This document shows positions 1-64,000 of a DNA stretch of 64,000 bases, in pieces. The stretch spans positions 248,001 through 312,000 of the forward strand of contig NZ_JAVFVS010000013.1 of the NCBI RefSeq assembly GCF_030929605.1, read 5' to 3'. The notes under the pieces are model-generated. The model was not told where the DNA came from and did not search any database. It saw only the letters and a program-made list of their open reading frames with translations. Source of the stretch: Flavobacterium sp. LHD-80 (GTDB lineage: Bacteria > Bacteroidota > Bacteroidia > Flavobacteriales > Flavobacteriaceae). The position numbers and the translations under genes were made by a program. Numbering within the stretch: the stretch's first letter is position 1; each line of letters begins with the position of its first letter.

Positions 1-60
1 TCTGGAAAATGGAAAGAGCTTAAAGAATGGCAAGATATTCTAGACGGAGGAAAGGACTAA
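1..60 (+). CDS. 3' end of a gene paralogous to the HhH-like protein at 2701-3249 (partial)
   Basis: The first 60 bases read as 19 codons and a stop in frame 1, and the gene begins outside the window. The visible residues, GKWKELKEWQDILDGGKD, closely match the C-terminus of the protein at 2701-3249 (GKWQELKDWQENLLGGKE), so the two are paralogues. A hairpin terminator follows directly. Because the 2701 gene is preceded by an OmpA-family gene, a second OmpA/HhH pair may lie just outside the window; this is inference. The function of the family is not known to me. Confidence 0.75.
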   Translation, partial: SGKWKELKEWQDILDGGKD

Positions 61-73
61 TCTATAAACCTTT

Positions 74-102
74 AAAGAGCTGGCTAAAACCAGCTCTTTT
101 TT
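74..102 (+). terminator. Rho-independent terminator after the partial gene
   Basis: A perfect 10-bp stem (74-83 pairs with 90-99) with a 6-nt loop runs into a run of six T. It sits 13 nt after the stop codon of the partial gene. Confidence 0.85.
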
Positions 103-140
103 GTTCTATAAAAAACCAAAACATTGCAGTTCATCAAATA

Positions 141-1106
141 TTATTTCGAAACAATATAATCCACAATCATTTTAGCATGGATTCTTGAATTCTCAATAAA
201 CCATTTATGCGTCTGCATTCCGCCACAGACAACGCCAGCTAGAAATAACCCTTCAACATTTGTTTCCATTGTTTCAGGATTGTAAACTGGAATTTTCAAT
301 TCATCATCAGAAAGCTGGATGCCACTATTTTCAAGAAAAATTAAATCTGGTTTATAGCCTGTTAAAGCCAAAACAAAGTCATTTTCAATTGTAACTTTTC
401 CCCCGGGAGTTTCAATTTCAACTTCGTTTTCTCGAATTTCAGTAATATTCGATTCAAAATAGGCTTTAATACTTCCTTCCGCAATTCGGTTTTCGATATC
501 GGGTTTGACCCAATATTTCACTCTATTGTTGATCTCGTTTTTGCGAATTACCATTGTAACGTTCGCTCCTTTTCGCCAGCATTCCAGAGCAGCATCAACA
601 GATGAATTATTAGCGCCAACAACCAAAACATTTCGGAAAGCATATTCATGCGCTTCTTTATAATAATGACGAACTTTTAACAATTCCTCTCCTTTTACAT
701 TCATTGTAATCGGAATATCATAAAATCCAGTTGCAATCACAACATTTTTAGCTATATAAGTATTTTTATCACTTATAATTTCAAAATGATTTAAGCTCTT
801 TTTCTGAATTTTAGTAACTTTTTCAAAGAGATTAATGGAGAAATTAAAATATCGGTGAATATTTCTATAGTATTCTAACGCTTCTTGACGTCCTGGTTTT
901 GGTGCCAAACAATTAAACGGAATGTCACCAATTTCTAATCTTTCAGCCGTAGAAAAGAAAGTCATATATAAAGGATAATTGAAAATACTGTTTACAATTG
1001 CTCCTTTTTCAATAATTAAATAACGTAAGTTTTTCTTCTGAGCTTCAATTGCACAGGCAAGCCCTATTGGACCGCCACCAACAATGATCAAATCATAATC
1101 TGTCAT
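141..1106 (-). CDS. ypdA: YpdA-family bacillithiol disulfide reductase (putative)
   Basis: A 321-aa FAD-dependent pyridine nucleotide-disulfide oxidoreductase-like protein. The N-terminal FAD motif GGGPIG is at residues 10-15, an ATG motif near 125-127, and a second dinucleotide-binding motif GANNSS at 164-169 is expected to bind NADPH. The C-terminal segment FLAGVVCGG completes the FAD site. No CxxC redox pair is seen, which separates it from thioredoxin reductases and fits YpdA, which reduces oxidised bacillithiol in Firmicutes and is also found in Bacteroidetes. The substrate is inferred from family. It ends a minus-strand pair with the CYTH gene, whose stop lies 7 nt upstream of this start. 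Confidence 0.85.
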   Translation of the reverse strand: MTDYDLIIVGGGPIGLACAIEAQKKNLRYLIIEKGAIVNSIFNYPLYMTFFSTAERLEIGDIPFNCLAPKPGRQEALEYYRNIHRYFNFSINLFEKVTKIQKKSLNHFEIISDKNTYIAKNVVIATGFYDIPITMNVKGEELLKVRHYYKEAHEYAFRNVLVVGANNSSVDAALECWRKGANVTMVIRKNEINNRVKYWVKPDIENRIAEGSIKAYFESNITEIRENEVEIETPGGKVTIENDFVLALTGYKPDLIFLENSGIQLSDDELKIPVYNPETMETNVEGLFLAGVVCGGMQTHKWFIENSRIHAKMIVDYIVSK

Positions 1107-1113
1107 AAATCAT

Positions 1114-1587
1114 TTATTTTTCCCAGTCTTTAAATGGTTTTTTGCTCAAATAAGCATTATAATATCTTTCATCATTTGTAACTTCTTCACCAAGCCAATC
1201 TGGTCTTTCAAAAGTTTCTGTTTCAGATTTCAGTTCAATTTCAGCCATAATCAAACCGTCATTTTCGCCATAAAATTCATCAACTTCAAAAACATGATTT
1301 CCAGATTTAATTTCGAATCGAGTCTTCTCAATTTTTCCTTTTTCGCATAATTTCAGCAATTCCTGTGCTTCCTCAAGCGGAATCTCATTTTCCCATTCAA
1401 AACGCGACATACCGCCTTGATGCCCAATTCCTTTAATAGTCAAAAAACCTCTTGTTCCTTTAATTCGTACGCGAACTGTTCTTTCAGGAATAGAGCTTAA
1501 ATAGCCTTGAGCAATTTTATTTTGAGTAAAAGCCTGTTCTTTAAAATCATCCGATTTTACAAGAAACTTTCTTTCAATTTCAACCAT
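1114..1587 (-). CDS. CYTH domain protein (triphosphate-binding tunnel fold)
   Basis: A 157-aa single-domain protein that opens with the CYTH signature ExExK (E3, E5, K7), followed by the alternating charged strands of the family (RVRIKG, FLTIKG, FEVDEFYG, EIEL). CYTH proteins act on triphosphate-containing substrates with divalent metal, as inorganic triphosphatase, thiamine triphosphatase or class IV adenylate cyclase; bacterial stand-alone versions are often tripolyphosphatases. Which activity applies cannot be read from the sequence. It probably shares a transcript with the downstream ypdA. Confidence 0.85.
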   Translation of the reverse strand: MVEIERKFLVKSDDFKEQAFTQNKIAQGYLSSIPERTVRVRIKGTRGFLTIKGIGHQGGMSRFEWENEIPLEEAQELLKLCEKGKIEKTRFEIKSGNHVFEVDEFYGENDGLIMAEIELKSETETFERPDWLGEEVTNDERYYNAYLSKKPFKDWEK

Positions 1588-1741
1588 TTTGATACTTCAA
1601 TTAATTTTACTGCAAGTTACTCAATTTAATTCAGGTCGGGAAATGATTTTAATTACCAAAAGAATTCAAAATACTTACCTCTTAACTTTAAATCAAAACC
1701 AATTTAATTGATTATTAACACGTTACAAGGTTTTAATTCGC

Positions 1742-1749
1742 TAAATTTG
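1742..1749 (+). promoter_or_regulatory. -7 promoter element upstream of the OmpA-family gene
   Basis: TAAATTTG matches the Bacteroidetes -7 consensus TAnnTTTG, 23 nt before the start at 1773. No convincing -33 TTG is seen at normal spacing. Confidence 0.5.
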
Positions 1750-1772
1750 ATAGAATCTTAACTTGTGAACTT

Positions 1773-2684
1773 ATGTCTAAAAAAGCACTTTATCTCTTAG
1801 GCATTGCATTAACCATTATTTTAGGTACGTTTTTGTATGTGAAATTTTGTTGCAATTGCAGCACGGAAACACCAGCGGCTGATACAGAAAAAGTACCAAC
1901 AGTTCTGGCCAAGGACAACAATTTTGTTCCTTTTGTTCTTAATGGATCAGGAATTAATTTCCGAACCAATGACAACCTCAAATTCTTAAAAAACAGTGCT
2001 ACATTGATTGTGCCAGTAAGTGATTCTGTTACAATTGGAATTGAAAATTTAAAAACATTTTTAGTTTCTAATCCTAAGCAAAAAGTGACTATAACAGGTT
2101 ACGCTACTTCTGATGAAACCAATACTACTAAGTTTGAAAATCTTGGTTTAGCGAGGGCAAATGACGTAAAAAACTACTTTGTTTCTAAAGGTTTAACGGC
2201 TTCTCAATTTGATACTAAAGGCGAAATTATAGACAGTTGGAAAACTAATGCAGATACGCTTTTAGGTCCTGCTGAATATAAATTTGAGGCTATTGATACT
2301 ACTGCAACAGCTTCTGACGAATGGACAGTCCTGAGAGACAAAATAAATGCTGATCCATTAATTCTTCATTTTAATACCAATAAATCAAGCGATAATCTTA
2401 CTGCAGTTGAAAAACAAAAAGTAGCTGATATTGCCAAATATATGGATCATGTAAAAGATGCTTCTGTTTTAATTGTTGGACATACAGATGATGTTGGAAA
2501 TCGTGATGCGAATGTTGTTTTAGGTCAAAAACGTGCAGAATTTTCTAAAAATTATTTAGCTAAAAACGGTATTGATGCCTCTCGAATCACAACCGAATCA
2601 AAAGGTCCAGATGAACCAGTGGGTGAAAACACAACCACTGAGGGAAAAGCGAACAACAGAAGAACTGTCATTACAATCAAATAA
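1773..2684 (+). CDS. OmpA-family protein with two OmpA-like regions
   Basis: A 303-aa envelope protein. Residues 5-23 form an N-terminal membrane or signal segment, followed by a Cys cluster (C26, C27, C29). A degenerate OmpA-like region spans about 70-165, and a canonical C-terminal OmpA domain starts near 190, with the peptidoglycan-binding pattern GHTDDVG...N at 236-247 and a terminal NRR. OmpA domains bind peptidoglycan and tie the envelope together. The Cys cluster is not a clean lipobox, so membrane anchoring by the N-terminal helix is more likely than lipidation. It has its own -7 element and lies 16 nt upstream of the HhH-like gene, so the two are probably co-transcribed. Confidence 0.85.
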   Translation: MSKKALYLLGIALTIILGTFLYVKFCCNCSTETPAADTEKVPTVLAKDNNFVPFVLNGSGINFRTNDNLKFLKNSATLIVPVSDSVTIGIENLKTFLVSNPKQKVTITGYATSDETNTTKFENLGLARANDVKNYFVSKGLTASQFDTKGEIIDSWKTNADTLLGPAEYKFEAIDTTATASDEWTVLRDKINADPLILHFNTNKSSDNLTAVEKQKVADIAKYMDHVKDASVLIVGHTDDVGNRDANVVLGQKRAEFSKNYLAKNGIDASRITTESKGPDEPVGENTTTEGKANNRRTVITIK

Positions 2685-2700
2685 TTAAAAACATATAATC

Positions 2701-3249
2701 ATGAATATACCTTGTATCTTAATACCGGCATTAGTGGGGTTAATCTGTGGAATTTTAGGTTACTTACTAGGAAAAATGAATTCAAAAACCGACAATTCGC
2801 TTGCAATATCACTTCAGGAAGATTTAGATGCCTGCAAAGCAAACACCAAAAATTTAAATGCAAAAATAGCGCAACTAGAAGCTGATTTGGTAGCAAAAGC
2901 AAAAATCACTGCAACACCACAGTCATTTGCTGCAGCAGCTCCGCTTATTGTATTTGATAGCGCATTAGCAGCAACTGTTTTTGGCAAAAAAATAAAAGAA
3001 AACGATTTGAAAATTGTGGAAGGAATCGGGCCAAAAATCGAAGCCTTGTATCATAGTGCGGGAATTACAACTTGGCACGAATTGTCTCAAACATCAACTG
3101 AAAAATCGCAATCAATTCTAGATGCCGGTGGCGAAAATTATGCAATCCATAATCCGAGTACTTGGGCGAAACAAGCTTTATTAGCCTACCAAGGAAAATG
3201 GCAGGAATTAAAAGACTGGCAAGAAAATTTGCTTGGAGGGAAAGAGTGA
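2701..3249 (+). CDS. Membrane-anchored protein with coiled coil and HhH-like domain
   Basis: A 182-aa protein. Residues 4-24 are a Gly/Leu-rich transmembrane helix, residues about 38-66 look like a short coiled coil, and residues about 98-182 form a globular domain beginning IVEGIGPKIE (105-114). That motif is a helix-hairpin-helix-type turn of the kind in small DUF4332-like domains. The domain usually suggests nucleic acid or protein binding, but a membrane-anchored version next to an OmpA gene points to an envelope role; this is inference. A paralogue ends at position 60. Confidence 0.75.
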   Translation: MNIPCILIPALVGLICGILGYLLGKMNSKTDNSLAISLQEDLDACKANTKNLNAKIAQLEADLVAKAKITATPQSFAAAAPLIVFDSALAATVFGKKIKENDLKIVEGIGPKIEALYHSAGITTWHELSQTSTEKSQSILDAGGENYAIHNPSTWAKQALLAYQGKWQELKDWQENLLGGKE

Positions 3250-3333
3250 AAAAGAGGTTCTGAGATTCTAAGTTGCTAAGGTTCTAAGATTTTCTAATCT
3301 TTGCCTTTGCAACTTTGAGTCTTTGTTACTTTG
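3247..3333. repeat. Simple GTTCTAAG/GCTAAGG-type intergenic repeat
   Basis: Short imperfect repeats of the words TTCTAAG, GCTAAGG and CTTTG fill the gap between the convergent genes at 2701 and 3326. The same words recur at 27470-27516 and 43061-43184. They probably act as a bidirectional terminator and spread as simple repeats. Confidence 0.5.
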
Positions 3334-4372
3334 TACCTTCAAAAAAAGAATCCCATTTTTTTGAACTATTATACCATAATTGTCCTTGAGAAACTTCAAG
3401 TGGACAATCCAAATTATTGGTGTAAAGTGCTCCCGTGCCTAAGCCTTGGGGCATTTTTGAGTTTTGGATGAAAGTCCATTGTGAAATGGCATTCAATCCA
3501 ATATTGCTTTCTAAAGCGGATGTAATCCACCAGCCAATTCCGTATTTATCTGCCAAATCAATCCATTCTTTTGTTCCTCTAAAACCACCAATGAAACTCG
3601 GTTTCAAAATAATATATTGTGGTTTGATTTCCTGAAGCAATTTTTCTTTTTCTTCGAATGAAAATACCCCTATCAATTCTTCGTCTAATGCAATTGGAAA
3701 TGGAGTTGCTTTACATAGATCTGACATAGCTTGAATATTTCCTTTTTTAATAGGTTGTTCAATACTATGAAGCTGAAATTGATTCAATTGATTGAGTTTA
3801 TCTAAAGCTTCATTTACGGCAAAAGCTCCGTTAGCATCAACACGAATTTCGATTTGTTCTGGTGAGAAATGACTTCTTATAAAATGCAGTAATTCTAATT
3901 CTTTTTCAAAATCGATGGCTCCAATTTTTAGTTTAATGCAAGTAAATCCATCAGTTAATTTTTCTTCGATTTGCTCTTTCATAAAAGAAGCTTCGCCCAT
4001 CCAGACAAGGCCGTTTATGTTTATTGATTTTGAACTATTGGTAAAATCAGAAGGAAATAATAGATATGGATTTTTACTTTTTAAAGATAAAAAAGCCATT
4101 TCAACGCCAAATTGAATAGATGGAAATTCAAGCAAATTTTCCCAAAGTTCTTTTTCTCCTAAATGAATATTTTGGCAAGTCCATTTAAGTTTTTCTTCAT
4201 AATCTTCACGATCATCAGCACTTAAACCACGAAGAATACCGCACTCGCCTATTCCTTTTTTACCATTTTCCTCTAAAATGATAAACCAAGTTTCTTTTTC
4301 AGTCATTACGCCACGTGAGGTTCCAGACGGACGCTTGAATTCGAGCATGTATTTTTGGTAAGAAGCCTTCAC
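3326..4372 (-). CDS. menC: o-Succinylbenzoate synthase
   Basis: A 348-aa enolase-superfamily enzyme that dehydrates SHCHC to o-succinylbenzoate in menaquinone biosynthesis, in the cytosol. The catalytic set is visible: the KxK pair K147/K149 (CIKLKIG), metal ligands D179 (VDANG), E205 (SIEQP) and D230 (IALDEE), and the second base K257 (ILKPS). Length is normal for MenC. Clustering with menA, menB and menD on the same strand supports MenC over a dipeptide epimerase or muconate cycloisomerase. Confidence 0.93.
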   Translation of the reverse strand: MKASYQKYMLEFKRPSGTSRGVMTEKETWFIILEENGKKGIGECGILRGLSADDREDYEEKLKWTCQNIHLGEKELWENLLEFPSIQFGVEMAFLSLKSKNPYLLFPSDFTNSSKSININGLVWMGEASFMKEQIEEKLTDGFTCIKLKIGAIDFEKELELLHFIRSHFSPEQIEIRVDANGAFAVNEALDKLNQLNQFQLHSIEQPIKKGNIQAMSDLCKATPFPIALDEELIGVFSFEEKEKLLQEIKPQYIILKPSFIGGFRGTKEWIDLADKYGIGWWITSALESNIGLNAISQWTFIQNSKMPQGLGTGALYTNNLDCPLEVSQGQLWYNSSKKWDSFFEGTK

Positions 4373-4528
4373 AGTTGTTTGTGTTTTTTTTAAACCATAT
4401 AAGTCATATAAGAAAATTTAAGTTTAGTGCCTAAATTACGTTTAACAGATATTTTTAGATCATAAAAGCAAAGATGATTTCTCTTCTATTTAAATGAACT
4501 TATATAACTTATATGGTGAAGAAATTTT

Positions 4529-5731
4529 TTAATTATACAGTTTTAAAACTTTTTCAAAATCTTTTGACGGAAGACCTGCTTTTTGGAAAATGGTAAAATC
4601 AGATTTTGTTTTGTCTTTCCAGCTGATACTGTCCGTTACATTTTGATCTTGATATTTTTTGTAAATCGTTTTTGCATCACCATAATTATTGCTGACTAAA
4701 TACAAGTGGGCCAAATTTAGTTTTACTAATAATTCAGTATTATCAAGTTTTTCGCCTTCTTGCAAAAACTTTAAAGCTTTCTCATATTGCTTTGTCAAAA
4801 TATAGCAATAACCAATTGAACTGTAATCTAATGCTATTGCTTTTCCTTCACTAATTATAGTATTTAATTTCGGAATTGCTTCATTATACTTTTGCTGTTT
4901 AATCAAAACTGAAGCTTGATTTCTTAAGTCACTAAAAACATTTTTAGAAATATCAGCGTCTTTATAACAAGCATTCCCAAAATCTTTATAGACTTTGTTT
5001 TTTTCAATTGGCAAAAGTTTTTGAAATTCAGTGTAACGATACTGCTTTATGATTTTATCTAAAATACAAACACAAAAATCATCAGAATTGGCCATCTTTT
5101 GAGCCATAGTCGATGTTTTGCAAAGACTAATAATTTCATTTTTATTGTCTTGATTCCAGCCACGATTTAGTTTTGTGTCCACCCAAGGCACAACTTCTAA
5201 AACTACTTTTTGATTTAAAAGCCAGTTTTTACTGTGAAAACCAAACCAAATTGTACTCACATTTTGTCCTAAACATGTAGATTTATCAAGCGAGAGTCTT
5301 TTAGCATCTTTACTTAAAGGTTCTTCTTGCGCATAACAAGCCTTGTCTGTTTTTCCGTCTTCAATATACTTTTTTGCATTATCTGCCGAAGTAAACAACG
5401 CATAAGTACAAGTATCGTCACCAGAAATTTTAGACATTAAAAATACCGCTCCAGCCGAACCCTGACTAACCCCAGTTGGATCTGGAATTGATTTTAATAC
5501 TGAAACTAGGCTGTTTGCCATTTGCTGATTTTCATCAAGAAGCGTAATTCGGTACACGATTTCAGTTGTTCCAACGGGAAGATCTTCCGTTTTTATTGTG
5601 ATTCGGTCACGGGCAGAAACAATAATTTCTTTTGTTGTTGCACGTTCTTTGTCCCAATAACCGTCTTTTTGAGCAAAAGAATTAAAAGAAATTGTAAGTA
5701 AAAGAAATAGGGCTAATCTTTTTAATTTCAT
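4529..5731 (-). CDS. Exported TPR protein, function unknown
   Basis: I place the start at 5731, giving 400 aa, because this begins with a clear signal peptide (MKLKRLALFLLLTISFNSFAQ). An upstream in-frame ATG at 5788 would add 19 residues encoded inside an inverted repeat. The N-terminal half (about 25-260) is a Cys-containing domain I do not recognise. The C-terminal part contains TPR-like helical pairs (YNEAIPKL, YEKALKFLQEGEKL, YGDAKTIYKKY). TPRs suggest a scaffold in the periplasm. It sits between menC and the MBL-fold gene but has no obvious link to menaquinone synthesis. Confidence 0.75.
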   Translation of the reverse strand: MKLKRLALFLLLTISFNSFAQKDGYWDKERATTKEIIVSARDRITIKTEDLPVGTTEIVYRITLLDENQQMANSLVSVLKSIPDPTGVSQGSAGAVFLMSKISGDDTCTYALFTSADNAKKYIEDGKTDKACYAQEEPLSKDAKRLSLDKSTCLGQNVSTIWFGFHSKNWLLNQKVVLEVVPWVDTKLNRGWNQDNKNEIISLCKTSTMAQKMANSDDFCVCILDKIIKQYRYTEFQKLLPIEKNKVYKDFGNACYKDADISKNVFSDLRNQASVLIKQQKYNEAIPKLNTIISEGKAIALDYSSIGYCYILTKQYEKALKFLQEGEKLDNTELLVKLNLAHLYLVSNNYGDAKTIYKKYQDQNVTDSISWKDKTKSDFTIFQKAGLPSKDFEKVLKLYN

Positions 5732-5760
5732 ATTGATAGATGATTTTTCATATTCAATTT

Positions 5761-5864
5761 TGTCATTTTGACCAAAGGGAGAAATCACAAAAACAACTCT
5801 GTATGCATTATCGCTAATCTTTGTAGAGTTTCTAGTGTGATTTCTCCCTTTGGTCGAAATGACA
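5761..5864. repeat. Inverted-repeat element (28-bp arms), REP-like
   Basis: Two 28-bp arms (5761-5788 and 5837-5864) are reverse complements with one mismatch, separated by a 48-nt AT-rich spacer. The arms start with TGTCATTTTGACC and its complement. It lies between the signal-peptide gene and the MBL-fold gene. Similar TGTCA-bounded palindromes occur at 15746-15819 and 43988-44070, so this looks like a dispersed non-coding element. Confidence 0.8.
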
Positions 5865-5900
5865 TATATTATGCCAAAATTGTTAATTTGTTAAAAAAAA

Positions 5901-6578
5901 CTACAATTCAATAGATTCTCCAATTTCTAAAAGCATCAAGTCTTTTCCTTTATCAAAAAACTTTTTGATTGCTTCTTCGTGATTGATTTCGATATACCCG
6001 AAAGTATCAAAATGATACCCTAGAATCTTGTCGCATTCTACAAAATCTGACGCAATAATTGCATCTTCAACATCCATCGTAAAATTATTTCCGATTGGAA
6101 GAATAGCTAAATCTAGCTTTGTTCTTAACGGAATCAACTTCATGTCGTAAGTCAATGCAGTATCACCAGCGATGTAAATATTTTTATGCTCGCTTTCGAT
6201 TACAAAACCTCCTGGATTTCCTCCATTAGTGCCATCAGGAAAAGTACTTGAATGAATCGCATTTACATATTTGACTTTTCCAAAATCAAATTTCCAGCTT
6301 CCGCCGTGATTCATTGGATGCGAATTAAAACCTAATTTTGCATAATAACTTGCTATTTCTGCATTTGAAACAATAACAGCATTTGTCAGTTTTGCAAGAG
6401 CTTGAACATCCAGTACGTGATCAGCATGTGCGTGCGTCAGTAAAATATAATCTGCTTTTAAATCTCTCAAATCGATTGAAGCAGCGGCTGGATTTCCTGT
6501 AATAAATGGGTCAACAATAATATGTTTTCCTCCAACTTCGATTCCTAAAGATGCATGTCCGTAAAATGTAATTTTCAT
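5901..6578 (-). CDS. UPF0173-family metallo-beta-lactamase-fold hydrolase
   Basis: A 225-aa protein whose length and start are typical of UPF0173 metal-dependent hydrolases. The binuclear metal motif HxHxDH is at residues 49-54 (THAHADHVLDV), with a further acidic ligand in IAGDTAL near residue 139 and a late His in GYHFDTF near 189. The chemistry of the fold is hydrolysis of esters, thioesters or phosphoesters; the substrate is unknown. It lies 28 nt downstream of menA on the same strand and probably shares its transcript, which makes a thioesterase role in menaquinone synthesis conceivable. Confidence 0.85.
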   Translation of the reverse strand: MKITFYGHASLGIEVGGKHIIVDPFITGNPAAASIDLRDLKADYILLTHAHADHVLDVQALAKLTNAVIVSNAEIASYYAKLGFNSHPMNHGGSWKFDFGKVKYVNAIHSSTFPDGTNGGNPGGFVIESEHKNIYIAGDTALTYDMKLIPLRTKLDLAILPIGNNFTMDVEDAIIASDFVECDKILGYHFDTFGYIEINHEEAIKKFFDKGKDLMLLEIGESIEL

Positions 6579-6606
6579 GATTTTATTTTTTTAAGTTGAA
6601 CTTATT

Positions 6607-7569
6607 TTATCTTCCACCTAGAAAAAGATTAACAATAATGTCTGAAATTAATGAAATCATACAAACCGTTAATAATATTGAAAGCAAAAATGTGCTTAAG
6701 GCTACTTTTTTTAATTCTGGATCTAAAAGCTTTGGATTTTGATTTTTAGCGACAGTAATTAAATGTTTAGTTAAAGGAATGTAAGCCAATAAAAATAGAT
6801 ATTGATCAAAATTGTAATCACTTAAAATGGCAAAAACAACCACTAAAATCATAGCCGTAATGATAAGCGTAAAATGATAAATTTTAGCATTTGCTCCACC
6901 AATCTGCACTACAATTGTATTTTTTCCCGATTTTCGATCCGATTCTTCATCGCGCATATTATTCAGATTCAAAACACCAACGCTCAATAATCCAATTGAA
7001 ATTGCAGGAAGAATTAAAAGCGGATCAACTTCTTTTGAATACAAAAAATTGACTCCCAGCGTACTTACCAATCCGAAGAATACAAAAACGAAAACATCGC
7101 CAAATCCTTTATAACCGTAAGCTGAATTTCCTACTGTATAACGAATTGCAGAAACAATAGCTGCGATTCCCAACAATAAAAAGAAAATAGAATATGCAAA
7201 ATTATCTTTTCCAAAAGCAAAATAAATCAATATCACAGCCGACAATAAAGTTAACAGCGAAGTAATTATAATCGCTTTTTTCATGGCTTGAGGTGTAATT
7301 TTCCCGCTCTGAATAGCGCGCTGTGGCCCTACTCTATCAGCATTATCGGTACCTTTTACTCCGTCACCATAATCATTAGCAAAATTGGACAAAACCTGCA
7401 ATCCCAGTGTTGTTAAAAGTGCAAAACCAAAAATTTTCCAGCTAAATACTTCTGTTGGCGTATTAATAGTTTCTGTTGGATTTGACAAAGCATAAATACT
7501 TCCAACAATAATTCCAGAAACTGATAAAGGCAATGTGCGCAGTCTCGCGGCTTCAATCCAATGTTTCAT
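6607..7569 (-). CDS. menA: 1,4-Dihydroxy-2-naphthoate polyprenyltransferase
   Basis: A 320-aa UbiA-family integral membrane prenyltransferase that joins a polyprenyl chain to DHNA with loss of CO2, giving demethylmenaquinone. Both Asp-rich prenyl diphosphate and Mg sites are present: NDYGDGVKGTDN near residue 66 and NMRDEESDRKSGKNT near 205. About eight to nine hydrophobic helices follow the UbiA pattern. It lies about 95 nt downstream of menB, separated by a repeat hairpin, and just upstream of the MBL-fold gene. Confidence 0.95.
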   Translation of the reverse strand: MKHWIEAARLRTLPLSVSGIIVGSIYALSNPTETINTPTEVFSWKIFGFALLTTLGLQVLSNFANDYGDGVKGTDNADRVGPQRAIQSGKITPQAMKKAIIITSLLTLLSAVILIYFAFGKDNFAYSIFFLLLGIAAIVSAIRYTVGNSAYGYKGFGDVFVFVFFGLVSTLGVNFLYSKEVDPLLILPAISIGLLSVGVLNLNNMRDEESDRKSGKNTIVVQIGGANAKIYHFTLIITAMILVVVFAILSDYNFDQYLFLLAYIPLTKHLITVAKNQNPKLLDPELKKVALSTFLLSILLTVCMISLISDIIVNLFLGGR

Positions 7570-7597
7570 TATTTATTTTGTTTATTTTTAGTTTAAA

Positions 7598-7648
7598 GTT
7601 TGAGGTTTCACGCTTCAGGTTCGTAACTTGAAACCTGAAACTTGAAAC
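7598..7648. repeat. TTTCAGGTTT/AAACCTGAAAC hairpin repeat between menB and menA
   Basis: The words GAGGTTTCACGCTTCAGGTT and AACTTGAAACCTGAAACTTG form an imperfect hairpin. The same TTTCAAGTTTCAGGTTTC words recur at about 41272-41297, 43938-43976 and 55535-55550. This looks like a simple dispersed intergenic repeat. It could weaken read-through from menB to menA. Confidence 0.5.
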
Positions 7649-7663
7649 TATTTTATAACTCCT

Positions 7664-8497
7664 TTATGGCAACCATTTGTTTTCGCCAAAGTTTGGTTTT
7701 CTTTTTTCCAAGAAAGCATTTCTTCCCTCTTTTGCCTCTTCGGTCATGTAGGCCAAACGTGTAGCTTCTCCAGCAAAAACTTGTTGTCCAACCATTCCGT
7801 CGTCTGTCAAGTTCATTGCAAATTTCAGCATTTTAATAGAAGTTGGTGATTTTTGAAGAATTTCCTGTGCCCATTCATAAGCAGTCGCTTCTAGTTCGTC
7901 ATGCGGAATTACAGCATTTACCATTCCCATATCCATCGCTTCCTGAGCAGAATAATTTCGGCCTAAAAAGAAAATTTCGCGTGCTTTTTTCTGCCCAACC
8001 ATTTTAGCCAAATAAGCAGATCCGTAACCACCGTCAAAACTTGTTACATCAGCATCAGTTTGTTTAAAAATAGCGTGCTCTTTACTTGCCAGCGTCATAT
8101 CGCAAACTACGTGCAAACTATGGCCACCACCAACAGCCCATCCCGGAACTACTGCAATAACTACTTTTGGCATAAAACGAATTAAACGCTGTACTTCAAG
8201 AATATTTAATCTATGCTGTCCATCTTCACCCACATAACCTTGATGTCCGCGTGCATTTTGATCACCACCGCTGCAAAAAGAATACACGCCGTCTTTTGTT
8301 GACGGGCCTTCAGCAGAAAGCAAAACTACTCCAATTGAAGTGTCTTCTTGCGCGTCGTAAAACGCCTGGTATAATTCTGAAGTTGTTTTTGGACGAAAAG
8401 CATTTCTAACATTTGGCCTGTTAAAAGCAATTCTAGCAACTCCGTTACATTTTTTATAAGTTATATCTTCAAATTCTCTGGCGGTAATCCAATCCAT
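7664..8497 (-). CDS. menB: 1,4-Dihydroxy-2-naphthoyl-CoA synthase
   Basis: A 277-aa crotonase-fold enzyme that cyclises o-succinylbenzoyl-CoA to DHNA-CoA. The oxyanion-hole segments are seen as FCSGGDQNARG near residue 85 and GWAVGGGHSLH near 130, and the MenB-specific stretch QTDADVTSFDGGYGSAYLA near 157 is intact. The C-terminus FGENKWLP is the usual MenB ending. The protein is cytosolic. The 840-bp AT-rich gap upstream probably holds its promoter, although no clean TAnnTTTG is seen close to the start. Confidence 0.96.
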   Translation of the reverse strand: MDWITAREFEDITYKKCNGVARIAFNRPNVRNAFRPKTTSELYQAFYDAQEDTSIGVVLLSAEGPSTKDGVYSFCSGGDQNARGHQGYVGEDGQHRLNILEVQRLIRFMPKVVIAVVPGWAVGGGHSLHVVCDMTLASKEHAIFKQTDADVTSFDGGYGSAYLAKMVGQKKAREIFFLGRNYSAQEAMDMGMVNAVIPHDELEATAYEWAQEILQKSPTSIKMLKFAMNLTDDGMVGQQVFAGEATRLAYMTEEAKEGRNAFLEKRKPNFGENKWLP

Positions 8498-8752
8498 TTT
8501 ATATACGTTTATTTTAAAAAATTATAGTGTAAAAATAAACCATTTTTACATTTTTACCTACTCTATTTGATTTAAGTCTTAACTCAAAAAAGCTTCAAAT
8601 GTTAACAATTAGTATTTACTTACAAAAAATAACACTTTTTAACATTAGTTTTAAAAAATAATAATTAATTTTACACCCTAGAAATCAACGAGATACAATT
8701 TATTTTGTTGATATAAGATTGATTTTCTTTCACTGATTTATTAACCTAAAAA

Positions 8753-8875
8753 ATGATTTTTTTGAGAAAATTTAAAAAATTTGTCGCTCATTTTTTTACG
8801 GTTCTAATTAGTAAAAAAGCCATAAACAGTGAGCAAATGATTTATGCGTTTGTCAAAACTTCAAAAAGGAGATAG
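8753..8875 (+). CDS. Candidate 40-aa cationic small protein
   Basis: An ATG at 8753 opens 40 codons ending in TAG at 8873-8875. The peptide is strongly basic (11 Lys/Arg of 40) with an amphipathic N-terminal half (MIFLRKFKKFVAHFF) and ends KTSKRR. A TAATTTTA promoter-like element lies about 80 nt upstream. No family is recognised and no comparative evidence is available, so this may be a chance ORF in AT-rich DNA. Confidence 0.25.
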   Translation: MIFLRKFKKFVAHFFTVLISKKAINSEQMIYAFVKTSKRR

Positions 8876-9248
8876 TAACACCTACGGTTAAACAATAGAA
8901 TTGTTCAATGTAATTAGTATAAGATTGATTACGAAAAGAGGAAAATACTAACTGAAACTTTCTAAAAGTTATTTTATCAAACCAAATGGATTAGCCGTGA
9001 ATTCGAGCTTTTGATTATAAAAATGAATGTATTGATTGTTTAAAAGACATACCCAGATGAAAAAGTAATTTCTAAAATTTATAAAGCTATTATTTTTTTA
9101 ATGGATTCGAATTATTTTATTTCTGTTTTTTTTTAATTACAATTTTTTTTAAAACTAGAATAAAAAGAGAGAGGCTGCTTGTAATGAGTGGCCTTTCTTG
9201 TTATAAGAATTTAAATTCCAAACATTTAAAATTTCAATAAAAAAAAAC

Positions 9249-9287
9249 CAAATTCCAATAATTTTCGACAATCAATTGGAATTTGGA
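9249..9287. terminator. Inverted repeat, probable terminator of the minus-strand CvfB-like gene
   Basis: CCAAATTCCAA (9249-9259) pairs with TTGGAATTTGG (9277-9287) around a 17-nt loop, preceded on the left by a run of A that becomes a U-run in minus-strand RNA. It lies about 55 nt after the stop of the 9341-10204 gene. Confidence 0.55.
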
Positions 9288-9340
9288 CTCGAGCGCTAGC
9301 GAACAGGCGCAGCAATTTAAAATATTGGATTTTTAGAATC

Positions 9341-10204
9341 CTAAGATTCTTTTACCAAATAAATACCGTCTTCTTTTATTTCAATAAGTTTTTCTTTGTA
9401 CAAAGCTCCTACAGCCTTTTTGAAAGTCTTTTTACTCATTTTTAAAACGGTTTTAATATCTTCGGGATGCGAATTATCATTCAAACGCAAAAAACCGCGA
9501 TTGGCTCTTAATTCGTCTAAAATTTTCTCTGCATTTGGCTCAATACTTTGATAACCTTGAGCTTGCAATGCAACATCTATTTTATTATCAGGACGAATGT
9601 TTTTGATAAATCCAATCATTCTGTCTCCAGTTCTTATGGCATCATCATAAACTTCGTCTTTATATAAAAGACCTTTGTGTTTCTCATTGATTATCACATT
9701 GATCCCTAATTCAGTAATATGAGAAACGATCAAATCAACTTCTTCTCCTTTTTCAACTGTAAGCTGATCGTTATTTAAAAATTGGTTCAGTTTACTTGAA
9801 GCTACCAAACGATTGGTTTTTTCATCTTTATAAAGATAAACCAAGTAACGTTTTCCTTTTTCCATTGGGCGTGCCTGCTCTTTAAACGGAACAAGAATAT
9901 CTTTCTCCATTCCCCAATCCATGAAAGCCCCAACCTGATTGGTATAATTTACTCTTAAAAGAGCAAATTCATTCAGTAAAATATAAGGTTCAAGAGTTGT
10001 CGCAACTGGACGTTGTTCGTGATCCAAATAAACAAAAACAATAAGCTCTTCACCTATTTCAAATTCATTTGGAACATATTTATTTGGAAGCAAAACATCG
10101 TGAATTCCGTCAGGGTCTTTTTCAGGATTTCCTAAAAACAAGCCCACTTTAGTATCACGTAATATAGTTAGTGTATTGTATTTTCCTATTTCAATCATAT
10201 TCAT
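9341..10204 (-). CDS. CvfB-like S1 RNA-binding protein
   Basis: A 287-aa protein with the CvfB/YitL layout: tandem S1-like beta-barrel domains (about 5-65, 70-135 and 140-215) and a C-terminal winged-helix domain (about 225-285, with IKTVLKMSKKTFKKAVGALYKEKLIEI). In Firmicutes, CvfB binds RNA and affects virulence gene expression; the role here is unknown. A TACATTTG -7 element lies 15 nt upstream of the start, on the minus strand. The start could also be the second ATG, two codons later. Confidence 0.85.
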   Translation of the reverse strand: MNMIEIGKYNTLTILRDTKVGLFLGNPEKDPDGIHDVLLPNKYVPNEFEIGEELIVFVYLDHEQRPVATTLEPYILLNEFALLRVNYTNQVGAFMDWGMEKDILVPFKEQARPMEKGKRYLVYLYKDEKTNRLVASSKLNQFLNNDQLTVEKGEEVDLIVSHITELGINVIINEKHKGLLYKDEVYDDAIRTGDRMIGFIKNIRPDNKIDVALQAQGYQSIEPNAEKILDELRANRGFLRLNDNSHPEDIKTVLKMSKKTFKKAVGALYKEKLIEIKEDGIYLVKES

Positions 10205-10218
10205 AAAGTTCTAAGATG

Positions 10219-10226
10219 CAAATGTA
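10219..10226 (-). promoter_or_regulatory. -7 element for the CvfB-like gene
   Basis: On the minus strand this reads TACATTTG, a match to TAnnTTTG, 15 nt upstream of the start at 10204. No TTG is seen at -33 spacing. Confidence 0.5.
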
Positions 10227-10287
10227 CGAAGTTTGAAAATGGTAATCCGAAAAATATGCTGGATAAAAAAAAGAAGCAGACAATTTA

Positions 10288-10316
10288 TTGTAGTTTGTTG
10301 CTTTTGGTTAAATTTG
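10288..10316 (+). promoter_or_regulatory. Promoter of the M28 peptidase gene
   Basis: TTG at 10288-10290, an 18-nt spacer and TAAATTTG at 10309-10316 together match the Bacteroidetes housekeeping promoter TTG-N19-TAnnTTTG. The ATG follows 25 nt later. Confidence 0.7.
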
Positions 10317-10341
10317 AAAACCTATAATTAATCCCAAATCA

Positions 10342-11691
10342 ATGAAAAAGACTCTTTTTTACACCGCTTTTGTATTTCTTCTTTTCACTCAAGCCTCTAT
10401 TTCACAAGTCTCTGAAGACCCAGAAATAAAGAAAATGATCAGTGAAATTAAAGCTGAAAATCTAGAAGCAACTATCCACAAACTGGTTTCATTTGGAACG
10501 CGACATACTTTAAGTGATCCAAAAAACAAAACAAAAGGAATTGGAGCCGCACAGCAATGGGTAAAGTCTGAGTTTGATAAATTTGCTTTGGAATCAAACG
10601 GAAGATTAACTTCTGAAATTGATTATTTCACCGTTAAAGCTGATGGAAAACGAATTAATGTCGACAGTCAGATTGGAAACGTAATGGCAACTTTAAAAGG
10701 AACCGACCCAACCGATAATCGTGTTTTGATTATCAGCGGACATCTTGATTCACGCGTTACCGATGTCATGAATATAAAAGCGAATGCGCCTGGAGCAAAT
10801 GACGACGGTTCGGGAGTTGCTGCGGTTATTGAATTGGCAAAAGTAATGAGCAAAAGATCTTTTCCTGCAACCATAATATTTGTTGCTGTAACTGGTGAAG
10901 AGCAAGGTTTGATTGGGGCGCGCCATCTTGCAGAAAAAGCAAAAGAACAAAACTGGAACATTGTTGCAATGCTTAACAATGACATGATAGGTAACAGTTT
11001 ATCAAGCGGCACTAATTTAAGAGACAATACTCAAATTCGTGTTTTTAGTGAAACGATTCCGTATTTAGAAACTGAAGAAGAAGCTAAAATGCGTAAAGCG
11101 ATAAGCCGTGATAACGATAGTCCGTCAAGACTTTTGGCACGATATATTAAAACAGTTACAGAACAATATGTAGATCAATTAAGTGTAAAATTAGTATATA
11201 GAAACGATCGTTTTTTACGTGGCGGTGATCATACGCCTTTTAGTCAAAATGGATTTACAGCGGTTCGTTTCTGCGAAATGAATGAAAATTTTGATCATCA
11301 GCATCAGGATTTAAGAACTGAAAACAACATTAAATATGGCGATTTGCCAGAATTTATGGATTTTGATTATTTGAGAAAAAATACTTGTTCAAACTTAGCG
11401 ACTTTAGCGAATCTTGCTTCATCGCCAAAAGCACCACAAAATGTTGGAATTGAAGTTAAAAAACTTTCTAATTCGTCTACTTTGATTTGGTCTGCGCCAG
11501 AAGGAAAGGCACAATATGGTTATCAGATTTTAATGAGAGAAACATCTTCGTCTCATTGGGAAAAAACTTTTTTTGTAAAAGATACTCAAGTTGAAATTCC
11601 TTATTCAAAAGATAATTACTTTTTTGCTGTACAGACTGTAGATGCTTTAGGACATGCAAGTTTGCCAGTTTTCCCAATTCCAATTAAATAA
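10342..11691 (+). CDS. Secreted M28-family zinc aminopeptidase/carboxypeptidase
   Basis: A 449-aa exported protein with a signal peptide at about 1-21. The M28 co-catalytic zinc ligands are all visible: His in ISGHLDS (~135), Asp in GANDDGSG (~155), Glu in TGEEQGL (~189), Asp in NNDMIGN (~214) and His in GGDHTPF (~297). Residues about 370-449 form a fibronectin-III-like beta domain (STLIWSAPEG, YGYQILMRE, FFAVQTVDALG), an unusual addition that may bind substrate or surface. The substrate is probably peptides outside the inner membrane. Confidence 0.9.
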   Translation: MKKTLFYTAFVFLLFTQASISQVSEDPEIKKMISEIKAENLEATIHKLVSFGTRHTLSDPKNKTKGIGAAQQWVKSEFDKFALESNGRLTSEIDYFTVKADGKRINVDSQIGNVMATLKGTDPTDNRVLIISGHLDSRVTDVMNIKANAPGANDDGSGVAAVIELAKVMSKRSFPATIIFVAVTGEEQGLIGARHLAEKAKEQNWNIVAMLNNDMIGNSLSSGTNLRDNTQIRVFSETIPYLETEEEAKMRKAISRDNDSPSRLLARYIKTVTEQYVDQLSVKLVYRNDRFLRGGDHTPFSQNGFTAVRFCEMNENFDHQHQDLRTENNIKYGDLPEFMDFDYLRKNTCSNLATLANLASSPKAPQNVGIEVKKLSNSSTLIWSAPEGKAQYGYQILMRETSSSHWEKTFFVKDTQVEIPYSKDNYFFAVQTVDALGHASLPVFPIPIK

Positions 11692-11712
11692 AACATTAAA
11701 TGATATAATTGA

Positions 11713-11738
11713 AAAAGCGCCAGAAAGGCGCTTTTTTT
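11713..11738. terminator. Bidirectional terminator between M28 gene and DUF2853 gene
   Basis: AAAAGCGCC (11713-11721) pairs perfectly with GGCGCTTTT (11727-11735) around a 5-nt loop, with A and T runs on either side. It can serve both convergent genes. Confidence 0.85.
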
Positions 11739-11743
11739 AATGT

Positions 11744-12085
11744 CTATTTGTAAACACTTTCTTTTTTAAAATGTAGTGTCAACAAATAATATACAACTGC
11801 CCTGTATTTATGCTTATTAGCATGTCCATATTTTTCCATAACAGTTTTAATTCCTTCATCTAAAGCTGGAGTATTAGCCAATCCTAATTTCTTAATCAAA
11901 AAATTGTTTTTTACAGTCTCTAATTCTGATGGTTGCGACCCGGCAACTGTAGATGAATCTGAATTATAAATTGATGGTCCACAGCCTATCGTAACTTTTG
12001 TAAGCAAATCCATGTTTGGTGTAACACCACATTTATCTTTTAAATCCGCGGCATACTTTTTAATTAATTCTTCTCTAGCACTCAT
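11744..12085 (-). CDS. DUF2853 family protein
   Basis: I set the start at 12085 (113 aa, MSAREELIKKYAADL); an upstream ATG at 12118 would add 11 residues of hydrophobic, non-conserved sequence. The segment GSQPSELETVKNNFLIKKLGL followed by a helical C-terminus (VMEKYGHANKHKYRAVVYYLL) fits the DUF2853 family of small, probably cytosolic helical proteins of unknown role. It is transcribed alone on the minus strand. Confidence 0.75.
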   Translation of the reverse strand: MSAREELIKKYAADLKDKCGVTPNMDLLTKVTIGCGPSIYNSDSSTVAGSQPSELETVKNNFLIKKLGLANTPALDEGIKTVMEKYGHANKHKYRAVVYYLLTLHFKKESVYK

Positions 12086-12175
12086 AATTTTAATATTGAT
12101 TACAATTAATGAAGCCAAATTTAAAATTAAAAAAGCTTAGTTTGTAAATTTTAACACAATTTAACTTACAAATTA

Positions 12176-13840
12176 TTAATTCAATTCTTTAAAATATTGT
12201 TTTAAAACAACATCATTTTGAGTTGTTGGCGTGAAGATTTCTAAAATAACCGGCATATCATTATCAGCATACAAATCTGAAATACCTTTTGCCAAAGATT
12301 CATTATCAGAAGCTTGCAAATATTTAAATTGATACATTTTAGCCAAGTGCTCGGCTGTCAAATGATGCGAGGTTTCAAAATAAGTATTAAAAACTGGTTT
12401 TTCTTCATGTCCCGGTAAAATTCTGAAGATTCCTCCTCCTCCATTATTAATCAAAATAATTTTAAAGTTTTTAGGAATGTAAGAATTCCACAAAGCATTG
12501 CTATCGTATAAAAAACTGATATCGCCTGTTATAAAAACGTTCTGTTTTTCACTTCCCACAGCTGCGCCAATCGCTGTAGATGTGCTTCCGTCAATTCCGC
12601 TTGTTCCTCTGTTGCAAAACACTTCAATTGATGGATCAATCTCAATTAATTGCGCATAACGAATTGCCGAACTATTACTAATTTGCAATTGGATATTCTT
12701 AGGAAGCGATTCAATTACTTTTTCGAAAACTTTAAAATCTGAAAATGGAATTTTCTTTAAATATTCTTCTTTTCTTTCATTTCTTCGACTGTAAATTTTA
12801 TCAATTTTCTTAAAATAATTACTATCTACAAATTCTGTTTTTGGAAGCAAATCTTTAAAAAAATCATTTGGCTCCATAACAAAATGTTTACTTAAAGCAT
12901 TAAATGTATCATAGGCACGCAAAGTATCTATATGCCAGTGATGTGCAGGTTTATACTTTCGTAAAAAAGCTTTAATACGTTTTGATACAATCATGCCTCC
13001 AAAAGTGATTAAAACTTTTGCTTCTAACTCTTTAAAATCACAATCGTCAAATGGAGTAATTAAAGTATCTATGCTATTTATAAAACCCGGATGATGCAAG
13101 TTCGAAGTAGTTTCTGTCAGTACAACTATTGATGGATCGTTGGCAAAGTTTTCCAGAATTTCCTGATCTACGGAATTCACTTCATTTATTCCTCCAATAA
13201 GAATCAGCTTTCTTTTAGCCGAATTCCAGATGGAAGCAATTTCTTCAATATTATCAATAATTTTGGTTGGAATTTCTTCTTCCAAAGTTGTAATTTTTGG
13301 CTGAACAGAAAGTGAATCAACTGTTTCGTATAAGGGCTCTTCAAAAGGCGAGTTAATATGAACTGGACCTTTTTGCAGAATGGCAGTTTCTATGGCTTTA
13401 TTGATTTTCAAATCATTTTCTGCAGAAGCTTCTTCTGTCAAATTTGCATTGAAAACAGAGTGATTCGCATAAACATTTTGCTGACGAATAGTTTGTCCGT
13501 CTCCAATATCAATCTTGCTTTGCGGGCGGTCTGCAGAAATTACAATTAACGGAATTTGGCTATAAAAAGCCTCTGCAACAGCCGGATAATAATTTAATAA
13601 AGCCGATCCTGATGTACAGACAATTGCTGTAGGCTGTTTAGTTTGTTGCGCAATTCCTAATGCAAAAAATGCAGCACAACGCTCATCAGCAATACTGTAG
13701 CACTTAAAATTTGGATTTTGAGCAAATCCTATAGTTAAAGGAGCGTTTCGTGAACCTGGAGAAATTATAATATTAGTGATTCCTTTTGCTGAACAAATTT
13801 CGATAATGCTTTGTGCAAGCGGTATTTTGGGGTAAATCAT
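12176..13840 (-). CDS. menD: SEPHCHC synthase (MenD)
   Basis: A 554-aa thiamine diphosphate-dependent enzyme that makes SEPHCHC from isochorismate and 2-oxoglutarate, the first committed step of menaquinone synthesis. The family landmarks are ISPGSRNAPLT near residue 26, the TPP-activating Glu in ADERCAAFFALGIA near 53, the central NRGTSGIDGSTSTA near 411, and the Mg/TPP motif GDISFLYDSNAL near 437. Length is typical. It is separated from menB by the M28, CvfB-like and DUF2853 genes, so it is transcribed from its own promoter (-7 at 13902-13909). Confidence 0.96.
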   Translation of the reverse strand: MIYPKIPLAQSIIEICSAKGITNIIISPGSRNAPLTIGFAQNPNFKCYSIADERCAAFFALGIAQQTKQPTAIVCTSGSALLNYYPAVAEAFYSQIPLIVISADRPQSKIDIGDGQTIRQQNVYANHSVFNANLTEEASAENDLKINKAIETAILQKGPVHINSPFEEPLYETVDSLSVQPKITTLEEEIPTKIIDNIEEIASIWNSAKRKLILIGGINEVNSVDQEILENFANDPSIVVLTETTSNLHHPGFINSIDTLITPFDDCDFKELEAKVLITFGGMIVSKRIKAFLRKYKPAHHWHIDTLRAYDTFNALSKHFVMEPNDFFKDLLPKTEFVDSNYFKKIDKIYSRRNERKEEYLKKIPFSDFKVFEKVIESLPKNIQLQISNSSAIRYAQLIEIDPSIEVFCNRGTSGIDGSTSTAIGAAVGSEKQNVFITGDISFLYDSNALWNSYIPKNFKIILINNGGGGIFRILPGHEEKPVFNTYFETSHHLTAEHLAKMYQFKYLQASDNESLAKGISDLYADNDMPVILEIFTPTTQNDVVLKQYFKELN

Positions 13841-13901
13841 TCCTATGGCGTATTACTTTTTTAAGAAAATCTACAAATCATAATTTTCTTTTTTACTATT
13901 A

Positions 13902-13909
13902 CAAAGTTA
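13902..13909 (-). promoter_or_regulatory. -7 element for menD
   Basis: On the minus strand this reads TAACTTTG, matching TAnnTTTG, about 60 nt upstream of the menD start. No TTG is seen at the usual spacing. Confidence 0.45.
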
Positions 13910-13974
13910 CAAACTTCATGTTTGATTTAACTTATAAATAGGAAGATATTAAGGTCCGTTTTGGAAAAAGGGAA

Positions 13975-13982
13975 TATATTTG
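13975..13982 (+). promoter_or_regulatory. -7 element for the thioredoxin-like gene
   Basis: TATATTTG matches TAnnTTTG and lies 33 nt before the start at 14016. It is divergent from the menD element. Confidence 0.5.
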
Positions 13983-14015
13983 TAAAAGTGAATTTGTAAT
14001 AAAAATATATTCCAC

Positions 14016-15191
14016 ATGCGTTTCTTATATATACTTGTCTTTTTTATTTCGATGCAGACTGTAAACTCTCAAAATCAGTTTGTTCCAGATGATGTGCCGT
14101 ATAAAATTGCATTAGAAAAAGCAAAATCAGAAGGAAAACCTATTTTTATAATGCTTTACGCTGATTGGTGTCCGCATTGTAATCAGATGAAAAAAGAAGT
14201 TTTCAGCAATCTTGATGTTATGGCATTTTTAAAAGAAAACTACGTTTGCATCTGGAAAAACATTGAAAAAGAAGAAGGAATTGCACTCAAAAATAAATAC
14301 AATACCAAATCATTGCCAACCTTTTTATTTTTAGATGCCAATGAAACGCTTCTGTACGCTTTAAAAGGCGAAATGAAAACCCCGGAATTTATGACCGAAG
14401 TGAAATATGCTTTGAATTCCAGAATGCAACTTCCTTATTTAGAGAAAGAATTCATGAATGATCCAAGCAATTCTGATAAATTTTTCACTTATTTAAATAC
14501 ATTAAAAAAAGGAAAAGACAGAACCGATTTATCTGCTCCAACTCATATTTATCTTAACACACAATCTGATGCACAATTGATCAGCGAAACAAACTGGAGA
14601 ATTATTGCAAATGGAGTTACGGATATAAAATCAAGAGAATTTCAATTCGTTTTAAAACATCAGAAAGAATTTGCTGCTGTTGCTTCACAAAACCGCGTGG
14701 ACCGCAAAATTGAAAGTATTGTAACCGAATTGCTTCGCCCGTATGTTGACAATTTAGATACTGTAAATTATTATAAACAACGCGAAATTGCAAAATCCAT
14801 CCGATTACAAAAAACGGATTCTTTAGTTTTTAAATTCGATCTTACTTTAGCCGAAAGAACTGAAAAGTGGCAGTTTTATAAAAAAACAACGCTAGAAAAC
14901 ACTCAAAAATTAGTTTGGAATGACGCTAGTTTCTTAAAAGATATTGGTCAAACTTATTTAAAACATATTAATGATACTGAAAGCCTGAAAAAATCAATTT
15001 TCTGGGTAAAACATTCATTAGAAATAAATGATTCTTACGATGGAAATCTTTTATTAGCAAGATTATACAAAAAAATAAAAGACAAAAAATTGGCTTTGCA
15101 ATATGCAAACGATGCTAAAGTAATTTGTTCTGAAATGACTTGGAGCACTAAAGAAGTCGATACTTTATTAGCTGAACTAAATACAAAATAA
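14016..15191 (+). CDS. Exported thioredoxin-like protein with long C-terminal domain
   Basis: A 391-aa protein with a signal peptide (about 1-18) and an N-terminal thioredoxin fold carrying the active-site motif WCPHC at residues 51-55. The cis-Pro region is visible as SLPTFLFLD. The remaining ~250 residues are helical and end in TPR-like repeats (KKSIFWVKHSLEINDSYDGNLLLA). Proteins of this type reduce or isomerise disulfides in the periplasm; partners are unknown. The GNAT gene follows 15 nt downstream and is probably co-transcribed. Confidence 0.85.
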   Translation: MRFLYILVFFISMQTVNSQNQFVPDDVPYKIALEKAKSEGKPIFIMLYADWCPHCNQMKKEVFSNLDVMAFLKENYVCIWKNIEKEEGIALKNKYNTKSLPTFLFLDANETLLYALKGEMKTPEFMTEVKYALNSRMQLPYLEKEFMNDPSNSDKFFTYLNTLKKGKDRTDLSAPTHIYLNTQSDAQLISETNWRIIANGVTDIKSREFQFVLKHQKEFAAVASQNRVDRKIESIVTELLRPYVDNLDTVNYYKQREIAKSIRLQKTDSLVFKFDLTLAERTEKWQFYKKTTLENTQKLVWNDASFLKDIGQTYLKHINDTESLKKSIFWVKHSLEINDSYDGNLLLARLYKKIKDKKLALQYANDAKVICSEMTWSTKEVDTLLAELNTK

Positions 15192-15206
15192 CCCAATAAT
15201 ATTACC

Positions 15207-15704
15207 ATGGAAGTAAAACTCAGACCTGCGACTGAAAATGATTTAAAAAAAATTCTTGAAATAGTAAATCATTCAATTTTGCATACAACTGCAAATTATA
15301 GTTATGACATTCAGACTCTTGATGTTCAGACTAAATGGTTTGAAGATAAAAAAGCTAAAAAATTGCCTATTGTTGTTGCTGATTTAAATGGCGAAGTGGT
15401 TGGTTTTGGAAGTTATGGACAATTTCGAGAAAAAATTGGGTATCAATATACAATTGAACATTCTGTTTATGTAGTTGATAACGTAATTGGAAAAGGCATT
15501 GGATCAAAATTATTAACCGAATTAATTCGTTTGGCAAAAGAACAAGGTTATCATGTTATGATTGGCGCAATCGACGCAGATAATGCTGGAAGTATCGCTT
15601 TTCATGAACGATTTGGTTTTGTAACGACAGGAACTATTCGTGAAGCAGGCTATAAATTTGATCGTTGGCTGGATTTGGTTTTTATGCAATTGATATTAGT
15701 TTAA
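15207..15704 (+). CDS. GNAT N-acetyltransferase (phosphinothricin acetyltransferase-like)
   Basis: A 165-aa single-domain GNAT enzyme. The acetyl-CoA pyrophosphate loop is seen as GKGIGSKLL near residue 96, and the segment IGAIDADNAGSIAFHERFGF near 119 is typical of the Pat/YncA branch, whose members acetylate amino groups of small molecules such as phosphinothricin or methionine sulfoximine. The actual substrate is not predictable. It lies downstream of the thioredoxin-like gene. Confidence 0.85.
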   Translation: MEVKLRPATENDLKKILEIVNHSILHTTANYSYDIQTLDVQTKWFEDKKAKKLPIVVADLNGEVVGFGSYGQFREKIGYQYTIEHSVYVVDNVIGKGIGSKLLTELIRLAKEQGYHVMIGAIDADNAGSIAFHERFGFVTTGTIREAGYKFDRWLDLVFMQLILV

Positions 15705-15740
15705 CCGCAATGGACGCAAGGACTTACGCAAGGTTCGCAT
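15703..15740. repeat. ACCGCAA..GGACGCAAGG simple repeat
   Basis: This stretch repeats the word CGCAAGG after the GNAT stop (AACCGCAATGGACGCAAGGA). It belongs to the same family as the longer ACCGCAAAGAACGCAAAG inverted repeat at 41298-41412. Confidence 0.5.
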
Positions 15741-15745
15741 TTTTT

Positions 15746-15819
15746 TGTCAGACTGAGCGAAGTCGAAGTCCCCGCAAAGTGATTCAGCAACCGGGACTTC
15801 AACTTCGCTCAGTCTGACA
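15746..15819. repeat. REP-like inverted repeat with 27-bp arms
   Basis: The arms 15746-15772 and 15793-15819 are complementary with one mismatch. The arm begins TGTCAGACTGAGCGAAGTCG. Related half-elements occur at 43988-44013 and 55508-55532. It sits between convergent genes and can also act as a transcription barrier. Confidence 0.85.
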
Positions 15820-15827
15820 TCTGAAAA

Positions 15828-15878
15828 TAAAAAAAAATCCACAAACTTGAATTTCTTCAAATTTGTGGATTTATTGGT
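15828..15878 (-). terminator. Terminator of the glutathione peroxidase gene
   Basis: AAATCCACAAACTTGA pairs with TCAAATTTGTGGATTT around a short loop. The A-run on the left side becomes a U-run in minus-strand RNA, just downstream of the stop at 15892. Confidence 0.75.
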
Positions 15879-15891
15879 TTCGGCCTTATGA

Positions 15892-16476
15892 TTAACTTTT
15901 AATCCAATTGATTACTTCTGGCTCTGTAACTAATGTTTTAGGTTTGATTACTTTAACTAATTCTCCTTTTTCATTAATTAAGTATTTTTGAAAATTCCAT
16001 TCTACTTCAGAATCCTGTAAACCATTTTTTGCTTTCTGAGTCAAGAATTTATAAACCTCGCACATATCATCGCCTTTTACAGAAACTTTGTCCATCATTG
16101 GGAAAGTTACTCCATAATTCAGCTGACAAAAAGTAGCGATTTCTTCGTTTGTTCCCGGTTCCTGAGATGCAAAATTATTTGCTGGGAAACCTACAATTAC
16201 AAAACCTTTGTCTTTGTATTCTTTGTAAACTGCTTCAAGATCTTTATATTGAGGTGTTAAACCACATTTTGAAGCCGTATTGACAATCATAACTTTTTTT
16301 CCTTTTAAAGAAGCAAAATCAAAAGTGTTTCCTGATAAATCTTCAACCTTGAATTGATAAATGGTTTCTTTTGCCATAGCTTTCTCTGTTTTAGACTTTT
16401 TATTACTCGTTTGAGCCTGAACTTGTGAAGCAAATAAAATAGCAACACCGCAAGCTAAAAATACTATTTTTTTCAT
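15892..16476 (-). CDS. Exported glutathione peroxidase-family protein
   Basis: A 194-aa protein with a signal peptide (about 1-21) followed by a GPx fold. The peroxidatic residue is Cys, not selenocysteine: C71 in NTASKCGLTPQY. The family motif FPANNFASQEPG near 98 supplies the Gln, and VEWNF near 158 supplies Trp and Asn. Bacterial Cys-GPx enzymes usually use thioredoxin as reductant. Export implies protection of the periplasm against hydrogen peroxide or lipid peroxides. Its gene is transcribed alone. Confidence 0.92.
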   Translation of the reverse strand: MKKIVFLACGVAILFASQVQAQTSNKKSKTEKAMAKETIYQFKVEDLSGNTFDFASLKGKKVMIVNTASKCGLTPQYKDLEAVYKEYKDKGFVIVGFPANNFASQEPGTNEEIATFCQLNYGVTFPMMDKVSVKGDDMCEVYKFLTQKAKNGLQDSEVEWNFQKYLINEKGELVKVIKPKTLVTEPEVINWIKS

Positions 16477-16556
16477 TGTTTAATTTTTTATAAAATTAGT
16501 TAAAATCTGAATTACAAAAAGGCTTTGGCAATTTTATTTTATATTAAAGATTCGTT

Positions 16557-16594
16557 AAAAAAATGAAGCCTAACGTTAATCAGACGTTAGGCTT
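16557..16594 (-). terminator. Strong Rho-independent terminator, minus strand
   Basis: GAAGCCTAACGT (16564-16575) pairs perfectly with ACGTTAGGCTTC (16583-16594) around a 7-nt loop. On the minus strand the hairpin is followed by a seven-T run. It lies about 290 nt past the stop of the 47-aa ORF, so it ends a transcript with a long untranslated tail, or a separate small RNA. Confidence 0.85.
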
Positions 16595-16886
16595 CCCCCC
16601 ATACAAACAAATCAAACCATGAATTAATTATTATGCCTTATTGCGTTTTCATAAATTAAAGTGAGACCTTGTAAAAGAGTTTCTTCTTTGTTTCTGGACT
16701 CGTGTTGAACTTTTTATTTTAATTATAGTTGATGCCTCTCGGTTGTAGTGAAAATTAATTTTAAACCCTAATTCGCGTTTTCATCTGATATTTTTTAATG
16801 GCGTGTATAGTGGATTTTTACTCTTTTATAAATTGAAAACACAGTTTAAATAAATTTTCTTCTTGGAAGTCCGAGGACACCAACTA

Positions 16887-17030
16887 TTAAATTATTTTAA
16901 TACTATTAATTGAAATCTCAGAATGCATAATTTGAGCTTCTTTTCTAAAATCATTTTTACTAAAATTCATAAGTGCTAAAACCCCTGTAAGCGCAACAAT
17001 CAAAATTTTTAAAATATTTATCTTATTCAT
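16887..17030 (-). CDS. Candidate 47-aa single-pass membrane protein
   Basis: The minus-strand ATG at 17030 opens 47 codons. Residues 5-22 (NILKILIVALTGVLALMN) form one transmembrane helix or an uncleaved signal, followed by a charged tail (FSKNDFRKEAQ). The run AAAAAAGAG directly precedes the start. No homologue is known to me. The strong terminator downstream supports transcription of this strand. Coding status needs comparative support. Confidence 0.45.
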   Translation of the reverse strand: MNKINILKILIVALTGVLALMNFSKNDFRKEAQIMHSEISINSIKII

Positions 17031-17396
17031 AACACTCTTTTTTATTTATTGAGATTTTATTTACGTTTTTTAGCTCTCCTAAAATTTATTTTTCTTCAAA
17101 CATTTTAGAATCTTCCGAAGATGAAATTTTAAATACCCTTATTAAATAAAGGTTTTTGCTATTATTCTGCCTTCAGATTTTCTTTTATAATAGCATTTAC
17201 GTAAATGGATTGTGTTTGGTTTTAAAAAATCGAAAAAAAAGTAAAAAAAAGTTGATATTTTTTTCAAACCCTTATGTTTCTTAGGTTTTTGCCTGTTAAA
17301 AAAAATACAATTTTCACAAAAAAATAAATTATCTTTATCTCAGGTAATAAAATAATATCAAATTAATTATTTGTTTAAGCTTTAAAATCCAAATCT

Positions 17397-17927
17397 ATGA
17401 GTCAAGAAGAATTATTAGTTTTAATTTACAAAAAAGACGAAAGAGCTTTTACCCATCTGTACGATATGTACTCGAAAAGTCTCTTTTCGGTCATTAATGT
17501 ACTAATCAAAAACCGTGAAGAAGCCGAAGATGTTTTGCAAGAAGTTTTTGTAAAAATCTGGAAAAACATCGATTCGTACAACGAAAGCAAAGGCCGATTT
17601 TACACCTGGATCCTTAATATTGCTAGGAATACTTCTATTGATACTTTAAGATCTAAAAATTTTAATAACAGTCAAAAAAACCTTTCCTCCGATAATTTCG
17701 TAAATCTGTTAGATGACAGTAATAAGCTTGTCAATAAAATTGATACAATTGGTATTCAAGAGTTCGTAAAAAAACTGAAACCAAAATGTATTGAGATTCT
17801 TGATCTGCTATTTTTTAAAGGATATACCCAACAAGAAGCTTCAGAAGAATTGGCAATGCCACTGGGAACTATCAAGACACAAAATAGAAACTGTATTAAC
17901 GATTTAAGAAATTATCTAAAAATATAA
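17397..17927 (+). CDS. ECF-type RNA polymerase sigma-70 factor
   Basis: A 176-aa protein with sigma region 2 at about 13-82 (YDMYSKSLFSVI, REEAEDVLQEVFVKIW, FYTWILNIARNTSID) and region 4 at about 122-172 (CIEILDLLFFKGYTQQEASEELAMPLGTIKTQNRNC), the latter a helix-turn-helix that reads the -35 region. It overlaps the next gene by one base (TAATG), the usual arrangement with its cognate anti-sigma factor. The stimulus is unknown. Confidence 0.95.
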   Translation: MSQEELLVLIYKKDERAFTHLYDMYSKSLFSVINVLIKNREEAEDVLQEVFVKIWKNIDSYNESKGRFYTWILNIARNTSIDTLRSKNFNNSQKNLSSDNFVNLLDDSNKLVNKIDTIGIQEFVKKLKPKCIEILDLLFFKGYTQQEASEELAMPLGTIKTQNRNCINDLRNYLKI

Positions 17928-18715
17928 TGGAAGCACAAGAATATATTGAATCAGGGATTTTAGAACTATATGTTTACGGTTTATTAACCGAAACTGAAAA
18001 TTTGGAAATTGCCGAAGCAGCGAAGAAAAGTCCAGAAATGGAACAAGAAATTATTTCTATAGAAAAAGCCATTGTAGCTTTATCGTCAAGCTTCTCTCCT
18101 TTTCATTCGGTAGCTAATTTTGAAAAAATCAAAGCAAGATTAGAACTGAAACATGGTAAAGTAGTCGACATGAAACCTGCATCAAACTGGTCACAATATG
18201 TTGGCTGGGCTGCTGCAGTACTTTTATTGTTGGGCTTAGGATATCAAACTTTGGAATTAACAAAAACAAAAGAAGCAATTTCTACTGTTGGAACTGAAAA
18301 AAGCAAAATTGAAAGAGAATATGCTTTTTTAAACCAACAAAATAAAGAAACTGAAAAAAGTTTGACTATTGTAAGAGATATCAAAAACACTGGTGTAACG
18401 CTTGGTGGTCAGGCGGTTTCTCCAACATCTTTTGCAAAAGTGTATTGGAATAAAGACACTAAGACAACTTATATTGATGCAGCTGGTTTGCCAAAACCTC
18501 CAAAAGGAATGGTTTATCAAGTTTGGGCGTTAAAATTAAGTCCAGTATTGACTCCAACAAGCATTGGTTTATTGAGCGATTTTGAAGGAAATTCTCAAAA
18601 AATATTTGCAGTTGATCGTACAAACGAAGCAGAAGCTTTTGGGATTACGCTTGAGCCTGCCGGTGGAAGTTTAACTCCAACAATGACACAATTATATACT
18701 TTAGGAAAAGTTTAA
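17927..18715 (+). CDS. RskA-like anti-sigma factor
   Basis: A 262-aa single-pass membrane protein. The N-terminal cytosolic segment (about 1-80, YVYGLLTETENLEIAEAAKK) is of the anti-sigma-K type and should hold the sigma factor. One transmembrane helix spans about 88-106 (YVGWAAAVLLLLGLGYQTL), a coiled coil covers about 110-145, and the C-terminal periplasmic RskA domain (about 155-262, with VYQVWAL) ends in TLGKV. Release probably depends on regulated proteolysis, as in RskA systems. It overlaps the sigma gene and is followed by a terminator. Confidence 0.9.
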   Translation: MEAQEYIESGILELYVYGLLTETENLEIAEAAKKSPEMEQEIISIEKAIVALSSSFSPFHSVANFEKIKARLELKHGKVVDMKPASNWSQYVGWAAAVLLLLGLGYQTLELTKTKEAISTVGTEKSKIEREYAFLNQQNKETEKSLTIVRDIKNTGVTLGGQAVSPTSFAKVYWNKDTKTTYIDAAGLPKPPKGMVYQVWALKLSPVLTPTSIGLLSDFEGNSQKIFAVDRTNEAEAFGITLEPAGGSLTPTMTQLYTLGKV

Positions 18716-18736
18716 AACTAAACGTTGCATAAAAAC

Positions 18737-18771
18737 AAAAAGCGCATATTGAAATAATATGCGCTTTTTTA
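18737..18771 (+). terminator. Terminator of the sigma/anti-sigma operon
   Basis: AAAAAGCGCATATT (18737-18750) pairs perfectly with AATATGCGCTTTTT (18756-18769) around a 5-nt loop, ending in a T-run. Confidence 0.9.
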
Positions 18772-18806
18772 TTATTTTTAATTGATTTATAACCAAATAC
18801 CACATC

Positions 18807-19193
18807 ATGAACGGAAATTTACTCTTACGAATTGCAGTTTCGATTATTCTTCTCACGCATTCTGTTTTCGGAATGTTCAATAACGGCATTAACGATTTCG
18901 GGAATTTGTATTTAAACCAAATTGGTTTTGCGCCTTTTGGTGTTTTCTTGGCTTGGAGCATTAAATTATCTCACGTTATTGCAGCTGTACTTCTTTTGCT
19001 AAATAAATATGTTAAACTAGCAGGTTTTGTAACCATTTTTGTTTTAATAATGGGTATTATTCTCGTTCATTTTCAAGAAGGCTGGTTTGTTGTTGGCGGA
19101 GGAAGAAACGGCGTTGAATATAACTTTTTGTTGATTGTAGTTTTACTAGCAATTATGTTCCCGAATGGTTTTAAGAAAGTACAATCAAATTAA
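18807..19193 (+). CDS. DoxX-like small membrane protein
   Basis: A 128-aa protein with four predicted transmembrane helices (about 5-25, 45-68, 70-90 and 103-120) and the polar segment FQEGWFVVGGGRNGVEYN between helices 3 and 4, a pattern common in DoxX-family proteins. The DoxX name comes from a thiosulfate:quinone oxidoreductase subunit, but most members have no known function. The DUF3667 gene follows 9 nt later and is probably co-transcribed. Confidence 0.7.
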   Translation: MNGNLLLRIAVSIILLTHSVFGMFNNGINDFGNLYLNQIGFAPFGVFLAWSIKLSHVIAAVLLLLNKYVKLAGFVTIFVLIMGIILVHFQEGWFVVGGGRNGVEYNFLLIVVLLAIMFPNGFKKVQSN

Positions 19194-19202
19194 AATATCA
19201 TT

Positions 19203-19931
19203 ATGGAAATTCTTTGTAAAAATTGTCATCATATCTTTACTGGCCATTATTGCAGCAACTGCGGACAACCTGCCGCAACTCATAAAATAAACCTTCATTT
19301 TTTATGGCACGATATTCAGCATGGCTTATTGCATTTTGATAAAGGAATTACCTATTCTTTAAAACAGCTTTTTACAAGGCCGGGTAATTCTGTACGCGAA
19401 TTTATTGAAGGAAAACGTGTCAGGCATTTTAAACCACTTTCATTGGTTGTAGTTTTGGCAACGCTTTACGGAGTGCTATATCATTATTTTGATATTAATA
19501 CGTTTCCAGATTCATCGGAAAAAACGCTAGATTATCATGAAATCAATGAGTGGATGGCAACTCATTTTTCTTGGGTAACGATTGCTACAATTCCTATTTA
19601 TACCATTGGAACTTATATTGTTTTTAGAAAACAGGGGTATAATTATGTTGAGTTTTTCGTTTTAAATACATTTAAAGCATCTCAAAGACTCTTTGTACAA
19701 ATCCTGACGTTTCCAATATTGCTTTATTTAAATGGCACACCGAATATTCAAAAATTTTCATCGGTAACTTATTTTATCGGACTTGTATTAATATTCTGGA
19801 CGAATATTCAATTTTTTAATAAGATGTCAAAAACAAAAGCATTCTTTTTAAGCATATTAAGTCACATCATATTTCTAATTTGCTTTTTAATAATCACTGC
19901 CATTGTGATGCTTATTTTAGGAAAACTGTAA
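19203..19931 (+). CDS. DUF3667 membrane protein with N-terminal zinc ribbon
   Basis: A 242-aa protein. Four cysteines form a zinc-ribbon pattern (C4xxC7 and C18xxC21: CKNCHHIFTGHYCSNCG). The DUF3667 core follows (YSLKQLFTRPGNSVREFIEGKRVRHFKPLSLVVV). Four to five transmembrane helices cover residues about 80-240. The family is common in Bacteroidetes and of unknown function. The zinc ribbon would face the cytosol. Confidence 0.85.
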   Translation: MEILCKNCHHIFTGHYCSNCGQPAATHKINLHFLWHDIQHGLLHFDKGITYSLKQLFTRPGNSVREFIEGKRVRHFKPLSLVVVLATLYGVLYHYFDINTFPDSSEKTLDYHEINEWMATHFSWVTIATIPIYTIGTYIVFRKQGYNYVEFFVLNTFKASQRLFVQILTFPILLYLNGTPNIQKFSSVTYFIGLVLIFWTNIQFFNKMSKTKAFFLSILSHIIFLICFLIITAIVMLILGKL

Positions 19932-19953
19932 ACCTAAATATTAAGTTTATAAT

Positions 19954-19990
19954 AAAAAAAAAAGGTTCAGTGTTTACTGAACCTTTTTTA
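19954..19990. terminator. Palindromic terminator, copy A
   Basis: GGTTCAGTGTTTACTGAACC is flanked by A and T runs, giving a bidirectional terminator after the DUF3667 gene. A near-identical hairpin lies at 20701-20736 with the loop sequence inverted. Both belong to the 399-bp direct repeat. Confidence 0.85.
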
Positions 19991-20362
19991 TGTGAATTAA
20001 TAATTACCGAGATATATTATTTTTTCTTTACTTTTTTAGTTTTATAGTATTTACGATACTTCGGATACGTTACAGCACCAATTACTGCAATTGTTGCCAT
20101 TGAATAGTAAATCCAATTTAGAGAATGCGCCTCTCCACTTGCGTAGGAATGCAGACCAACTAAGTGGAAATTTACTCCATAATAAGTAAACAAAATCGAA
20201 ATAAAAGCAAACATCGTCATTAAATTAAAGAACCATTTTCCGCGTAAAGCTGGAACAAAACGAGCGTGAATCACAAACGCATAAATCATAATCGAGATTA
20301 AAGCCCAAGTTTCTTTTGGATCCCATCCCCAGTAACGCCCCCAGCTTTCATTTGCCCATTGT
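19964..20362. repeat. 399-bp direct repeat, copy A (ccsA 3' end)
   Basis: This copy aligns without gaps to 20709-21107 at a constant offset of 745. By eye the last 76 bp (20287-20362) are identical to 21032-21107. About 25 substitutions fall within the preceding ~270 bp, and the first ~85 bp around the stop codon are almost identical. Homology stops abruptly after 20362, apart from a short CTAAGAAG match. Confidence 0.9.
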
Positions 20363-20415
20363 ATCTCTAAGAAGCATAATATTTTTAAAAATTCTGATTT
20401 TATAAAAAATAACAC
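20017..20415 (-). pseudogene. Displaced 3' fragment of a ccsA gene
   Basis: This frame encodes the last ~115 residues of CcsA, including the haem-handling WGRYWGWDPKETW segment, and differs from the intact copy at only about five residues despite about 25 base changes. The 17-20 residues at its N-terminus come from unrelated sequence and begin with GTG. It lacks all upstream CcsA helices and the whole ResB part, so it is very unlikely to work alone. The mostly synonymous differences show that this tail diverged while it was part of a functional gene. It may be the displaced original end of the neighbouring gene. Confidence 0.8.
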
Positions 20416-20469
20416 AGATTTATCGTATAATTTAACGTTTTTTTAATTTAAAATTAATAATATATTTCT

Positions 20470-20477
20470 TACATTTG
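20470..20477 (+). promoter_or_regulatory. -7 promoter element of the tiny transcription unit
   Basis: TACATTTG is a full match to TAnnTTTG, 51 nt before the first small ATG. No good TTG lies at -33, so the element stands alone. Confidence 0.5.
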
Positions 20478-20528
20478 TACCTAGAAAGTTTCTGCAGAAA
20501 GCATTTTGTTCAAATTAATTAAAAAATT

Positions 20529-20591
20529 ATGAATTTAGAAGAGTATAAGACTCGAAGAGAAAGGAGGTATTTATATGAATTGGTTCGCTGA
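20529..20591 (+). CDS. Candidate 20-aa leader peptide
   Basis: ATG at 20529 gives MNLEEYKTRRERRYLYELVR and a TGA stop. It is Arg-rich and overlaps the second small ORF by 17 nt, and its AGA-GAA-AGG-AGG codons form the Shine-Dalgarno of that ORF. This arrangement suggests translational coupling or a leader peptide. No homologue is known to me. Confidence 0.35.
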   Translation: MNLEEYKTRRERRYLYELVR

Positions 20592-20619
20592 ATTATTTGC
20601 TGCATTAGCTGGAATTTAA
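20569..20619 (+). CDS. Candidate 14-aa hydrophobic peptide with strong Shine-Dalgarno (ORF 20575-20619)
   Basis: ATG at 20575 gives MNWFAELFAALAGI and TAA. It is preceded by AGGAGG with a 7-nt spacer, an ideal Shine-Dalgarno. Flavobacterial ribosomes rarely use such sites because the anti-SD of 16S rRNA is occluded, so the site stands out. The peptide is amphipathic and could be membrane-active or simply regulatory. The coordinates given include the upstream spacer; the coding bases are 20575-20619. Confidence 0.35.
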   Translation: MYMNWFAELFAALAGI

Positions 20620-20644
20620 TCCAAAGCAAGCAGAATTAAAAATT

Positions 20645-20669
20645 AAAGCCACTTTTATAGTGGCTTTTT
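20645..20669 (+). terminator. Terminator of the tiny transcription unit
   Basis: AAAGCCAC (20645-20652) pairs with GTGGCTTT (20660-20667) around a 7-nt loop, with T residues following. It ends a transcript of about 190 nt begun at the -7 element near 20470. Confidence 0.8.
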
Positions 20670-20700
20670 ATTTGATATATAGCCCAGACTTAATGTCAAT

Positions 20701-20736
20701 AAAAAAAAGGTTCAGTAAACACTGAACCTTTTTTAT
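20701..20736. terminator. Palindromic terminator, copy B, of the ccsBA gene
   Basis: GGTTCAGTAAACACTGAACC with A and T runs on both sides ends the minus-strand ccsBA gene. It is the counterpart of the hairpin at 19954-19990, differing only in loop orientation. Confidence 0.85.
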
Positions 20737-21107
20737 GTGAATTAATAATTACCGAGATATATTATTTTTTCTTTACTTTTTTAGTTTTATAGTATTTACG
20801 ATATTTCGGATATGTTACAGCTCCAATTAAAGTAATTGTTCCTAATGAATAGTAAATCCAATTTAGAGAATGCGCCTCACCGCTTGCATATGAATGCAGA
20901 CCAACCAAATGGAAATTTACTCCGTAGTAGGTAAACAAAATCGAAATAAAAGCGAACATCGTCATTAAATTGAAGAACCATTTTCCGCGTAAGGCTGGTA
21001 CAAAACGAGCGTGAATAACAAACGCGTAAACCATAATCGAGATTAAAGCCCAAGTTTCTTTTGGATCCCATCCCCAGTAACGCCCCCAGCTTTCATTTGC
21101 CCATTGT
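20709..21107. repeat. 399-bp direct repeat, copy B (3' end of intact ccsBA)
   Basis: This is the partner of 19964-20362. It forms the true 3' end of the ccsBA reading frame plus the untranslated tail and terminator. Confidence 0.9.
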
Positions 21108-23980
21108 CCTCCTAAGAAGTTTCCAATAGTCAGCATGATCAAACCGATAGTTATAGACATTTCGTTGATATAAGTAATCTCTTTAATATTAAGTTCCATT
21201 TTAGCTTTGTTTTTCTCTGTTGTAAAGAAAATTAATACTAATGCAACAAAACCTAAAATCATTCCTAATGCAGTTGGACCATAACTTGCTACAATAACCG
21301 CAACGTGAATCATTAACCAATATGAATTAAGAACGGGCTGTAAATTTGCAATTTCTGGATCAATCCAATTGGCGTTAGCTGCCATAAAAATCATCGCTGT
21401 CACAAATGCTGCCGAAGCTACCGTTAATTTTGATTTTCTATCAAATGCCAATCCGAAGAACATTGTTGACCAAGCAACATAAACAATTGCTTCATAAGCA
21501 TTACTCCAAGGTGCATGGCCTGAAATGTACCAACGTGCAATTAATGTTATTGTATGAAGTACAAATATTAAACCTATCAATATATGGAAACCATTTACAG
21601 TAATTCGTAACCATTTTTTATCGAAAAATATACTGAAAAGGGTAAAAATCAACATAAAGATCCCTGAAAGAGAATACCAATAAAACATTTTTGGTAAAAT
21701 ATTATAGGTATTATAAGCAACCTCTAGATCAATTTTTTGTTCACTTGGGCGTACTTTGCTTCCAAATTTTTTCTGAAAACCGTTGATACTTTCTAGTAAT
21801 TGATCTGCCGTATCCCACTTTTTAGAAATCGAGCCATTATTCAAGGCGCTAAAATATAAAGGCAAAATTTGCTTAACATAGGTAGAATCCATGCCTTTTA
21901 AACCGGCATGATCTAATTCCAGATATGAGATCCATTTATTATTTGGATCATTCGGGATTGGGAATATTCTCAAAATACTTCCGCTTAAAGCCGATTCTAA
22001 CAAGTTTACTTTTTTATCAGCTTCTATAAAATCTTTCTCAAATTGATTTGGGTTTCCTGCTTTATAAGCGGCATCTAAGTAAGGAGAAAGTTTATAATTT
22101 CCATTTTCATCAAAGAACTTTACAAAAGGTGCCAATTTCATCCCCTTTTCAATACCAATGATTTTACGAATACTATCATCTTTTGTATTAAGATAAATGA
22201 TAGGAACTTGTATCCAAACCTGAGCGTATTGTGTCATTGACAAAAATACCTGATCAGAATTCATTCCATTATATGTATCACTTTGGCTTACTTTTCGAAG
22301 TAATTCAGATGAAAAAGTATTAATCGGTTTCATTCTTCCTCCCGCGTCTTGAATAATCAAACGGCCAAATTTAGCTGCATGTGCTTCTGGAGCTTTATAG
22401 ATTGTCAATAACGAATCCAATTGTTTTTTGCTCGGCGGCGCTACAACGTGATTGGCGTGGTCATTTGGATCTGCAGTATGATTATGATCGTGTTCATGCG
22501 AGTGTACATGAGGATTTTGTTGTGCAAAACCGCTTAAACTCAACATTAACACTAAAATCGTTATTAGTTTTTCTTTCTTCTTTTTAACGCTTTCAAGTTT
22601 ACGTTTCAAATCTCCAAAACGAGAATGCTTTGTAAACATAATTGCCATTAAACCAATGTATAACAGAAAATATCCAAAATAAGTAATGTTAGTTCCCCAG
22701 AAATCGTGATTTACAGATAATACAGTTCCTTTTTCATCTGGATCAAATGAAGACTGGAAAAAACGAAATCCTTTATGATCTAAAACGTGATTCATATATA
22801 TGTCTGCATCAAAAGTTTCTGTAGAATCCTGAACAGTAACTTTACTTTTAAAAGCAGAATAACTTTTCTCTGTTCCAGGGTATTTGTCAGCAATGAAATC
22901 ATTTAATCTTACTTTAAAAGGCAATACATAAGCCTTGCTTCCAAAGAATAAACTGTATTCGATCTTTCCTATTTTTACCGTCTGAGGTTCCCCAACACTT
23001 CCTTTCGAACCCATTAAGCGAACTTCTTTTTCTTGACCGTCAGCTTTAATTTTTACTACTAAAGCATCAGTGTGTGATTTGGCTTTAAAATCTTTATTTG
23101 ACTCATAATCAATAACTCCTTTTACAGCTGGATCAGGGAAAACGATACGAATATCACCAATGCTGTACAAAGAACGCATCATTAAAGGCTGTACGTTATC
23201 TTTAGTTACAGTTCCTTTTAATTTGTCGGCCATTCTCATGAATTCTCCTTCAAATGGAGTCTGAATCGTATATTTTTCTCCAGTTGTATTAATATTGATG
23301 GCGCCGTCAGTCTGTTTATTTAAAGCAAATAAAACGTTATGAATGTTTTGAACTTCACCTTCTTTCAAGTAATGTTCTTCACGTCCGCCTGCTCCTGCTT
23401 CAACTAATTTTAAATAAAGAGTTCCTTTTGGGTCTGGTTTTATAATTTCTTTTGCTCCCATAATGTAGTTGACATAACTAACCTCAAAAGGAGTTTCGTC
23501 AAATTTTCCTGAAAGTGTAAAATCATTATTTGTAACTGGTGAAAGCAGAAGGCTTTTATCAAAAACTCTTCTTCTCGGCTGACCTTTATATTCTCCGTCA
23601 GCAAAAACTGTGATGAATGTTTTATCCGAATAAATTTGATTTTCTGCCGCTCCTTCGCGAATTGGCATCATTCCTTCATAACTGATATAACGTGTAATAA
23701 AAGCTCCTAAAATGATAAAAACAAAGGCAATGTGAAGTAAAAAAGTAGCCCATTTTTCTTTTTTAAGTAATTGGTAACGTTTGATGTTTCCAAAGAAATT
23801 AAGCATGAAAACTGCCATTATAGCTTCAAACCACCAAGTATTGTAGATTAAAATTCTGGCTGTATCAGTATTGTATTTACTTTCGATAAAAGTTCCAACA
23901 CCCATTGCAATTGCGAATGTTAAAAAAAGAACGGCCATTAAGCGTGTAGAAAACAAAAAAGAGAATATTTTTTTATCCAT
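20762..23980 (-). CDS. ccsA: CcsBA-type cytochrome c synthase (ResB-CcsA fusion)
   Basis: I start at 23980 (1072 aa, MDKKIFSFLFSTRLM). A longer frame to 24040 would have its promoter inside the coding region. The N-terminal half is ResB-like: three early helices, a large periplasmic domain and a closing helix near 450. The C-terminal half is CcsA-like, with about eight helices, the tryptophan-rich haem-handling motif WGRYWGWDPKETWAL and conserved His residues. The fusion exports haem and attaches it to CxxCH apocytochromes (System II). Between the halves lies a signal-like helix (about 470-487) followed by a His-rich stretch (HVHSHEHDHNH) near 490, which may bind haem or metal. Confidence 0.93.
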   Translation of the reverse strand: MDKKIFSFLFSTRLMAVLFLTFAIAMGVGTFIESKYNTDTARILIYNTWWFEAIMAVFMLNFFGNIKRYQLLKKEKWATFLLHIAFVFIILGAFITRYISYEGMMPIREGAAENQIYSDKTFITVFADGEYKGQPRRRVFDKSLLLSPVTNNDFTLSGKFDETPFEVSYVNYIMGAKEIIKPDPKGTLYLKLVEAGAGGREEHYLKEGEVQNIHNVLFALNKQTDGAININTTGEKYTIQTPFEGEFMRMADKLKGTVTKDNVQPLMMRSLYSIGDIRIVFPDPAVKGVIDYESNKDFKAKSHTDALVVKIKADGQEKEVRLMGSKGSVGEPQTVKIGKIEYSLFFGSKAYVLPFKVRLNDFIADKYPGTEKSYSAFKSKVTVQDSTETFDADIYMNHVLDHKGFRFFQSSFDPDEKGTVLSVNHDFWGTNITYFGYFLLYIGLMAIMFTKHSRFGDLKRKLESVKKKKEKLITILVLMLSLSGFAQQNPHVHSHEHDHNHTADPNDHANHVVAPPSKKQLDSLLTIYKAPEAHAAKFGRLIIQDAGGRMKPINTFSSELLRKVSQSDTYNGMNSDQVFLSMTQYAQVWIQVPIIYLNTKDDSIRKIIGIEKGMKLAPFVKFFDENGNYKLSPYLDAAYKAGNPNQFEKDFIEADKKVNLLESALSGSILRIFPIPNDPNNKWISYLELDHAGLKGMDSTYVKQILPLYFSALNNGSISKKWDTADQLLESINGFQKKFGSKVRPSEQKIDLEVAYNTYNILPKMFYWYSLSGIFMLIFTLFSIFFDKKWLRITVNGFHILIGLIFVLHTITLIARWYISGHAPWSNAYEAIVYVAWSTMFFGLAFDRKSKLTVASAAFVTAMIFMAANANWIDPEIANLQPVLNSYWLMIHVAVIVASYGPTALGMILGFVALVLIFFTTEKNKAKMELNIKEITYINEMSITIGLIMLTIGNFLGGQWANESWGRYWGWDPKETWALISIMVYAFVIHARFVPALRGKWFFNLMTMFAFISILFTYYGVNFHLVGLHSYASGEAHSLNWIYYSLGTITLIGAVTYPKYRKYYKTKKVKKK

Positions 23981-24011
23981 TTTTGAGGAATTACATTGTA
24001 TAAAAGTGCCA

Positions 24012-24040
24012 CAAAAGTACTTAAAAATGTTGAGTTCCAA
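24012..24040 (-). promoter_or_regulatory. Promoter of ccsBA
   Basis: On the minus strand TTG (24038-24040), an 18-nt spacer and TACTTTTG (24012-24019) match the Bacteroidetes promoter. Its position inside the longest possible frame is the reason for choosing the start at 23980. Confidence 0.7.
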
Positions 24041-24145
24041 TATTTGAGATTTGTTAATAAAAACTAAAAAAAGAGGCCTTTATATAATGAATTGTAAATT
24101 TGAAATAAGTTAATTACTACAAACTCCTTATACTTAATAATTTCT

Positions 24146-24174
24146 TTGATTATTGATATTTTTTTATAGTTTTG
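24146..24174 (+). promoter_or_regulatory. Promoter of the GH28 gene
   Basis: TTG (24146-24148), an 18-nt spacer and TAGTTTTG (24167-24174) match TTG-N19-TAnnTTTG. The start codon is 120 nt downstream, so the leader is long. Confidence 0.7.
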
Positions 24175-24188
24175 TGTAATCGATTACA
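24175..24188 (+). promoter_or_regulatory. LacI-type operator overlapping the GH28 transcription start
   Basis: TGTAATCGATTACA is a perfect 14-bp palindrome with a central CG. This is the operator form of the LacI/GalR family (compare the catabolite site TGnAAnCGnTTnCA). It directly follows the -7 element, so a bound repressor would cover the transcription start. Confidence 0.65.
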
Positions 24189-24293
24189 TTTAGAGTCAGT
24201 CTATTTATGGAAAACTTATTTTAGTTTTTCGTAAAAAAAGATCTTTCAAATAAATATTCGACTATTAACTATCTCTTTATAAAATAATTAAAA

Positions 24294-25979
24294 ATGAAAA
24301 CCAAAACCATTAGCATCGTATTTTCTCTTGCGCTTCTCGTGTGTGGATTGCCGTTCAAAACTATTGCTCAAAATTCAAAATCAAATGCTTTTTATAGCGA
24401 TATTGAGTTTAAAATGCAAAAAGTTAAAGAGCCTGTAATTCCGAAAAACACAGTCAATTTAAAAGATTTTGGTGCAGTAAGCGGTGGCTATGTTTTAAAT
24501 ACAAAGGCTTTCGCCGATGCTATTGAAGCCGTTTCAAAAAAAGGCGGAGGAAAAGTGATTATTCCTCCAGGGATTTGGCTGACAGGACCAATTATTTTAA
24601 AAAGCAACATCGAACTTCATGCTGAAACTGGTGCTTTGATTAAATTTTCGACAGATAAAAGTTTGTATCCAATTATAGAAACTAGTTTTGAAGGTTTAAA
24701 CACGTGGCGATGCATCTCTCCTATTTACGGCAAAAACCTTGAAAATATTGCCTTTACAGGAAACGGCGTTTGGGATGGTTCTGGAGAAGTTTGGAGACAA
24801 GTGAAAAAAAGTAAATTAACCGACAGTCAATGGAAAAAATTTGTGGCTTCGGGTGGTGTTTTAAATGAGAAAAAAGATAGTTGGTATCCATCTGAAACTT
24901 TCATGAAAGCTTCAGTAGGCGCTGATCAAAATGTGCGTCTTGACTTAAAGACAAAGGAACAATTCGAAGAAATTCATGATTTTCTTCGTCCTGTAATGGT
25001 AAGTATTCAAAACAGTAAAAGAGTTCTTTTTGACGGTCCGGTTTTTCAAAATTCACCAGCTTGGAACATTCATCCTTTAATGGTTGAAGATTTAATTCTG
25101 AGAAATGTGACAGTACGAAATCCTTGGTATTCTCAAAACGGCGACGGACTTGATGTTGAATCTTGTAAAAATGTTTTGATTGAAAATTCGAGTTTTGATG
25201 TTGGTGATGACGCTATCTGCATAAAATCAGGAAAAGACAAAGACGGACGTGATCGTGGCATTCCGTGCGAAAACATCATTGTGAAAAATAATATTGTTTA
25301 TCATGGTCACGGTGGCGTAACTGTAGGAAGCGAAATGTCCGGCGGTGTAAAAAACCTTCACGTTTCAAATTGTACTTTTATGGGAACTGATGTTGGTCTT
25401 CGTTTTAAAAGCACTCGCGGACGTGGCGGAGTGGTTGAAAATATCTTTATTTCTAACATTTATATGACAGATATTCCGTCGCAAGCAATTTCTTTCGATT
25501 TATATTATGGAGGAAAATCAATTGCTGAAACTTTGGCCGAAGGTGGAACTAAAGTAGCCAACAAAATGATGCCTGTGAATGTAGAAACGCCACAATTCAA
25601 AAACATTTCGATAAAAAATATTACGATTGCTGGTGCTTATCAAGCGGTATTTTTGCAAGGATTGCCAGAGATGAATCTTGAAAATATTGAAATTTCAAAC
25701 TTAACAGCAAAAGCTGAAAATGGCTTTTCTATAATTGACGCAAACGGAATTAAAATAAGCAATGTCAAATTAGATATTGAAAAACCAGCCGTTTTTGAGA
25801 TTTATAACGGAAAAAACATGTCTTTCAAGAATGTTGAATTTAACTCCAAATCAGATAAGGCCATTTCAATTAATGGTGAAGTAAGCCAGAATATAGAATT
25901 TGTTCCAAACCCAAATTTTGATTTATCTAAAAAGATTTCCGTTGGAGAAACTGTTCCGAAAGGAGCAGTAAAATTCTAA
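24294..25979 (+). CDS. Exported glycoside hydrolase family 28 (polygalacturonase-like)
   Basis: A 561-aa protein with a signal peptide (about 1-25) and a right-handed parallel beta-helix. The GH28 active-site landmarks are present: NGDGLD near residue 282, GDDAICIKSG near 303, HGHGG near 337 and RFKS near 369, which stand for the NTD, DD, GHG and RIK motifs. GH28 enzymes hydrolyse polygalacturonan or rhamnogalacturonan with inversion. Its start is preceded by a LacI-type palindrome at the promoter, suggesting induction by a pectin-derived sugar. It stands alone, without SusC/SusD or other pectinases in the window. Confidence 0.92.
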   Translation: MKTKTISIVFSLALLVCGLPFKTIAQNSKSNAFYSDIEFKMQKVKEPVIPKNTVNLKDFGAVSGGYVLNTKAFADAIEAVSKKGGGKVIIPPGIWLTGPIILKSNIELHAETGALIKFSTDKSLYPIIETSFEGLNTWRCISPIYGKNLENIAFTGNGVWDGSGEVWRQVKKSKLTDSQWKKFVASGGVLNEKKDSWYPSETFMKASVGADQNVRLDLKTKEQFEEIHDFLRPVMVSIQNSKRVLFDGPVFQNSPAWNIHPLMVEDLILRNVTVRNPWYSQNGDGLDVESCKNVLIENSSFDVGDDAICIKSGKDKDGRDRGIPCENIIVKNNIVYHGHGGVTVGSEMSGGVKNLHVSNCTFMGTDVGLRFKSTRGRGGVVENIFISNIYMTDIPSQAISFDLYYGGKSIAETLAEGGTKVANKMMPVNVETPQFKNISIKNITIAGAYQAVFLQGLPEMNLENIEISNLTAKAENGFSIIDANGIKISNVKLDIEKPAVFEIYNGKNMSFKNVEFNSKSDKAISINGEVSQNIEFVPNPNFDLSKKISVGETVPKGAVKF

Positions 25980-26144
25980 ATACATAATAACCAATATCCT
26001 AAACCCGCTTTTTATAGTTATAAAATTAATTATGAAAAGTGGGTTTTAATTTTCATTTTCATTCAAATACTTTTTCATACCAAAATTGAGTTTAATTGAA
26101 TAACAAACGAATTAAATCCAAACGGCATTTAAAAAAAATAATGT

Positions 26145-26152
26145 TAATTTTG
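26145..26152 (+). promoter_or_regulatory. -7 element abutting the DUF2520 gene start
   Basis: TAATTTTG matches TAnnTTTG and ends 4 nt before the ATG at 26157. If used, transcription would begin at or just inside the start codon and the mRNA would be leaderless. Confidence 0.45.
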
Positions 26153-26156
26153 TGCT

Positions 26157-26918
26157 ATGATTCAACTATCGATAATTGGTTCCGGAAATGTGGCACAGCA
26201 TTTAATCAAAGCTTTCGCGAAAAGTGAAGCTGTAGAAATTGTGCAGGTATTTTCGAGAAAAAAAGAAACTTTGGCTTCTTTAATCGAATACGATAAAATT
26301 GTAAATGAATTCGAGAACTTAATTGAAGCCGATTTATACATCATCGCTGTTTCTGATAATGCTATTTTAGATGTATCACAAAGATTACCTTTTCAAAATA
26401 AAATTGTAGTTCATACTTCTGGCGCAGCTTCGCTTGATGTACTAGATGCCAAAAACAGAAAAGGTGTTTTTTATCCGCTTCAAACATTCTCAAAAAACAA
26501 AGATGTTGACTTTTCAATTATTCCAATGTGTCTAGAAGCCGAAAATACGTTTGATTTTAGAATTTTAGAAACCGCAGCAAAAAGCATTTCAAATACTGTT
26601 TTTGCAATTAATTCAGAGCAACGAAAAGCACTTCATGTTGCGGCTGTTTTTGCAAATAATTTTACGAATCATTTATATCAAATTGGACAAGAAATTTGCA
26701 ATGAACATAATGTTCCCTTTGAAGTTTTAAAACCATTGATTAGAGAAACTGCGGAGAAAATCAACACTTTGAACCCTGTTGATGCGCAAACAGGTCCGGC
26801 AAAAAGAAATGATTCGACCACAATTCAAGCACATTTGGATTATTTGACAAATGAAAATCAAAAAAATATTTATAAAATTCTAACACAATCTATACAAAAT
26901 AATGGCAAAAAGTTATAA
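26157..26918 (+). CDS. Rossmann-like/DUF2520 family oxidoreductase-like protein
   Basis: A 253-aa cytosolic protein. An N-terminal NAD(P)-binding Rossmann fold begins with IIGSGNVAQHL (6-16), and the C-terminal helical DUF2520 domain shows the signature GPAKRNDSTTIQAHL near 222. The fold resembles F420-dependent NADP reductase and 6-phosphogluconate dehydrogenase types. The reaction is unknown. It overlaps the KdsC-like gene by 17 nt, so the two are co-translated. Confidence 0.85.
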   Translation: MIQLSIIGSGNVAQHLIKAFAKSEAVEIVQVFSRKKETLASLIEYDKIVNEFENLIEADLYIIAVSDNAILDVSQRLPFQNKIVVHTSGAASLDVLDAKNRKGVFYPLQTFSKNKDVDFSIIPMCLEAENTFDFRILETAAKSISNTVFAINSEQRKALHVAAVFANNFTNHLYQIGQEICNEHNVPFEVLKPLIRETAEKINTLNPVDAQTGPAKRNDSTTIQAHLDYLTNENQKNIYKILTQSIQNNGKKL

Positions 26919-27429
26919 AGAAATAATGAATGACATCACAACATTTGTTTTTGATGTTGACGGCGTACTTACTGACAGTTCTGTTTTTGTAACCAATGAA
27001 GGAGAAATGCTTCGCACAATGAATATTCGCGATGGTTACGCAATGAAAGCAGCAATTGAAAGCGGTTACAATGTTTGCATTATTTCTGGCGGAAGCAATG
27101 AAGGCGTTCGTATTCGTCTGAATAATTTAGGAATTAAAGATGTTCACTTAGGAACTCCTGATAAAGTGCAAACTTTTAAAGACTATACAAATAGTAACAA
27201 TATAAACCCAGAACAAGTATTGTATATGGGTGATGATATTCCTGATTTTCATGTTATGAAATTAGTTGGACTGCCAACTTGCCCGCAAGATGCTAGTCCT
27301 GAAATTAAAAATATCTGTCGCTATATTTCGCACGTAAAAGGCGGACGTGGCGCTGCACGTGATGTAATTGAACAAGTAATGAAAGTGCAAGGAAAATGGA
27401 TGGAATACTTTAACGGAAAACACGATTAA
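26902..27429 (+). CDS. KdsC-like HAD phosphatase (KDO-8-phosphate phosphatase family)
   Basis: A 175-aa capless HAD phosphatase. The catalytic DxD is in FVFDVDGVLTD (about 14-22), the Thr/Ser motif II is in IISGGSN near 65, and motif III/IV is GDDIPDFHVM near 112. Size and sequence (RDGYAMKAAIE) fit KdsC, which removes phosphate from KDO-8-P in lipopolysaccharide core synthesis; related enzymes act on other sugar acids. It overlaps the upstream DUF2520 gene. Confidence 0.87.
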   Translation: MAKSYKEIMNDITTFVFDVDGVLTDSSVFVTNEGEMLRTMNIRDGYAMKAAIESGYNVCIISGGSNEGVRIRLNNLGIKDVHLGTPDKVQTFKDYTNSNNINPEQVLYMGDDIPDFHVMKLVGLPTCPQDASPEIKNICRYISHVKGGRGAARDVIEQVMKVQGKWMEYFNGKHD

Positions 27430-27469
27430 AACAATTGTAAATTGTTAATTATAAATTGTTAATTACAAA

Positions 27470-27516
27470 GACTTAGCCCCTTAGTCCCGATAGTTATCGG
27501 GATAGCAACTTAGAAC
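27470..27516. repeat. CTTAGCCCCTTAG repeat with TCCCGATAGTTATCGGGA palindrome
   Basis: The palindrome TCCCGATAGTTATCGGGA (27485-27502) sits within short CTTAG words. A second copy of the palindrome (CCGATAGCTATCGG) lies at 39869-39882, so it is a small dispersed palindromic element. Confidence 0.7.
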
Positions 27517-27523
27517 CTAAAAG

Positions 27524-28450
27524 ATGAAATACTTAAAACTTGTTCGGTACCAAAACTTACTTATGCTTGCTTTTATGCAGGTTTTATTTCGTTATGCCTT
27601 TTTAAAACAGCAAAATATTCCACTTGCATTGGCAGATTGGCAATATGCATTATTGGTATTAAGTACCGTTTTATTAGCGGCTGCCGGATATGTAGTCAAT
27701 GATATTTTTGATGTCGCAACCGATTCGATCAATAAACCAAATAATGTTATTATTGGCAAAAGAATTTCTGAAGCTCAAGCTTATAATATTTATATTGGAT
27801 TGAATATTACTGGCGTTGCAATTGGGTTTTATTTGTCAAATGTTATTATGAGACCTAGTTTTGCAACCATTTTTATTTTGATTGCTTCATTGCTTTATTT
27901 TTATTCTACAAGCTTAAAGCAAATCATGATTTTAGGCAATTTCATTGTTGCACTTTTATTAGCGTTGAGTGTTATTATCATTGGTGTTTTTGATTTATTT
28001 CCTGCAATTGATGCTGAAAATAAAGCCCAAATGGCAAGTCTTTTTTCTATTTTAATTGATTACGCCTTATTTGCTTTTATGATCAACTTTATCAGAGAAA
28101 TAGTTAAAGATATTGAAGATGTAAATGGCGATTACAATCAAGGAATGAACACGTTGCCAATTGCGATTGGAATTAGCAGAGCAGCGAAAATCGCTTTAGG
28201 ATTTGCAATTATTCCGTTTATATTATCGTTGCTTTATATCAATACTTATTTCATGGACAATAAGCTTTATATAGCCACTTTATATGGTTTTGCTTTTGTT
28301 CTTGCGCCTTTGTTGTATTTTATTGTCAAAATATTCAGTGCAAAATCTCAAAAGGAATTTCATCATTTAAGTACGGTTTTAAAACTGATTTTGCTTTTCG
28401 GAGTTTTGTCCATCCTCGTAATTACGCTAAATATTAAGTACAATGCTTAA
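27524..28450 (+). CDS. UbiA-family prenyltransferase (geranylgeranylglycerol-phosphate type)
   Basis: A 308-aa integral membrane protein with the two UbiA Asp motifs: NDIFDVATDSINKP near residue 64 and REIVKDIEDVNGDYNQGMNTLP near 192. About eight to nine helices are present. It is distinct from menA. Flavobacterial homologues are usually named geranylgeranylglycerol-phosphate geranylgeranyltransferase by similarity to archaeal lipid enzymes; the true acceptor in Bacteroidetes is not established. It overlaps maf by 8 nt. Confidence 0.82.
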   Translation: MKYLKLVRYQNLLMLAFMQVLFRYAFLKQQNIPLALADWQYALLVLSTVLLAAAGYVVNDIFDVATDSINKPNNVIIGKRISEAQAYNIYIGLNITGVAIGFYLSNVIMRPSFATIFILIASLLYFYSTSLKQIMILGNFIVALLLALSVIIIGVFDLFPAIDAENKAQMASLFSILIDYALFAFMINFIREIVKDIEDVNGDYNQGMNTLPIAIGISRAAKIALGFAIIPFILSLLYINTYFMDNKLYIATLYGFAFVLAPLLYFIVKIFSAKSQKEFHHLSTVLKLILLFGVLSILVITLNIKYNA

Positions 28451-29027
28451 AGAAAAACTAAAAAAATACACTTTGATTCTGGCATCGGGATCTCCAAGAA
28501 GACAGCAATTTTTTAAAGATTTAGATCTTGATTTCGAAATTCGTTTAAAGGAAATTGAAGAAGTTTATCCACCAGAATTAGAAGCCGCTGAAATAACAGA
28601 TTATTTGGCAGCATTAAAAGCCAGCGCTTTTGATGGTGAACTTAAAGAAAATGAAATTTTAGTGACAAGCGATACTATTGTTTGGCATCAGAATAAAGCT
28701 TTAGGAAAACCTAAAAATGCCGAAGAAGCTTTTGAAATGATCAAATCAATGTCAAATACAACACACGAAGTATTTACATCGGTTTGTTTTAGAACAGAAA
28801 ATACTTCGACCGTAATAAATGATGTAACAAAAGTTACTTTCAATGATCTATCAGATGAAGCAATTTTGTATTATATAGAAAATTACAAACCTTATGATAA
28901 AGCCGGTGCTTATGGCATTCAGGAATGGTTTGGTTTTATGGCCGTAGCAAAAGTTGAAGGCTCTTATACCAATGTGATGGGGCTTCCAACCGCTAAAGTT
29001 TACGAATATTTGAGTACATTAGTATAA
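28443..29027 (+). CDS. maf: Maf-family nucleoside triphosphate pyrophosphatase
   Basis: A 194-aa protein. The Maf signature ASGSPRRQQF is at about 14-23, the catalytic Asp is in VTSDTIVW near 74, and the third motif is YKPYDKAGAYGIQEW near 148. Maf proteins hydrolyse non-canonical or specific NTPs such as dTTP and UTP to NMP and PPi and are linked to division arrest. It is cytosolic. The start overlaps the end of the prenyltransferase gene, and the MscS gene begins 11 nt after the stop. Confidence 0.93.
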   Translation: MLKEKLKKYTLILASGSPRRQQFFKDLDLDFEIRLKEIEEVYPPELEAAEITDYLAALKASAFDGELKENEILVTSDTIVWHQNKALGKPKNAEEAFEMIKSMSNTTHEVFTSVCFRTENTSTVINDVTKVTFNDLSDEAILYYIENYKPYDKAGAYGIQEWFGFMAVAKVEGSYTNVMGLPTAKVYEYLSTLV

Positions 29028-29038
29028 AAATTACTTTT

Positions 29039-29569
29039 ATGTTTTCTTTTAAAGAATATAGCCAAGAAATAATCACAACTATAGTTTTACTTCTCACTCT
29101 AATTGCACTGCGTGTTATTGTTGCAAAATTAATTAGGCGATATGCCAGCAGCAGTCAGTTATTAGAGCACAGAACAAATTTAGTTATCAAATACATTCAT
29201 TTATTAATGAATATTTTGGTTACTATAAGTTTGATTGTAATTTGGGGGGTTGAAACCAAAGATATCTTTTTCACGGTATCGTCAATTGCTACTGTAATTG
29301 GTGTGGCTATGTTTGCGCAATGGTCAATTTTGAGTAATATTACTTCGGGAATGATTTTATTTTTTTCATTCCCATTCAAGATTGGAGACACTATAAAAAT
29401 TCACGACAAGGACTTCCCTATTGAAGCAGAAATTGAAGACATCAGTGCTTTTCATGTAAATTTAAGAACTAAAGAAGGTGAAAGAATCATTTTTCCCAAC
29501 AACCTTTTATTACAAAAAGGCATCTCTATTATGCCGGTTCAGTACGAAGACAAAGAGTTTTTTGATTAA
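29039..29569 (+). CDS. Compact MscS-type mechanosensitive channel
   Basis: A 176-aa protein, much shorter than E. coli MscS (286 aa). Three hydrophobic segments are seen (about 11-28, 48-66 and 75-115); the last holds the pore-helix pattern (FAQWSILSNITSGMILFFSFPFKIGDTIKI). The beta domain follows (IEAEIEDISAFHVNLRTKEGERIIFPNN), and the protein ends soon after it, so the large C-terminal alpha/beta cage is missing. It probably releases solutes during osmotic downshock. It closes a gene cluster running from the DUF2520 gene. Confidence 0.85.
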   Translation: MFSFKEYSQEIITTIVLLLTLIALRVIVAKLIRRYASSSQLLEHRTNLVIKYIHLLMNILVTISLIVIWGVETKDIFFTVSSIATVIGVAMFAQWSILSNITSGMILFFSFPFKIGDTIKIHDKDFPIEAEIEDISAFHVNLRTKEGERIIFPNNLLLQKGISIMPVQYEDKEFFD

Positions 29570-29679
29570 CTTTTGAATGGAAATTTTATAAACTAAAGAC
29601 AAAAAGGTAAAACACAATTACGATTATTAAATGTAATATTTGTTATACAATTTTTAGTTTATATAATACTCCATAAAAA

Positions 29680-30780
29680 ATGACTCAGCCAATAAAATTG
29701 CCTTTTTATGCAAAGCTTGCTTGCATATTAATAACTCTTATTTCGTTTGCCTATATATTTTGTATTGCAAAAGATGTAATTACGCCAGTTCTGATGGCTT
29801 TTCTGTTTGCCGTTTTACTGTTGCCTATTTTTACCTTTTTTAACTCCAGATTAAAGTTTCCAAGACATCTGGCGGCAATAATTTGTGTTCTGACTTTTGC
29901 TGCATTTATTGTCGGGATTCTGGTTTTTATTTCCTATGAAGTCACAGATATGGCAAATGACTTTGATACCATCAAGAAAAATGCAAATACCTTTTTATCT
30001 GATATTCACAGATTTGTCAAAGAGAGATTTCATGTCAGCATCGGTGAACAAAAAAAATACTTGGATACCGTAACCAAAGATTCTGTAAAAAATGGAAATG
30101 CAACAATTGGCTCTGCAATCCTTTCTATAACTGATCTTCTGCTGGATTGTACTATAATCCCAATTTATACTTTTCTGTTTCTAATTTACAAAGATCATTT
30201 TATACTCTTTTTAGCCAAATTAATCAGTAAGGAAAACCATATTGTACTTAAAAACATCTTATCACAAATAAAAGTTTCAATCAATAATTATATTGTGAGT
30301 TTGATTCTAGAAATGATAGTCGTGTCTGTATTAACAAGTTTAGGACTTTGGATTATTGGCGTCAAATATTTCATTTTATTGGGATTGATTACGGGACTAT
30401 TAAATCTTATTCCGTATATTGGAATATTAATTGCTGGAATAATTACTGTTTTAGCTTCTTTGACCGGATCTGGCGAAACATCCATTATTCTCGGAATTTT
30501 GATTGTAAATATTATTGTACAGCTTATCGACAATAATTTACTTGTTCCTTTAATTATTAATTCAAAAGTTGAAATCAATGCCTTTGTTTCGATCATTGGC
30601 ATTATTGTGGGCGGTGCGGCGGCCGGAATTTCAGGAATGTTTTTAGCAATTCCGCTTTTAGCAATTCTAAAAATTATTTTTGACCGAATTGAATCTTTGG
30701 AAGCCTGGGGTTATGTTATGGGAAATCATGTGCCTAGGAAATTTACGTGGAGAATCAGAAGATCTAAAATTGCTGATTAA
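29680..30780 (+). CDS. AI-2E family transporter (PerM-like)
   Basis: A 366-aa membrane protein with the family architecture: two early helices (12-50), one near 65-85, a soluble coil-like segment (about 90-140), and the conserved C-terminal helices with GLLNLIPYIGILIAG near 238 and IPLLAILKIIFDRIES near 325. Members transport varied substrates such as AI-2 or sodium/proton; the substrate here is unknown. No adjacent partner is visible. Confidence 0.87.
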   Translation: MTQPIKLPFYAKLACILITLISFAYIFCIAKDVITPVLMAFLFAVLLLPIFTFFNSRLKFPRHLAAIICVLTFAAFIVGILVFISYEVTDMANDFDTIKKNANTFLSDIHRFVKERFHVSIGEQKKYLDTVTKDSVKNGNATIGSAILSITDLLLDCTIIPIYTFLFLIYKDHFILFLAKLISKENHIVLKNILSQIKVSINNYIVSLILEMIVVSVLTSLGLWIIGVKYFILLGLITGLLNLIPYIGILIAGIITVLASLTGSGETSIILGILIVNIIVQLIDNNLLVPLIINSKVEINAFVSIIGIIVGGAAAGISGMFLAIPLLAILKIIFDRIESLEAWGYVMGNHVPRKFTWRIRRSKIAD

Positions 30781-30845
30781 AATATAATATTCAATAATTG
30801 CATCATTCAATCCATAAAATAAACACCGCTAAATAAAATATAATA

Positions 30846-32675
30846 ATGTCTGTGAACAAAAAAATAATCGTTTTTATTTTACTTTGCTTTTGTCTGCAAA
30901 GCACTTACGGACAATCTGATAAAACAAAAAACAACACTCCAAAAAAAGACAGTACAGACGTTTACAACAGAATTCGGAATTATTCTAAAAAAAACAACTT
31001 TACTAAAGTAATGCACAAACTCCTTTTTAGGACGAATAAACCTAAAAAGAAAGAAGAACTTCTTGTACCAAGCGACACTGCAAATTATAATGGCAAAATC
31101 ATTAGAAAAATAAATATTGTTACACTTGATCCTTTTGGGCATTCTGTTGCAGATACAACGCAAGTGCCCAAAAATTGGGGTGAACGAACAGGAAACCGAC
31201 TTCATTTAAAAACAAAAAAAATTGCCATTTACAATTTGCTTTTGTTTAAAAGAAATAGCGTTTACGATAGTTATAAAGTTCAGGAGACTGAACGTTTGAT
31301 ACGTGCCCAAAAATATGTTACTGCAGTTCGGATAACCCATCAATTAGCTGGAGTGGCTTCAGATTCTGTCGATGTTACCATCAGGGTTTTAGATTCCTGG
31401 AGTACCATTCCTCGATTTTCGATTTCGAGTAATCAGGTTTCTGTTGGATTCAAAGAGAAAGATTTTTTTGGAAGTGGCCAGCAATTAGAATATCGTTTTA
31501 CGAATCGATTTGATGATGGTGCAAACGGAAATGATGTTACGTATACAATTCCAAATATCAAAAATACCTACATTGGAACAACGCTGAATTACAAAATGGA
31601 TCTCGATAATAATTATACCAAAAGTATTAATATTGAGCGTTTGTTCTATTCGCCTTTAACCAAATGGGCTGGCGGTGTTTATGTTGGACAGAATTTTAGA
31701 AAAGATACTTTGCAGGCTCCTGATATGTCATATGCTTATCAGCCTTTTAAATATAATTTTCAAGATTTTTGGGCGGGAAAAGCTTCTAAAGTTTTTGAAG
31801 ATGATGATAAAGGAATTACCAATTTAATCGTGTCTGCTCGTTTTCTGAATGTAAATTACAGCGAAACGCCAACCGAACTCTACGACCCAACCCATTTTTA
31901 TTCAGATGAAAAACTCATTTTATCAGGAATTGGAATCAATACCCGTAAATTTATTAAAGACAATTATATTTTTAGAAACGGTCAAACAGAAGACGTTCCT
32001 ATTGGGCGAATTTATGGCGTTACTTTAGGTTCTCAATATAAAAATCAAATGTGGAGGCCGTATCTTGGTGGTCAGTTTTCTTTTGGAAATTATTACCGAC
32101 TCGGATTTCTTAGTGCGAATTTTGAAGCAGGAACTTTTTTTCATGATTCAAAAACCTATGAAACTGCATTTTCAATAGAAACCAATTATTTTACGAAACT
32201 CTACAGCATTGGAACTTGGAAATTAAGACAGTTTATAAATCCGAAAATAGTTATTGGCGTCAATCGCGAAGATATTATAGGTGATCAATTAAATATAAAT
32301 GAAGAAAATGGACTTGCTGGCTTCAACAGTGCTATTTATGGAACCAATAAAATGGTTTTGTCCTTGCAGACGCAGACCTATTCTCCAAATTCGCTTTTAG
32401 GTTTTCGTCTAAATCCATTTTTTAATTACTCGGTTGCCGTTTTAGGAAGTCCAAATAACGCAATGTCTCACAATAAAGCGTATTCTAAATTTACGCTTGG
32501 TGTAATTGTTAGTAATGACTATTTAGTATTCAGTTCTTTTCAATTGTCGCTGTCATACTATCCAAGTATTCCTTTTGAAGGAGATAACGTTTTCAAAACT
32601 AATACTTTTGAAACTACAGACTTCGGATTAATGAATTTTGAACTGGCAAAACCAAGAATTGTGGATTATAAGTAA
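30846..32675 (+). CDS. Outer-membrane beta-barrel protein with POTRA-like N-terminus
   Basis: A 609-aa exported protein with a signal peptide (about 1-22), then a Lys-rich linker. A POTRA-like segment covers about 80-190 (IIRKINIVTLDPFG, YKVQETERLIRAQKYVTAVRI, VDVTIRVLDSWS), and a barrel of alternating strands runs to the C-terminus. The layout resembles Omp85-type proteins, although no clear C-terminal barrel signature is seen. The role is unknown; assembly or transport across the outer membrane is an inference from fold. Confidence 0.7.
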   Translation: MSVNKKIIVFILLCFCLQSTYGQSDKTKNNTPKKDSTDVYNRIRNYSKKNNFTKVMHKLLFRTNKPKKKEELLVPSDTANYNGKIIRKINIVTLDPFGHSVADTTQVPKNWGERTGNRLHLKTKKIAIYNLLLFKRNSVYDSYKVQETERLIRAQKYVTAVRITHQLAGVASDSVDVTIRVLDSWSTIPRFSISSNQVSVGFKEKDFFGSGQQLEYRFTNRFDDGANGNDVTYTIPNIKNTYIGTTLNYKMDLDNNYTKSINIERLFYSPLTKWAGGVYVGQNFRKDTLQAPDMSYAYQPFKYNFQDFWAGKASKVFEDDDKGITNLIVSARFLNVNYSETPTELYDPTHFYSDEKLILSGIGINTRKFIKDNYIFRNGQTEDVPIGRIYGVTLGSQYKNQMWRPYLGGQFSFGNYYRLGFLSANFEAGTFFHDSKTYETAFSIETNYFTKLYSIGTWKLRQFINPKIVIGVNREDIIGDQLNINEENGLAGFNSAIYGTNKMVLSLQTQTYSPNSLLGFRLNPFFNYSVAVLGSPNNAMSHNKAYSKFTLGVIVSNDYLVFSSFQLSLSYYPSIPFEGDNVFKTNTFETTDFGLMNFELAKPRIVDYK

Positions 32676-32870
32676 ATATAAAATATTTTTATTTTTTTTA
32701 TCATTTTTTAAAGTTTTTAAAACATTTTCATTATCAAACAATTACCAATATTTTAGCACCTTCTCACTCGTTAAACTGTTTATTTTATCCGACGAAATAC
32801 ATTCTGTTTTTATTTTTGGCACAGTATATGAATATTACCAAACAAGAGTAACATTAAAACTTTAGAAAAA

Positions 32871-33380
32871 ATGAAAACACTAAAAATAGCAATCGCCGGA
32901 TTATTTCTTTTGGTTGCAAATGCCACACAAGCTCAAGTATCAATTAATGTTAATATTGGAACACCACCAGCTTGGGGACCTGCAGGGTACGCAGAAATGG
33001 AATATTATTATTTGCCAGATATTGAGGCCTATTATGATGTTCGAGCTTCACAGTTTATTTATTTTGGAGGCGGAAGATGGGTTCGAACAACTTATTTGCC
33101 AAGACAGTACAGAAACTATGATTTATACGGAGGTTATAAAGTAGTCTTAACAGATTATCACGGAAGAACACCTTATACTTATTTTGACCGTCATAGAGTA
33201 AAATATTACAAAGGATATCACGGAGCGCCTCAAAGACCATATAAACCAAGACCGGTTTACGGATATAATGATCGTCATGACCACAGAGATTACAAACATT
33301 ATGATAAACATCATGATAAACATGACAGACACGATCACGATGATCACCATGATGATCACCGCGGGCACGGAAGAAGATAA
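32871..33380 (+). CDS. Exported protein with His/Asp-rich C-terminal tail
   Basis: A 169-aa protein with a signal peptide (about 1-22, ending ATQAQ). The central region (about 25-115) is rich in Tyr and aromatic residues (YYYLPDIEAYYDV, FIYFGGGRWVR). The last ~50 residues are dominated by His, Asp and Lys (HDHRDYKHYDKHHDKHDRH), a composition typical of metal binding, for example Zn, Ni or Cu. No known family is assigned; the metal role is inference. A strong terminator follows. Confidence 0.75.
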   Translation: MKTLKIAIAGLFLLVANATQAQVSINVNIGTPPAWGPAGYAEMEYYYLPDIEAYYDVRASQFIYFGGGRWVRTTYLPRQYRNYDLYGGYKVVLTDYHGRTPYTYFDRHRVKYYKGYHGAPQRPYKPRPVYGYNDRHDHRDYKHYDKHHDKHDRHDHDDHHDDHRGHGRR

Positions 33381-33405
33381 TTGCTAAATAACTAGCAATC
33401 AATAC

Positions 33406-33439
33406 AAAAGAGTATCAATAATATTGATACTCTTTTTTT
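33406..33439 (+). terminator. Terminator after the His-rich protein gene
   Basis: AAAAGAGTATCAAT (33406-33419) pairs perfectly with ATTGATACTCTTTT (33423-33436) around a 3-nt loop and runs into T residues. Confidence 0.9.
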
Positions 33440-33549
33440 ATGCACGCATACTAATATTAGTTTTTGTTAATTTCTTGCATAATATTTAAAAATTATCTCC
33501 AAATCGATTATATTTATAACAAATGCCTTATTTTAATATAAATGCATCT

Positions 33550-33557
33550 TATATTTG
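33550..33557 (+). promoter_or_regulatory. -7 element upstream of the LVIVD lipoprotein gene
   Basis: TATATTTG matches TAnnTTTG, 27 nt upstream of the ATG at 33584. It lies inside an alternative longer frame that would start at 33542, which argues against that longer start. Confidence 0.55.
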
Positions 33558-33583
33558 CACAATATTTTAAATCACAGTTGATT

Positions 33584-35206
33584 ATGAAAAATAAATTCTA
33601 TCTATTCGCCTTATTAACCACGTCACTTTTTATTTCATGTGACAACAATGATGACAATTCTGGAAATCAAGCGACAGAAAATGGTATTACAATTAATAGT
33701 GATGCTACTTCTTTAAGCAAAAGGCTTGATTACACTAACTCTGGAGTTTTATCAATCACTAACACTTCAACTGCAAAAGGATTAGCAACTCAAGCTACTA
33801 CTGATTTGCCTTTGGTTCAAATTGCCGAAGTAAATCCGCCAACAGACAGTAATGGAAGAACTTTACAAGCAAATCATGTTGCTGTAAACGGAAACTATGC
33901 TTACGTTGCATACACTATGATGGGTGATGCTTACTCTGGTGCCATTGACGTTATTGATGTTACAGATCCTTACAAGCCAAAATTACTTACATCTGCATTA
34001 ATTGCTAATACAGATATTACGTCGCTTACCTACTCTAACGGTAATTTAATTATTGCCGGAGCAAAAGATATCGATAAAGATGCAACTTTAACAAATCCTG
34101 CAGTTGTAATCAATATGCAGTTAAGCTCTGGAATGCTTACAGATAAATACACGGTAACTAAACTTGAAAGTAAAGTAACTACTGATGTTGCTGCAAACTC
34201 ATCATCATATTTTGCTGTAACTGGAGATACTGGAAGTTTATTCAAAATCAGTAATTCTTCTAAAGAAGTAACTTCAAAAGTTGCTGTTCAAGATTTGCGT
34301 ACAGTTGCAATAAGCGGTGACAAAATTGTTACTTTAAGCGGAACAAAAGGTGTAAACATTTATAATGAATCATCTCTTACGCTTCAAAAATCATTTGCAA
34401 CAAGCAATGATGTAAGCGCTGCAAAAAGAACTGTAGATTTTGACGGTACAAAATTATTAGTATCTGAAGGATATAATGGTTTAGGAGTTTACGATATCAA
34501 CAGCGGTTCTAAATTACAGACAATTGGATTAGCTGCTGCTGGCGGAGATAATGTAACAAACGCAGTTTCAGTAAACGATGGTTATGCTTTTGTTGCAAAC
34601 GGTGCTGCTGGATTAAATGTGTATAAATCTGGAACTACTTTTAGTTTAGTTGGAACTGTTGGAATTACAGGTTCATCAAACTACGTAAAAGCTAGCGGAA
34701 ATTATATTTATGTTGCAAGCGGAAAAGGCGGTTTGAAAATCATCAAGATGGAAAAACCAAATACAACTTTCGCTAACTGCTCATCATACGGAACTTACAA
34801 TCAAGGAAAAGATTTGATTTTGAATTCTAATGAAGTAAAATCATATAATGGTTCTACAGCAATTAATTCGATCATTGTTAATTCTGGAGGTGTTTTAACG
34901 CACTGTGGATCAATATCTGTTCAAAATACGTTGATTTTAAACAGTGGCGGAACTTTCAATATGACTGGAACTTTGGCTCAAGGTAAATACCAACAGTCAA
35001 ACCCAACAGAGCTTATTATCAACAGTAATGCTTTATTACAAGTGGAAGGTTCTGTAGTAATCTGGGGTGACCTAAGATTGAACAGCGGTGCAAAAATTAA
35101 TTTTATTGGAAACAATTCGTCAATTACCATTTACGGAAAAGTGACTAAAAATAGTGGCGTTACCATTACAGGAACGTATAATGACACAGAAAACAAATTG
35201 AAATAA
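33584..35206 (+). CDS. Lipoprotein with LVIVD-type beta-propeller and a repeated beta C-terminus
   Basis: The start at 33584 gives 540 aa with a lipobox (LFISC, Cys19), so it is lipid-anchored. Residues about 75-385 contain repeats of about 40-50 residues with NYAYVAYTMMG, GAIDVIDVTDPYKPKLL, GLGVYDI and NYIYVASGKGGLKIIKM, the hallmark of LVIVD propellers. The last ~140 residues show short repeats (LILNSN.., IIVNSGG.., LILNSGG.., LRLNSGA..) typical of a beta-helix or adhesin-like stack. The function is unknown; surface binding is an inference. The gene is monocistronic between terminators. Confidence 0.8.
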   Translation: MKNKFYLFALLTTSLFISCDNNDDNSGNQATENGITINSDATSLSKRLDYTNSGVLSITNTSTAKGLATQATTDLPLVQIAEVNPPTDSNGRTLQANHVAVNGNYAYVAYTMMGDAYSGAIDVIDVTDPYKPKLLTSALIANTDITSLTYSNGNLIIAGAKDIDKDATLTNPAVVINMQLSSGMLTDKYTVTKLESKVTTDVAANSSSYFAVTGDTGSLFKISNSSKEVTSKVAVQDLRTVAISGDKIVTLSGTKGVNIYNESSLTLQKSFATSNDVSAAKRTVDFDGTKLLVSEGYNGLGVYDINSGSKLQTIGLAAAGGDNVTNAVSVNDGYAFVANGAAGLNVYKSGTTFSLVGTVGITGSSNYVKASGNYIYVASGKGGLKIIKMEKPNTTFANCSSYGTYNQGKDLILNSNEVKSYNGSTAINSIIVNSGGVLTHCGSISVQNTLILNSGGTFNMTGTLAQGKYQQSNPTELIINSNALLQVEGSVVIWGDLRLNSGAKINFIGNNSSITIYGKVTKNSGVTITGTYNDTENKLK

Positions 35207-35261
35207 TTTTTCTGTAATCCTAAGAAATACCACCTGATTTGATTCGTTAAATCAATTCTTT

Positions 35262-35302
35262 AAAAAAAATGCCGTCAGAGATCCTCTGATGGCATTTTTT
35301 TT
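35262..35302 (+). terminator. Terminator after the LVIVD lipoprotein gene
   Basis: AAAATGCCGTCAGAG pairs with CTCTGATGGCATTTT (one G-T pair) around ATC and ends in a T-run. Confidence 0.85.
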
Positions 35303-35383
35303 GTGGAGTAGTTTTTCTTAAAAAAGGAAATCAATAACCAAACATTAACAATTCATTTAAATAGTCTTCAAAAATATAATTAC

Positions 35384-35391
35384 TATTTTTG
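35384..35391 (+). promoter_or_regulatory. -7 element for the PIG-L deacetylase gene
   Basis: TATTTTTG matches TAnnTTTG, 29 nt upstream of the start at 35421. No TTG is seen at -33. Confidence 0.45.
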
Positions 35392-35420
35392 ATGCACTTT
35401 CAAAAACACCAAACCACGCT

Positions 35421-37952
35421 ATGCGAAAAATTCAGTTACTGACTATTTTATTTTTATTGACAGGTATTTCAATTTCATTTGCACAACAGCCACAAAAACC
35501 AAGTTCTGTAGAAATTTATAATCAAATCAAAAAATTAAACTTTTTAGGTTCTGTTTTATATGTTGCGGCACATCCTGATGACGAAAATACGCGTCTGATT
35601 TCTTATTTGGCAAACGAAATGAATGCTAGAACTGGATATTTGTCATTGACTCGTGGTGATGGAGGACAAAATTTAATTGGCCCACAACTTCGTGAATTAT
35701 TAGGTGTAATAAGAACTCAGGAATTAATTGAAGCCCGAAAAATTGACGGCGGCGAACAATTTTTTTCTCGAGCAAATGATTTTGGTTTTTCAAAAAATCC
35801 AAGCGAAACTTTAGAAATCTGGGACAAAGACAAAGTTCTTGCAGATGTTGTCTGGACAATCAGAAAATTTCAGCCGGATGTAATCATAAACCGATTTGAT
35901 CACCGTTCTCCGGGAACAACTCACGGACATCATACATCATCGGCGATGTTGAGCGTTGAAAGTTTCAAATTAACGAATGACCCAAAAATATATCCAGAAC
36001 AATTAAAATACGTTACGCCTTGGCAAGTAAAACGCCAGTTTTTTAATCCGTCATGGTGGTTTTATGGAAGCCAAGAAAAATTTGACGCGGCCAATAAATC
36101 GAAGTTCACTAAGTTAGAAACTGGAGTTTATTACACCGGAATTGGAAAATCGAATCAAGAAATCGCTGCTTTAAGCAGAAGTCGTCATCAATCACAAGGT
36201 TTTGGAAGTACTGGCGCGCGTGGTGAAGAAACAGAATACTTAGAACTTATAAATGGAGAAACTCCAACTGAAAGAGATAATTTATTTGATGGAATCGATA
36301 CTTCGTGGAATCGCGTTAAAAACGGAAAACCAATTGGAGAATTGATTTCTAAAATCATTTCAAAATACGATTTCAGCAATCCATCGGCAAGTATTCCAGA
36401 TTTGGTAAAAGCTTACACAATGATTGACGCTTTAAATGATGATCATTGGAAACCATTAAAAGCCAATGCAATAAAAAACATTATCGCGTCATGCTCTGGT
36501 TTATATCTTGAAGCTGTAGCTACAGAACAAGAAGCCACACCAGGAAGTACAATCAAATTAAATCTTGAAGCAATTAACAGATGCGCTGTTGAAATGCAGT
36601 TGGCAAGCGTAACTACTTTGCCAGATAATAAAACAACGGTTCAAAATAGCATTTTAAAAAATAATAACGATCAAAAGATAGGACTTCAATTACAACTTCC
36701 AAATTCAATTGAATATACACAGCCTTATTGGTTAAAAGAAAAAGCAACTGTTGGAATGTATACAGTTTCAAATCAAGAAAACATTGGAATTCCAGATATT
36801 ATCAGAGAAGTTAAAGTTGTTTTTAATGTAAAAATTAATGGTGTTGAAATTCCGTTTGAGCGTATCGTTGTTTACAAATACAATGACGGCGTAAAAGGCG
36901 AAATGTATAATTTTCTTGATATTGTACCTGAAATCACAACTTCTATCCTAGAAAAAGTTTTGATTTTTAAGGATACTAAAAGCAAAATGATTCCAGTAAA
37001 AGTTCGTGCTGGAAGAGACGGAATTAAAGGAAATCTTCAATTAGAATTACCTAAAAGCTGGGTAATTTCACCAAAAGAAATTCCGTTTTCTTTGGATAAA
37101 AAAGGAAACGAACAGACTTTTTATTTTGAAGTAACACCTCCAGTTAATCCTGAAGAAGCAGTTGCTAAAGCTATTGCAACCGTAGATAATAAACGTTTTG
37201 ACAAAGACGAAACGATAATCGAATACAGCCATATTACCAAACAAATGGTTTTAAAACCAGCTGAATCAAAATGCATCCGAATTGATTTAAAAACTTCGGG
37301 CGACGCCATTGCTTATATTATGGGTGCTGGTGACGAAGTTCCAGAAAGTTTGGCACAAATGGGATATAAAGTTACAATCTTAAAACCTGAGGAAATTACG
37401 CCTGAGCGTTTGGATTCTTTCAGTACTGTAATTACTGGAATCCGAGCTTACAATACGGTTAATGCTTTGGCAAACAAGCAAAAAATACTTTTTGATTTTG
37501 TAAAAAGCGGTAAAAACATGATTGTACAATACAATACGTATGGAAAAATGGTGACAGATCAAATTGCACCATATCCTTTAAAAGTATCAAATGATCGTGT
37601 TACTGAAGAAAATGCTAAAATCACTTTTTTAGCACCAAATCATCCCGTTTTGAATACACCAAACAAAATTTCTGAAAAAGATTTTCAAGGTTGGACGCAA
37701 GAGCAAGGTTTGTATTATCCAGATCAGTATGATGCTGCCTTCACTCCTATTATATCCTCACATGACAAAGGCGAATCACCTAAAGATGGCGCTTTGTTAG
37801 TCGCTCCATACGGAAAAGGATACTATATTTACACTGGCTTAAGCTTTTTTAGAGAATTGCCAGAAGGTGTAGCCGGCGCGTATAGATTATTATCGAATAT
37901 TATTTCGCTGAAACAGCCAATCGAAGCTCCTAAACAAGAATTTAAGCAATAA
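35421..37952 (+). CDS. Exported PIG-L family deacetylase with C-terminal domains
   Basis: An 843-aa protein with a signal peptide (about 1-22). The PIG-L zinc motif AHPDDE is at 50-55, and the second ligand motif is GTTHGHHTSS near 170. The family removes acetyl groups from N-acetylglucosamine-type sugars. The first ~270 residues are catalytic, and the rest is a long extension of beta-sandwich-like segments ending in a ThuA-like alpha/beta domain (about 620-843, with VTILKPEEITPERLDSFSTVITGIRAYN). It is followed by the 35-aa membrane peptide and the SSS symporter, suggesting a pathway for a released sugar. Confidence 0.87.
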   Translation: MRKIQLLTILFLLTGISISFAQQPQKPSSVEIYNQIKKLNFLGSVLYVAAHPDDENTRLISYLANEMNARTGYLSLTRGDGGQNLIGPQLRELLGVIRTQELIEARKIDGGEQFFSRANDFGFSKNPSETLEIWDKDKVLADVVWTIRKFQPDVIINRFDHRSPGTTHGHHTSSAMLSVESFKLTNDPKIYPEQLKYVTPWQVKRQFFNPSWWFYGSQEKFDAANKSKFTKLETGVYYTGIGKSNQEIAALSRSRHQSQGFGSTGARGEETEYLELINGETPTERDNLFDGIDTSWNRVKNGKPIGELISKIISKYDFSNPSASIPDLVKAYTMIDALNDDHWKPLKANAIKNIIASCSGLYLEAVATEQEATPGSTIKLNLEAINRCAVEMQLASVTTLPDNKTTVQNSILKNNNDQKIGLQLQLPNSIEYTQPYWLKEKATVGMYTVSNQENIGIPDIIREVKVVFNVKINGVEIPFERIVVYKYNDGVKGEMYNFLDIVPEITTSILEKVLIFKDTKSKMIPVKVRAGRDGIKGNLQLELPKSWVISPKEIPFSLDKKGNEQTFYFEVTPPVNPEEAVAKAIATVDNKRFDKDETIIEYSHITKQMVLKPAESKCIRIDLKTSGDAIAYIMGAGDEVPESLAQMGYKVTILKPEEITPERLDSFSTVITGIRAYNTVNALANKQKILFDFVKSGKNMIVQYNTYGKMVTDQIAPYPLKVSNDRVTEENAKITFLAPNHPVLNTPNKISEKDFQGWTQEQGLYYPDQYDAAFTPIISSHDKGESPKDGALLVAPYGKGYYIYTGLSFFRELPEGVAGAYRLLSNIISLKQPIEAPKQEFKQ

Positions 37953-37964
37953 AACATTCGTAAA

Positions 37965-38072
37965 ATGGAAGCCAAAAAAACAAAAAAATGGAAAAAAAGC
38001 TACACCTATGTTTTGGTGGCTAATGCTATTTACATTCTTATTTTCTTTTTAATCATGCAATTATATTCATAA
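37965..38072 (+). CDS. 35-aa single-pass membrane protein paired with SSS symporter
   Basis: ATG at 37965, 12 nt after the PIG-L stop, gives 35 residues and TAA, 3 nt before the symporter start. A basic N-terminus (EAKKTKKWKKS) is followed by one transmembrane helix (YTYVLVANAIYILIFFLIMQ). The tight packing between two genes and the charged-then-hydrophobic layout support a real gene. By analogy with small partner subunits of other SSS carriers (DUF485, DUF4212) it may assist the symporter; that is inference. Confidence 0.7.
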   Translation: MEAKKTKKWKKSYTYVLVANAIYILIFFLIMQLYS

Positions 38073-38075
38073 CCT

Positions 38076-39812
38076 ATGCAACTATTTGATTGGATCGTAC
38101 TTATTGTTACACTTTTATTCATTGTTGGATATGGTTCTTGGAAAACCAAAGGGAGTAAAAATGTTGAAGATTTCATTTTAGGAAATAACGAAACGCCTTG
38201 GTACACCGTAGGGCTTTCTGTAATGGCAACTCAGGCAAGTGCTATTACCTTTCTGTCTACACCAGGTCAAGCTTATCATGACGGAATGGGCTTTGTGCAA
38301 TTTTATTTTGGATTGCCAATTGCCATGATTGTTATTTGCATCACGTTTATTCCACTTTATCATAAAAATAAAGTTTTTACTGCTTATGAATTTCTTGAAA
38401 AGCGATTTGATGTAAAAACACGTTCTCTTGCTGCTGTTCTATTTTTAGTTCAAAGAGGTTTGGGAACCGGACTTACTATTTATGCGCCTGCGATTATTTT
38501 ATCGGCGATATTGGGTTGGAATTTGACTATAATGAACATTATTATTGGTGTTCTGGTAATCATTTATACGTTTTCTGGTGGAACAAAAGCCGTTAACGTA
38601 ACGCAGAAACAGCAAATGTTTGTCATTATTTCGGGTATGTTTATTACCTTTTTTCTGATCTTACATTATCTTCCAAATGATATGACTTTTACAAGTGCCA
38701 TGCATATTGCGGGAGCAAATGATAAAATGAATATTGTAGATTTCTCTTTTGACCCAGAAGAAAAATATACATTCTGGAGCGGTATTACAGGTGGGTTTTT
38801 CTTGGCACTTTCTTACTTTGGAACAGATCAATCGCAAGTTGGGCGTTATTTATCTGGAAAATCGGTTAAGGAAAGCCAAATGGGATTAATCATGAACGGA
38901 CTTTTAAAAGTTCCGATGCAGTTTTTTATTTTATTAACTGGAGTTATGGTTTTTGTTTTCTTCCAATTCAATCCAGTACCGTTAAATTTTAATCCGAATA
39001 ATAAAATTGTAATTGAAAAATCGGCTTTTAAAGAAGAATATCACACGCTAGAAAAGAAACTTGACAAACTTTCTGAAGACAAAAAAGTAATTAATCTGCT
39101 TTACATCGATCAGTTAAATCAGGATTATGACAATCCGATTTTAAGAAAAGAATTAGTTGCTTTATCAAACAAAGAAAAAGATTTGCGCGACAAGGCAAAA
39201 GAAATCATTTCGAAAGCCGACAGCAACAGCGAAACGAATGATAAAGATTATGTTTTCTTCCACTTCATTCTGCATTATTTACCAAAAGGACTTATTGGTT
39301 TATTGCTTGCCGTAATTATTTCTGCAGCCATGTCATCAACAGCTTCAGGGTTAAATGCTTTAGCTTCGACAACAGCAATTGATATATACAAACGAAATGT
39401 AAAAGGCGAAAAATCAGAGAAACATTATTTAATGGCAACGAAGTTTTTCACACTTTTCTGGGGAATTGTAGCAATTCTTTTTGCTTGTGTAGGAACTTTG
39501 TTCGAAAACTTGATTCAGCTTGTAAACATTATTGGTTCTATATTTTACGGAACAGTTTTAGGAATATTCCTTGTTGGTTTTTATCTTAAAAAAGTTCAGG
39601 CAAAGCCAATGTTTTACAGTGCACTAATCAGCCAAATTACCATTTTCATTATCTATTATTTCACTATTTACATTTATCCAAGCGATCAGGAAAAACTTGG
39701 CTATTTATGGCTGAATTTCATTGGAGCAAATCTTACTATTGTATTGTCGTTGTTAATGCAATTTTTATTTTTCAGAGGAAAACCAGATTCGGATGAAGTC
39801 ATTTTAGAATAA
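38076..39812 (+). CDS. Sodium:solute symporter (SSS family)
   Basis: A 578-aa membrane protein with about 13-14 helices. SSS landmarks include GNNETPWYTVGLSVMATQASAITFLSTPGQAYHDGM near residue 36, LSYFGTDQSQVGRYLSGKS near 251, and SAAMSSTASGLNALASTTAIDIYK near 422. A hydrophilic coiled insertion lies at about 310-390. It probably brings in a sugar or related solute with sodium. The upstream PIG-L deacetylase and 35-aa peptide suggest co-transcription and a linked substrate. Confidence 0.9.
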   Translation: MQLFDWIVLIVTLLFIVGYGSWKTKGSKNVEDFILGNNETPWYTVGLSVMATQASAITFLSTPGQAYHDGMGFVQFYFGLPIAMIVICITFIPLYHKNKVFTAYEFLEKRFDVKTRSLAAVLFLVQRGLGTGLTIYAPAIILSAILGWNLTIMNIIIGVLVIIYTFSGGTKAVNVTQKQQMFVIISGMFITFFLILHYLPNDMTFTSAMHIAGANDKMNIVDFSFDPEEKYTFWSGITGGFFLALSYFGTDQSQVGRYLSGKSVKESQMGLIMNGLLKVPMQFFILLTGVMVFVFFQFNPVPLNFNPNNKIVIEKSAFKEEYHTLEKKLDKLSEDKKVINLLYIDQLNQDYDNPILRKELVALSNKEKDLRDKAKEIISKADSNSETNDKDYVFFHFILHYLPKGLIGLLLAVIISAAMSSTASGLNALASTTAIDIYKRNVKGEKSEKHYLMATKFFTLFWGIVAILFACVGTLFENLIQLVNIIGSIFYGTVLGIFLVGFYLKKVQAKPMFYSALISQITIFIIYYFTIYIYPSDQEKLGYLWLNFIGANLTIVLSLLMQFLFFRGKPDSDEVILE

Positions 39813-39824
39813 AATCTAGATGAG

Positions 39825-39863
39825 ATATCTTTTTTATGGCTTTTTCAGCCATAAAAAAGATAT
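39825..39863. terminator. Long hairpin after the SSS symporter gene
   Basis: ATATCTTTTTTATGGCT (39825-39841) pairs perfectly with AGCCATAAAAAAGATAT (39847-39863) around a 5-nt loop. It lies 12 nt past the stop. The T-run is within the stem, so it is likely a terminator or mRNA-stabilising hairpin. Confidence 0.75.
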
Positions 39864-39868
39864 TAGTT

Positions 39869-39882
39869 CCGATAGCTATCGG
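39869..39882. repeat. CCGATAGCTATCGG palindrome, dispersed element
   Basis: This is a perfect 14-bp palindrome, with the word also seen at 27485-27502 in a one-base variant. Confidence 0.7.
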
Positions 39883-40007
39883 GATCGAAAACAGCTCCAA
39901 AAAATCATAAATCCTTTATTCCTAAATCAATTCTTCTCAATTTGTAAGTAAAAAACACTATTTTAGTAAGTTTAAATACCATTTCAAAACAAACTAAAAA
40001 ACTGCAA

Positions 40008-40640
40008 ATGAAAATTTCAGACGATATTCAAAAATTGCTTCCCTTTGGATACCTTTTCCTTGTTATAATGGGAATCTTGAAAGAATGTTTTTTTCATTAT
40101 CAATTAGGAATCAATATTTTGAAATATTCTACAATTATAGATATTTTGATCAGTCCGATAGCTACCTTTACTTCAAATCCGATAATTTTAGTTTTTGTAA
40201 TTTCACTTTTTATATTTCATTATCATTTACCATCACTGCTAGCAAAATACAACGATAGAAAATTTGTTATTAGAACATTTGAACTAAAAAAAATTGAAGG
40301 TTTTTCTGAGGCAGAAACTAAAAGTTATTTTAATAGTGTTTCGGTAAAAACACTTGCGGCGATACTTTGCTCATTTTTCTTAGGTTATGGACTCGCCGGC
40401 GGTTATTTTACAGGAAAAAAAATTAGAGACCACAAAGAAAGCTACAATTATAGGATCAATTATAATAATGGCAAATCTGAAGAAATATTTTTAATCAACA
40501 CCAATAGTCTTTATTACTTTTATACGGTAAAAGGAAGTAAAACTATAAAAATTACACCATTAGGAGCCGTTGAAAACATGGAGCTTATTGAAAACAAAAT
40601 GGTTACTAAAGGATTGTTTCTTTATAATACATCGTTATGA
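40008..40640 (+). CDS. Membrane protein of unknown function, upstream partner
   Basis: A 210-aa protein with about three hydrophobic segments (about 12-30, 38-68 and 112-132) and a C-terminal soluble domain (140-210, with NYNNGKSEEIFLINTNSLYYFYTVKGSKTIKITPLG). No domain is recognised. Its stop overlaps the start of the next gene by 4 nt (ATGA), so the two proteins are probably translated together and may form a complex. Confidence 0.7.
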   Translation: MKISDDIQKLLPFGYLFLVIMGILKECFFHYQLGINILKYSTIIDILISPIATFTSNPIILVFVISLFIFHYHLPSLLAKYNDRKFVIRTFELKKIEGFSEAETKSYFNSVSVKTLAAILCSFFLGYGLAGGYFTGKKIRDHKESYNYRINYNNGKSEEIFLINTNSLYYFYTVKGSKTIKITPLGAVENMELIENKMVTKGLFLYNTSL

Positions 40641-41266
40641 GAGATTTGAAAAAATATAGCAATAAAACAAAGGCTGCATTTATTTTGCTGATTGTGATGC
40701 TGATTATTATTCTGAGCAACTTCAATACGCTTCAAAATTCTAAAAAAGTAAACGAAAATATAAATGCCATTTATAAAGACCGACTTGTTGTGGCGCACTA
40801 TATTTTTCAGTATTCGAAGGAATTGCATTTTATAAAATCGGAAGCTGAGAAACTGGATTTGAGCGACAATATTAAAAAAGATGAAATTATTCATACGCTA
40901 GATATCATTCACAATATTGACGATTTATATGCCAAAACAGTTTTGACAAATAAGGAAAAAGAGCATTTTGATGCTTTCTTGGCTTCCTGTAGAGAAATTA
41001 ATAATCAAGTTGAAAATAAAAATTGGAACAAGATTGCCTATTCGAGCGAACAGGCTTTAAAAACTTTAGAATCTTTATCTGAAATTCAGATTAAAGAAGG
41101 AAAAGCAAAATTGGCTGCTGCAAACGCCATGTATAACGATAACAATAGTCTTGGCCAGCTTCAAATTGCGTTGCTGATTATTTTAGGTGGTATTACTTTT
41201 TATTTGCTGATTGTAAAGAAAATTAAAAGGAACATCAAAATTCCGGAACCACCGAGTTTGAATTAA
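40637..41266 (+). CDS. 4HB_MCP-like sensor domain protein without signalling output
   Basis: A 209-aa protein. The first helix is at 11-28 (KTKAAFILLIVMLIIILS) and the second at 175-192 (LGQLQIALLIILGGITFYLL). Between them lies a four-helix-bundle periplasmic segment like that in methyl-accepting chemotaxis receptors (ENINAIYKDRLVVAHYIFQYSKELHFIK). After the second helix only ~17 residues remain, with no HAMP, kinase or MCP signalling part. It may act as a sensor that pairs with the 40008 product. Confidence 0.75.
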   Translation: MRDLKKYSNKTKAAFILLIVMLIIILSNFNTLQNSKKVNENINAIYKDRLVVAHYIFQYSKELHFIKSEAEKLDLSDNIKKDEIIHTLDIIHNIDDLYAKTVLTNKEKEHFDAFLASCREINNQVENKNWNKIAYSSEQALKTLESLSEIQIKEGKAKLAAANAMYNDNNSLGQLQIALLIILGGITFYLLIVKKIKRNIKIPEPPSLN

Positions 41267-41297
41267 TTTTTTGTTTCAAGTTTCAGGTTTCAAGTTT

Positions 41298-41412
41298 AAC
41301 CGCAAAGAACGCAAAGAATTACGCAAAGTTCGCAAAGAGTATTTCATTAAGCTTTGCGAACTTTGCGTTATTATTAAATATTGCTAAAAAATACTTTGCG
41401 TTCTTTGCGGTT
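41298..41412. repeat. ACCGCAAAGAACGCAAAG inverted repeat
   Basis: The word (A)CGCAAAG is repeated four times on the left arm (41298-41337), and its complement CTTTGCG is repeated on the right (41352-41412), giving a long imperfect hairpin between convergent genes. It belongs to the same family as 15703-15740. Confidence 0.75.
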
Positions 41413-41437
41413 AAAAAATGCTCAAAAAAAAATCCAA

Positions 41438-41461
41438 AACATAAGCTTTGGATTTTTAATA
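41438..41461 (-). terminator. Terminator of the DUF2911 gene
   Basis: AAATCCAAA pairs with CTTTGGATTTTT around a 7-nt loop, with A residues on the left giving the U-run in minus-strand RNA. Confidence 0.65.
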
Positions 41462-41479
41462 TTGAAATTTAAAAACTAA

Positions 41480-42322
41480 TTATCTGCTCCACTCAGCGAT
41501 ACTGTCTTTATTCATTTTTACGTAATCTTGATTGTTTGCTGTTTCAGCTGCTGCTAATGAAGCTTTTGCTGTTTCAACTGCACCTTTTTTATCACCTTGT
41601 TTTGCCTGAATAATTGATTTCAGTCTTAAGATATAATAAGGTTTGTCTGTAACCATATCTAATGATTTGTCAACATATGTTCTTGCAGTTTCGATATTTC
41701 CGTTTGATGAAAATAAATATTGAGCTGCTGCATAATAATCGTTTGATGTTGGTCCAGCCAAAGTTTTTTCGATACTTGCTGTTGCTGCTTTTGCAGTTGG
41801 AACTTCAAATTTAAGCGCTACATGAGAATTTTCCCAAGCCATTTCTAAATAAGCAAAATTTGGATCCAAACCGTTAATGCCAATTGTAAAAGTCTCTACC
41901 GGAGTTGGTAATGCATCTTCTTTTACTGTAGTTCTTAACGCTACATAAGCATCACTCCAGTTCTCTGGCAATCCCCAGTTATCTGTAGACAAGTAAAAAA
42001 TAATCTCCCAGCTTTCAATTTTAGGAATTGTATAAATTGAATATTTTCCTTTTTTCAAAGTTTTTCCATCAATTACAACATCATCACTAAAATTGATGAT
42101 TGTATTTTCATTAGCTCCTGTTCTCCATAATTTACCAAACGGAACTAAATTTCCAAAAACCGCTCTTCCTCTTGCGCCCGGTCTTGAGTACGTTACTTCA
42201 ACATCAGTTAAACCGACAGTTTGTTTAATATAAGCTTTTGGACTTGCCTGTGGTGTTTTTATCTGTGCTTCTGAAGCAAAAGGCGCTAATAAAATAGCAA
42301 ATGCAATAAGTATTTTTTTCAT
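41480..42322 (-). CDS. Exported DUF2911 protein
   Basis: A 280-aa protein with a signal peptide (about 1-20). DUF2911 covers about 25-175, with the family strings VEVTYSRPGARGRAVFGNLVPFGKLWRTGANE and KGKYSIYTIPKIESWEIIF. A TPR-like helical C-terminus follows (about 185-280). DUF2911 has no assigned function and is common in Bacteroidetes. A clear promoter lies upstream (42345-42372). Confidence 0.9.
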   Translation of the reverse strand: MKKILIAFAILLAPFASEAQIKTPQASPKAYIKQTVGLTDVEVTYSRPGARGRAVFGNLVPFGKLWRTGANENTIINFSDDVVIDGKTLKKGKYSIYTIPKIESWEIIFYLSTDNWGLPENWSDAYVALRTTVKEDALPTPVETFTIGINGLDPNFAYLEMAWENSHVALKFEVPTAKAATASIEKTLAGPTSNDYYAAAQYLFSSNGNIETARTYVDKSLDMVTDKPYYILRLKSIIQAKQGDKKGAVETAKASLAAAETANNQDYVKMNKDSIAEWSR

Positions 42323-42344
42323 TTTAGGGTTTTATTTGTTTGTT

Positions 42345-42372
42345 CAAATTTACAAATTCAATCAGCTAACAA
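42345..42372 (-). promoter_or_regulatory. Promoter of the DUF2911 gene
   Basis: On the minus strand TTG (42370-42372), a 17-nt spacer and TAAATTTG (42345-42352) fit the Bacteroidetes promoter. Confidence 0.6.
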
Positions 42373-42391
42373 ATGTTAAATTTAACTTAAT

Positions 42392-43054
42392 TCAGAGTGC
42401 AATCTGTGATATTTTTTGAGCGTCTAATTCATTGAAATGATTGATTACTAAATCCGCACCTGAAAGATCTTGCAAATTTGAATGCTCACTACGATAACCA
42501 ACACAGTAAATTCCTGCCGCTTTTGCTGCTTTTACTCCATTTGTACTGTCTTCAATAATAATACATTCCTCTTTTGGGGCGATTGATAATGAAGCTGCAT
42601 GAATGAAAATAGCAGGATTTGGTTTTGACTGCGGAAAATCTTCACCACTTACAATATGCGAAAAATATTGATGGAGATTAAACCTTGTAAAAACTCTTTC
42701 AATAGTAACTTTTGCAGCCGATGATGCTAAAATTAACTGAATTTTATTTGCATATAAATCTTTAATTAAATCTTCAACTCCTTCCAACAAATACAAGTCT
42801 TCTTTAGTATCAAAAGCGTCATTAAAAATATTTCTCTTTCTTTGAATTAAGTCTTCAACTTCATGTTCAATAGTTGGAAATAAGTTTTTCAGAGTCTGAA
42901 ATGTATTTCGCGTTGAAAATCCAGTAAACGAAGTGTAGGTTTCCTCTGGAACTTCAATATTTAATTCCGAAAATTGCTTGTAATACGCATAACGATGAAC
43001 GGGTTCTGTGTCGACAATTACGCCGTCCATATCAAAAATTACTGTTTTAATCAT
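42392..43054 (-). CDS. HAD hydrolase, beta-phosphoglucomutase-like
   Basis: A 220-aa HAD subfamily I protein with a helical cap. Motif I is FDMDGVIVDTEP at 8-19 (D8, D10), motif II Ser is in LASSAAKVT near 111, motif III is Lys in SKPNPAIF near 145, and motif IV is EDSTNGVKAA near 169. The two Asp and the Glu-Pro after motif I fit phosphosugar mutases or phosphatases. The substrate is not predictable. Confidence 0.85.
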   Translation of the reverse strand: MIKTVIFDMDGVIVDTEPVHRYAYYKQFSELNIEVPEETYTSFTGFSTRNTFQTLKNLFPTIEHEVEDLIQRKRNIFNDAFDTKEDLYLLEGVEDLIKDLYANKIQLILASSAAKVTIERVFTRFNLHQYFSHIVSGEDFPQSKPNPAIFIHAASLSIAPKEECIIIEDSTNGVKAAKAAGIYCVGYRSEHSNLQDLSGADLVINHFNELDAQKISQIAL

Positions 43055-43060
43055 TTTTTT

Positions 43061-43184
43061 TAAGGTGCTAAGGTTCTGAGGGACTGAAGTTCTAAGTTTT
43101 TTTTAAGGTGCTAAGGTTCTAAGGAACTGAGATTCTTAGCTTTTAAAAAACTTAGCGCCTTAGAATCTTAGCACCTTAGTGCCT
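43061..43184. repeat. GGTGCTAAGGTTCTAAGG inverted and direct repeats
   Basis: Two direct copies of AAGGTGCTAAGGTTCT on the left are complemented by CTTAGCGCCTTAGAATCTTAGCACCTTAG on the right, forming a hairpin between the HAD gene start and the tcdA stop. It is the same simple-repeat family as 3247-3333 and 27470-27516. Confidence 0.75.
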
Positions 43185-43188
43185 TTTT

Positions 43189-43905
43189 TTACTCTTTCGA
43201 AATCAAATATCGAATAACAGTTTCCGCTGCATGAAGTCCGAATAAACCAGGCATGTAGCTGTTTGTTCCGTAGAAAGATTTTTTGAAATTTTTCCCGTCT
43301 GTTAATTTTAAGCTTTTTTCATTTTGAATTTCTGATGAGAAAACCACTTTCAATTTATTGATTTTTGCCGCTTTTAATCTTTTGCGGATTGTTTTTGAAA
43401 AATAGCAATTTATCGTTTTTGAAATATCTGCAACTTTTACTTTAGAAGCCAACATCTTTCCTCCTGCGCCCATGCTGCTTATGATTTTAACTCTTTTGCG
43501 TTTTGCAGCAATAATTAAATTCAATTTTGGTGTGATACTGTCAATACAATCCAAAACATAATCAAACTCTGGCGAAACGATTTCAAAAGCACGTTCTGGC
43601 GACAAAAATTCTTTTACGCGTGTTAATTTCAATTCCGGATTAATATCCATTAAACGATCTCCAACAATAGTAATTTTTGGTTCACCAACAGTAGAATGCA
43701 AAGCTGGCAATTGTCTGTTGATATTTGTAATATCAACAACATCGCCGTCAACAATTGTCATGCTTCCTACTCCTGCTCTTGCTAAAAATTCAGCAGCAAA
43801 TGATCCTACTCCTCCTAATCCTACTACTAATACATTTGCATTACGCAAATTTTCTAATCCTTCTTTTGTAAATAAAAGCTCGGCTCTTTCTGTCCACTCT
43901 GCCAT
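43189..43905 (-). CDS. tcdA: tRNA threonylcarbamoyladenosine dehydratase
   Basis: A 238-aa E1/ThiF-like enzyme that cyclises t6A37 of tRNA to ct6A using ATP. The ATP-binding loop VVGLGGVGSFAAEFLARAG is at about 27-45, followed by VDGDVVDITNINRQ near 52, and the central DYVLDCIDSITPK near 115. The length is slightly below E. coli TcdA (268 aa). The C-terminus FGLHAAETVIRYLI fits this subgroup. Confidence 0.9.
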   Translation of the reverse strand: MAEWTERAELLFTKEGLENLRNANVLVVGLGGVGSFAAEFLARAGVGSMTIVDGDVVDITNINRQLPALHSTVGEPKITIVGDRLMDINPELKLTRVKEFLSPERAFEIVSPEFDYVLDCIDSITPKLNLIIAAKRKRVKIISSMGAGGKMLASKVKVADISKTINCYFSKTIRKRLKAAKINKLKVVFSSEIQNEKSLKLTDGKNFKKSFYGTNSYMPGLFGLHAAETVIRYLISKE

Positions 43906-43937
43906 ATTATATTCTTTTGTTTTTTATTTTCTTTTGT

Positions 43938-44121
43938 TTCAGGTTTCAAATTCGAAGTTTCAGGTTTCAGGTTTTATGCTGTACGTCTGTCAGGCTGAGC
44001 GGAGTCGAAGCCCACGTCCTATTGGGGCGCCCTTCTCCCGCATCTTCGGGATCGCTCCGGGTGACATGCGTAAAAACTATTCACTAATCACTAATTACTA
44101 TTTACTAATTACTATTCACTC
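43938..44121. repeat. Composite repeat: TTTCAGG words, TGTCAGGCTGAGCGGAGTCG element and CTAATTACTA tandem
   Basis: Three repeat types adjoin here. TTTCAGGTTTC words lie at 43938-43976. An asymmetric REP-like element lies at 43988-44068, its left arm related to 15746-15772 and its right end GGGTGACA. Short CACTAATTACTATTTACTAATTACTA tandem words lie at 44081-44121. The element sits between tcdA and the TatD gene. Confidence 0.65.
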
Positions 44122-44763
44122 CTCAAATACTCTTTTATAATTACTTGAAATAATATCCTGCAATTCATTAATTGTTATATTTTTATATTCCGAAGCCAAT
44201 TCATAAACCTGCTGAATATTCTCTTCAATTGTATCTGTTTCCAGAAAAAATAGATCATTAGGAACCTTCTGAAAAACGGCTTTTAAATCTGGGTTTTTCA
44301 ATAAATATTTTCCAAATGAAATATAAAATCCTGCCGTAATCAATTGTTCTGCCAACTGACTATTTTTAGAATATCCGTGAATAATCATTGGAACCGAAAT
44401 TTTCAATTTCTTCTTAATTTCAATAACTTCCTGAAAAGCCGCGACACAATGAATTACAACCGGTTTTTTGTATTTTTCGGCCAAAGCTAATTGTTTTTCA
44501 AAAACTTCAATTTGCAAGTTTAATGGCACTTCAATTCGTTTATCTAAACCACATTCGCCAATTGCCAAACAGTTTTTAGTTTGAAGCTTTTCTTCAATAA
44601 TTTTTAATTCTTCATCTATTTGATTTTCCTTAATATGCCATGGATGAATTCCGATAGAATAAAACGAAATTGATTCATCAAATTCCAGCGGATATTGATT
44701 CACCAATTCTAAAATAGTAGACTGGTTTGTAAATTGATGTGTATGGAGATTAAAAAATTCCAT
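44116..44763 (-). CDS. TatD-family metal-dependent hydrolase
   Basis: A 215-aa TIM-barrel protein, shorter than the usual ~260. The HxH motif is at H7/H9 (NLHTHQF), the bridging Glu is in AIGECGLD near 87, further His ligands are in VIHCVAAF near 120 and IHGYSKN near 143, and the Asp is in LETDTIEE near 176. TatD proteins are Mg-dependent nucleases that process 3' DNA or RNA ends. The start is adjacent to the DUF1684 stop (1-nt overlap), so the two are translationally coupled. Confidence 0.87.
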   Translation of the reverse strand: MEFFNLHTHQFTNQSTILELVNQYPLEFDESISFYSIGIHPWHIKENQIDEELKIIEEKLQTKNCLAIGECGLDKRIEVPLNLQIEVFEKQLALAEKYKKPVVIHCVAAFQEVIEIKKKLKISVPMIIHGYSKNSQLAEQLITAGFYISFGKYLLKNPDLKAVFQKVPNDLFFLETDTIEENIQQVYELASEYKNITINELQDIISSNYKRVFEE

Positions 44764-45362
44764 TAATGAAACGCTTTAACTCCTGCTTTAACTTCAATAT
44801 TCAAATCATTCTCTAAAGGAACTAGCGGACAAGAATATTTATGATTATAAGCACAATACGGATTGTAAGCTTGATTAAAATCGATAGCAATTATATTTCC
44901 TTTCGGAATTTTTAAATCAATATATCTGCCGCCAATGTAGCTTTCTTTTCCAGATGTTAAATCCGAAAAAGGTAAAAACAAATGATCTTTATATTGCTCT
45001 TGTTTCGCAAGATCAATGCTTCTGTAAACATTTAATTTAAGTACTTTCCCATCTAATTTAAAAGTTAGAGTTCCAAATTTGATATATTTTGGAGTTCTTG
45101 TTCCGGTAGTTTTCATTTCGAAAACTTTTTCGTTCTTCGCTTTTTCAAACTTTGCGATCACAAAATACTTTTCATTTATCGGATAAAAATCCAAAGTTTT
45201 AAACGTCTTTAAATCTTCTTCCATTAACGGACTTGTCTTAGCATCAGCATATTCAGAATTGATTGTAGTCTGAAAATTTGCAACATTTGCGTAACTAAAC
45301 TTTTTTTGGCTGTAGCCAAAATTTAAAATCATCAATACAACAAGTAGAATCGCTTTTTTCAT
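44763..45362 (-). CDS. Exported DUF1684 protein
   Basis: The start at 45362 (199 aa) gives a clean signal peptide (MKKAILLVVLMILNFGYSQ); the upstream in-frame ATG adds only six residues. The DUF1684 signature NPYCAYNHKYSCPLVPLENDL lies near 165-185, and the strand GGRYIDLKIPKGNIIAIDFN precedes it. DUF1684 proteins are secreted or periplasmic and have no assigned reaction. It is coupled to the TatD gene downstream. Confidence 0.87.
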   Translation of the reverse strand: MKKAILLVVLMILNFGYSQKKFSYANVANFQTTINSEYADAKTSPLMEEDLKTFKTLDFYPINEKYFVIAKFEKAKNEKVFEMKTTGTRTPKYIKFGTLTFKLDGKVLKLNVYRSIDLAKQEQYKDHLFLPFSDLTSGKESYIGGRYIDLKIPKGNIIAIDFNQAYNPYCAYNHKYSCPLVPLENDLNIEVKAGVKAFH

Positions 45363-45431
45363 CTTTGAAATTTTACGCAAAAATAGTTTAAAAGTAACAA
45401 AGCAACAACCGCAATACGTGACAAAGTTTCC

Positions 45432-45439
45432 TAACTTTG
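45432..45439 (+). promoter_or_regulatory. -7 element for the MFS transporter gene
   Basis: TAACTTTG matches TAnnTTTG, 22 nt before the start at 45462. No TTG is seen at -33. Confidence 0.5.
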
Positions 45440-45461
45440 TTGCAAATAAGACTATTTTATA

Positions 45462-46679
45462 ATGCTCAAAACTGCTTTAAACCGTTACATCAATAATTTT
45501 CGTGGATTTACAAGAGAAATTTGGATACTTGCCATCATCACTTTTATCAATCGCGCCGGAACAATGGTGCTCCCTTTTTTATCAAAATATTTAAAAGAAG
45601 ATCTTCATTTTAGCTACAATCAGGTTGGTTGGATTATGGTTTCGTTTGGTTTAGGTTCTATGTTAGGTTCATGGGTTGGCGGAAAACTTTCGGACAAAAT
45701 AGGGTTTTACAAAATCATGATTTTTAGTTTATTCACCAGTGGTGTTTCGCTTTTCTTCGTTCAATATATCACTACATTCTGGGGACTTTGTATTGCAATG
45801 TTTATTTTAATGACTATTGCTGATATGTTCAGACCAGCAATGTTTGTATCGCTTGGCGCTTATGCAAAGCCAGAAAACCGAACCAGAGCTTTAACACTTG
45901 TTCGTCTTGCTGTAAATTTAGGTTTTGCCGCGGGTCCAGCTCTTGGCGGACTTATTATTATGGGAATGGGATATTCTGGGCTTTTCTGGGTTGACGGAGC
46001 TTCTTGTATTCTTTCGATATCTATTTTTGCACTTTTGGTAAAAGAAAAGAAAAAAGCCGAACACAATGATAAAACTGAAAGCGCCGCGGATATTAAATCG
46101 GTATTTCATGATAAAATTTTCTGGGTTTTCTTGTTTGTGAGCTTTATCACGGCAATGATTTTCTTTCAACTATTCACAACACTTCCTTTATATCATAATG
46201 AGAAATTCGATTTAAGTGAATTTCAAACAGGATTACTAATGACCTTAAACGGGCTTCTGATCTTTTCTTTAGAAATGCCAACCGTTGGTTTTATGGAAAG
46301 AAAAGGTGTTCCTAAAATCAAAATCATAATCGCTGGATCATTCTTAATGGCTTTTAGTTTTGTCCTATTATTAATAAACGTTTGGGCTGGAATTCTTGTA
46401 ATTGCAATGATTTGCATTTCGATTGGCGAAATCTTGACTTTTCCGTTTTCAAATGCATTTGCTTTAAGCCGTGCACCACGTGGTCAAGAAGGCCGATACA
46501 TGGCGTTGTACACAATGAGCTTTAGTTTGGCACATATTGTAAGTTCAAAAGTAGGCTTCGGAATAATAGCAGTTTTCCACTATCAAGCCAATTGGTTTTT
46601 TATGGCATGCAGCGGGTTCGTGGCAACACTTTGCTGTTTTTGGATCAAAAAAGCTTTAACACGCGAGCGAATTTCTTAA
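45462..46679 (+). CDS. MFS transporter
   Basis: A 405-aa protein with 12 predicted helices and an intracellular signature after helix 2 (GSWVGGKLSDKIGFYKIM). A conserved Pro-rich helix 5 (LGFAAGPALGGLI) fits the drug-efflux-like MFS branch. The substrate is unknown. It is divergent from the DUF1684 gene. Confidence 0.87.
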   Translation: MLKTALNRYINNFRGFTREIWILAIITFINRAGTMVLPFLSKYLKEDLHFSYNQVGWIMVSFGLGSMLGSWVGGKLSDKIGFYKIMIFSLFTSGVSLFFVQYITTFWGLCIAMFILMTIADMFRPAMFVSLGAYAKPENRTRALTLVRLAVNLGFAAGPALGGLIIMGMGYSGLFWVDGASCILSISIFALLVKEKKKAEHNDKTESAADIKSVFHDKIFWVFLFVSFITAMIFFQLFTTLPLYHNEKFDLSEFQTGLLMTLNGLLIFSLEMPTVGFMERKGVPKIKIIIAGSFLMAFSFVLLLINVWAGILVIAMICISIGEILTFPFSNAFALSRAPRGQEGRYMALYTMSFSLAHIVSSKVGFGIIAVFHYQANWFFMACSGFVATLCCFWIKKALTRERIS

Positions 46680-46783
46680 ATTTTACTTTTTACATAAATT
46701 ATTAATTTTCAATTTATTACCTTTAAATTGAAATATTTTCGTGTGCCTCAATGGCAATTCAAACTTAAAAAATAGTTAAATAA

Positions 46784-46815
46784 CTAGTTTTATAGTTGCG
46801 TAACTATAAAAATAG
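46784..46815 (+). promoter_or_regulatory. Candidate BlaI operator, 32-bp imperfect palindrome
   Basis: Centred at 46799-46800, the sequence pairs 14 of 16 positions in each arm, with the core TATAGTTGCGTAACTATA. It lies 28 nt upstream of the first blaI start, where an autoregulatory repressor would bind. Confidence 0.65.
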
Positions 46816-46842
46816 TTGTACGTTTGAATTAAATTAGGAAAC

Positions 46843-47211
46843 ATGCAAAAGTTAACCAACAAAGAAGAAGAAATTATGCAAATTTTATGGAAGCTTAGAA
46901 AAGCTTTTGTAAAAGAGATTCAGGCAGAAATTACTGAAGACCAACCGCATTACAATACACTTTCGACTATTGTTCGCAATCTTGAAGAAAAAGGTTTTGT
47001 AGCGCACAATGCTTTTGGAAATACGCATCAGTACTATCCAATAATTACTTTAGAAGCGTACAGTAAAAAGTATATGAAAACTGCTATTGACAATTACTTC
47101 AATAGTTCTTATAAAAACATGGTTTCATTTTTTGCCAAAGAAGAAAAAATTTCGGCGGCCGAATTACGTGAAATCTTAGCTATGATCGAAAATCCAAAGG
47201 AAGAAAAATAG
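46843..47211 (+). CDS. BlaI/MecI-family transcriptional repressor, copy 1
   Basis: A 122-aa winged-helix protein (HTH at about 8-70: EEIMQILWKLRKAFVKEIQAE, YNTLSTIVRNLEEKGFV) with a dimerising helical tail (80-122). BlaI repressors are cut by their partner M56 protease, releasing promoters. It has its own 32-bp palindrome and lies 6 nt upstream of the M56 gene. It is about 90 percent identical by eye to the second copy at 48980. Confidence 0.93.
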   Translation: MQKLTNKEEEIMQILWKLRKAFVKEIQAEITEDQPHYNTLSTIVRNLEEKGFVAHNAFGNTHQYYPIITLEAYSKKYMKTAIDNYFNSSYKNMVSFFAKEEKISAAELREILAMIENPKEEK

Positions 47212-47217
47212 TCGGTT

Positions 47218-48909
47218 ATGGAAGCACTTTTCATATATATAGCAAAATCAGCAGGTTTAGTTGTAATGTTTTATTGTGTTTATCATTTTTTACTTCGTAA
47301 AGAAACATTCTTCAATACTAATAGATGGTTTTTACTGGCAGGTTTAGGTACCTCTGCTTTATTGCCACTTTTGGTTTATACCAAAACAATTTTTGTCAAC
47401 CCTACTCCGGTTTCAAATTTTAATCTAAGTCAAGTTCAAATACCAGTTTCCCAAAATATTTCAAATCAAACTTTTGAAATTAATTGGAATTATACGCTAT
47501 TATTAATTTATGGTCTTGGGTTTTTAGTTTTGCTTATAAAATTTGCTTTAGACTTTTACAGTTTGCAAACCGTTTTAAAAGGGCAAAAAGTGAAACAACA
47601 GGCTGATTTCAAATTTATTGATACCAACAAAAATATTGCTCCTTTCTCTTATTTTGAGTATATAGTGTATAACTCATCAATGTACACTTCATCAGAATTA
47701 GAGAATATCATCGAGCATGAAAAAGTGCATAGCGATCAAAATCATACTGCAGATATTTTGGTAGCCCGCATTTTTTGTCTGCTGTTTTGGTTTAATCCGA
47801 TTATCTGGCTTTACAAAAAAGCAATTGCTCAAAATCTGGAATTTATTGCTGACAAGGAAGCAGCAAAAAAATTATCAGACAAAAGAGCTTATCAATACAC
47901 GCTTTTAAAAATCACAACTCACGAGAGCTGTATTACAATCACCAATCATTTTTATCAATCATTAATCAAAAAACGAATTGTTATGTTGAACAAGAATCAA
48001 TCACGAAAAAGGAATTCTTGGAAGTACTATGTAGTAATTCCAGCACTTGCCGCTTTTGTTTTGTTATTTCAAGTTGAAGTAATTGCAAAAGAAAGACAGC
48101 AAACCAGTAGAAATGAAGTTTCTAAAGAAGTAACTTCTGCTGAGATCTATAAAATCACGAAAACAACTACAGATCAGGAATTAAAAGAAATTGCCGAGAA
48201 ATTAAAGAAAAATCATGATTTTGACACTACAATATCTGATGTTGAAAGAAACTCAAGCAATGAAATTACATCTATTAGAGTTGCAATAAAAAAAGGCACT
48301 GAACAAAATCAAAATTTTATGGTTAATGGAAGTAAAGCCATTAAAGATTGCCAAATTATTGTTACAACAGAAGATGACGGATCTGTAAAAATTGATTTTG
48401 TTTCTGAAAATCAAGAAAATCAGGCGAAAATTTCTAATAAAGAAAGAAAAGTTGAAATAAAAAATGTTCAAAATTCTAAAGTAAACTGTGATGTTAAAAC
48501 TACTGATAATACTCATACAAGCGTTACTACAAGCAGTAGTGCAAATACTAGCAATACTAATGTAAATGTAAACGCAAATACAACTGTCAGCTTAAGTGCA
48601 AATAATGATAGTAAAGCTAACAATAAGATTATGATATTTACATATGGCAGTGATTCTAGTAAATTAAATACTGAACAAAAGCCGTTGATAGTAATAAATG
48701 GCACTATTGCAAGTCCTGATTTTGATATTAATGATATAGACCAGAAAAAAATTAGCACTATCACAACTTTATTAGGAAAGACTGCCGAAGATAAATATGG
48801 AGATATTGCAAAAAATGGTGTAGTCGAAATTATAACTAAAACTACATTTGGAAACAGTCAGTTTGAAGATTTACAAGGAAAAGTTACAAAAGGTCATTCT
48901 AAGAATTAA
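47218..48909 (+). CDS. BlaR1-like M56 metallopeptidase with plug-like C-terminus, copy 1
   Basis: A 563-aa membrane protease. Helices lie at about 5-25, 38-55, 93-112 and 270-285. The HExxH zinc motif is HEKVH at 167-171, facing the cytosol. A periplasmic domain (about 305-400: IYKITKTTTDQELKEIAEKLK, TISDVERNSSNEITSIRV) is shared with copy 2. A Ser/Thr/Asn-rich linker (about 425-465) leads to a segment at about 495-555 (PLIVINGTIASPDFDINDID, KISTITTLLGKTAEDKYGD, KNGVVEIITKT) that resembles the plug of TonB-dependent receptors. It is expected to sense an envelope signal and cleave BlaI. Confidence 0.87.
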   Translation: MEALFIYIAKSAGLVVMFYCVYHFLLRKETFFNTNRWFLLAGLGTSALLPLLVYTKTIFVNPTPVSNFNLSQVQIPVSQNISNQTFEINWNYTLLLIYGLGFLVLLIKFALDFYSLQTVLKGQKVKQQADFKFIDTNKNIAPFSYFEYIVYNSSMYTSSELENIIEHEKVHSDQNHTADILVARIFCLLFWFNPIIWLYKKAIAQNLEFIADKEAAKKLSDKRAYQYTLLKITTHESCITITNHFYQSLIKKRIVMLNKNQSRKRNSWKYYVVIPALAAFVLLFQVEVIAKERQQTSRNEVSKEVTSAEIYKITKTTTDQELKEIAEKLKKNHDFDTTISDVERNSSNEITSIRVAIKKGTEQNQNFMVNGSKAIKDCQIIVTTEDDGSVKIDFVSENQENQAKISNKERKVEIKNVQNSKVNCDVKTTDNTHTSVTTSSSANTSNTNVNVNANTTVSLSANNDSKANNKIMIFTYGSDSSKLNTEQKPLIVINGTIASPDFDINDIDQKKISTITTLLGKTAEDKYGDIAKNGVVEIITKTTFGNSQFEDLQGKVTKGHSKN

Positions 48910-48979
48910 TATTTATGATTTACTACAATCAAAAATAAAAACATCCAACCAACTATTTTTAACAGCCAAAACCAAAATA

Positions 48980-49348
48980 ATGCAAAAATTAACCAACAAA
49001 GAAGAAGAGATAATGCACATTTTATGGAAGCTTAAAAAAGCTTTTGTAAAAGAAATTCAGGCTGAAATCACTGAAGAACAACCGCATTACAACACGCTTT
49101 CGACTATTGTGCGTAATCTTGAAGAAAAAGGATATGTTAGCCATAACGCTTTTGGGAATACGCATCAATATTATCCAATTGTGAGTATCGAAGAATACCG
49201 AAAAGGTTTTATGAGTACCGCAATTGATAATTATTTCAACAGCTCTTATAAAAGTATGGTTTCGTTTTTTGCCAAAGAAGAAAAAATTTCGGCAAACGAA
49301 TTACGAGAAATCTTAGCAATGATTGAAAATCCAAAAGAAGAAAAATAA
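48980..49348 (+). CDS. BlaI/MecI-family transcriptional repressor, copy 2
   Basis: The start at 48980 gives 122 aa and matches copy 1 end to end (MQKLTNKEEEIMHILWKLKK...). An upstream in-frame ATG at 48848 would overlap the preceding M56 gene and lacks support. No palindrome like that at 46784 precedes it, so it probably relies on read-through from the first module. It is followed within 6 nt by the second M56 gene. Confidence 0.92.
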   Translation: MQKLTNKEEEIMHILWKLKKAFVKEIQAEITEEQPHYNTLSTIVRNLEEKGYVSHNAFGNTHQYYPIVSIEEYRKGFMSTAIDNYFNSSYKSMVSFFAKEEKISANELREILAMIENPKEEK

Positions 49349-49353
49349 TCGAT

Positions 49354-51234
49354 ATGGAAGCACTTTTCACCTTTATCATCAAATCGGGCAGTTTAATAGC
49401 TTTGTTCTATTTTGCTTATTATTTTTTACTGCGCAAAGAGACTTTTTTTACCAGCAACAGGTATTTTTTATTGGCCGGATTAATCACTTCAGTGATATTA
49501 CCTTTTATCATTTATACAAAAGTAGTCTGGATTGATCCAGCTCCAATAATTTATTCACCTATCGTTCAAACTGCTTCTTTAAGCCACGATTATGTTTCTA
49601 CATACAATCAGTTGCCAGCTGTTGAAGAAGAAACTTTTGAAATAAACTGGAATCTAGTTTCGCTTGCCATTTATGCAATTGGATTTGCCACCTTTATGCT
49701 AAAATTTGCAATTGATTTCTACAGCTTAAACTCGGTTTTAAAAGGGAAAAATGTAAAACAGCAAGAAGATTTCAAATTTGTTGATGTTACTGAAAACATT
49801 GCTCCTTTCTCCTACTTCGATTACATTGTGTACAACTCATCACTGTACAGCGAAGCAGAACTGCAAAGTATTCTAGAGCATGAAAAAGTACACAGCGATC
49901 AACATCATACTGTTGATGTCATAATTTCGAGAATTTTCTGTATTCTTTTTTGGTTCAACCCAATTATCTGGCTTTACAAAAAAGCAATTTTGCAGAATTT
50001 AGAATTTATTGCAGACAAGGAAGCTTCAAAAAAACTATCAGACAAAAAAGCGTATCAATACACACTTTTAAAAATAACAACACACGAAACTTGTGTTGCG
50101 ATCACCAATCATTTTTATCAATCATTAATCAAAAAACGAATTGTCATGTTAAACAAAAATCAATCAAAAAAATGGAATTACTGGAAATATTACGCTGTAA
50201 TTCCGGCCCTTGCAGCTTTTGTATTTTTATTCCAAATAAAAACGATTGCTCAGGAAAAAAAGGCTTTGGCAGAAAAAACTGTTGCTACACAAAATCAAGA
50301 TCCTGAGGTTTTTAAAATCACAAAATCAACCACAGATCAGGAATTAAAAGACTTAGCAACAAAACTAAAATCAGAACATAATGTTGATGTTACAATTTCA
50401 GATTTAGAAAGAAACAGCAAAAACGAAATCACAGGTATTAAAATTCAGATTATCAAAGAAAACGGTAAAAAACAAATTTTACAAGTAAACAGTTCTGAAG
50501 CAATAAAAGAGTGCAATATTGTATTGAATACAAATGATAATGGCACTAAAAATATTACTTTAGTTAATGGCGAAACTATTACTACTCCAACAATGGTTAA
50601 AACTCAAAATGTAGTTATTACCGATTTCAAAAACTCAGATGATGCCCCTGAAGCTCCAGATGCACCTGCTCCACCAAGTGCGCCAAGTGCTCCTGGTATG
50701 GTTGCTCCAGTTCCTCCTGTAGCACCTGTATTCCCTGCCGGACCGCTACCTCCTGCTCCAGCAATTGATATGTCAAAAATGCCAAAACCGCCTAGAGCAC
50801 CTAGAGATCCAAAGGATAAAGTTGCAATGGCTCAGTTTGAAAAAGAAATGGAAGAATTTGAGAAAAAAATGGAGAAATTTCAGCCTAACATTGATGCCAT
50901 GTCTGCATATGGTGAGGAAGTCGAAAAAATCATGTCTAAACGTGAAGCTATTTTTGAAAAACAAATGGAGCAATACGAAATTGCAATGCAGAAATTTAGT
51001 TCCAACATGGACAAATTCAATATCGACATGAAAATGAAGTTTGGAAATGACTCTGAATATGAAAATAACATGAAGCAATATGAGCTGGACATGAGACGTT
51101 ATGAACTTGACATGAAACAGCACGAAAAAGAGATGAAAGAACATGCTAAACAAATGAAACAGCATGCGAAAGATATGAAACAACAGGAAAAAAACAGAAA
51201 AATGGCTGAAAGAGACGAAAATAGAAAAGCTTAA
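49354..51234 (+). CDS. BlaR1-like M56 metallopeptidase with Pro-rich and coiled tail, copy 2
   Basis: A 626-aa membrane protease. The zinc motif HEKVH is at 176-180, and the four-helix M56 core matches copy 1. The shared periplasmic domain is at about 315-410. It then diverges: a Pro/Ala-rich stretch (about 430-480, APPSAPSAPGM, VPPVAPVFPAGPLPPAP) and a Met/Lys/Glu-rich coiled coil (about 490-626, FEKEMEEFEKKMEKF, YELDMRRYELDMKQHEKEMK). The TonB-like Pro stretch suggests spanning the periplasm. It probably cleaves the adjacent BlaI copy. Confidence 0.87.
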   Translation: MEALFTFIIKSGSLIALFYFAYYFLLRKETFFTSNRYFLLAGLITSVILPFIIYTKVVWIDPAPIIYSPIVQTASLSHDYVSTYNQLPAVEEETFEINWNLVSLAIYAIGFATFMLKFAIDFYSLNSVLKGKNVKQQEDFKFVDVTENIAPFSYFDYIVYNSSLYSEAELQSILEHEKVHSDQHHTVDVIISRIFCILFWFNPIIWLYKKAILQNLEFIADKEASKKLSDKKAYQYTLLKITTHETCVAITNHFYQSLIKKRIVMLNKNQSKKWNYWKYYAVIPALAAFVFLFQIKTIAQEKKALAEKTVATQNQDPEVFKITKSTTDQELKDLATKLKSEHNVDVTISDLERNSKNEITGIKIQIIKENGKKQILQVNSSEAIKECNIVLNTNDNGTKNITLVNGETITTPTMVKTQNVVITDFKNSDDAPEAPDAPAPPSAPSAPGMVAPVPPVAPVFPAGPLPPAPAIDMSKMPKPPRAPRDPKDKVAMAQFEKEMEEFEKKMEKFQPNIDAMSAYGEEVEKIMSKREAIFEKQMEQYEIAMQKFSSNMDKFNIDMKMKFGNDSEYENNMKQYELDMRRYELDMKQHEKEMKEHAKQMKQHAKDMKQQEKNRKMAERDENRKA

Positions 51235-51262
51235 TTTTCAACAATTCTCTTGATTAAAACCA

Positions 51263-51297
51263 CAAAAAAGACTTTGCCTCTCGCAAAGTCTTTTTTT
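51263..51297 (+). terminator. Terminator of the BlaI/M56 block
   Basis: AAAGACTTTGC and GCAAAGTCTTT pair across a short CTCTC-containing loop, with a T-run following. It overlaps the promoter of the next gene. Confidence 0.85.
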
Positions 51298-51306
51298 ATA
51301 TCTTTG
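51274..51306 (+). promoter_or_regulatory. Promoter of the 46-aa protein gene
   Basis: TTG (51274-51276), a 22-nt spacer and TATCTTTG (51299-51306) fit the Bacteroidetes promoter at the long end of spacing. The ATG at 51323 follows 16 nt later. The upstream half overlaps the preceding terminator stem. Confidence 0.55.
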
Positions 51307-51322
51307 AAAAAACAAATCTGCC

Positions 51323-51463
51323 ATGTATAAAATTTTAGCCAAACTGAATAAAATTCTCTTGCCAAGTTTTACAAAACAAGGTTTAGACATTTCCAAAGCC
51401 AAAAAATGGCAAATGGCTATTATTGGCTATCGTGCTTTTGTAACAAAAAAAGCCTTAGGATAA
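51323..51463 (+). CDS. 46-aa conserved small basic protein
   Basis: ATG at 51323 gives 46 residues: a basic peptide with SFTKQGLDISKAKKWQMAI and IGYRAFVTKKAL. It has a promoter directly upstream. From memory, similar short proteins occur in many Flavobacteriaceae and are sometimes mislabelled SsrA-binding protein; it is far too short to be SmpB. The function is unknown. Confidence 0.7.
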   Translation: MYKILAKLNKILLPSFTKQGLDISKAKKWQMAIIGYRAFVTKKALG

Positions 51464-51534
51464 TAATCTGAAAACTTAATTTATTTTATTTAGCAGAAAA
51501 TAATAGTCCTATTATTCTCTGCATTTTTACTTTT

Positions 51535-52380
51535 ATGAAAAATAGAGAAATCAGCATTCCTCCTGTTCCAGCAGTTTTATTAGCTATAATAAGTGTTCAG
51601 TGTGGCGCCGCAATTGCAAAAACACTTTTCCCCGCAATTGGTGCTGCAGGAACGGCATCTATACGTATTGGAGTTTCGGCTTTACTTTTACTACTAGCTT
51701 ATAGGCCAAATTTAAAAGCGATTACTCCTGCTCAATGGAAAATTGTAATTCCGTATGGATTATCATTAGGAGCGATGAACCTGATTTTTTATTTTGCTAT
51801 AGAAAGGATTCCAATTGGTCTTGCTGTAACTTTAGAATTTGTTGGTCCATTGTTGCTTGCAATTACAGGTTCAAAACGCTTGGTCGATTATTGCTGGGTT
51901 TTGCTTGCTGCAATCGGCATAGTATTGATTGCTCCTTGGAAAAACGAACGTATAGATTCTCTAGGTGTAATATTCGCTCTTTTGGCGGGCGCACTTTGGG
52001 CAGCTTATATTGTTTTTGGAGGCAAAATTTCAAAAATAATGAATGATGGTCAAGCTGTTTCAACAGGAATGCTATTTGCAGCAATCTTAGTTTTGCCTTT
52101 CGGATTTTTTGAAAATGGATTAGTCAATCTTACTCCAAAACTTTTCGGAATGGGAATTGCTCTAGCACTTTTATCGAGTGCTATTCCGTTTACTTTAGAA
52201 ATGAAAGCTTTAGGACAGCTTCCTCCAAGAACTTTTAGTATTTTAATGAGTTTAGAGCCCGCAGCGGCTTCAATTTGTGCTTTCATTTTCTTGCAGGAAA
52301 ATCTAAGTTTCTATGAAATCCTTGCTGTTGTTTGTGTTGTAATTGCTTCTGCTGGAAGTACTTTGACAGCAAAAAGATAA
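51535..52380 (+). CDS. EamA-family exporter (RhtA/YdcZ-like)
   Basis: A 281-aa protein with ten helices in two EamA repeats (about 10-135 and 150-278). The second repeat carries the strings LEMKALGQLPPRTFSILMSLEPAAASICAFIFLQE, typical of the RhtA threonine/homoserine exporter group. The substrate is probably an amino acid or related metabolite. It is transcribed alone, ending at a bidirectional terminator. Confidence 0.87.
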   Translation: MKNREISIPPVPAVLLAIISVQCGAAIAKTLFPAIGAAGTASIRIGVSALLLLLAYRPNLKAITPAQWKIVIPYGLSLGAMNLIFYFAIERIPIGLAVTLEFVGPLLLAITGSKRLVDYCWVLLAAIGIVLIAPWKNERIDSLGVIFALLAGALWAAYIVFGGKISKIMNDGQAVSTGMLFAAILVLPFGFFENGLVNLTPKLFGMGIALALLSSAIPFTLEMKALGQLPPRTFSILMSLEPAAASICAFIFLQENLSFYEILAVVCVVIASAGSTLTAKR

Positions 52381-52397
52381 ATCCAAAAAAACACAAA

Positions 52398-52455
52398 ATT
52401 CAAATTCCAAATCCCAAGTTTTAAATTGGAATTTGGAATTTGAATTTTGGAATTT
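52398..52455. terminator. Bidirectional terminator between EamA and fasciclin genes
   Basis: AAAATTCAAATTCCAAAT pairs with ATTTGGAATTTGAATTTT around a loop with CCCAAGTTTTAAA, with A and T runs on both sides. It belongs to the AATTCCAAAT hairpin family also seen at 9249-9287 and 62812-62865. Confidence 0.75.
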
Positions 52456-52463
52456 AATAGATA

Positions 52464-53018
52464 TTATTTTTTAGGCAATAATACAGCGTCAACTACATGA
52501 ATAACACCATTTGACTGATTCACATCTGCAATTGTAACTTTAGATTTATTTCCGTTTTCATCAGTAATGTATAAATCTTTTCCATCCATCCAAGCTGTTA
52601 ATGTTCCGCCATTTACCGCTTTTATTGTTGCTTTTCCTTTCCCTGCTTTAATTGCTTTTGCAATAGAAGCAGCATTCCATTTACCTGCAACAACATGATA
52701 AGTTAAAACATTTTGAAGTGCCTTTTTATTTTCAGGTTTTAATAACGTTTCAACAGTTCCTTTTGGTAGTTTGTCAAAAGCTTCATTTGTTGGTGCAAAA
52801 ACGGTAAAAGGACCTTTGCCTTTTAGAGTTTCTACTAAATCTGCTACTTTTACTGCTGCAACAAGCGTCGTATGATCTTTTGAATTAACAGCATTTTCAA
52901 TAATATTCTTGTTAGGGTACATTGCTGCTCCTCCAACCATTACTGTTTTTTGAGCAAAAGATGTAAATCCGAATGTCAAAGCTAAAATTGCTGTGGCTAA
53001 AAATTGTCTAGTTTTCAT
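52464..53018 (-). CDS. Exported fasciclin (FAS1) domain protein
   Basis: A 184-aa protein with a signal peptide (about 1-22) and one FAS1 domain. The H1 motif FTVFAPTNEAFDKLP is near 75 and the YHVV motif near 107 (VLTYHVVAGK), ending with the H2 motif VIHVVDAVLLP near 174. FAS1 domains mediate cell adhesion or extracellular contacts. The final string LPKK shows that the domain is complete. Confidence 0.92.
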   Translation of the reverse strand: MKTRQFLATAILALTFGFTSFAQKTVMVGGAAMYPNKNIIENAVNSKDHTTLVAAVKVADLVETLKGKGPFTVFAPTNEAFDKLPKGTVETLLKPENKKALQNVLTYHVVAGKWNAASIAKAIKAGKGKATIKAVNGGTLTAWMDGKDLYITDENGNKSKVTIADVNQSNGVIHVVDAVLLPKK

Positions 53019-53276
53019 AATTAATATTTTAAGTTATAAGCTCATTTACGACGTTATATTTGTTTTGGTTTTACGAAAAATCAAAATAATTTTAAAAAAT
53101 ATTGAAATATTCTCAAAACACACTGTAAAACAGCTTATTGATGATAAAAAATATTTTTGATTATTTTTATTGTCGAAATGTTTTTTGCGTCTTTTTATTG
53201 TTAATTTCAAAACATATTTGTCAAACAAAAAAAAAGACGCAAAAAGTCAAAAAACACGCAATAATTTAACCTCAAA

Positions 53277-54311
53277 ATGATAATTAATAACCACATAAAA
53301 ACGATTTTTTCTATTTTAGTCTTCTTAACTTTTATTCAATGTAAAACCCCAGCTTATAAAATGAACTATCAAGAAAATTATCTTTCGGAAGCAGATAAAG
53401 CAATTAAACAATATACTATTCCGCCTTATCTTAAACAAGGTGATTCAATAATGATTGTTGCTCCAGCGGGTTTCCTGACTGATTCAACAGAAATTAATCA
53501 AGGAATTGAACTTGCAAAAAGTTGGGGACTTAATATCAAACTAGGAAAAAATCTTTTCAAAAGGCACAATCATTTTGCAGGAACAGATCTTGAAAGAGAA
53601 AATGATTTGCAAGAAGCTTTAGATGATATAAATATTAAAGCAATATGGTGCGCCAGAGGGGGATATGGAACTGTTAGAATTGTTGATCAATTGAATTTTT
53701 CTGCTTTCAAGAAAAATCCAAAATGGATTATTGGTTATTCAGATATTACCACGCTTCACGAACAAGTTCATAGATTAGGATTTGCCTCAATTCACGCTAC
53801 AATGCCAGGAGGAATGAGAAGAGCAACACCTCAAGCAAAAGAAACCCTTTATAAATCATTGTTTGGTGAGGAAGTAACTTATGAAATTCCTACTAATCCG
53901 CTTAATAAATTAGGCACAAGCAAAGGAGTTCTTATTGGTGGAAATTTATCGATTGTGATGTCGATGCTAGGCAGTAATTCTGATATTGATCCAAAAGGAA
54001 AAATTCTGTTCATCGAAGATGTAGGCGAAGATTTATACCGAGTTGACAGAATGATGTATACGCTGAAAAGAAATGGCTTTTTGAAAGATTTAAAAGGAAT
54101 CATTGTTGGTGATTTCGATTATAAGAAAGAAGAAAATATTTTGTTTGGAGGAACACACCGCGAAATCATTTTAAATGTAGTAAAGGAATACGATTATCCT
54201 GTAATTTTCGACTTTCCGGCAGGACATATCAGAAATAATCATGCAATGACTTTTGGTAAAAAAGTTAAGCTAGAATCTAATGCAGCATCTGTAATTATTT
54301 CGTACAAATAA
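53277..54311 (+). CDS. Lipid-anchored LD-carboxypeptidase (peptidase S66)
   Basis: A 344-aa protein with a lipobox (FLTFIQC, Cys22), so it is anchored to a membrane, unlike the cytosolic LdcA of E. coli. The S66 catalytic set is visible: Ser in IGYSDITTLH near 153, Glu in FIEDVGEDLYR near 245, and His in PAGHIRNNHAM near 316. The enzyme cleaves the LD peptide bond of murein tetrapeptides in peptidoglycan recycling; a periplasmic location here is an inference from the lipobox. Confidence 0.9.
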   Translation: MIINNHIKTIFSILVFLTFIQCKTPAYKMNYQENYLSEADKAIKQYTIPPYLKQGDSIMIVAPAGFLTDSTEINQGIELAKSWGLNIKLGKNLFKRHNHFAGTDLERENDLQEALDDINIKAIWCARGGYGTVRIVDQLNFSAFKKNPKWIIGYSDITTLHEQVHRLGFASIHATMPGGMRRATPQAKETLYKSLFGEEVTYEIPTNPLNKLGTSKGVLIGGNLSIVMSMLGSNSDIDPKGKILFIEDVGEDLYRVDRMMYTLKRNGFLKDLKGIIVGDFDYKKEENILFGGTHREIILNVVKEYDYPVIFDFPAGHIRNNHAMTFGKKVKLESNAASVIISYK

Positions 54312-54400
54312 ATAAGTCTTCAAAAAATACTTTTTTATTTAAACTCGATTTATTTTCTGAATAAAATTTTGATTAACTTTAATATCAAAATCAGATTCAT

Positions 54401-54925
54401 ATGCAAAATCTACCTAAAAAAGTAAGAAGTAAAAAGTTAAATTCAAGAGTTGATTTAACCGCTATGGTCAGCGTTTCTTTTTTGCTGATCATATTTTTTA
54501 TGGTTGTTGGGGAATTGTCTAAGGCAAAAGCTATGGAATTAAATTTACCTGATCTTGATTGTGATGATTGTCGTCCAGCTTATGTTGAAGAAAATAGATC
54601 TCTCACAATTTTATTAGGTAAAAATAATAGAATAATTTCTTACTCAGGGTTGATACCTACTCCTACAAATACTTCCAAAAAAATGCAATATGGAAAAAAC
54701 GGAATCAGAAAAGAGTTGCTAGAAAAAAACAAAATGGCGCTCGAATATTCAGCTAAATATGGAAAACTAGGAAAAGGAGTTGTGGTTATCATTAAGCCAA
54801 GTAAAAATTCAAATTATGGGAATCTTATAGAAATTCTTGATGAATTAAAAATAGCGGATATAGATTTTTATAATATTGATTCAGAATTTACTCTGGAAGA
54901 ATCAAAATTATTAGCTTCAAAATAA
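54401..54925 (+). CDS. ExbD/TolR-family protein, copy 1
   Basis: A 174-aa protein with one N-terminal helix (about 19-38, TAMVSVSFLLIIFFMVVGEL) preceded by the essential Asp, D18 (SRVDLTAMV). A periplasmic domain follows, with LTILLGKNNRIISYSG and VVIIKPSKNSNYGNLIEILDEL. ExbD/TolR form proton-driven motors with ExbB/TolQ; no ExbB is adjacent, so it must borrow one or use a distant partner. It is followed 25 nt later by its paralogue. Confidence 0.92.
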   Translation: MQNLPKKVRSKKLNSRVDLTAMVSVSFLLIIFFMVVGELSKAKAMELNLPDLDCDDCRPAYVEENRSLTILLGKNNRIISYSGLIPTPTNTSKKMQYGKNGIRKELLEKNKMALEYSAKYGKLGKGVVVIIKPSKNSNYGNLIEILDELKIADIDFYNIDSEFTLEESKLLASK

Positions 54926-54950
54926 TTCAAATTAACTTAAACCCAAAGTC

Positions 54951-55490
54951 ATGAATAATTTACCTCAAAAAGTCAGAAGCAAGAAATTAAGTTCAAGAGT
55001 CGATTTAACTGCAATGGTAAGCGTCTCATTTTTGCTAATTATATTTTTTATGGTTGTCGGGGAACTATCGAAACCGAAAGGTATGGATTTAAGTTTGCCT
55101 GATAAATATTTTGACGATGAATGGAATCATGTTATCACTTGTGGTAGTGGTAGTAGTGAACGCACTATAACTGTTCTACTAGATGAGAATAATAAAATTA
55201 TTACATATACTGGTTTTTTATTCAATCCTCTTAAAGAGCCAAAAGAAATAAATTATGGAAAAAACGGAATTCGAGAAGAACTTTCTACTCAGAAGAAAAC
55301 AATTCTTGAATATTCAGCAGCGCTGGGAAAACCAAAAAATGGGCCAATTGTAATTATAAAACCAAGCAAAAAATCAAATTTTAAAAATTTGATTGACATC
55401 TTAGACGAAATGGCTATTAATCAAATTGACACTTACGCAATTGTTCCTGAATTCACTCCCGAGGAATCAAAATTACTAGCTTCAAAATAA
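54951..55490 (+). CDS. ExbD/TolR-family protein, copy 2
   Basis: A 179-aa protein, clearly paralogous to copy 1 with the same N-terminus (QKVRSKKLSSRVDLTAMVS, D18) and C-terminus (EESKLLASK), and with a diverged middle containing a 5-residue longer loop (VITCGSGSSERTI). The helix and Asp are intact. The pair probably arose by tandem duplication. A partner ExbB is not in the window. Confidence 0.92.
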   Translation: MNNLPQKVRSKKLSSRVDLTAMVSVSFLLIIFFMVVGELSKPKGMDLSLPDKYFDDEWNHVITCGSGSSERTITVLLDENNKIITYTGFLFNPLKEPKEINYGKNGIREELSTQKKTILEYSAALGKPKNGPIVIIKPSKKSNFKNLIDILDEMAINQIDTYAIVPEFTPEESKLLASK

Positions 55491-55507
55491 TAAAAATCAT
55501 TTCAAAA

Positions 55508-55532
55508 GAGTTCTCGACTCCGCTCGAACTGA
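55508..55532. repeat. Half REP-like element
   Basis: TTCTCGACTCCGCTCGAACTGACA is the reverse complement of a TGTCAGTTCGAGCGGAGTCG arm, related to the arms at 15746 and 43988. No second arm is present. Confidence 0.6.
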
Positions 55533-55575
55533 CAAACTTGAAACTTGAAACAAAGAAAACCTAAAACAAAAAGCA

Positions 55576-55606
55576 TAAAAAAAGTCCCACATTTCTGTGG
55601 GACTTT
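55576..55606 (-). terminator. Terminator of rpsA
   Basis: AAAGTCCCACA (55581-55591) pairs perfectly with TGTGGGACTTT (55596-55606) around TTTC. The A-run to the left gives a seven-U tail in minus-strand RNA. Confidence 0.9.
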
Positions 55607-55627
55607 CTATTTAGATGAAACTAAGAA

Positions 55628-57403
55628 TTATTTTTTCTCAGTTTTTTCCATTTTAGCTTTTAAAGCAGCTAATACATCATTGTTGTCACCTAAAGTCGCA
55701 GCTGGTGCGTTTGTAGATGCAGATGTAGTAGTTTCAGCAGCAGCTTTCACGTTTTTCTCTTCTTCTTCACGGAAGATAGCAGTGTGAGAAGCAACTACTC
55801 TTTTGAATTCTTTGTTGAATTCGATTACTTTGAAATCAGCAGTATCACCTTTTTTCAATTTCTTTCCGTCTTCTTTTTCAAGGTGACGAGTAGGAATGAA
55901 AGCAACGATATCATCTCCGAATTCAACAGTAGCTCCTTTGTCAACAATTTCAGAAATTTCACCATTGTGGATAGTTCCTACAGCGAAAGAATCTTCGTAT
56001 TGATCCCAAGGATTAGCAGTAGTTTGTTTGTGACCTAAAGATAATTTACGTCCTTCAACATCTAACTCTAATACTACAACATCAAGTTTTTCACCAACGT
56101 TTACAAACTCAGATGGGTGTTTGATTTTCTTAGTCCAAGAAAGGTCAGAAATGTAGATTAATCCATCAATTCCTTCTTCTAATTCTACGAAAATACCAAA
56201 GTTTGTAAAGTTTCTAACGATACCTGTATGTTTAGAACCTACTGGGTATTTAGAAGTAATGTCAGTCCATGGATCTTGAGTTAATTGTTTGATACCTAAT
56301 GACATCTTACGATCATCTCTGTCAAGAGTTAAGATAACTGCTTCAACAACATCTCCAACTTTCACGAAGTCCTGAGCAGAACGTAAGTGAGTTGACCATG
56401 ACATTTCAGAAACGTGGATTAAACCTTCAACACCTTCAGCAACTTCGATAAATGCACCGTAATCAGCGATTACAACTACTTTACCTTTTACTTTATCACC
56501 AATTGTTAAATTAGCATCTAAAGCATCCCATGGGTGAGCGTTTAATTGTTTCAATCCTAATTGAATTCTTGTTTTCTCATCATCGAAATCAAGGATTACA
56601 ACGTTTAATTTTTGGTCTAATTCAAGAACTTCACTTGGGTGGTTGATTCTACTCCAAGAAAGGTCAGTAATGTGAATTAATCCGTCAACACCACCTAAGT
56701 CAATGAACACACCATAAGAAGTAATGTTTTTAACAACACCTTCTAATACTTGTCCTTTTTGTAATTGACCGATGATTTCTTTTTTCTGTACTTCAATATC
56801 AGCCTCGATAAGCGCTTTATGAGATACAACAACGTTTTTGAATTCGTGGTTGATTTTTACCACTTTGAATTCCATCATTTTGTTTACATATACATCGTAG
56901 TCTCTAATTGGCTTAACGTCAATTTGAGATCCTGGTAAGAACGCCTCGATACCGAATACGTCAACGATCATACCTCCTTTAGTTCTACATTTAACAAAAC
57001 CGTTAACGATTTCTCCAGTTTCATTAGCTGCAATAACTCTATCCCAAGATTTGATAGTACGTGCTTTTCTGTGAGATAATACTAATTGACCTGTTTTGTC
57101 CTCACGGATGTCGATTAATACTTCAACTTTGTCACCTACTTTTAAGTTTGGGTTGTAACGGAATTCATTTAAAGAAATAACACCTTCAGATTTAGCATTG
57201 ATATCAACGATAACGTCTCTATCTGTAATTCTAACAACAACTCCTTCAACTACTTCTTCTTGATCTGTAGCGATGAAAGTTTTTGATACTAGTTCTTCAA
57301 ACTCTTGTAAGTTTTTCTCATCTACTGCATCAATTCCTTCTTGGAAGTTATGCCAGTTAAAATTTGCTAAAAACTCTTCTTGTGATTTTAATTGTTCAGA
57401 CAT
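55628..57403 (-). CDS. rpsA: 30S ribosomal protein S1
   Basis: A 591-aa protein with six S1-type beta-barrel repeats (starting near residues 50, 130, 215, 300, 387 and 475, with repeated cores such as GVVVRITDRDVIVDI and GVFIDLGGVDGLIHITDLSW). Ala/Thr/Lys-rich tail residues 555-591 follow. S1 unfolds mRNA and, in Bacteroidetes, is thought to compensate for the near absence of Shine-Dalgarno pairing. A strong promoter lies upstream. It is transcribed alone on the minus strand. Confidence 0.96.
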   Translation of the reverse strand: MSEQLKSQEEFLANFNWHNFQEGIDAVDEKNLQEFEELVSKTFIATDQEEVVEGVVVRITDRDVIVDINAKSEGVISLNEFRYNPNLKVGDKVEVLIDIREDKTGQLVLSHRKARTIKSWDRVIAANETGEIVNGFVKCRTKGGMIVDVFGIEAFLPGSQIDVKPIRDYDVYVNKMMEFKVVKINHEFKNVVVSHKALIEADIEVQKKEIIGQLQKGQVLEGVVKNITSYGVFIDLGGVDGLIHITDLSWSRINHPSEVLELDQKLNVVILDFDDEKTRIQLGLKQLNAHPWDALDANLTIGDKVKGKVVVIADYGAFIEVAEGVEGLIHVSEMSWSTHLRSAQDFVKVGDVVEAVILTLDRDDRKMSLGIKQLTQDPWTDITSKYPVGSKHTGIVRNFTNFGIFVELEEGIDGLIYISDLSWTKKIKHPSEFVNVGEKLDVVVLELDVEGRKLSLGHKQTTANPWDQYEDSFAVGTIHNGEISEIVDKGATVEFGDDIVAFIPTRHLEKEDGKKLKKGDTADFKVIEFNKEFKRVVASHTAIFREEEEKNVKAAAETTTSASTNAPAATLGDNNDVLAALKAKMEKTEKK

Positions 57404-57521
57404 GCTGATAAAAAATTTGTATTCTGTTTTCCTCGAGTTTCATAAAGCAGTAGAAAAAACAGAAGTTGTTTTACATAAATAGTTGATACCTAAAGGAAAC
57501 TCTTCTTTGCCAAAAGGTTTG

Positions 57522-57551
57522 CAAAATTACTACAAATTTCTGTACTTACAA
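57522..57551 (-). promoter_or_regulatory. Promoter of rpsA
   Basis: On the minus strand TTG (57549-57551), a 19-nt spacer and TAATTTTG (57522-57529) match the consensus exactly, giving a leader of about 110 nt. Confidence 0.75.
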
Positions 57552-57594
57552 AATAAATTCAGGATGATTATCAGTGAATTGCTCAGGAGCAGAC

Positions 57595-57695
57595 GATTTC
57601 GGGTTTTTCAGGACGTAAAGTCCCGCTATCCGCTCCAATCTTTTATACCGAACACCGGTATAAAAGGATTTCCACTTCTATCGGGGCTAGATTAG
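57595..57695. repeat. Structured intergenic repeat element
   Basis: It contains a perfect hairpin (TTTTATACCG, 57641-57650, with CGGTATAAAA, 57656-57665) and flanking conserved-looking words CAGGACGTAAAGTCCCGCTA and ACTTCTATCGGGGCTAG. From memory, very similar blocks recur between genes in Flavobacterium genomes. It is probably a mobile or structured RNA-type repeat. Confidence 0.5.
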
Positions 57696-57727
57696 AAAGT
57701 TTTGTTTTTATAAGGACCTGAATAAAC

Positions 57728-57760
57728 AAACCTGACAGGTTTTTAAAACCTCTCGGGTTT
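57728..57760. repeat. AAACCTGACAGGTTT palindrome repeats
   Basis: AAACCTGACAGGTTT is a near-perfect palindrome, followed by a related AAACCTCTCGGGTTT. Similar words reappear at 58296-58340, flanking the gene at 57791. Confidence 0.7.
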
Positions 57761-57790
57761 ACTATATTTACAACATAAAACAGCCCCAAT

Positions 57791-58297
57791 ATGCCACCAA
57801 AAAATAACAGTTCAAGTTTTTTAGCCGTATTTATAACTGCAATACTTTGCTTCTCAACTCTTATTGTATTCATTCTCGCAATGCAATTTACATTCAATTG
57901 CAAAATTATTAACCACGAAAAAGAGTTTAAAAAAATAAAAGTGAAAATTGACTCATCAAGATCATCAACTTCTAAAGGTGGCTCAATATCAACATATTTC
58001 TATTTCAACAAAGGAAGTTTCCTGAAACCTACTACTGGAAGCGGATTAGGTTTAAAATATCAATCATACGAACCTGAAATAAACGAATACATGGCCAAAC
58101 ATCATGATTCAGTTTACATCTGGTATTTAGACCGTGGAACCTCAAAATATGCTTATGAAGACCAAAAAAGCGTTATTATTTCACAAGAAATTGAAAACAA
58201 CGAAACAATTAAAATTTACTTCTTAATCTATATCGTGTTTTTGTTTTTAGTTATAATACTCAGAAATGCTTTTAAAAGCAATGTAACAACAAACTAA
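57791..58297 (+). CDS. Membrane protein with extracytoplasmic domain, unknown function
   Basis: A 168-aa protein with a first helix (about 12-33) and a second at about 142-160, enclosing a ~105-residue soluble domain rich in Ser, Tyr and Lys (STYFYFNKGSF, YQSYEPEINEYMAKHHDSVYIW). The layout resembles DUF3592-like proteins, but no signature is confirmed. It is bounded by palindromic repeats, which may mean it is a late arrival. Confidence 0.6.
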   Translation: MPPKNNSSSFLAVFITAILCFSTLIVFILAMQFTFNCKIINHEKEFKKIKVKIDSSRSSTSKGGSISTYFYFNKGSFLKPTTGSGLGLKYQSYEPEINEYMAKHHDSVYIWYLDRGTSKYAYEDQKSVIISQEIENNETIKIYFLIYIVFLFLVIILRNAFKSNVTTN

Positions 58298-58345
58298 ACC
58301 CGACAGTCCCAAAGCCTCGGTATAAAAAACTGTCGGGTTTACTTT
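58296..58345 (+). terminator. Terminator after the 57791 gene
   Basis: AAACCCGACAG (58296-58306) pairs perfectly with CTGTCGGGTTT (58330-58340) around a 23-nt loop. Confidence 0.6.
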
Positions 58346-58476
58346 TACCGAATTTTACTTCTTTTATTTCTTCTTGAGATTTCTTTTTTAAGTTTACTTT
58401 CATATTTATCCCTTTCCTTATCCCCAATTTCTCCAATAAGTTTGTCTTTCATTTCAGAAAGAGTGTATGATTTTAT
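58345..58476 (-). pseudogene. Remnant of a HigA-like antitoxin gene
   Basis: On the minus strand an open frame reads KSYTLSEMKDKLIGEIGDKERDKYE, the characteristic N-terminus of XRE-family HigA-type antitoxins. The codon where the natural Met should be is ATA (58474-58476), and the frame ends soon after at TAA (58345-58347) with no helix-turn-helix. The first usable ATG (58452) would yield 35 residues. No toxin gene is adjacent. It is read as a decayed antitoxin fragment. Confidence 0.5.
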
Positions 58477-58506
58477 TTTTTTCTTATTAATATAATTATC
58501 TTAAAG

Positions 58507-58555
58507 CAAAATACCACAAAAAGTTTCTAAATTTAGAAACTTTTTGTGGTATTTT
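58507..58555. terminator. Bidirectional palindromic terminator
   Basis: AATACCACAAAAAGTTTCTA pairs perfectly with TAGAAACTTTTTGTGGTATT across AATT, with T and A runs outside. It can end transcripts from both strands. Confidence 0.9.
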
Positions 58556-58616
58556 TTATTTTATTAAATTATTTTCTTTTCGCTCTTAAATCTTCTAAAA
58601 TCTAAAAAGCAGAATC

Positions 58617-59993
58617 TTAATGACTCAAATTCTCAATTTCTTTCGGGTCATGTTTATGCTTAAACAACACAGCAAATGCAATTGCAATAACCAAAGCATA
58701 AGCTGCAAAAGACAACCAGATTGTATGCCAGTCTTTCATTAAAATTGGGTTAGCAAAAATCCCATCCGCAGAAACTGAATTCCCTTGACCTTTTACAAAT
58801 TCTAACATTTTTGAGTTCGTTGTATCTGTTTGTAAAAATCCTGCTAATTCAGTTGTATTAGCAAATGATTTTGTGAAGAAACGATCAATTGCCCAACCAG
58901 AAGTCAAACTTCCTAAAACTGCTCCTACTCCATTTGTCATCATCATAAATAAACCTTGCGCAGAAGAACGAATTTTAGAATCGGTATTGCTTTCTACAAA
59001 TAATGAACCTGATATATTAAAGAAATCAAATGCCATTCCATAAACAATACAAGAAAGAATAATCATCCATAATCCTCCTACGGGATCTCCAAAAGCAAAT
59101 AATCCGAAACGTAATACCCAAGCCAACATACTAATAAGCATAACTTGTTTGATTCCGAAACGCTTCAAGAAAAACGGAATTGCCAATATAAATAACGTCT
59201 CAGAAACCTGAGAAATCGACATAATTATAGTAGAATACTTTATAACGAAAGAATCTGCATATTTTGGAAAATGCTTGAATTCATCCAAAAACACATCCCC
59301 GTATGCATTTGTCAATTGCAATGCTCCTCCTAAAAACATAGAAAAAACAAAAAACAAAGCCATTTTATAGTTTGCAAACAATTTAAAAGATTCTAAACCA
59401 AAAGTTTCAATCCACGTTGCATTTTCTTTAATTAAACGCTGTGGCTCACATTTTGGCAATGTAAAAGCATAAATCCCTAGAATTAAGGCACCAATTCCAG
59501 CAATATAAAACTGGTATTCCGTTGCTTTACTTCCACTTAAATTTGTTATCCACATAGCAACAATAAAACCTATTGTTCCCCAAACACGAATTGGCGGAAA
59601 ATCTTTTACGATATTTTTATCGTTTAATTTTAATGAAGTATAAGAAATAGAGTTACTTAAAGCAATTGTTGGCATATAACAGCACATTGCTAAAAGCATT
59701 ACAGCGATAAAATTATCTGGAGTGGTTACTTGTGCAATTCCAAACAAAACCGCTGCATAAAGAATATGAAGAATTCCGTATAGCTTTTCAGCATTTACCC
59801 ATCTGTCGGCAATAATTCCGGTTAATGTAGGCATGAACAAAGAAGCAATTCCCATGGTTCCAAATACTAAACCAAATTGTGTTCCTTCCCAATTTTTGGT
59901 TCCAAACCAATAATTTCCAATTGTAATAAGCCAAGCTCCCCAAACAAAAAACTGAAGAAAGCTCATCACGATTAACCTGTTTTTAATTCCCAT
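58617..59993 (-). CDS. Nucleoside:H+ symporter-type MFS transporter (NupG-like)
   Basis: A 458-aa protein with 12 helices and the nucleoside permease style of N-terminus (SFLQFFVWGAWLITIGNYWFGTKNWEGTQ), with the loop GIIADRWVNAEKLYGILHI near 60. Its close relatives import nucleosides or related solutes with a proton. It stands alone on the minus strand. Confidence 0.87.
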   Translation of the reverse strand: MGIKNRLIVMSFLQFFVWGAWLITIGNYWFGTKNWEGTQFGLVFGTMGIASLFMPTLTGIIADRWVNAEKLYGILHILYAAVLFGIAQVTTPDNFIAVMLLAMCCYMPTIALSNSISYTSLKLNDKNIVKDFPPIRVWGTIGFIVAMWITNLSGSKATEYQFYIAGIGALILGIYAFTLPKCEPQRLIKENATWIETFGLESFKLFANYKMALFFVFSMFLGGALQLTNAYGDVFLDEFKHFPKYADSFVIKYSTIIMSISQVSETLFILAIPFFLKRFGIKQVMLISMLAWVLRFGLFAFGDPVGGLWMIILSCIVYGMAFDFFNISGSLFVESNTDSKIRSSAQGLFMMMTNGVGAVLGSLTSGWAIDRFFTKSFANTTELAGFLQTDTTNSKMLEFVKGQGNSVSADGIFANPILMKDWHTIWLSFAAYALVIAIAFAVLFKHKHDPKEIENLSH

Positions 59994-60062
59994 ATATTGA
60001 AATTGTCTTTAAAATAAAAATCAAGCGGTAAAACTAACATTTAAAATAATATCTGCAAAAAA

Positions 60063-60755
60063 TTACGCTGTTTTTACAACATCATTTATTAATTCTAAAA
60101 CAGCTGCAAACTGTTCTTCTTTATTTAAGTAAGAATTATCTATTTCAATTGCATCATCGGCAATTACCAAAGGAGAATCGTCACGGTGTGTGTCAACGTA
60201 ATCTCTATCAACGACATTTTTCAACACTTCTTCGTAAGTTACATTGTCACCTTTTTGTTGCAATTCATCAAAACGTCTCTGCGCACGGGTTTCAGCACTT
60301 GCAGTCATGAATATTTTAAGTTCGGCATCAGGAAAAACTACAGTTCCAATATCTCTTCCATCCATCACTATAGCTTTATTTTTCCCCATTTCTTGCTGTT
60401 GCTCCACTAATTTAGAACGCACCTCGGAAACTTCTGCTACTTTGCTTACAAAATTAGACACTTCGATAGTTCTGATTTGCTTCTCTACATTTTCACCATT
60501 TAAATACATTTCTGCGAAACCTAAATCAGCATTGAATTTAAACTCCAATTGAATATTCGGTAAAGCTTCAATTAATGCTTTTTTATCAAAAGAATCGGTT
60601 GTAATGAGTTGATTCTGCATGGCAAAATATGCAACTGCGCGATACATAGCGCCTGTATCAACATACACGTATTCAAGTTCTTTTGCCAATTGTTTTGCCA
60701 AAGTACTTTTTCCTGTTGATGAAAATCCGTCGATAGCAATTGTAATTTTTTTCAA
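60063..60755 (-). CDS. cmk: Cytidylate kinase
   Basis: A 230-aa P-loop kinase that phosphorylates CMP and dCMP. The P-loop GFSSTGKSTLAKQL is at 10-23, the NMP-binding part has DTGAMYRAVAYF near 33, and VMDGRDIGTVVFPDA near 131 is the Cmk signature. The start codon is TTG at 60755, since no in-frame ATG lies upstream and the P-loop must be kept. It lies about 290 nt downstream of the L,D-transpeptidase gene and close to porQ and lon. Confidence 0.95.
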   Translation of the reverse strand: MKKITIAIDGFSSTGKSTLAKQLAKELEYVYVDTGAMYRAVAYFAMQNQLITTDSFDKKALIEALPNIQLEFKFNADLGFAEMYLNGENVEKQIRTIEVSNFVSKVAEVSEVRSKLVEQQQEMGKNKAIVMDGRDIGTVVFPDAELKIFMTASAETRAQRRFDELQQKGDNVTYEEVLKNVVDRDYVDTHRDDSPLVIADDAIEIDNSYLNKEEQFAAVLELINDVVKTA

Positions 60756-61041
60756 TTTTTTAATTTTAAATTTTTACTATTTAAAGTTCGCAAAATAATA
60801 ATTTGCGAATCAGTTGTTTACTTGTGAAACCTTGATTATTCTCGCGTTTTCAAAAAACGCATCAAATAATTTAACGAGCTGCAAATGTAACCATCTTTCT
60901 TTTTATTTGGAAGAATTATAATAGCTAAGAAGTAATCTGATTGAATAAGTTTTAAACAAAAAAAAACTTTTCATCATCGAAAATCAAAATAATCTCGATA
61001 ATAAAAAGCTTTATACTCTTTAATATTATTTAAGCTGTTTT

Positions 61042-61647
61042 CTAATAATAAATATCCATCAGAATATTCGTTTTAGAATTATCAATTAGTTTTTGAATTC
61101 TTTTAAAAAACTCTTCGTTTACCATTGGGCATCCGTGGCTATTGCTAATATAATAATCCTGTTCTTGTAATGGAACTGCAGAGTAAGAATGCAAAACAAT
61201 AGCTCTTTCTAAAGCTTTATTATTAGTTTCATCCAAACCTGCTAATCTATAAGCTTTTCCAAAAATTCCTCTGTATGTTTTTCCAATTGCATATCTGCCA
61301 AGTGCAGTGCAGTTAGAATTTGGCATATTGCTGAATTTAAGCATGCCTTTGATACCGGTTTCAGAACCAGAACCGTGAGCTACAAGACCTTGATCTATAA
61401 CTTCGTTCTTTTCTAAATCATAAACAAAAAAACGATTTTTTCCTGAAGGAACTTTCATATCAATCAAAAATGCAATTTTAGAATTGTATTTGCGATCGTT
61501 ATTAATCATGTTTTTTATGTCTGTTATTCTGCTGTTGATTCTTTCAATCTCGACATTGGTTATCGTAGATTCATCTTCATTGAAATAGTGTTTAGCTCCC
61601 GTAAAAACACTCACAGTCATGAACAAAAATAAAGTAAATATTTTCAT
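61042..61647 (-). CDS. Murein L,D-transpeptidase catalytic domain-like protein (YkuD_2)
   Basis: A 201-aa exported protein with a signal peptide (about 1-18). The catalytic motif SHGCPMV ends the core (H171, C173), and GSGSETG near 90 and YRGIFGKAYRL near 128 are typical of the YkuD-like family 2. L,D-transpeptidases make 3-3 crosslinks in peptidoglycan or anchor proteins. It begins 4 nt after the porQ stop, so it is in the porQ operon. Confidence 0.88.
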   Translation of the reverse strand: MKIFTLFLFMTVSVFTGAKHYFNEDESTITNVEIERINSRITDIKNMINNDRKYNSKIAFLIDMKVPSGKNRFFVYDLEKNEVIDQGLVAHGSGSETGIKGMLKFSNMPNSNCTALGRYAIGKTYRGIFGKAYRLAGLDETNNKALERAIVLHSYSAVPLQEQDYYISNSHGCPMVNEEFFKRIQKLIDNSKTNILMDIYY

Positions 61648-61651
61648 ATTA

Positions 61652-62671
61652 TTACTGAAAATTTAAAGTTAAACCAAAAAGACTTGTATTAGCCGCCAAT
61701 GTATACCTTGAATAAGAATAGTTGAATTTTAATTTATTCATTCTTAAGCCAAATCCTAATGAAACTCCAGAAAAATTACGTTGTTCATCAATTCGCAATT
61801 CTTCTCCTCTTCTAAAATTATATCCTAAACGCACGTTAAATGCTCTTTGTGGAAAAAGTTCTAAACCTAAAGCCACATGTCTTAAAGCATTATTTGCAAA
61901 CGAAACTTTCTCGTCACTTGTTGATCCATCAATATTGGTTTCTCCACGAACGGGGTTCGAAAAAGAAATGTTCCATTGTTGCAAATTTTCTAATGAAAGA
62001 TGCCAACGAAGCGGTACATGTTCTAATTCTTGCGAGATACCAGCGATAATTTCAAAGGGCAAATTCTCTTTTATTCCTGAGTAAGTTGTAAACTGTGTTC
62101 CAATATTACGAAATACTAAGGCCAAATTTACATTATTTTTTTCAATTTGATACATAATTCCCACATCAATTGCTCCACCAATGGAATTATAACTTTCTAA
62201 AGTCGAAGTTATTAGCTTTCCATTTACTCCAATATGAACATCTGTATAGGGAATATTGTATGCGTATCCAAGTGTAAGAGCACCTTCACTCCCTGTAAAA
62301 TCTGAGGTTGCCTGACCATTTTCGTCATAACCTTCAAAGCTACCATAGTTTACATAACTCACTCCAGCATAAAATGTTTGGATGTGTCTATCATAAGTAT
62401 AAGCATATGAAGCAGTTCCATAAGAAGCTTCTCCGTAATAACTGCCATAATTTATAGCTAGATGATTGTCCATATCTTCATTTAATACTGCCGGGTTAAA
62501 CATCACCTGATTCACATCATCATCATAAATAGTAATATTTTTTCCACCTAACGCCGCCTGCCTTGGCGATGACGTTAAATTTAGAAATTGATAGGTGTAG
62601 CGCCCTCCAACTTGCCCGAAAGAAATCGAGCAGAGTAACAACATTAAAAATAAAACAAATCGTTTGAACAT
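61652..62671 (-). CDS. porQ: Type IX secretion system protein PorQ
   Basis: A 339-aa protein with a signal peptide (about 1-19) and an outer-membrane beta-barrel of the FadL/PorV-like class. The opening GGRYTYQFLNLTSSPRQAALGG and YDDDVNQVMFNPAVL near 50 are characteristic. PorQ is a component of the T9SS that exports adhesins and gliding proteins in Bacteroidetes. It is followed closely by the L,D-transpeptidase gene, and lon lies upstream. Confidence 0.9.
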   Translation of the reverse strand: MFKRFVLFLMLLLCSISFGQVGGRYTYQFLNLTSSPRQAALGGKNITIYDDDVNQVMFNPAVLNEDMDNHLAINYGSYYGEASYGTASYAYTYDRHIQTFYAGVSYVNYGSFEGYDENGQATSDFTGSEGALTLGYAYNIPYTDVHIGVNGKLITSTLESYNSIGGAIDVGIMYQIEKNNVNLALVFRNIGTQFTTYSGIKENLPFEIIAGISQELEHVPLRWHLSLENLQQWNISFSNPVRGETNIDGSTSDEKVSFANNALRHVALGLELFPQRAFNVRLGYNFRRGEELRIDEQRNFSGVSLGFGLRMNKLKFNYSYSRYTLAANTSLFGLTLNFQ

Positions 62672-62709
62672 GTTTTTGGGGCGATTCCTATATGGGAATA
62701 ACGCAAGAA

Positions 62710-62717
62710 CAAAGATA
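62710..62717 (-). promoter_or_regulatory. -7 element for porQ
   Basis: On the minus strand this reads TATCTTTG, matching TAnnTTTG, 39 nt upstream of the porQ start. Confidence 0.5.
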
Positions 62718-62811
62718 AAATTATATAACGTAAAAAATAATTTTTATAACTATCTATTAATCAATCATTATGCCACAATTTTGAATTCTAAATCTCACAT
62801 TTTAGCATAAA

Positions 62812-62865
62812 AAAAATCCCAAACTCCAATCTGTAGAAGCACAGTTTGGAATTTGGAATTTCTAA
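62812..62865 (-). terminator. Terminator of lon
   Basis: CCCAAACTCCAA pairs with TTGGAATTTGG (one mismatch), and the A-run on the left gives a U-run in minus-strand RNA. It belongs to the same hairpin family as 9249-9287 and 52398-52455. Confidence 0.65.
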
Positions 62866-62887
62866 TATTGAAATTTTAAATAAAAGC

Positions 62888-64000
62888 TTATTTCAACTGT
62901 TTAGCATTTTTCACGTTTTGATCAGTAAGCGCTAAAGCCAGAACTTCGCTCATTTCTTTTACGTAATGAAAAGTAAGTCCTTCTAGATATTCAGCTTTAA
63001 TTTCATCAATATCACTTTTGTTGTCGTGACATAAAATGATTTCTTTAATACCTGCTCTTTTTGCTGCTAAGATTTTCTCTTTAATTCCACCAACAGGCAA
63101 AACTTTTCCACGCAGTGTAATTTCTCCAGTCATAGCAAGGCTTTTCTTTACTTTCTTTTGAGTCAATAAAGAAACCAAAGAAGTTAACATTGCAATACCA
63201 GCACTTGGTCCGTCTTTTGGAGTTGCTCCTTCTGGAACGTGCAAGTGGATGTTGTATTTTTGAAAAAGCTCAATTGCCAAACCTAATTTTTTAGCATTCG
63301 CTTTAATATATTCAAGTGCAATAGTTGCCGATTCTTTCATGACATTTCCAAGATTTCCTGTAATTGTCAACGAACCTTTTCCTTCAGAAATTAATGATTC
63401 TATAAATAAAATATCTCCACCCACACTTGTCCAAGCTAAACCTGTAACAACGCCGGCAACATCATTATTTTCATATTTATCACGCTCTAATCTCGGCACG
63501 CCTAAAACCGTTACAATATCTTCATCGGTAACTTTTTTGTTGTACTCCTCTTCCATCGCAACAGATTTTGCTGCGTTACGAATTACCTGAGCAATTTTAT
63601 TTTCTAAATTACGAACACCGGATTCTCTTGTATAACCTTCAACAATTTTTTCTAATTGTTTTTTGCCAATAGTTAGATCTTTTGAAGTCAATCCGTGCGC
63701 TTCTAATTGTTTTGGAAAAAGATGTCTTTTTGCAATTTCAACTTTTTCTTCAATAGTGTAACCTGACATTTTGATTACTTCCATTCTGTCACGCAAAGCT
63801 GGCTGAATTGCCGCCATATTATTAGACGTCGCAATAAACATCACTTTAGATAAATCATAACCCATTTCAAGGAAATTATCATAAAATGAACTGTTTTGCT
63901 CTGGATCTAAAACTTCTAATAAAGCAGAAGAAGGATCTCCACTGTTTCCGCTAGATAATTTATCAATCTCATCTAAAATAAATACCGGATTTGAAGTTCC
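62888..64000 (-). CDS. lon: ATP-dependent protease Lon, C-terminal part (partial)
   Basis: The reading frame is open to the edge of the window, so 371 C-terminal codons are seen. At the edge is the AAA+ Walker B region ([14 protein letters not shown]), then the sensor and lid helices ([19 protein letters not shown]), and the Lon protease domain with catalytic Ser in [12 protein letters not shown] and Lys in [16 protein letters not shown]. Lon degrades damaged and regulatory proteins in the cytosol. The remaining N-terminal half is outside the window. Confidence 0.97.

Follow-up and report, generated by a model that had tools for sequence, protein, structure and literature searches.

A displaced ccsA 3' end next to a candidate 14-codon peptide gene in Flavobacterium sp. 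LHD-80, compatible with a one-sided import from another Flavobacterium

The window (the whole 64,000-nucleotide stretch analysed, to which all positions refer) carries an intact ccsBA gene, a truncated second copy of the ccsA 3' end, an insert that separates the two and a convergent neighbour gene. The insert contains a candidate peptide gene. The features of the locus are the following:

19203..19931 (+): neighbour gene (DUF3667, Pfam PF12412), convergent with ccsBA and forming the resident setting of the orphan tail
19958..19989 (-): terminator belonging to the orphan copy; its loop reads TGTTTA on the plus strand and is flipped relative to the other copy
20017..20362 (-): orphan ccsA 3' end, resident-like, 114 codons and stop; weak homology continues to 20374
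20363..20374 (no strand): junction, four mismatched bases and then residual CTAAGAAG in common with ccsA (copy alignment)
20375..20469 (no strand): AT-rich spacer (base content taken over 20363-20485)
20470..20477 (+): TACATTTG box, candidate promoter element, fits TAnnTTTG
20489..20500 (+): TTTCTGCAGAAA palindrome in the leader, 10-bp core retained in Flavobacterium sp. DG2-3
20558..20568 (+): extended Shine-Dalgarno AGAAAGGAGGT, 11 nt, identical in DG2-3
20575..20619 (+): 14-codon open reading frame MNWFAELFAALAGI, DG2-3 counterpart MGWLAELFAALAGI
20645..20669 (+): terminator of the peptide gene
20703..20734 (-): terminator of intact ccsBA, loop TAAACA on the plus strand, predicted from the paired copy at offset 745 and absent from the terminator scan list
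20762..24040 (-): intact ccsBA, a ResB and CcsA fusion of 1092 codons (Pfam ResB and Cytochrom_C_asm)
20804..21031 (-): divergent middle of the intact tail, between identical blocks (copy alignment)
21341..22240 (-): ccsBA tract resembling another Flavobacterium clade (genomes G103, G289, G121, G235 and G218) at 82 of 103 informative sites

The ccsA 3' end is carried by two gap-free direct repeats of 399 bp (19964-20362 and 20709-21107, offset 745), exactly where a sequence-only reading of this DNA had placed them. The left repeat is a truncated orphan end, whose frame is open and which has a terminator of its own, the right repeat is the terminus of intact ccsBA, and 346 bp of insert separate the orphan tail from the intact copy. 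A DNA search within the genome matched copy 2 to copy 1 at 93% (E = 4.9e-169), and no third long match to the ccsA tail was found among the best 40 of 70 candidates. Across 19956-20362, the copies differ by 29 mismatches, 25 of them coding and 4 corresponding to the inversion of the terminator loop (TGTTTA vs TAAACA). At the codon level, the coding differences comprise 18 synonymous and 7 non-synonymous nucleotides, which lead to 5 residue changes. The distal 76 bp (20287-20362) are identical in both copies, as are 83 bp around the stop codon (19976-20058). The alignment thus agrees with what the reading had estimated by eye: an identical 76-bp block, about 25 differences with about five residue changes, and near-identity around the stop. 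Almost all coding differences (24 of 25) fall in columns that are variable among 45 relatives, and these 24 all lie within the 228 bp of 20059-20286 (P about 5e-5), so the identical ends flanking a divergent middle exceed chance. Both orientations of the terminator loop are also found in relatives, one in Flavobacterium sp. ASV13 and one in F. resistens; the flip is thus not peculiar to this genome.

Starting from the neighbour gene, we reached the locus in 21 named relatives. A single ccsA end was observed in 19 of them, showing that the single-ended state is normal and that the empty site anticipated by the sequence-only reading does exist; the other two loci, one interrupted by a contig end before ccsA and one from a distant Arcicella, are uninformative. 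Two full-length copies, as expected of a decayed tandem paralogue, were not found in these relatives. If the neighbour gene terminates at the equal locus position in every species, the gap between it and ccsA in the 19 single-ended loci is about 64-97 bp in 14, about 225 bp in one, 2.7-2.9 kb in three and about 490 bp in DG2-3. The three wide gaps, in F. saccharophilum, LC2016-12 and F. psychroterrae, contain genes of similar layout. That of F. saccharophilum (L127 6808-9362) encodes an ArsR-type regulator, a DUF6428 protein, a protein without Pfam match and an SBF transporter, the gene of which is also present in the other two loci (L129 and L131). No recombinase was found among the Pfam hits of this cargo, and the ccsA tail is not duplicated there either. 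Cargo in this gap is thus found in other lineages as well. Among 398 genomes of the genus, searched with the two best candidates per genome, 376 have a match to the orphan tail. Among the matches listed, only our genome and G186 have two; those of G186, a genome listed with 6% contamination, lie on different contigs and score identically. No second genome with two adjacent ccsA tails was found in this search, nor, consequently, the full element with an integrase between two ccsA copies that the reading had envisaged.

Homology to ccsA breaks at 20362. After four differing bases, CTAAGAAG (20367-20374, 8 bp) matches ccsA in register. The four differences convert the GG preceding QWANES to EI, which indicates that they arose at or after the break; the junction is known from a draft assembly of 27 contigs. 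No long homologue of the spacer was found among the listed matches, in the same genome or in the 398 genus genomes, for which limited candidates were scored. Likewise, the 346-bp insert has no other long match in its own genome among the best 40 of 95 candidates. The DNA searches of the 398 genomes scored one or two candidates per genome, with which a diverged insert could be missed. Apart from the short extension of the orphan, the insert has no frame of at least 60 aa, and no recombinase was detected by Pfam among seven proteins tested (five neighbours, the orphan and ccsBA).

The sequence-only reading had likened this arrangement to e14 in E. coli icd, where the prophage supplies a new icd end and displaces the 163-bp old end (PMC6379469). 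The layout upholds the comparison, with a diverged end on the intact gene and a resident-like end past the insert, but the mechanism does not follow, as neither an integrase nor a second genome with this layout was found. An e14-like site-specific element in the ccsA 3' end, surviving as a remnant or as a satellite mobilised in trans, would account for the new end on the intact gene and the old end beyond. Its crossover would lie in the WGWDPKETW block, and the 76-bp identical block is at the right place, where each of the 45 relatives differs from our sequence at at least 2 sites. However, the unit has no integrase, and the larger inserts read in the gap of relatives are a cargo operon without duplicated tail. 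Moreover, weak homology continues beyond the block and the copies are also identical in the noncoding stretch at the opposite end, which argues against a crossover confined to the 76 bp, as the reading had proposed. With a 346-bp insert devoid of integrase and no other tandem layout seen in the 398 genomes (two best candidates per genome), a site-specific e14-like element is not supported, and we consider it very improbable.

To which lineage does each of the two tails belong? The orphan tail is nearest to ASV13 (94.8%), then to F. resistens (93.4%); the corresponding values for the intact tail are 91.6% and 89.6%. The orphan differs from ASV13 by 17 synonymous changes and 1 non-synonymous change, and the intact tail by 23 and 6. 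The orphan thus looks like the resident gene end, and its 17 to 1 ratio suggests that it probably served as a gene end until recently. ASV13, F. resistens, F. daemonense and F. denitrificans form one supported clade (99/98) with both tails, within which the branching is not firm. AU tests on the tail tree rejected neither sister tails (p = 0.47), nor the orphan with ASV13, nor the orphan with ASV13 and F. resistens (p 0.34-0.47), so the tail tree cannot name the donor. Closest-sister tails, which the reading had counted against its own proposal, are therefore among the topologies allowed by the test. The DUF3667 neighbour gene is 86.6% identical to that of F. resistens and 88% to that of another relative (G108). 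Over 18800-19950, G053 and G108 remain near 86-89%, and G390, elsewhere among the closest relatives, falls to 73-80%, as if it had undergone an import of its own.

The rest of ccsBA was compared by sliding identities, and at informative sites defined as those separating five resident-clade genomes from five genomes of the other clade. In the three 600-bp windows starting at 21201-22001, identity is 77-86% to resident relatives and 84-91% to the other clade, the last window being about equal. Both flanks of the 21341-22240 tract are resident-like, at 26 of 32 informative sites on one side (16/19 in 20762-21107 and 10/13 in 21108-21340) and at 90 of 104 on the other (22241-24040). We also considered that intact ccsBA came wholly from a G103-like donor and rejected it, because this finer mapping confines the other-clade type to 21341-22240. 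A mosaic ccsBA facing a resident-like orphan and left gene marks the intact gene with the insert, on these sequence comparisons, as the atypical side. F. daemonense (L119) has part of the 21341-22240 tract at 94-96%, which points either to repeated exchange or to two types of allele.

The insert contains a peptide gene that does not appear in the sequence-only description. The whole unit spans 20470-20669 and its counterpart in DG2-3 lies at L135 6929-7097. It begins with TACATTTG, which fits the Bacteroidota -7 box TAnnTTTG and has a putative promoter role. The order of the elements is the same in DG2-3: palindrome core, identical Shine-Dalgarno, MGWLAELFAALAGI and an inverted repeat with a T run. 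The DG2-3 gene lies between the neighbour gene and ccsA, downstream of ccsA and in equal orientation, and the tail is not duplicated. Six codons differ between the two ORFs, four synonymously and two with a residue change; the ORF has no indel and the leader has several. With two sequences only, this is good but small evidence that the MNWFAELFAALAGI ORF is a coding gene. An overlapping 20-codon upstream frame, MNLEEYKTRRERRYLYELVR (from 20529), was rejected as a gene since it is not kept in DG2-3. The peptide is hydrophobic and its helical moment exceeds that of about 99% of shuffles for the window sequence and 95% for DG2-3, which fits a helix at the membrane surface but proves nothing. Folding of the transcript is no better than that of shuffles (z -0.02), and Rfam gave matches only below curated scores (7 up to E = 1).

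DG2-3 provided the only relative of the peptide that we found, and the gene is present in one copy per genome in both. A degenerate pattern retrieved only our own genome among 398 genomes of the genus (up to 3 mismatches) and among 249 of the family (up to 2 mismatches), while 150 relatives yielded our genome and two 3-mismatch matches; these sets overlap and all include our genome. Both 3-mismatch matches were judged to be chance, since one crosses a stop and the other, WLPELFAVLG in a 46-codon frame, has no preceding Shine-Dalgarno. In viral contigs, two peptide patterns had 0 matches, a pattern of Shine-Dalgarno plus start retrieved 25 stretches, none with the peptide, and a pattern of palindrome plus Shine-Dalgarno retrieved 11, none with such a peptide after the Shine-Dalgarno. 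The plasmid search for the gene gave no match, and the phage search nothing beyond 30 nt shared with five Enterococcus phage records. No such peptide gene was found in the open-access papers searched on Shine-Dalgarno use and small proteins in the phylum.

The most unusual element of the unit is its Shine-Dalgarno. According to PMC9976891, the anti-Shine-Dalgarno is hidden in Bacteroidia ribosomes, and in Flavobacteriales an exceptionally strong Shine-Dalgarno is typically limited to rpsU, with pairing energies of -14 to -21 kcal/mol; in the survey of 200 Flavobacteriales described there, most genomes have exactly one such gene, rpsU in F. johnsoniae. We calculated pairing energies of -18.8 kcal/mol for the peptide gene, -18.4 for its DG2-3 counterpart and -22.2 for rpsU of the same genome, using ViennaRNA and an assumed 16S tail that may not be the genome's own. 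With 11 nt and -18.8 kcal/mol, the peptide gene falls within the range of the rpsU class (9-13 bp, about -14 to -21 kcal/mol), although the energies are not strictly comparable since ViennaRNA differs from the program of PMC9976891. The strongest of 63 window ORFs of at least 100 codons, counted from ATG starts in all frames and including some that are not genes, reached -6.9. The motif AAAGGAGG followed by ATG at 3-9 nt is not enriched, with 19 sites in the genome vs 23 in the reversed control. These sites are located inside open frames of at least 160 aa in 16 of 19 cases, and one, within a 729-codon frame, pairs at -19.7, stronger than the peptide gene. Among the three sites outside long frames, the peptide gene pairs strongest. 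A 14-codon ORF would probably slip past a screen of annotated genes. The insert may be a gene that moves horizontally and encodes a membrane-active peptide of 14 residues; its extended Shine-Dalgarno would place it under bS21-lacking ribosomes, as a second target of specialised-ribosome control after rpsU. We put this forward tentatively and regard it as rather doubtful.

For the scar itself, we favour, with some reserve, a one-sided import from another Flavobacterium without any dedicated mobile element, which we hold to be somewhat probable. The incoming fragment would have carried the 3' part of ccsA, its terminator and the tiny peptide gene just downstream, in the layout now seen in DG2-3. 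It would have recombined homologously within ccsBA on the right side, and its left side would have been joined illegitimately within the resident ccsA, at about 20362-20374. Such an event would keep ccsBA whole, strand the resident 3' end as an orphan and add the peptide gene. Seen directly are the repeats, the resident-like orphan near ASV13, the mosaic intact gene, the relatives with one ccsA end and the DG2-3 peptide gene, downstream of ccsA without duplication; from these we infer in which direction the DNA moved, that one event was involved and that homology-facilitated illegitimate recombination (HFIR) was the route. The 0 recombinases in five neighbours and the recombinase-less cargo without tail duplication in three species also count for import. 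On the homologous side, the type of ccsBA changes near 21340 and 22240, which does not fix the exact crossover point; on the illegitimate side, the end of ccsA homology at 20362 and the 8-bp residual match to 20374 are seen from the recipient side.

Several observations speak against this import. The intact tail and the orphan are about equally close to DG2-3 (85.5 vs 85.2%), so DG2-3 is not the immediate donor; its layout fits but its tail is not the nearest one, and donor DNA was not found. Neither the tail ends nor the noncoding stretch differ between the copies, and sister tails are unrejected, which implies that the donor was very close in those parts or that conversion followed. In addition, resident-like sequence (21108-21340) lies between the foreign tract and the insert, so that the tract may stem from an event of its own. 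Transformation in Bacillus subtilis is described as leaving patchy donor tracts (PMC13344027); in the literature on Flavobacterium transformation, we found nothing directly relevant.

The roles of donor and recipient could also be swapped. The peptide gene would then be resident next to ccsA, and the neighbour gene with a ccsA tail would have been imported from a lineage without peptide gene, by homology on the left and illegitimately at 20362-20374. The DG2-3 peptide gene does occupy the gap without an orphan, and the last 120 coding bases of the orphan are 98% like ASV13. However, several positions of the noncoding DNA beside the orphan are not as in ASV13. Moreover, the left gene and the orphan resemble resident relatives about as closely as usual, the intact side being the atypical one, and we consider this mirror image unlikely. 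A duplication within the genome, for instance by a circle bearing ccsA tail and peptide gene that inserted through a single crossover, followed by a homologous import overwriting the middle of the intact tail, would explain the identical ends including noncoding DNA and the unrejected sister tails, in a ccsBA that is recombining anyway. Yet it requires a second event and a circular or tandem intermediate with the 346 bp, which have no other long match in the genome among the candidates scored; we find it quite unlikely.

The import that we favour would make the scar an instance of tiny-gene gain through homology on one side, without a mobile element, and would show how a prophage attachment site can be imitated by a recombination scar. 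The duplication itself is nothing out of the ordinary for recombination and adds one more case to a known type. Of more interest, and of more weight than the scar, is the peptide gene, with its strong Shine-Dalgarno that is unusual for Flavobacteriales. If the peptide is translated by bS21-lacking ribosomes, its gene could serve as a small second reporter for bS21 control, and the question becomes why a hydrophobic peptide is made while bS21 is short.

Three known systems resemble parts of this locus. HFIR with one homologous and one illegitimate end is described in competent bacteria (PMC3240628), and the ends proposed here are of that form; in contrast, the present case is a natural scar, with the donor, the direction and how many events took place deduced from it. 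As in e14 and icd, a new 3' end is supplied and the old one displaced, here at ccsA, but e14 is a 15.2-kb prophage (PMC6379469) and our insert is 346 bp long without recombinase. Finally, the peptide gene is comparable to rpsU, the gene of bS21 autoregulation in F. johnsoniae, in its 11 nt complementary to the 16S tail and in an energy near that of the genome's own rpsU. It differs in encoding an unrelated 14-aa peptide, for which bS21-dependent control is putative.
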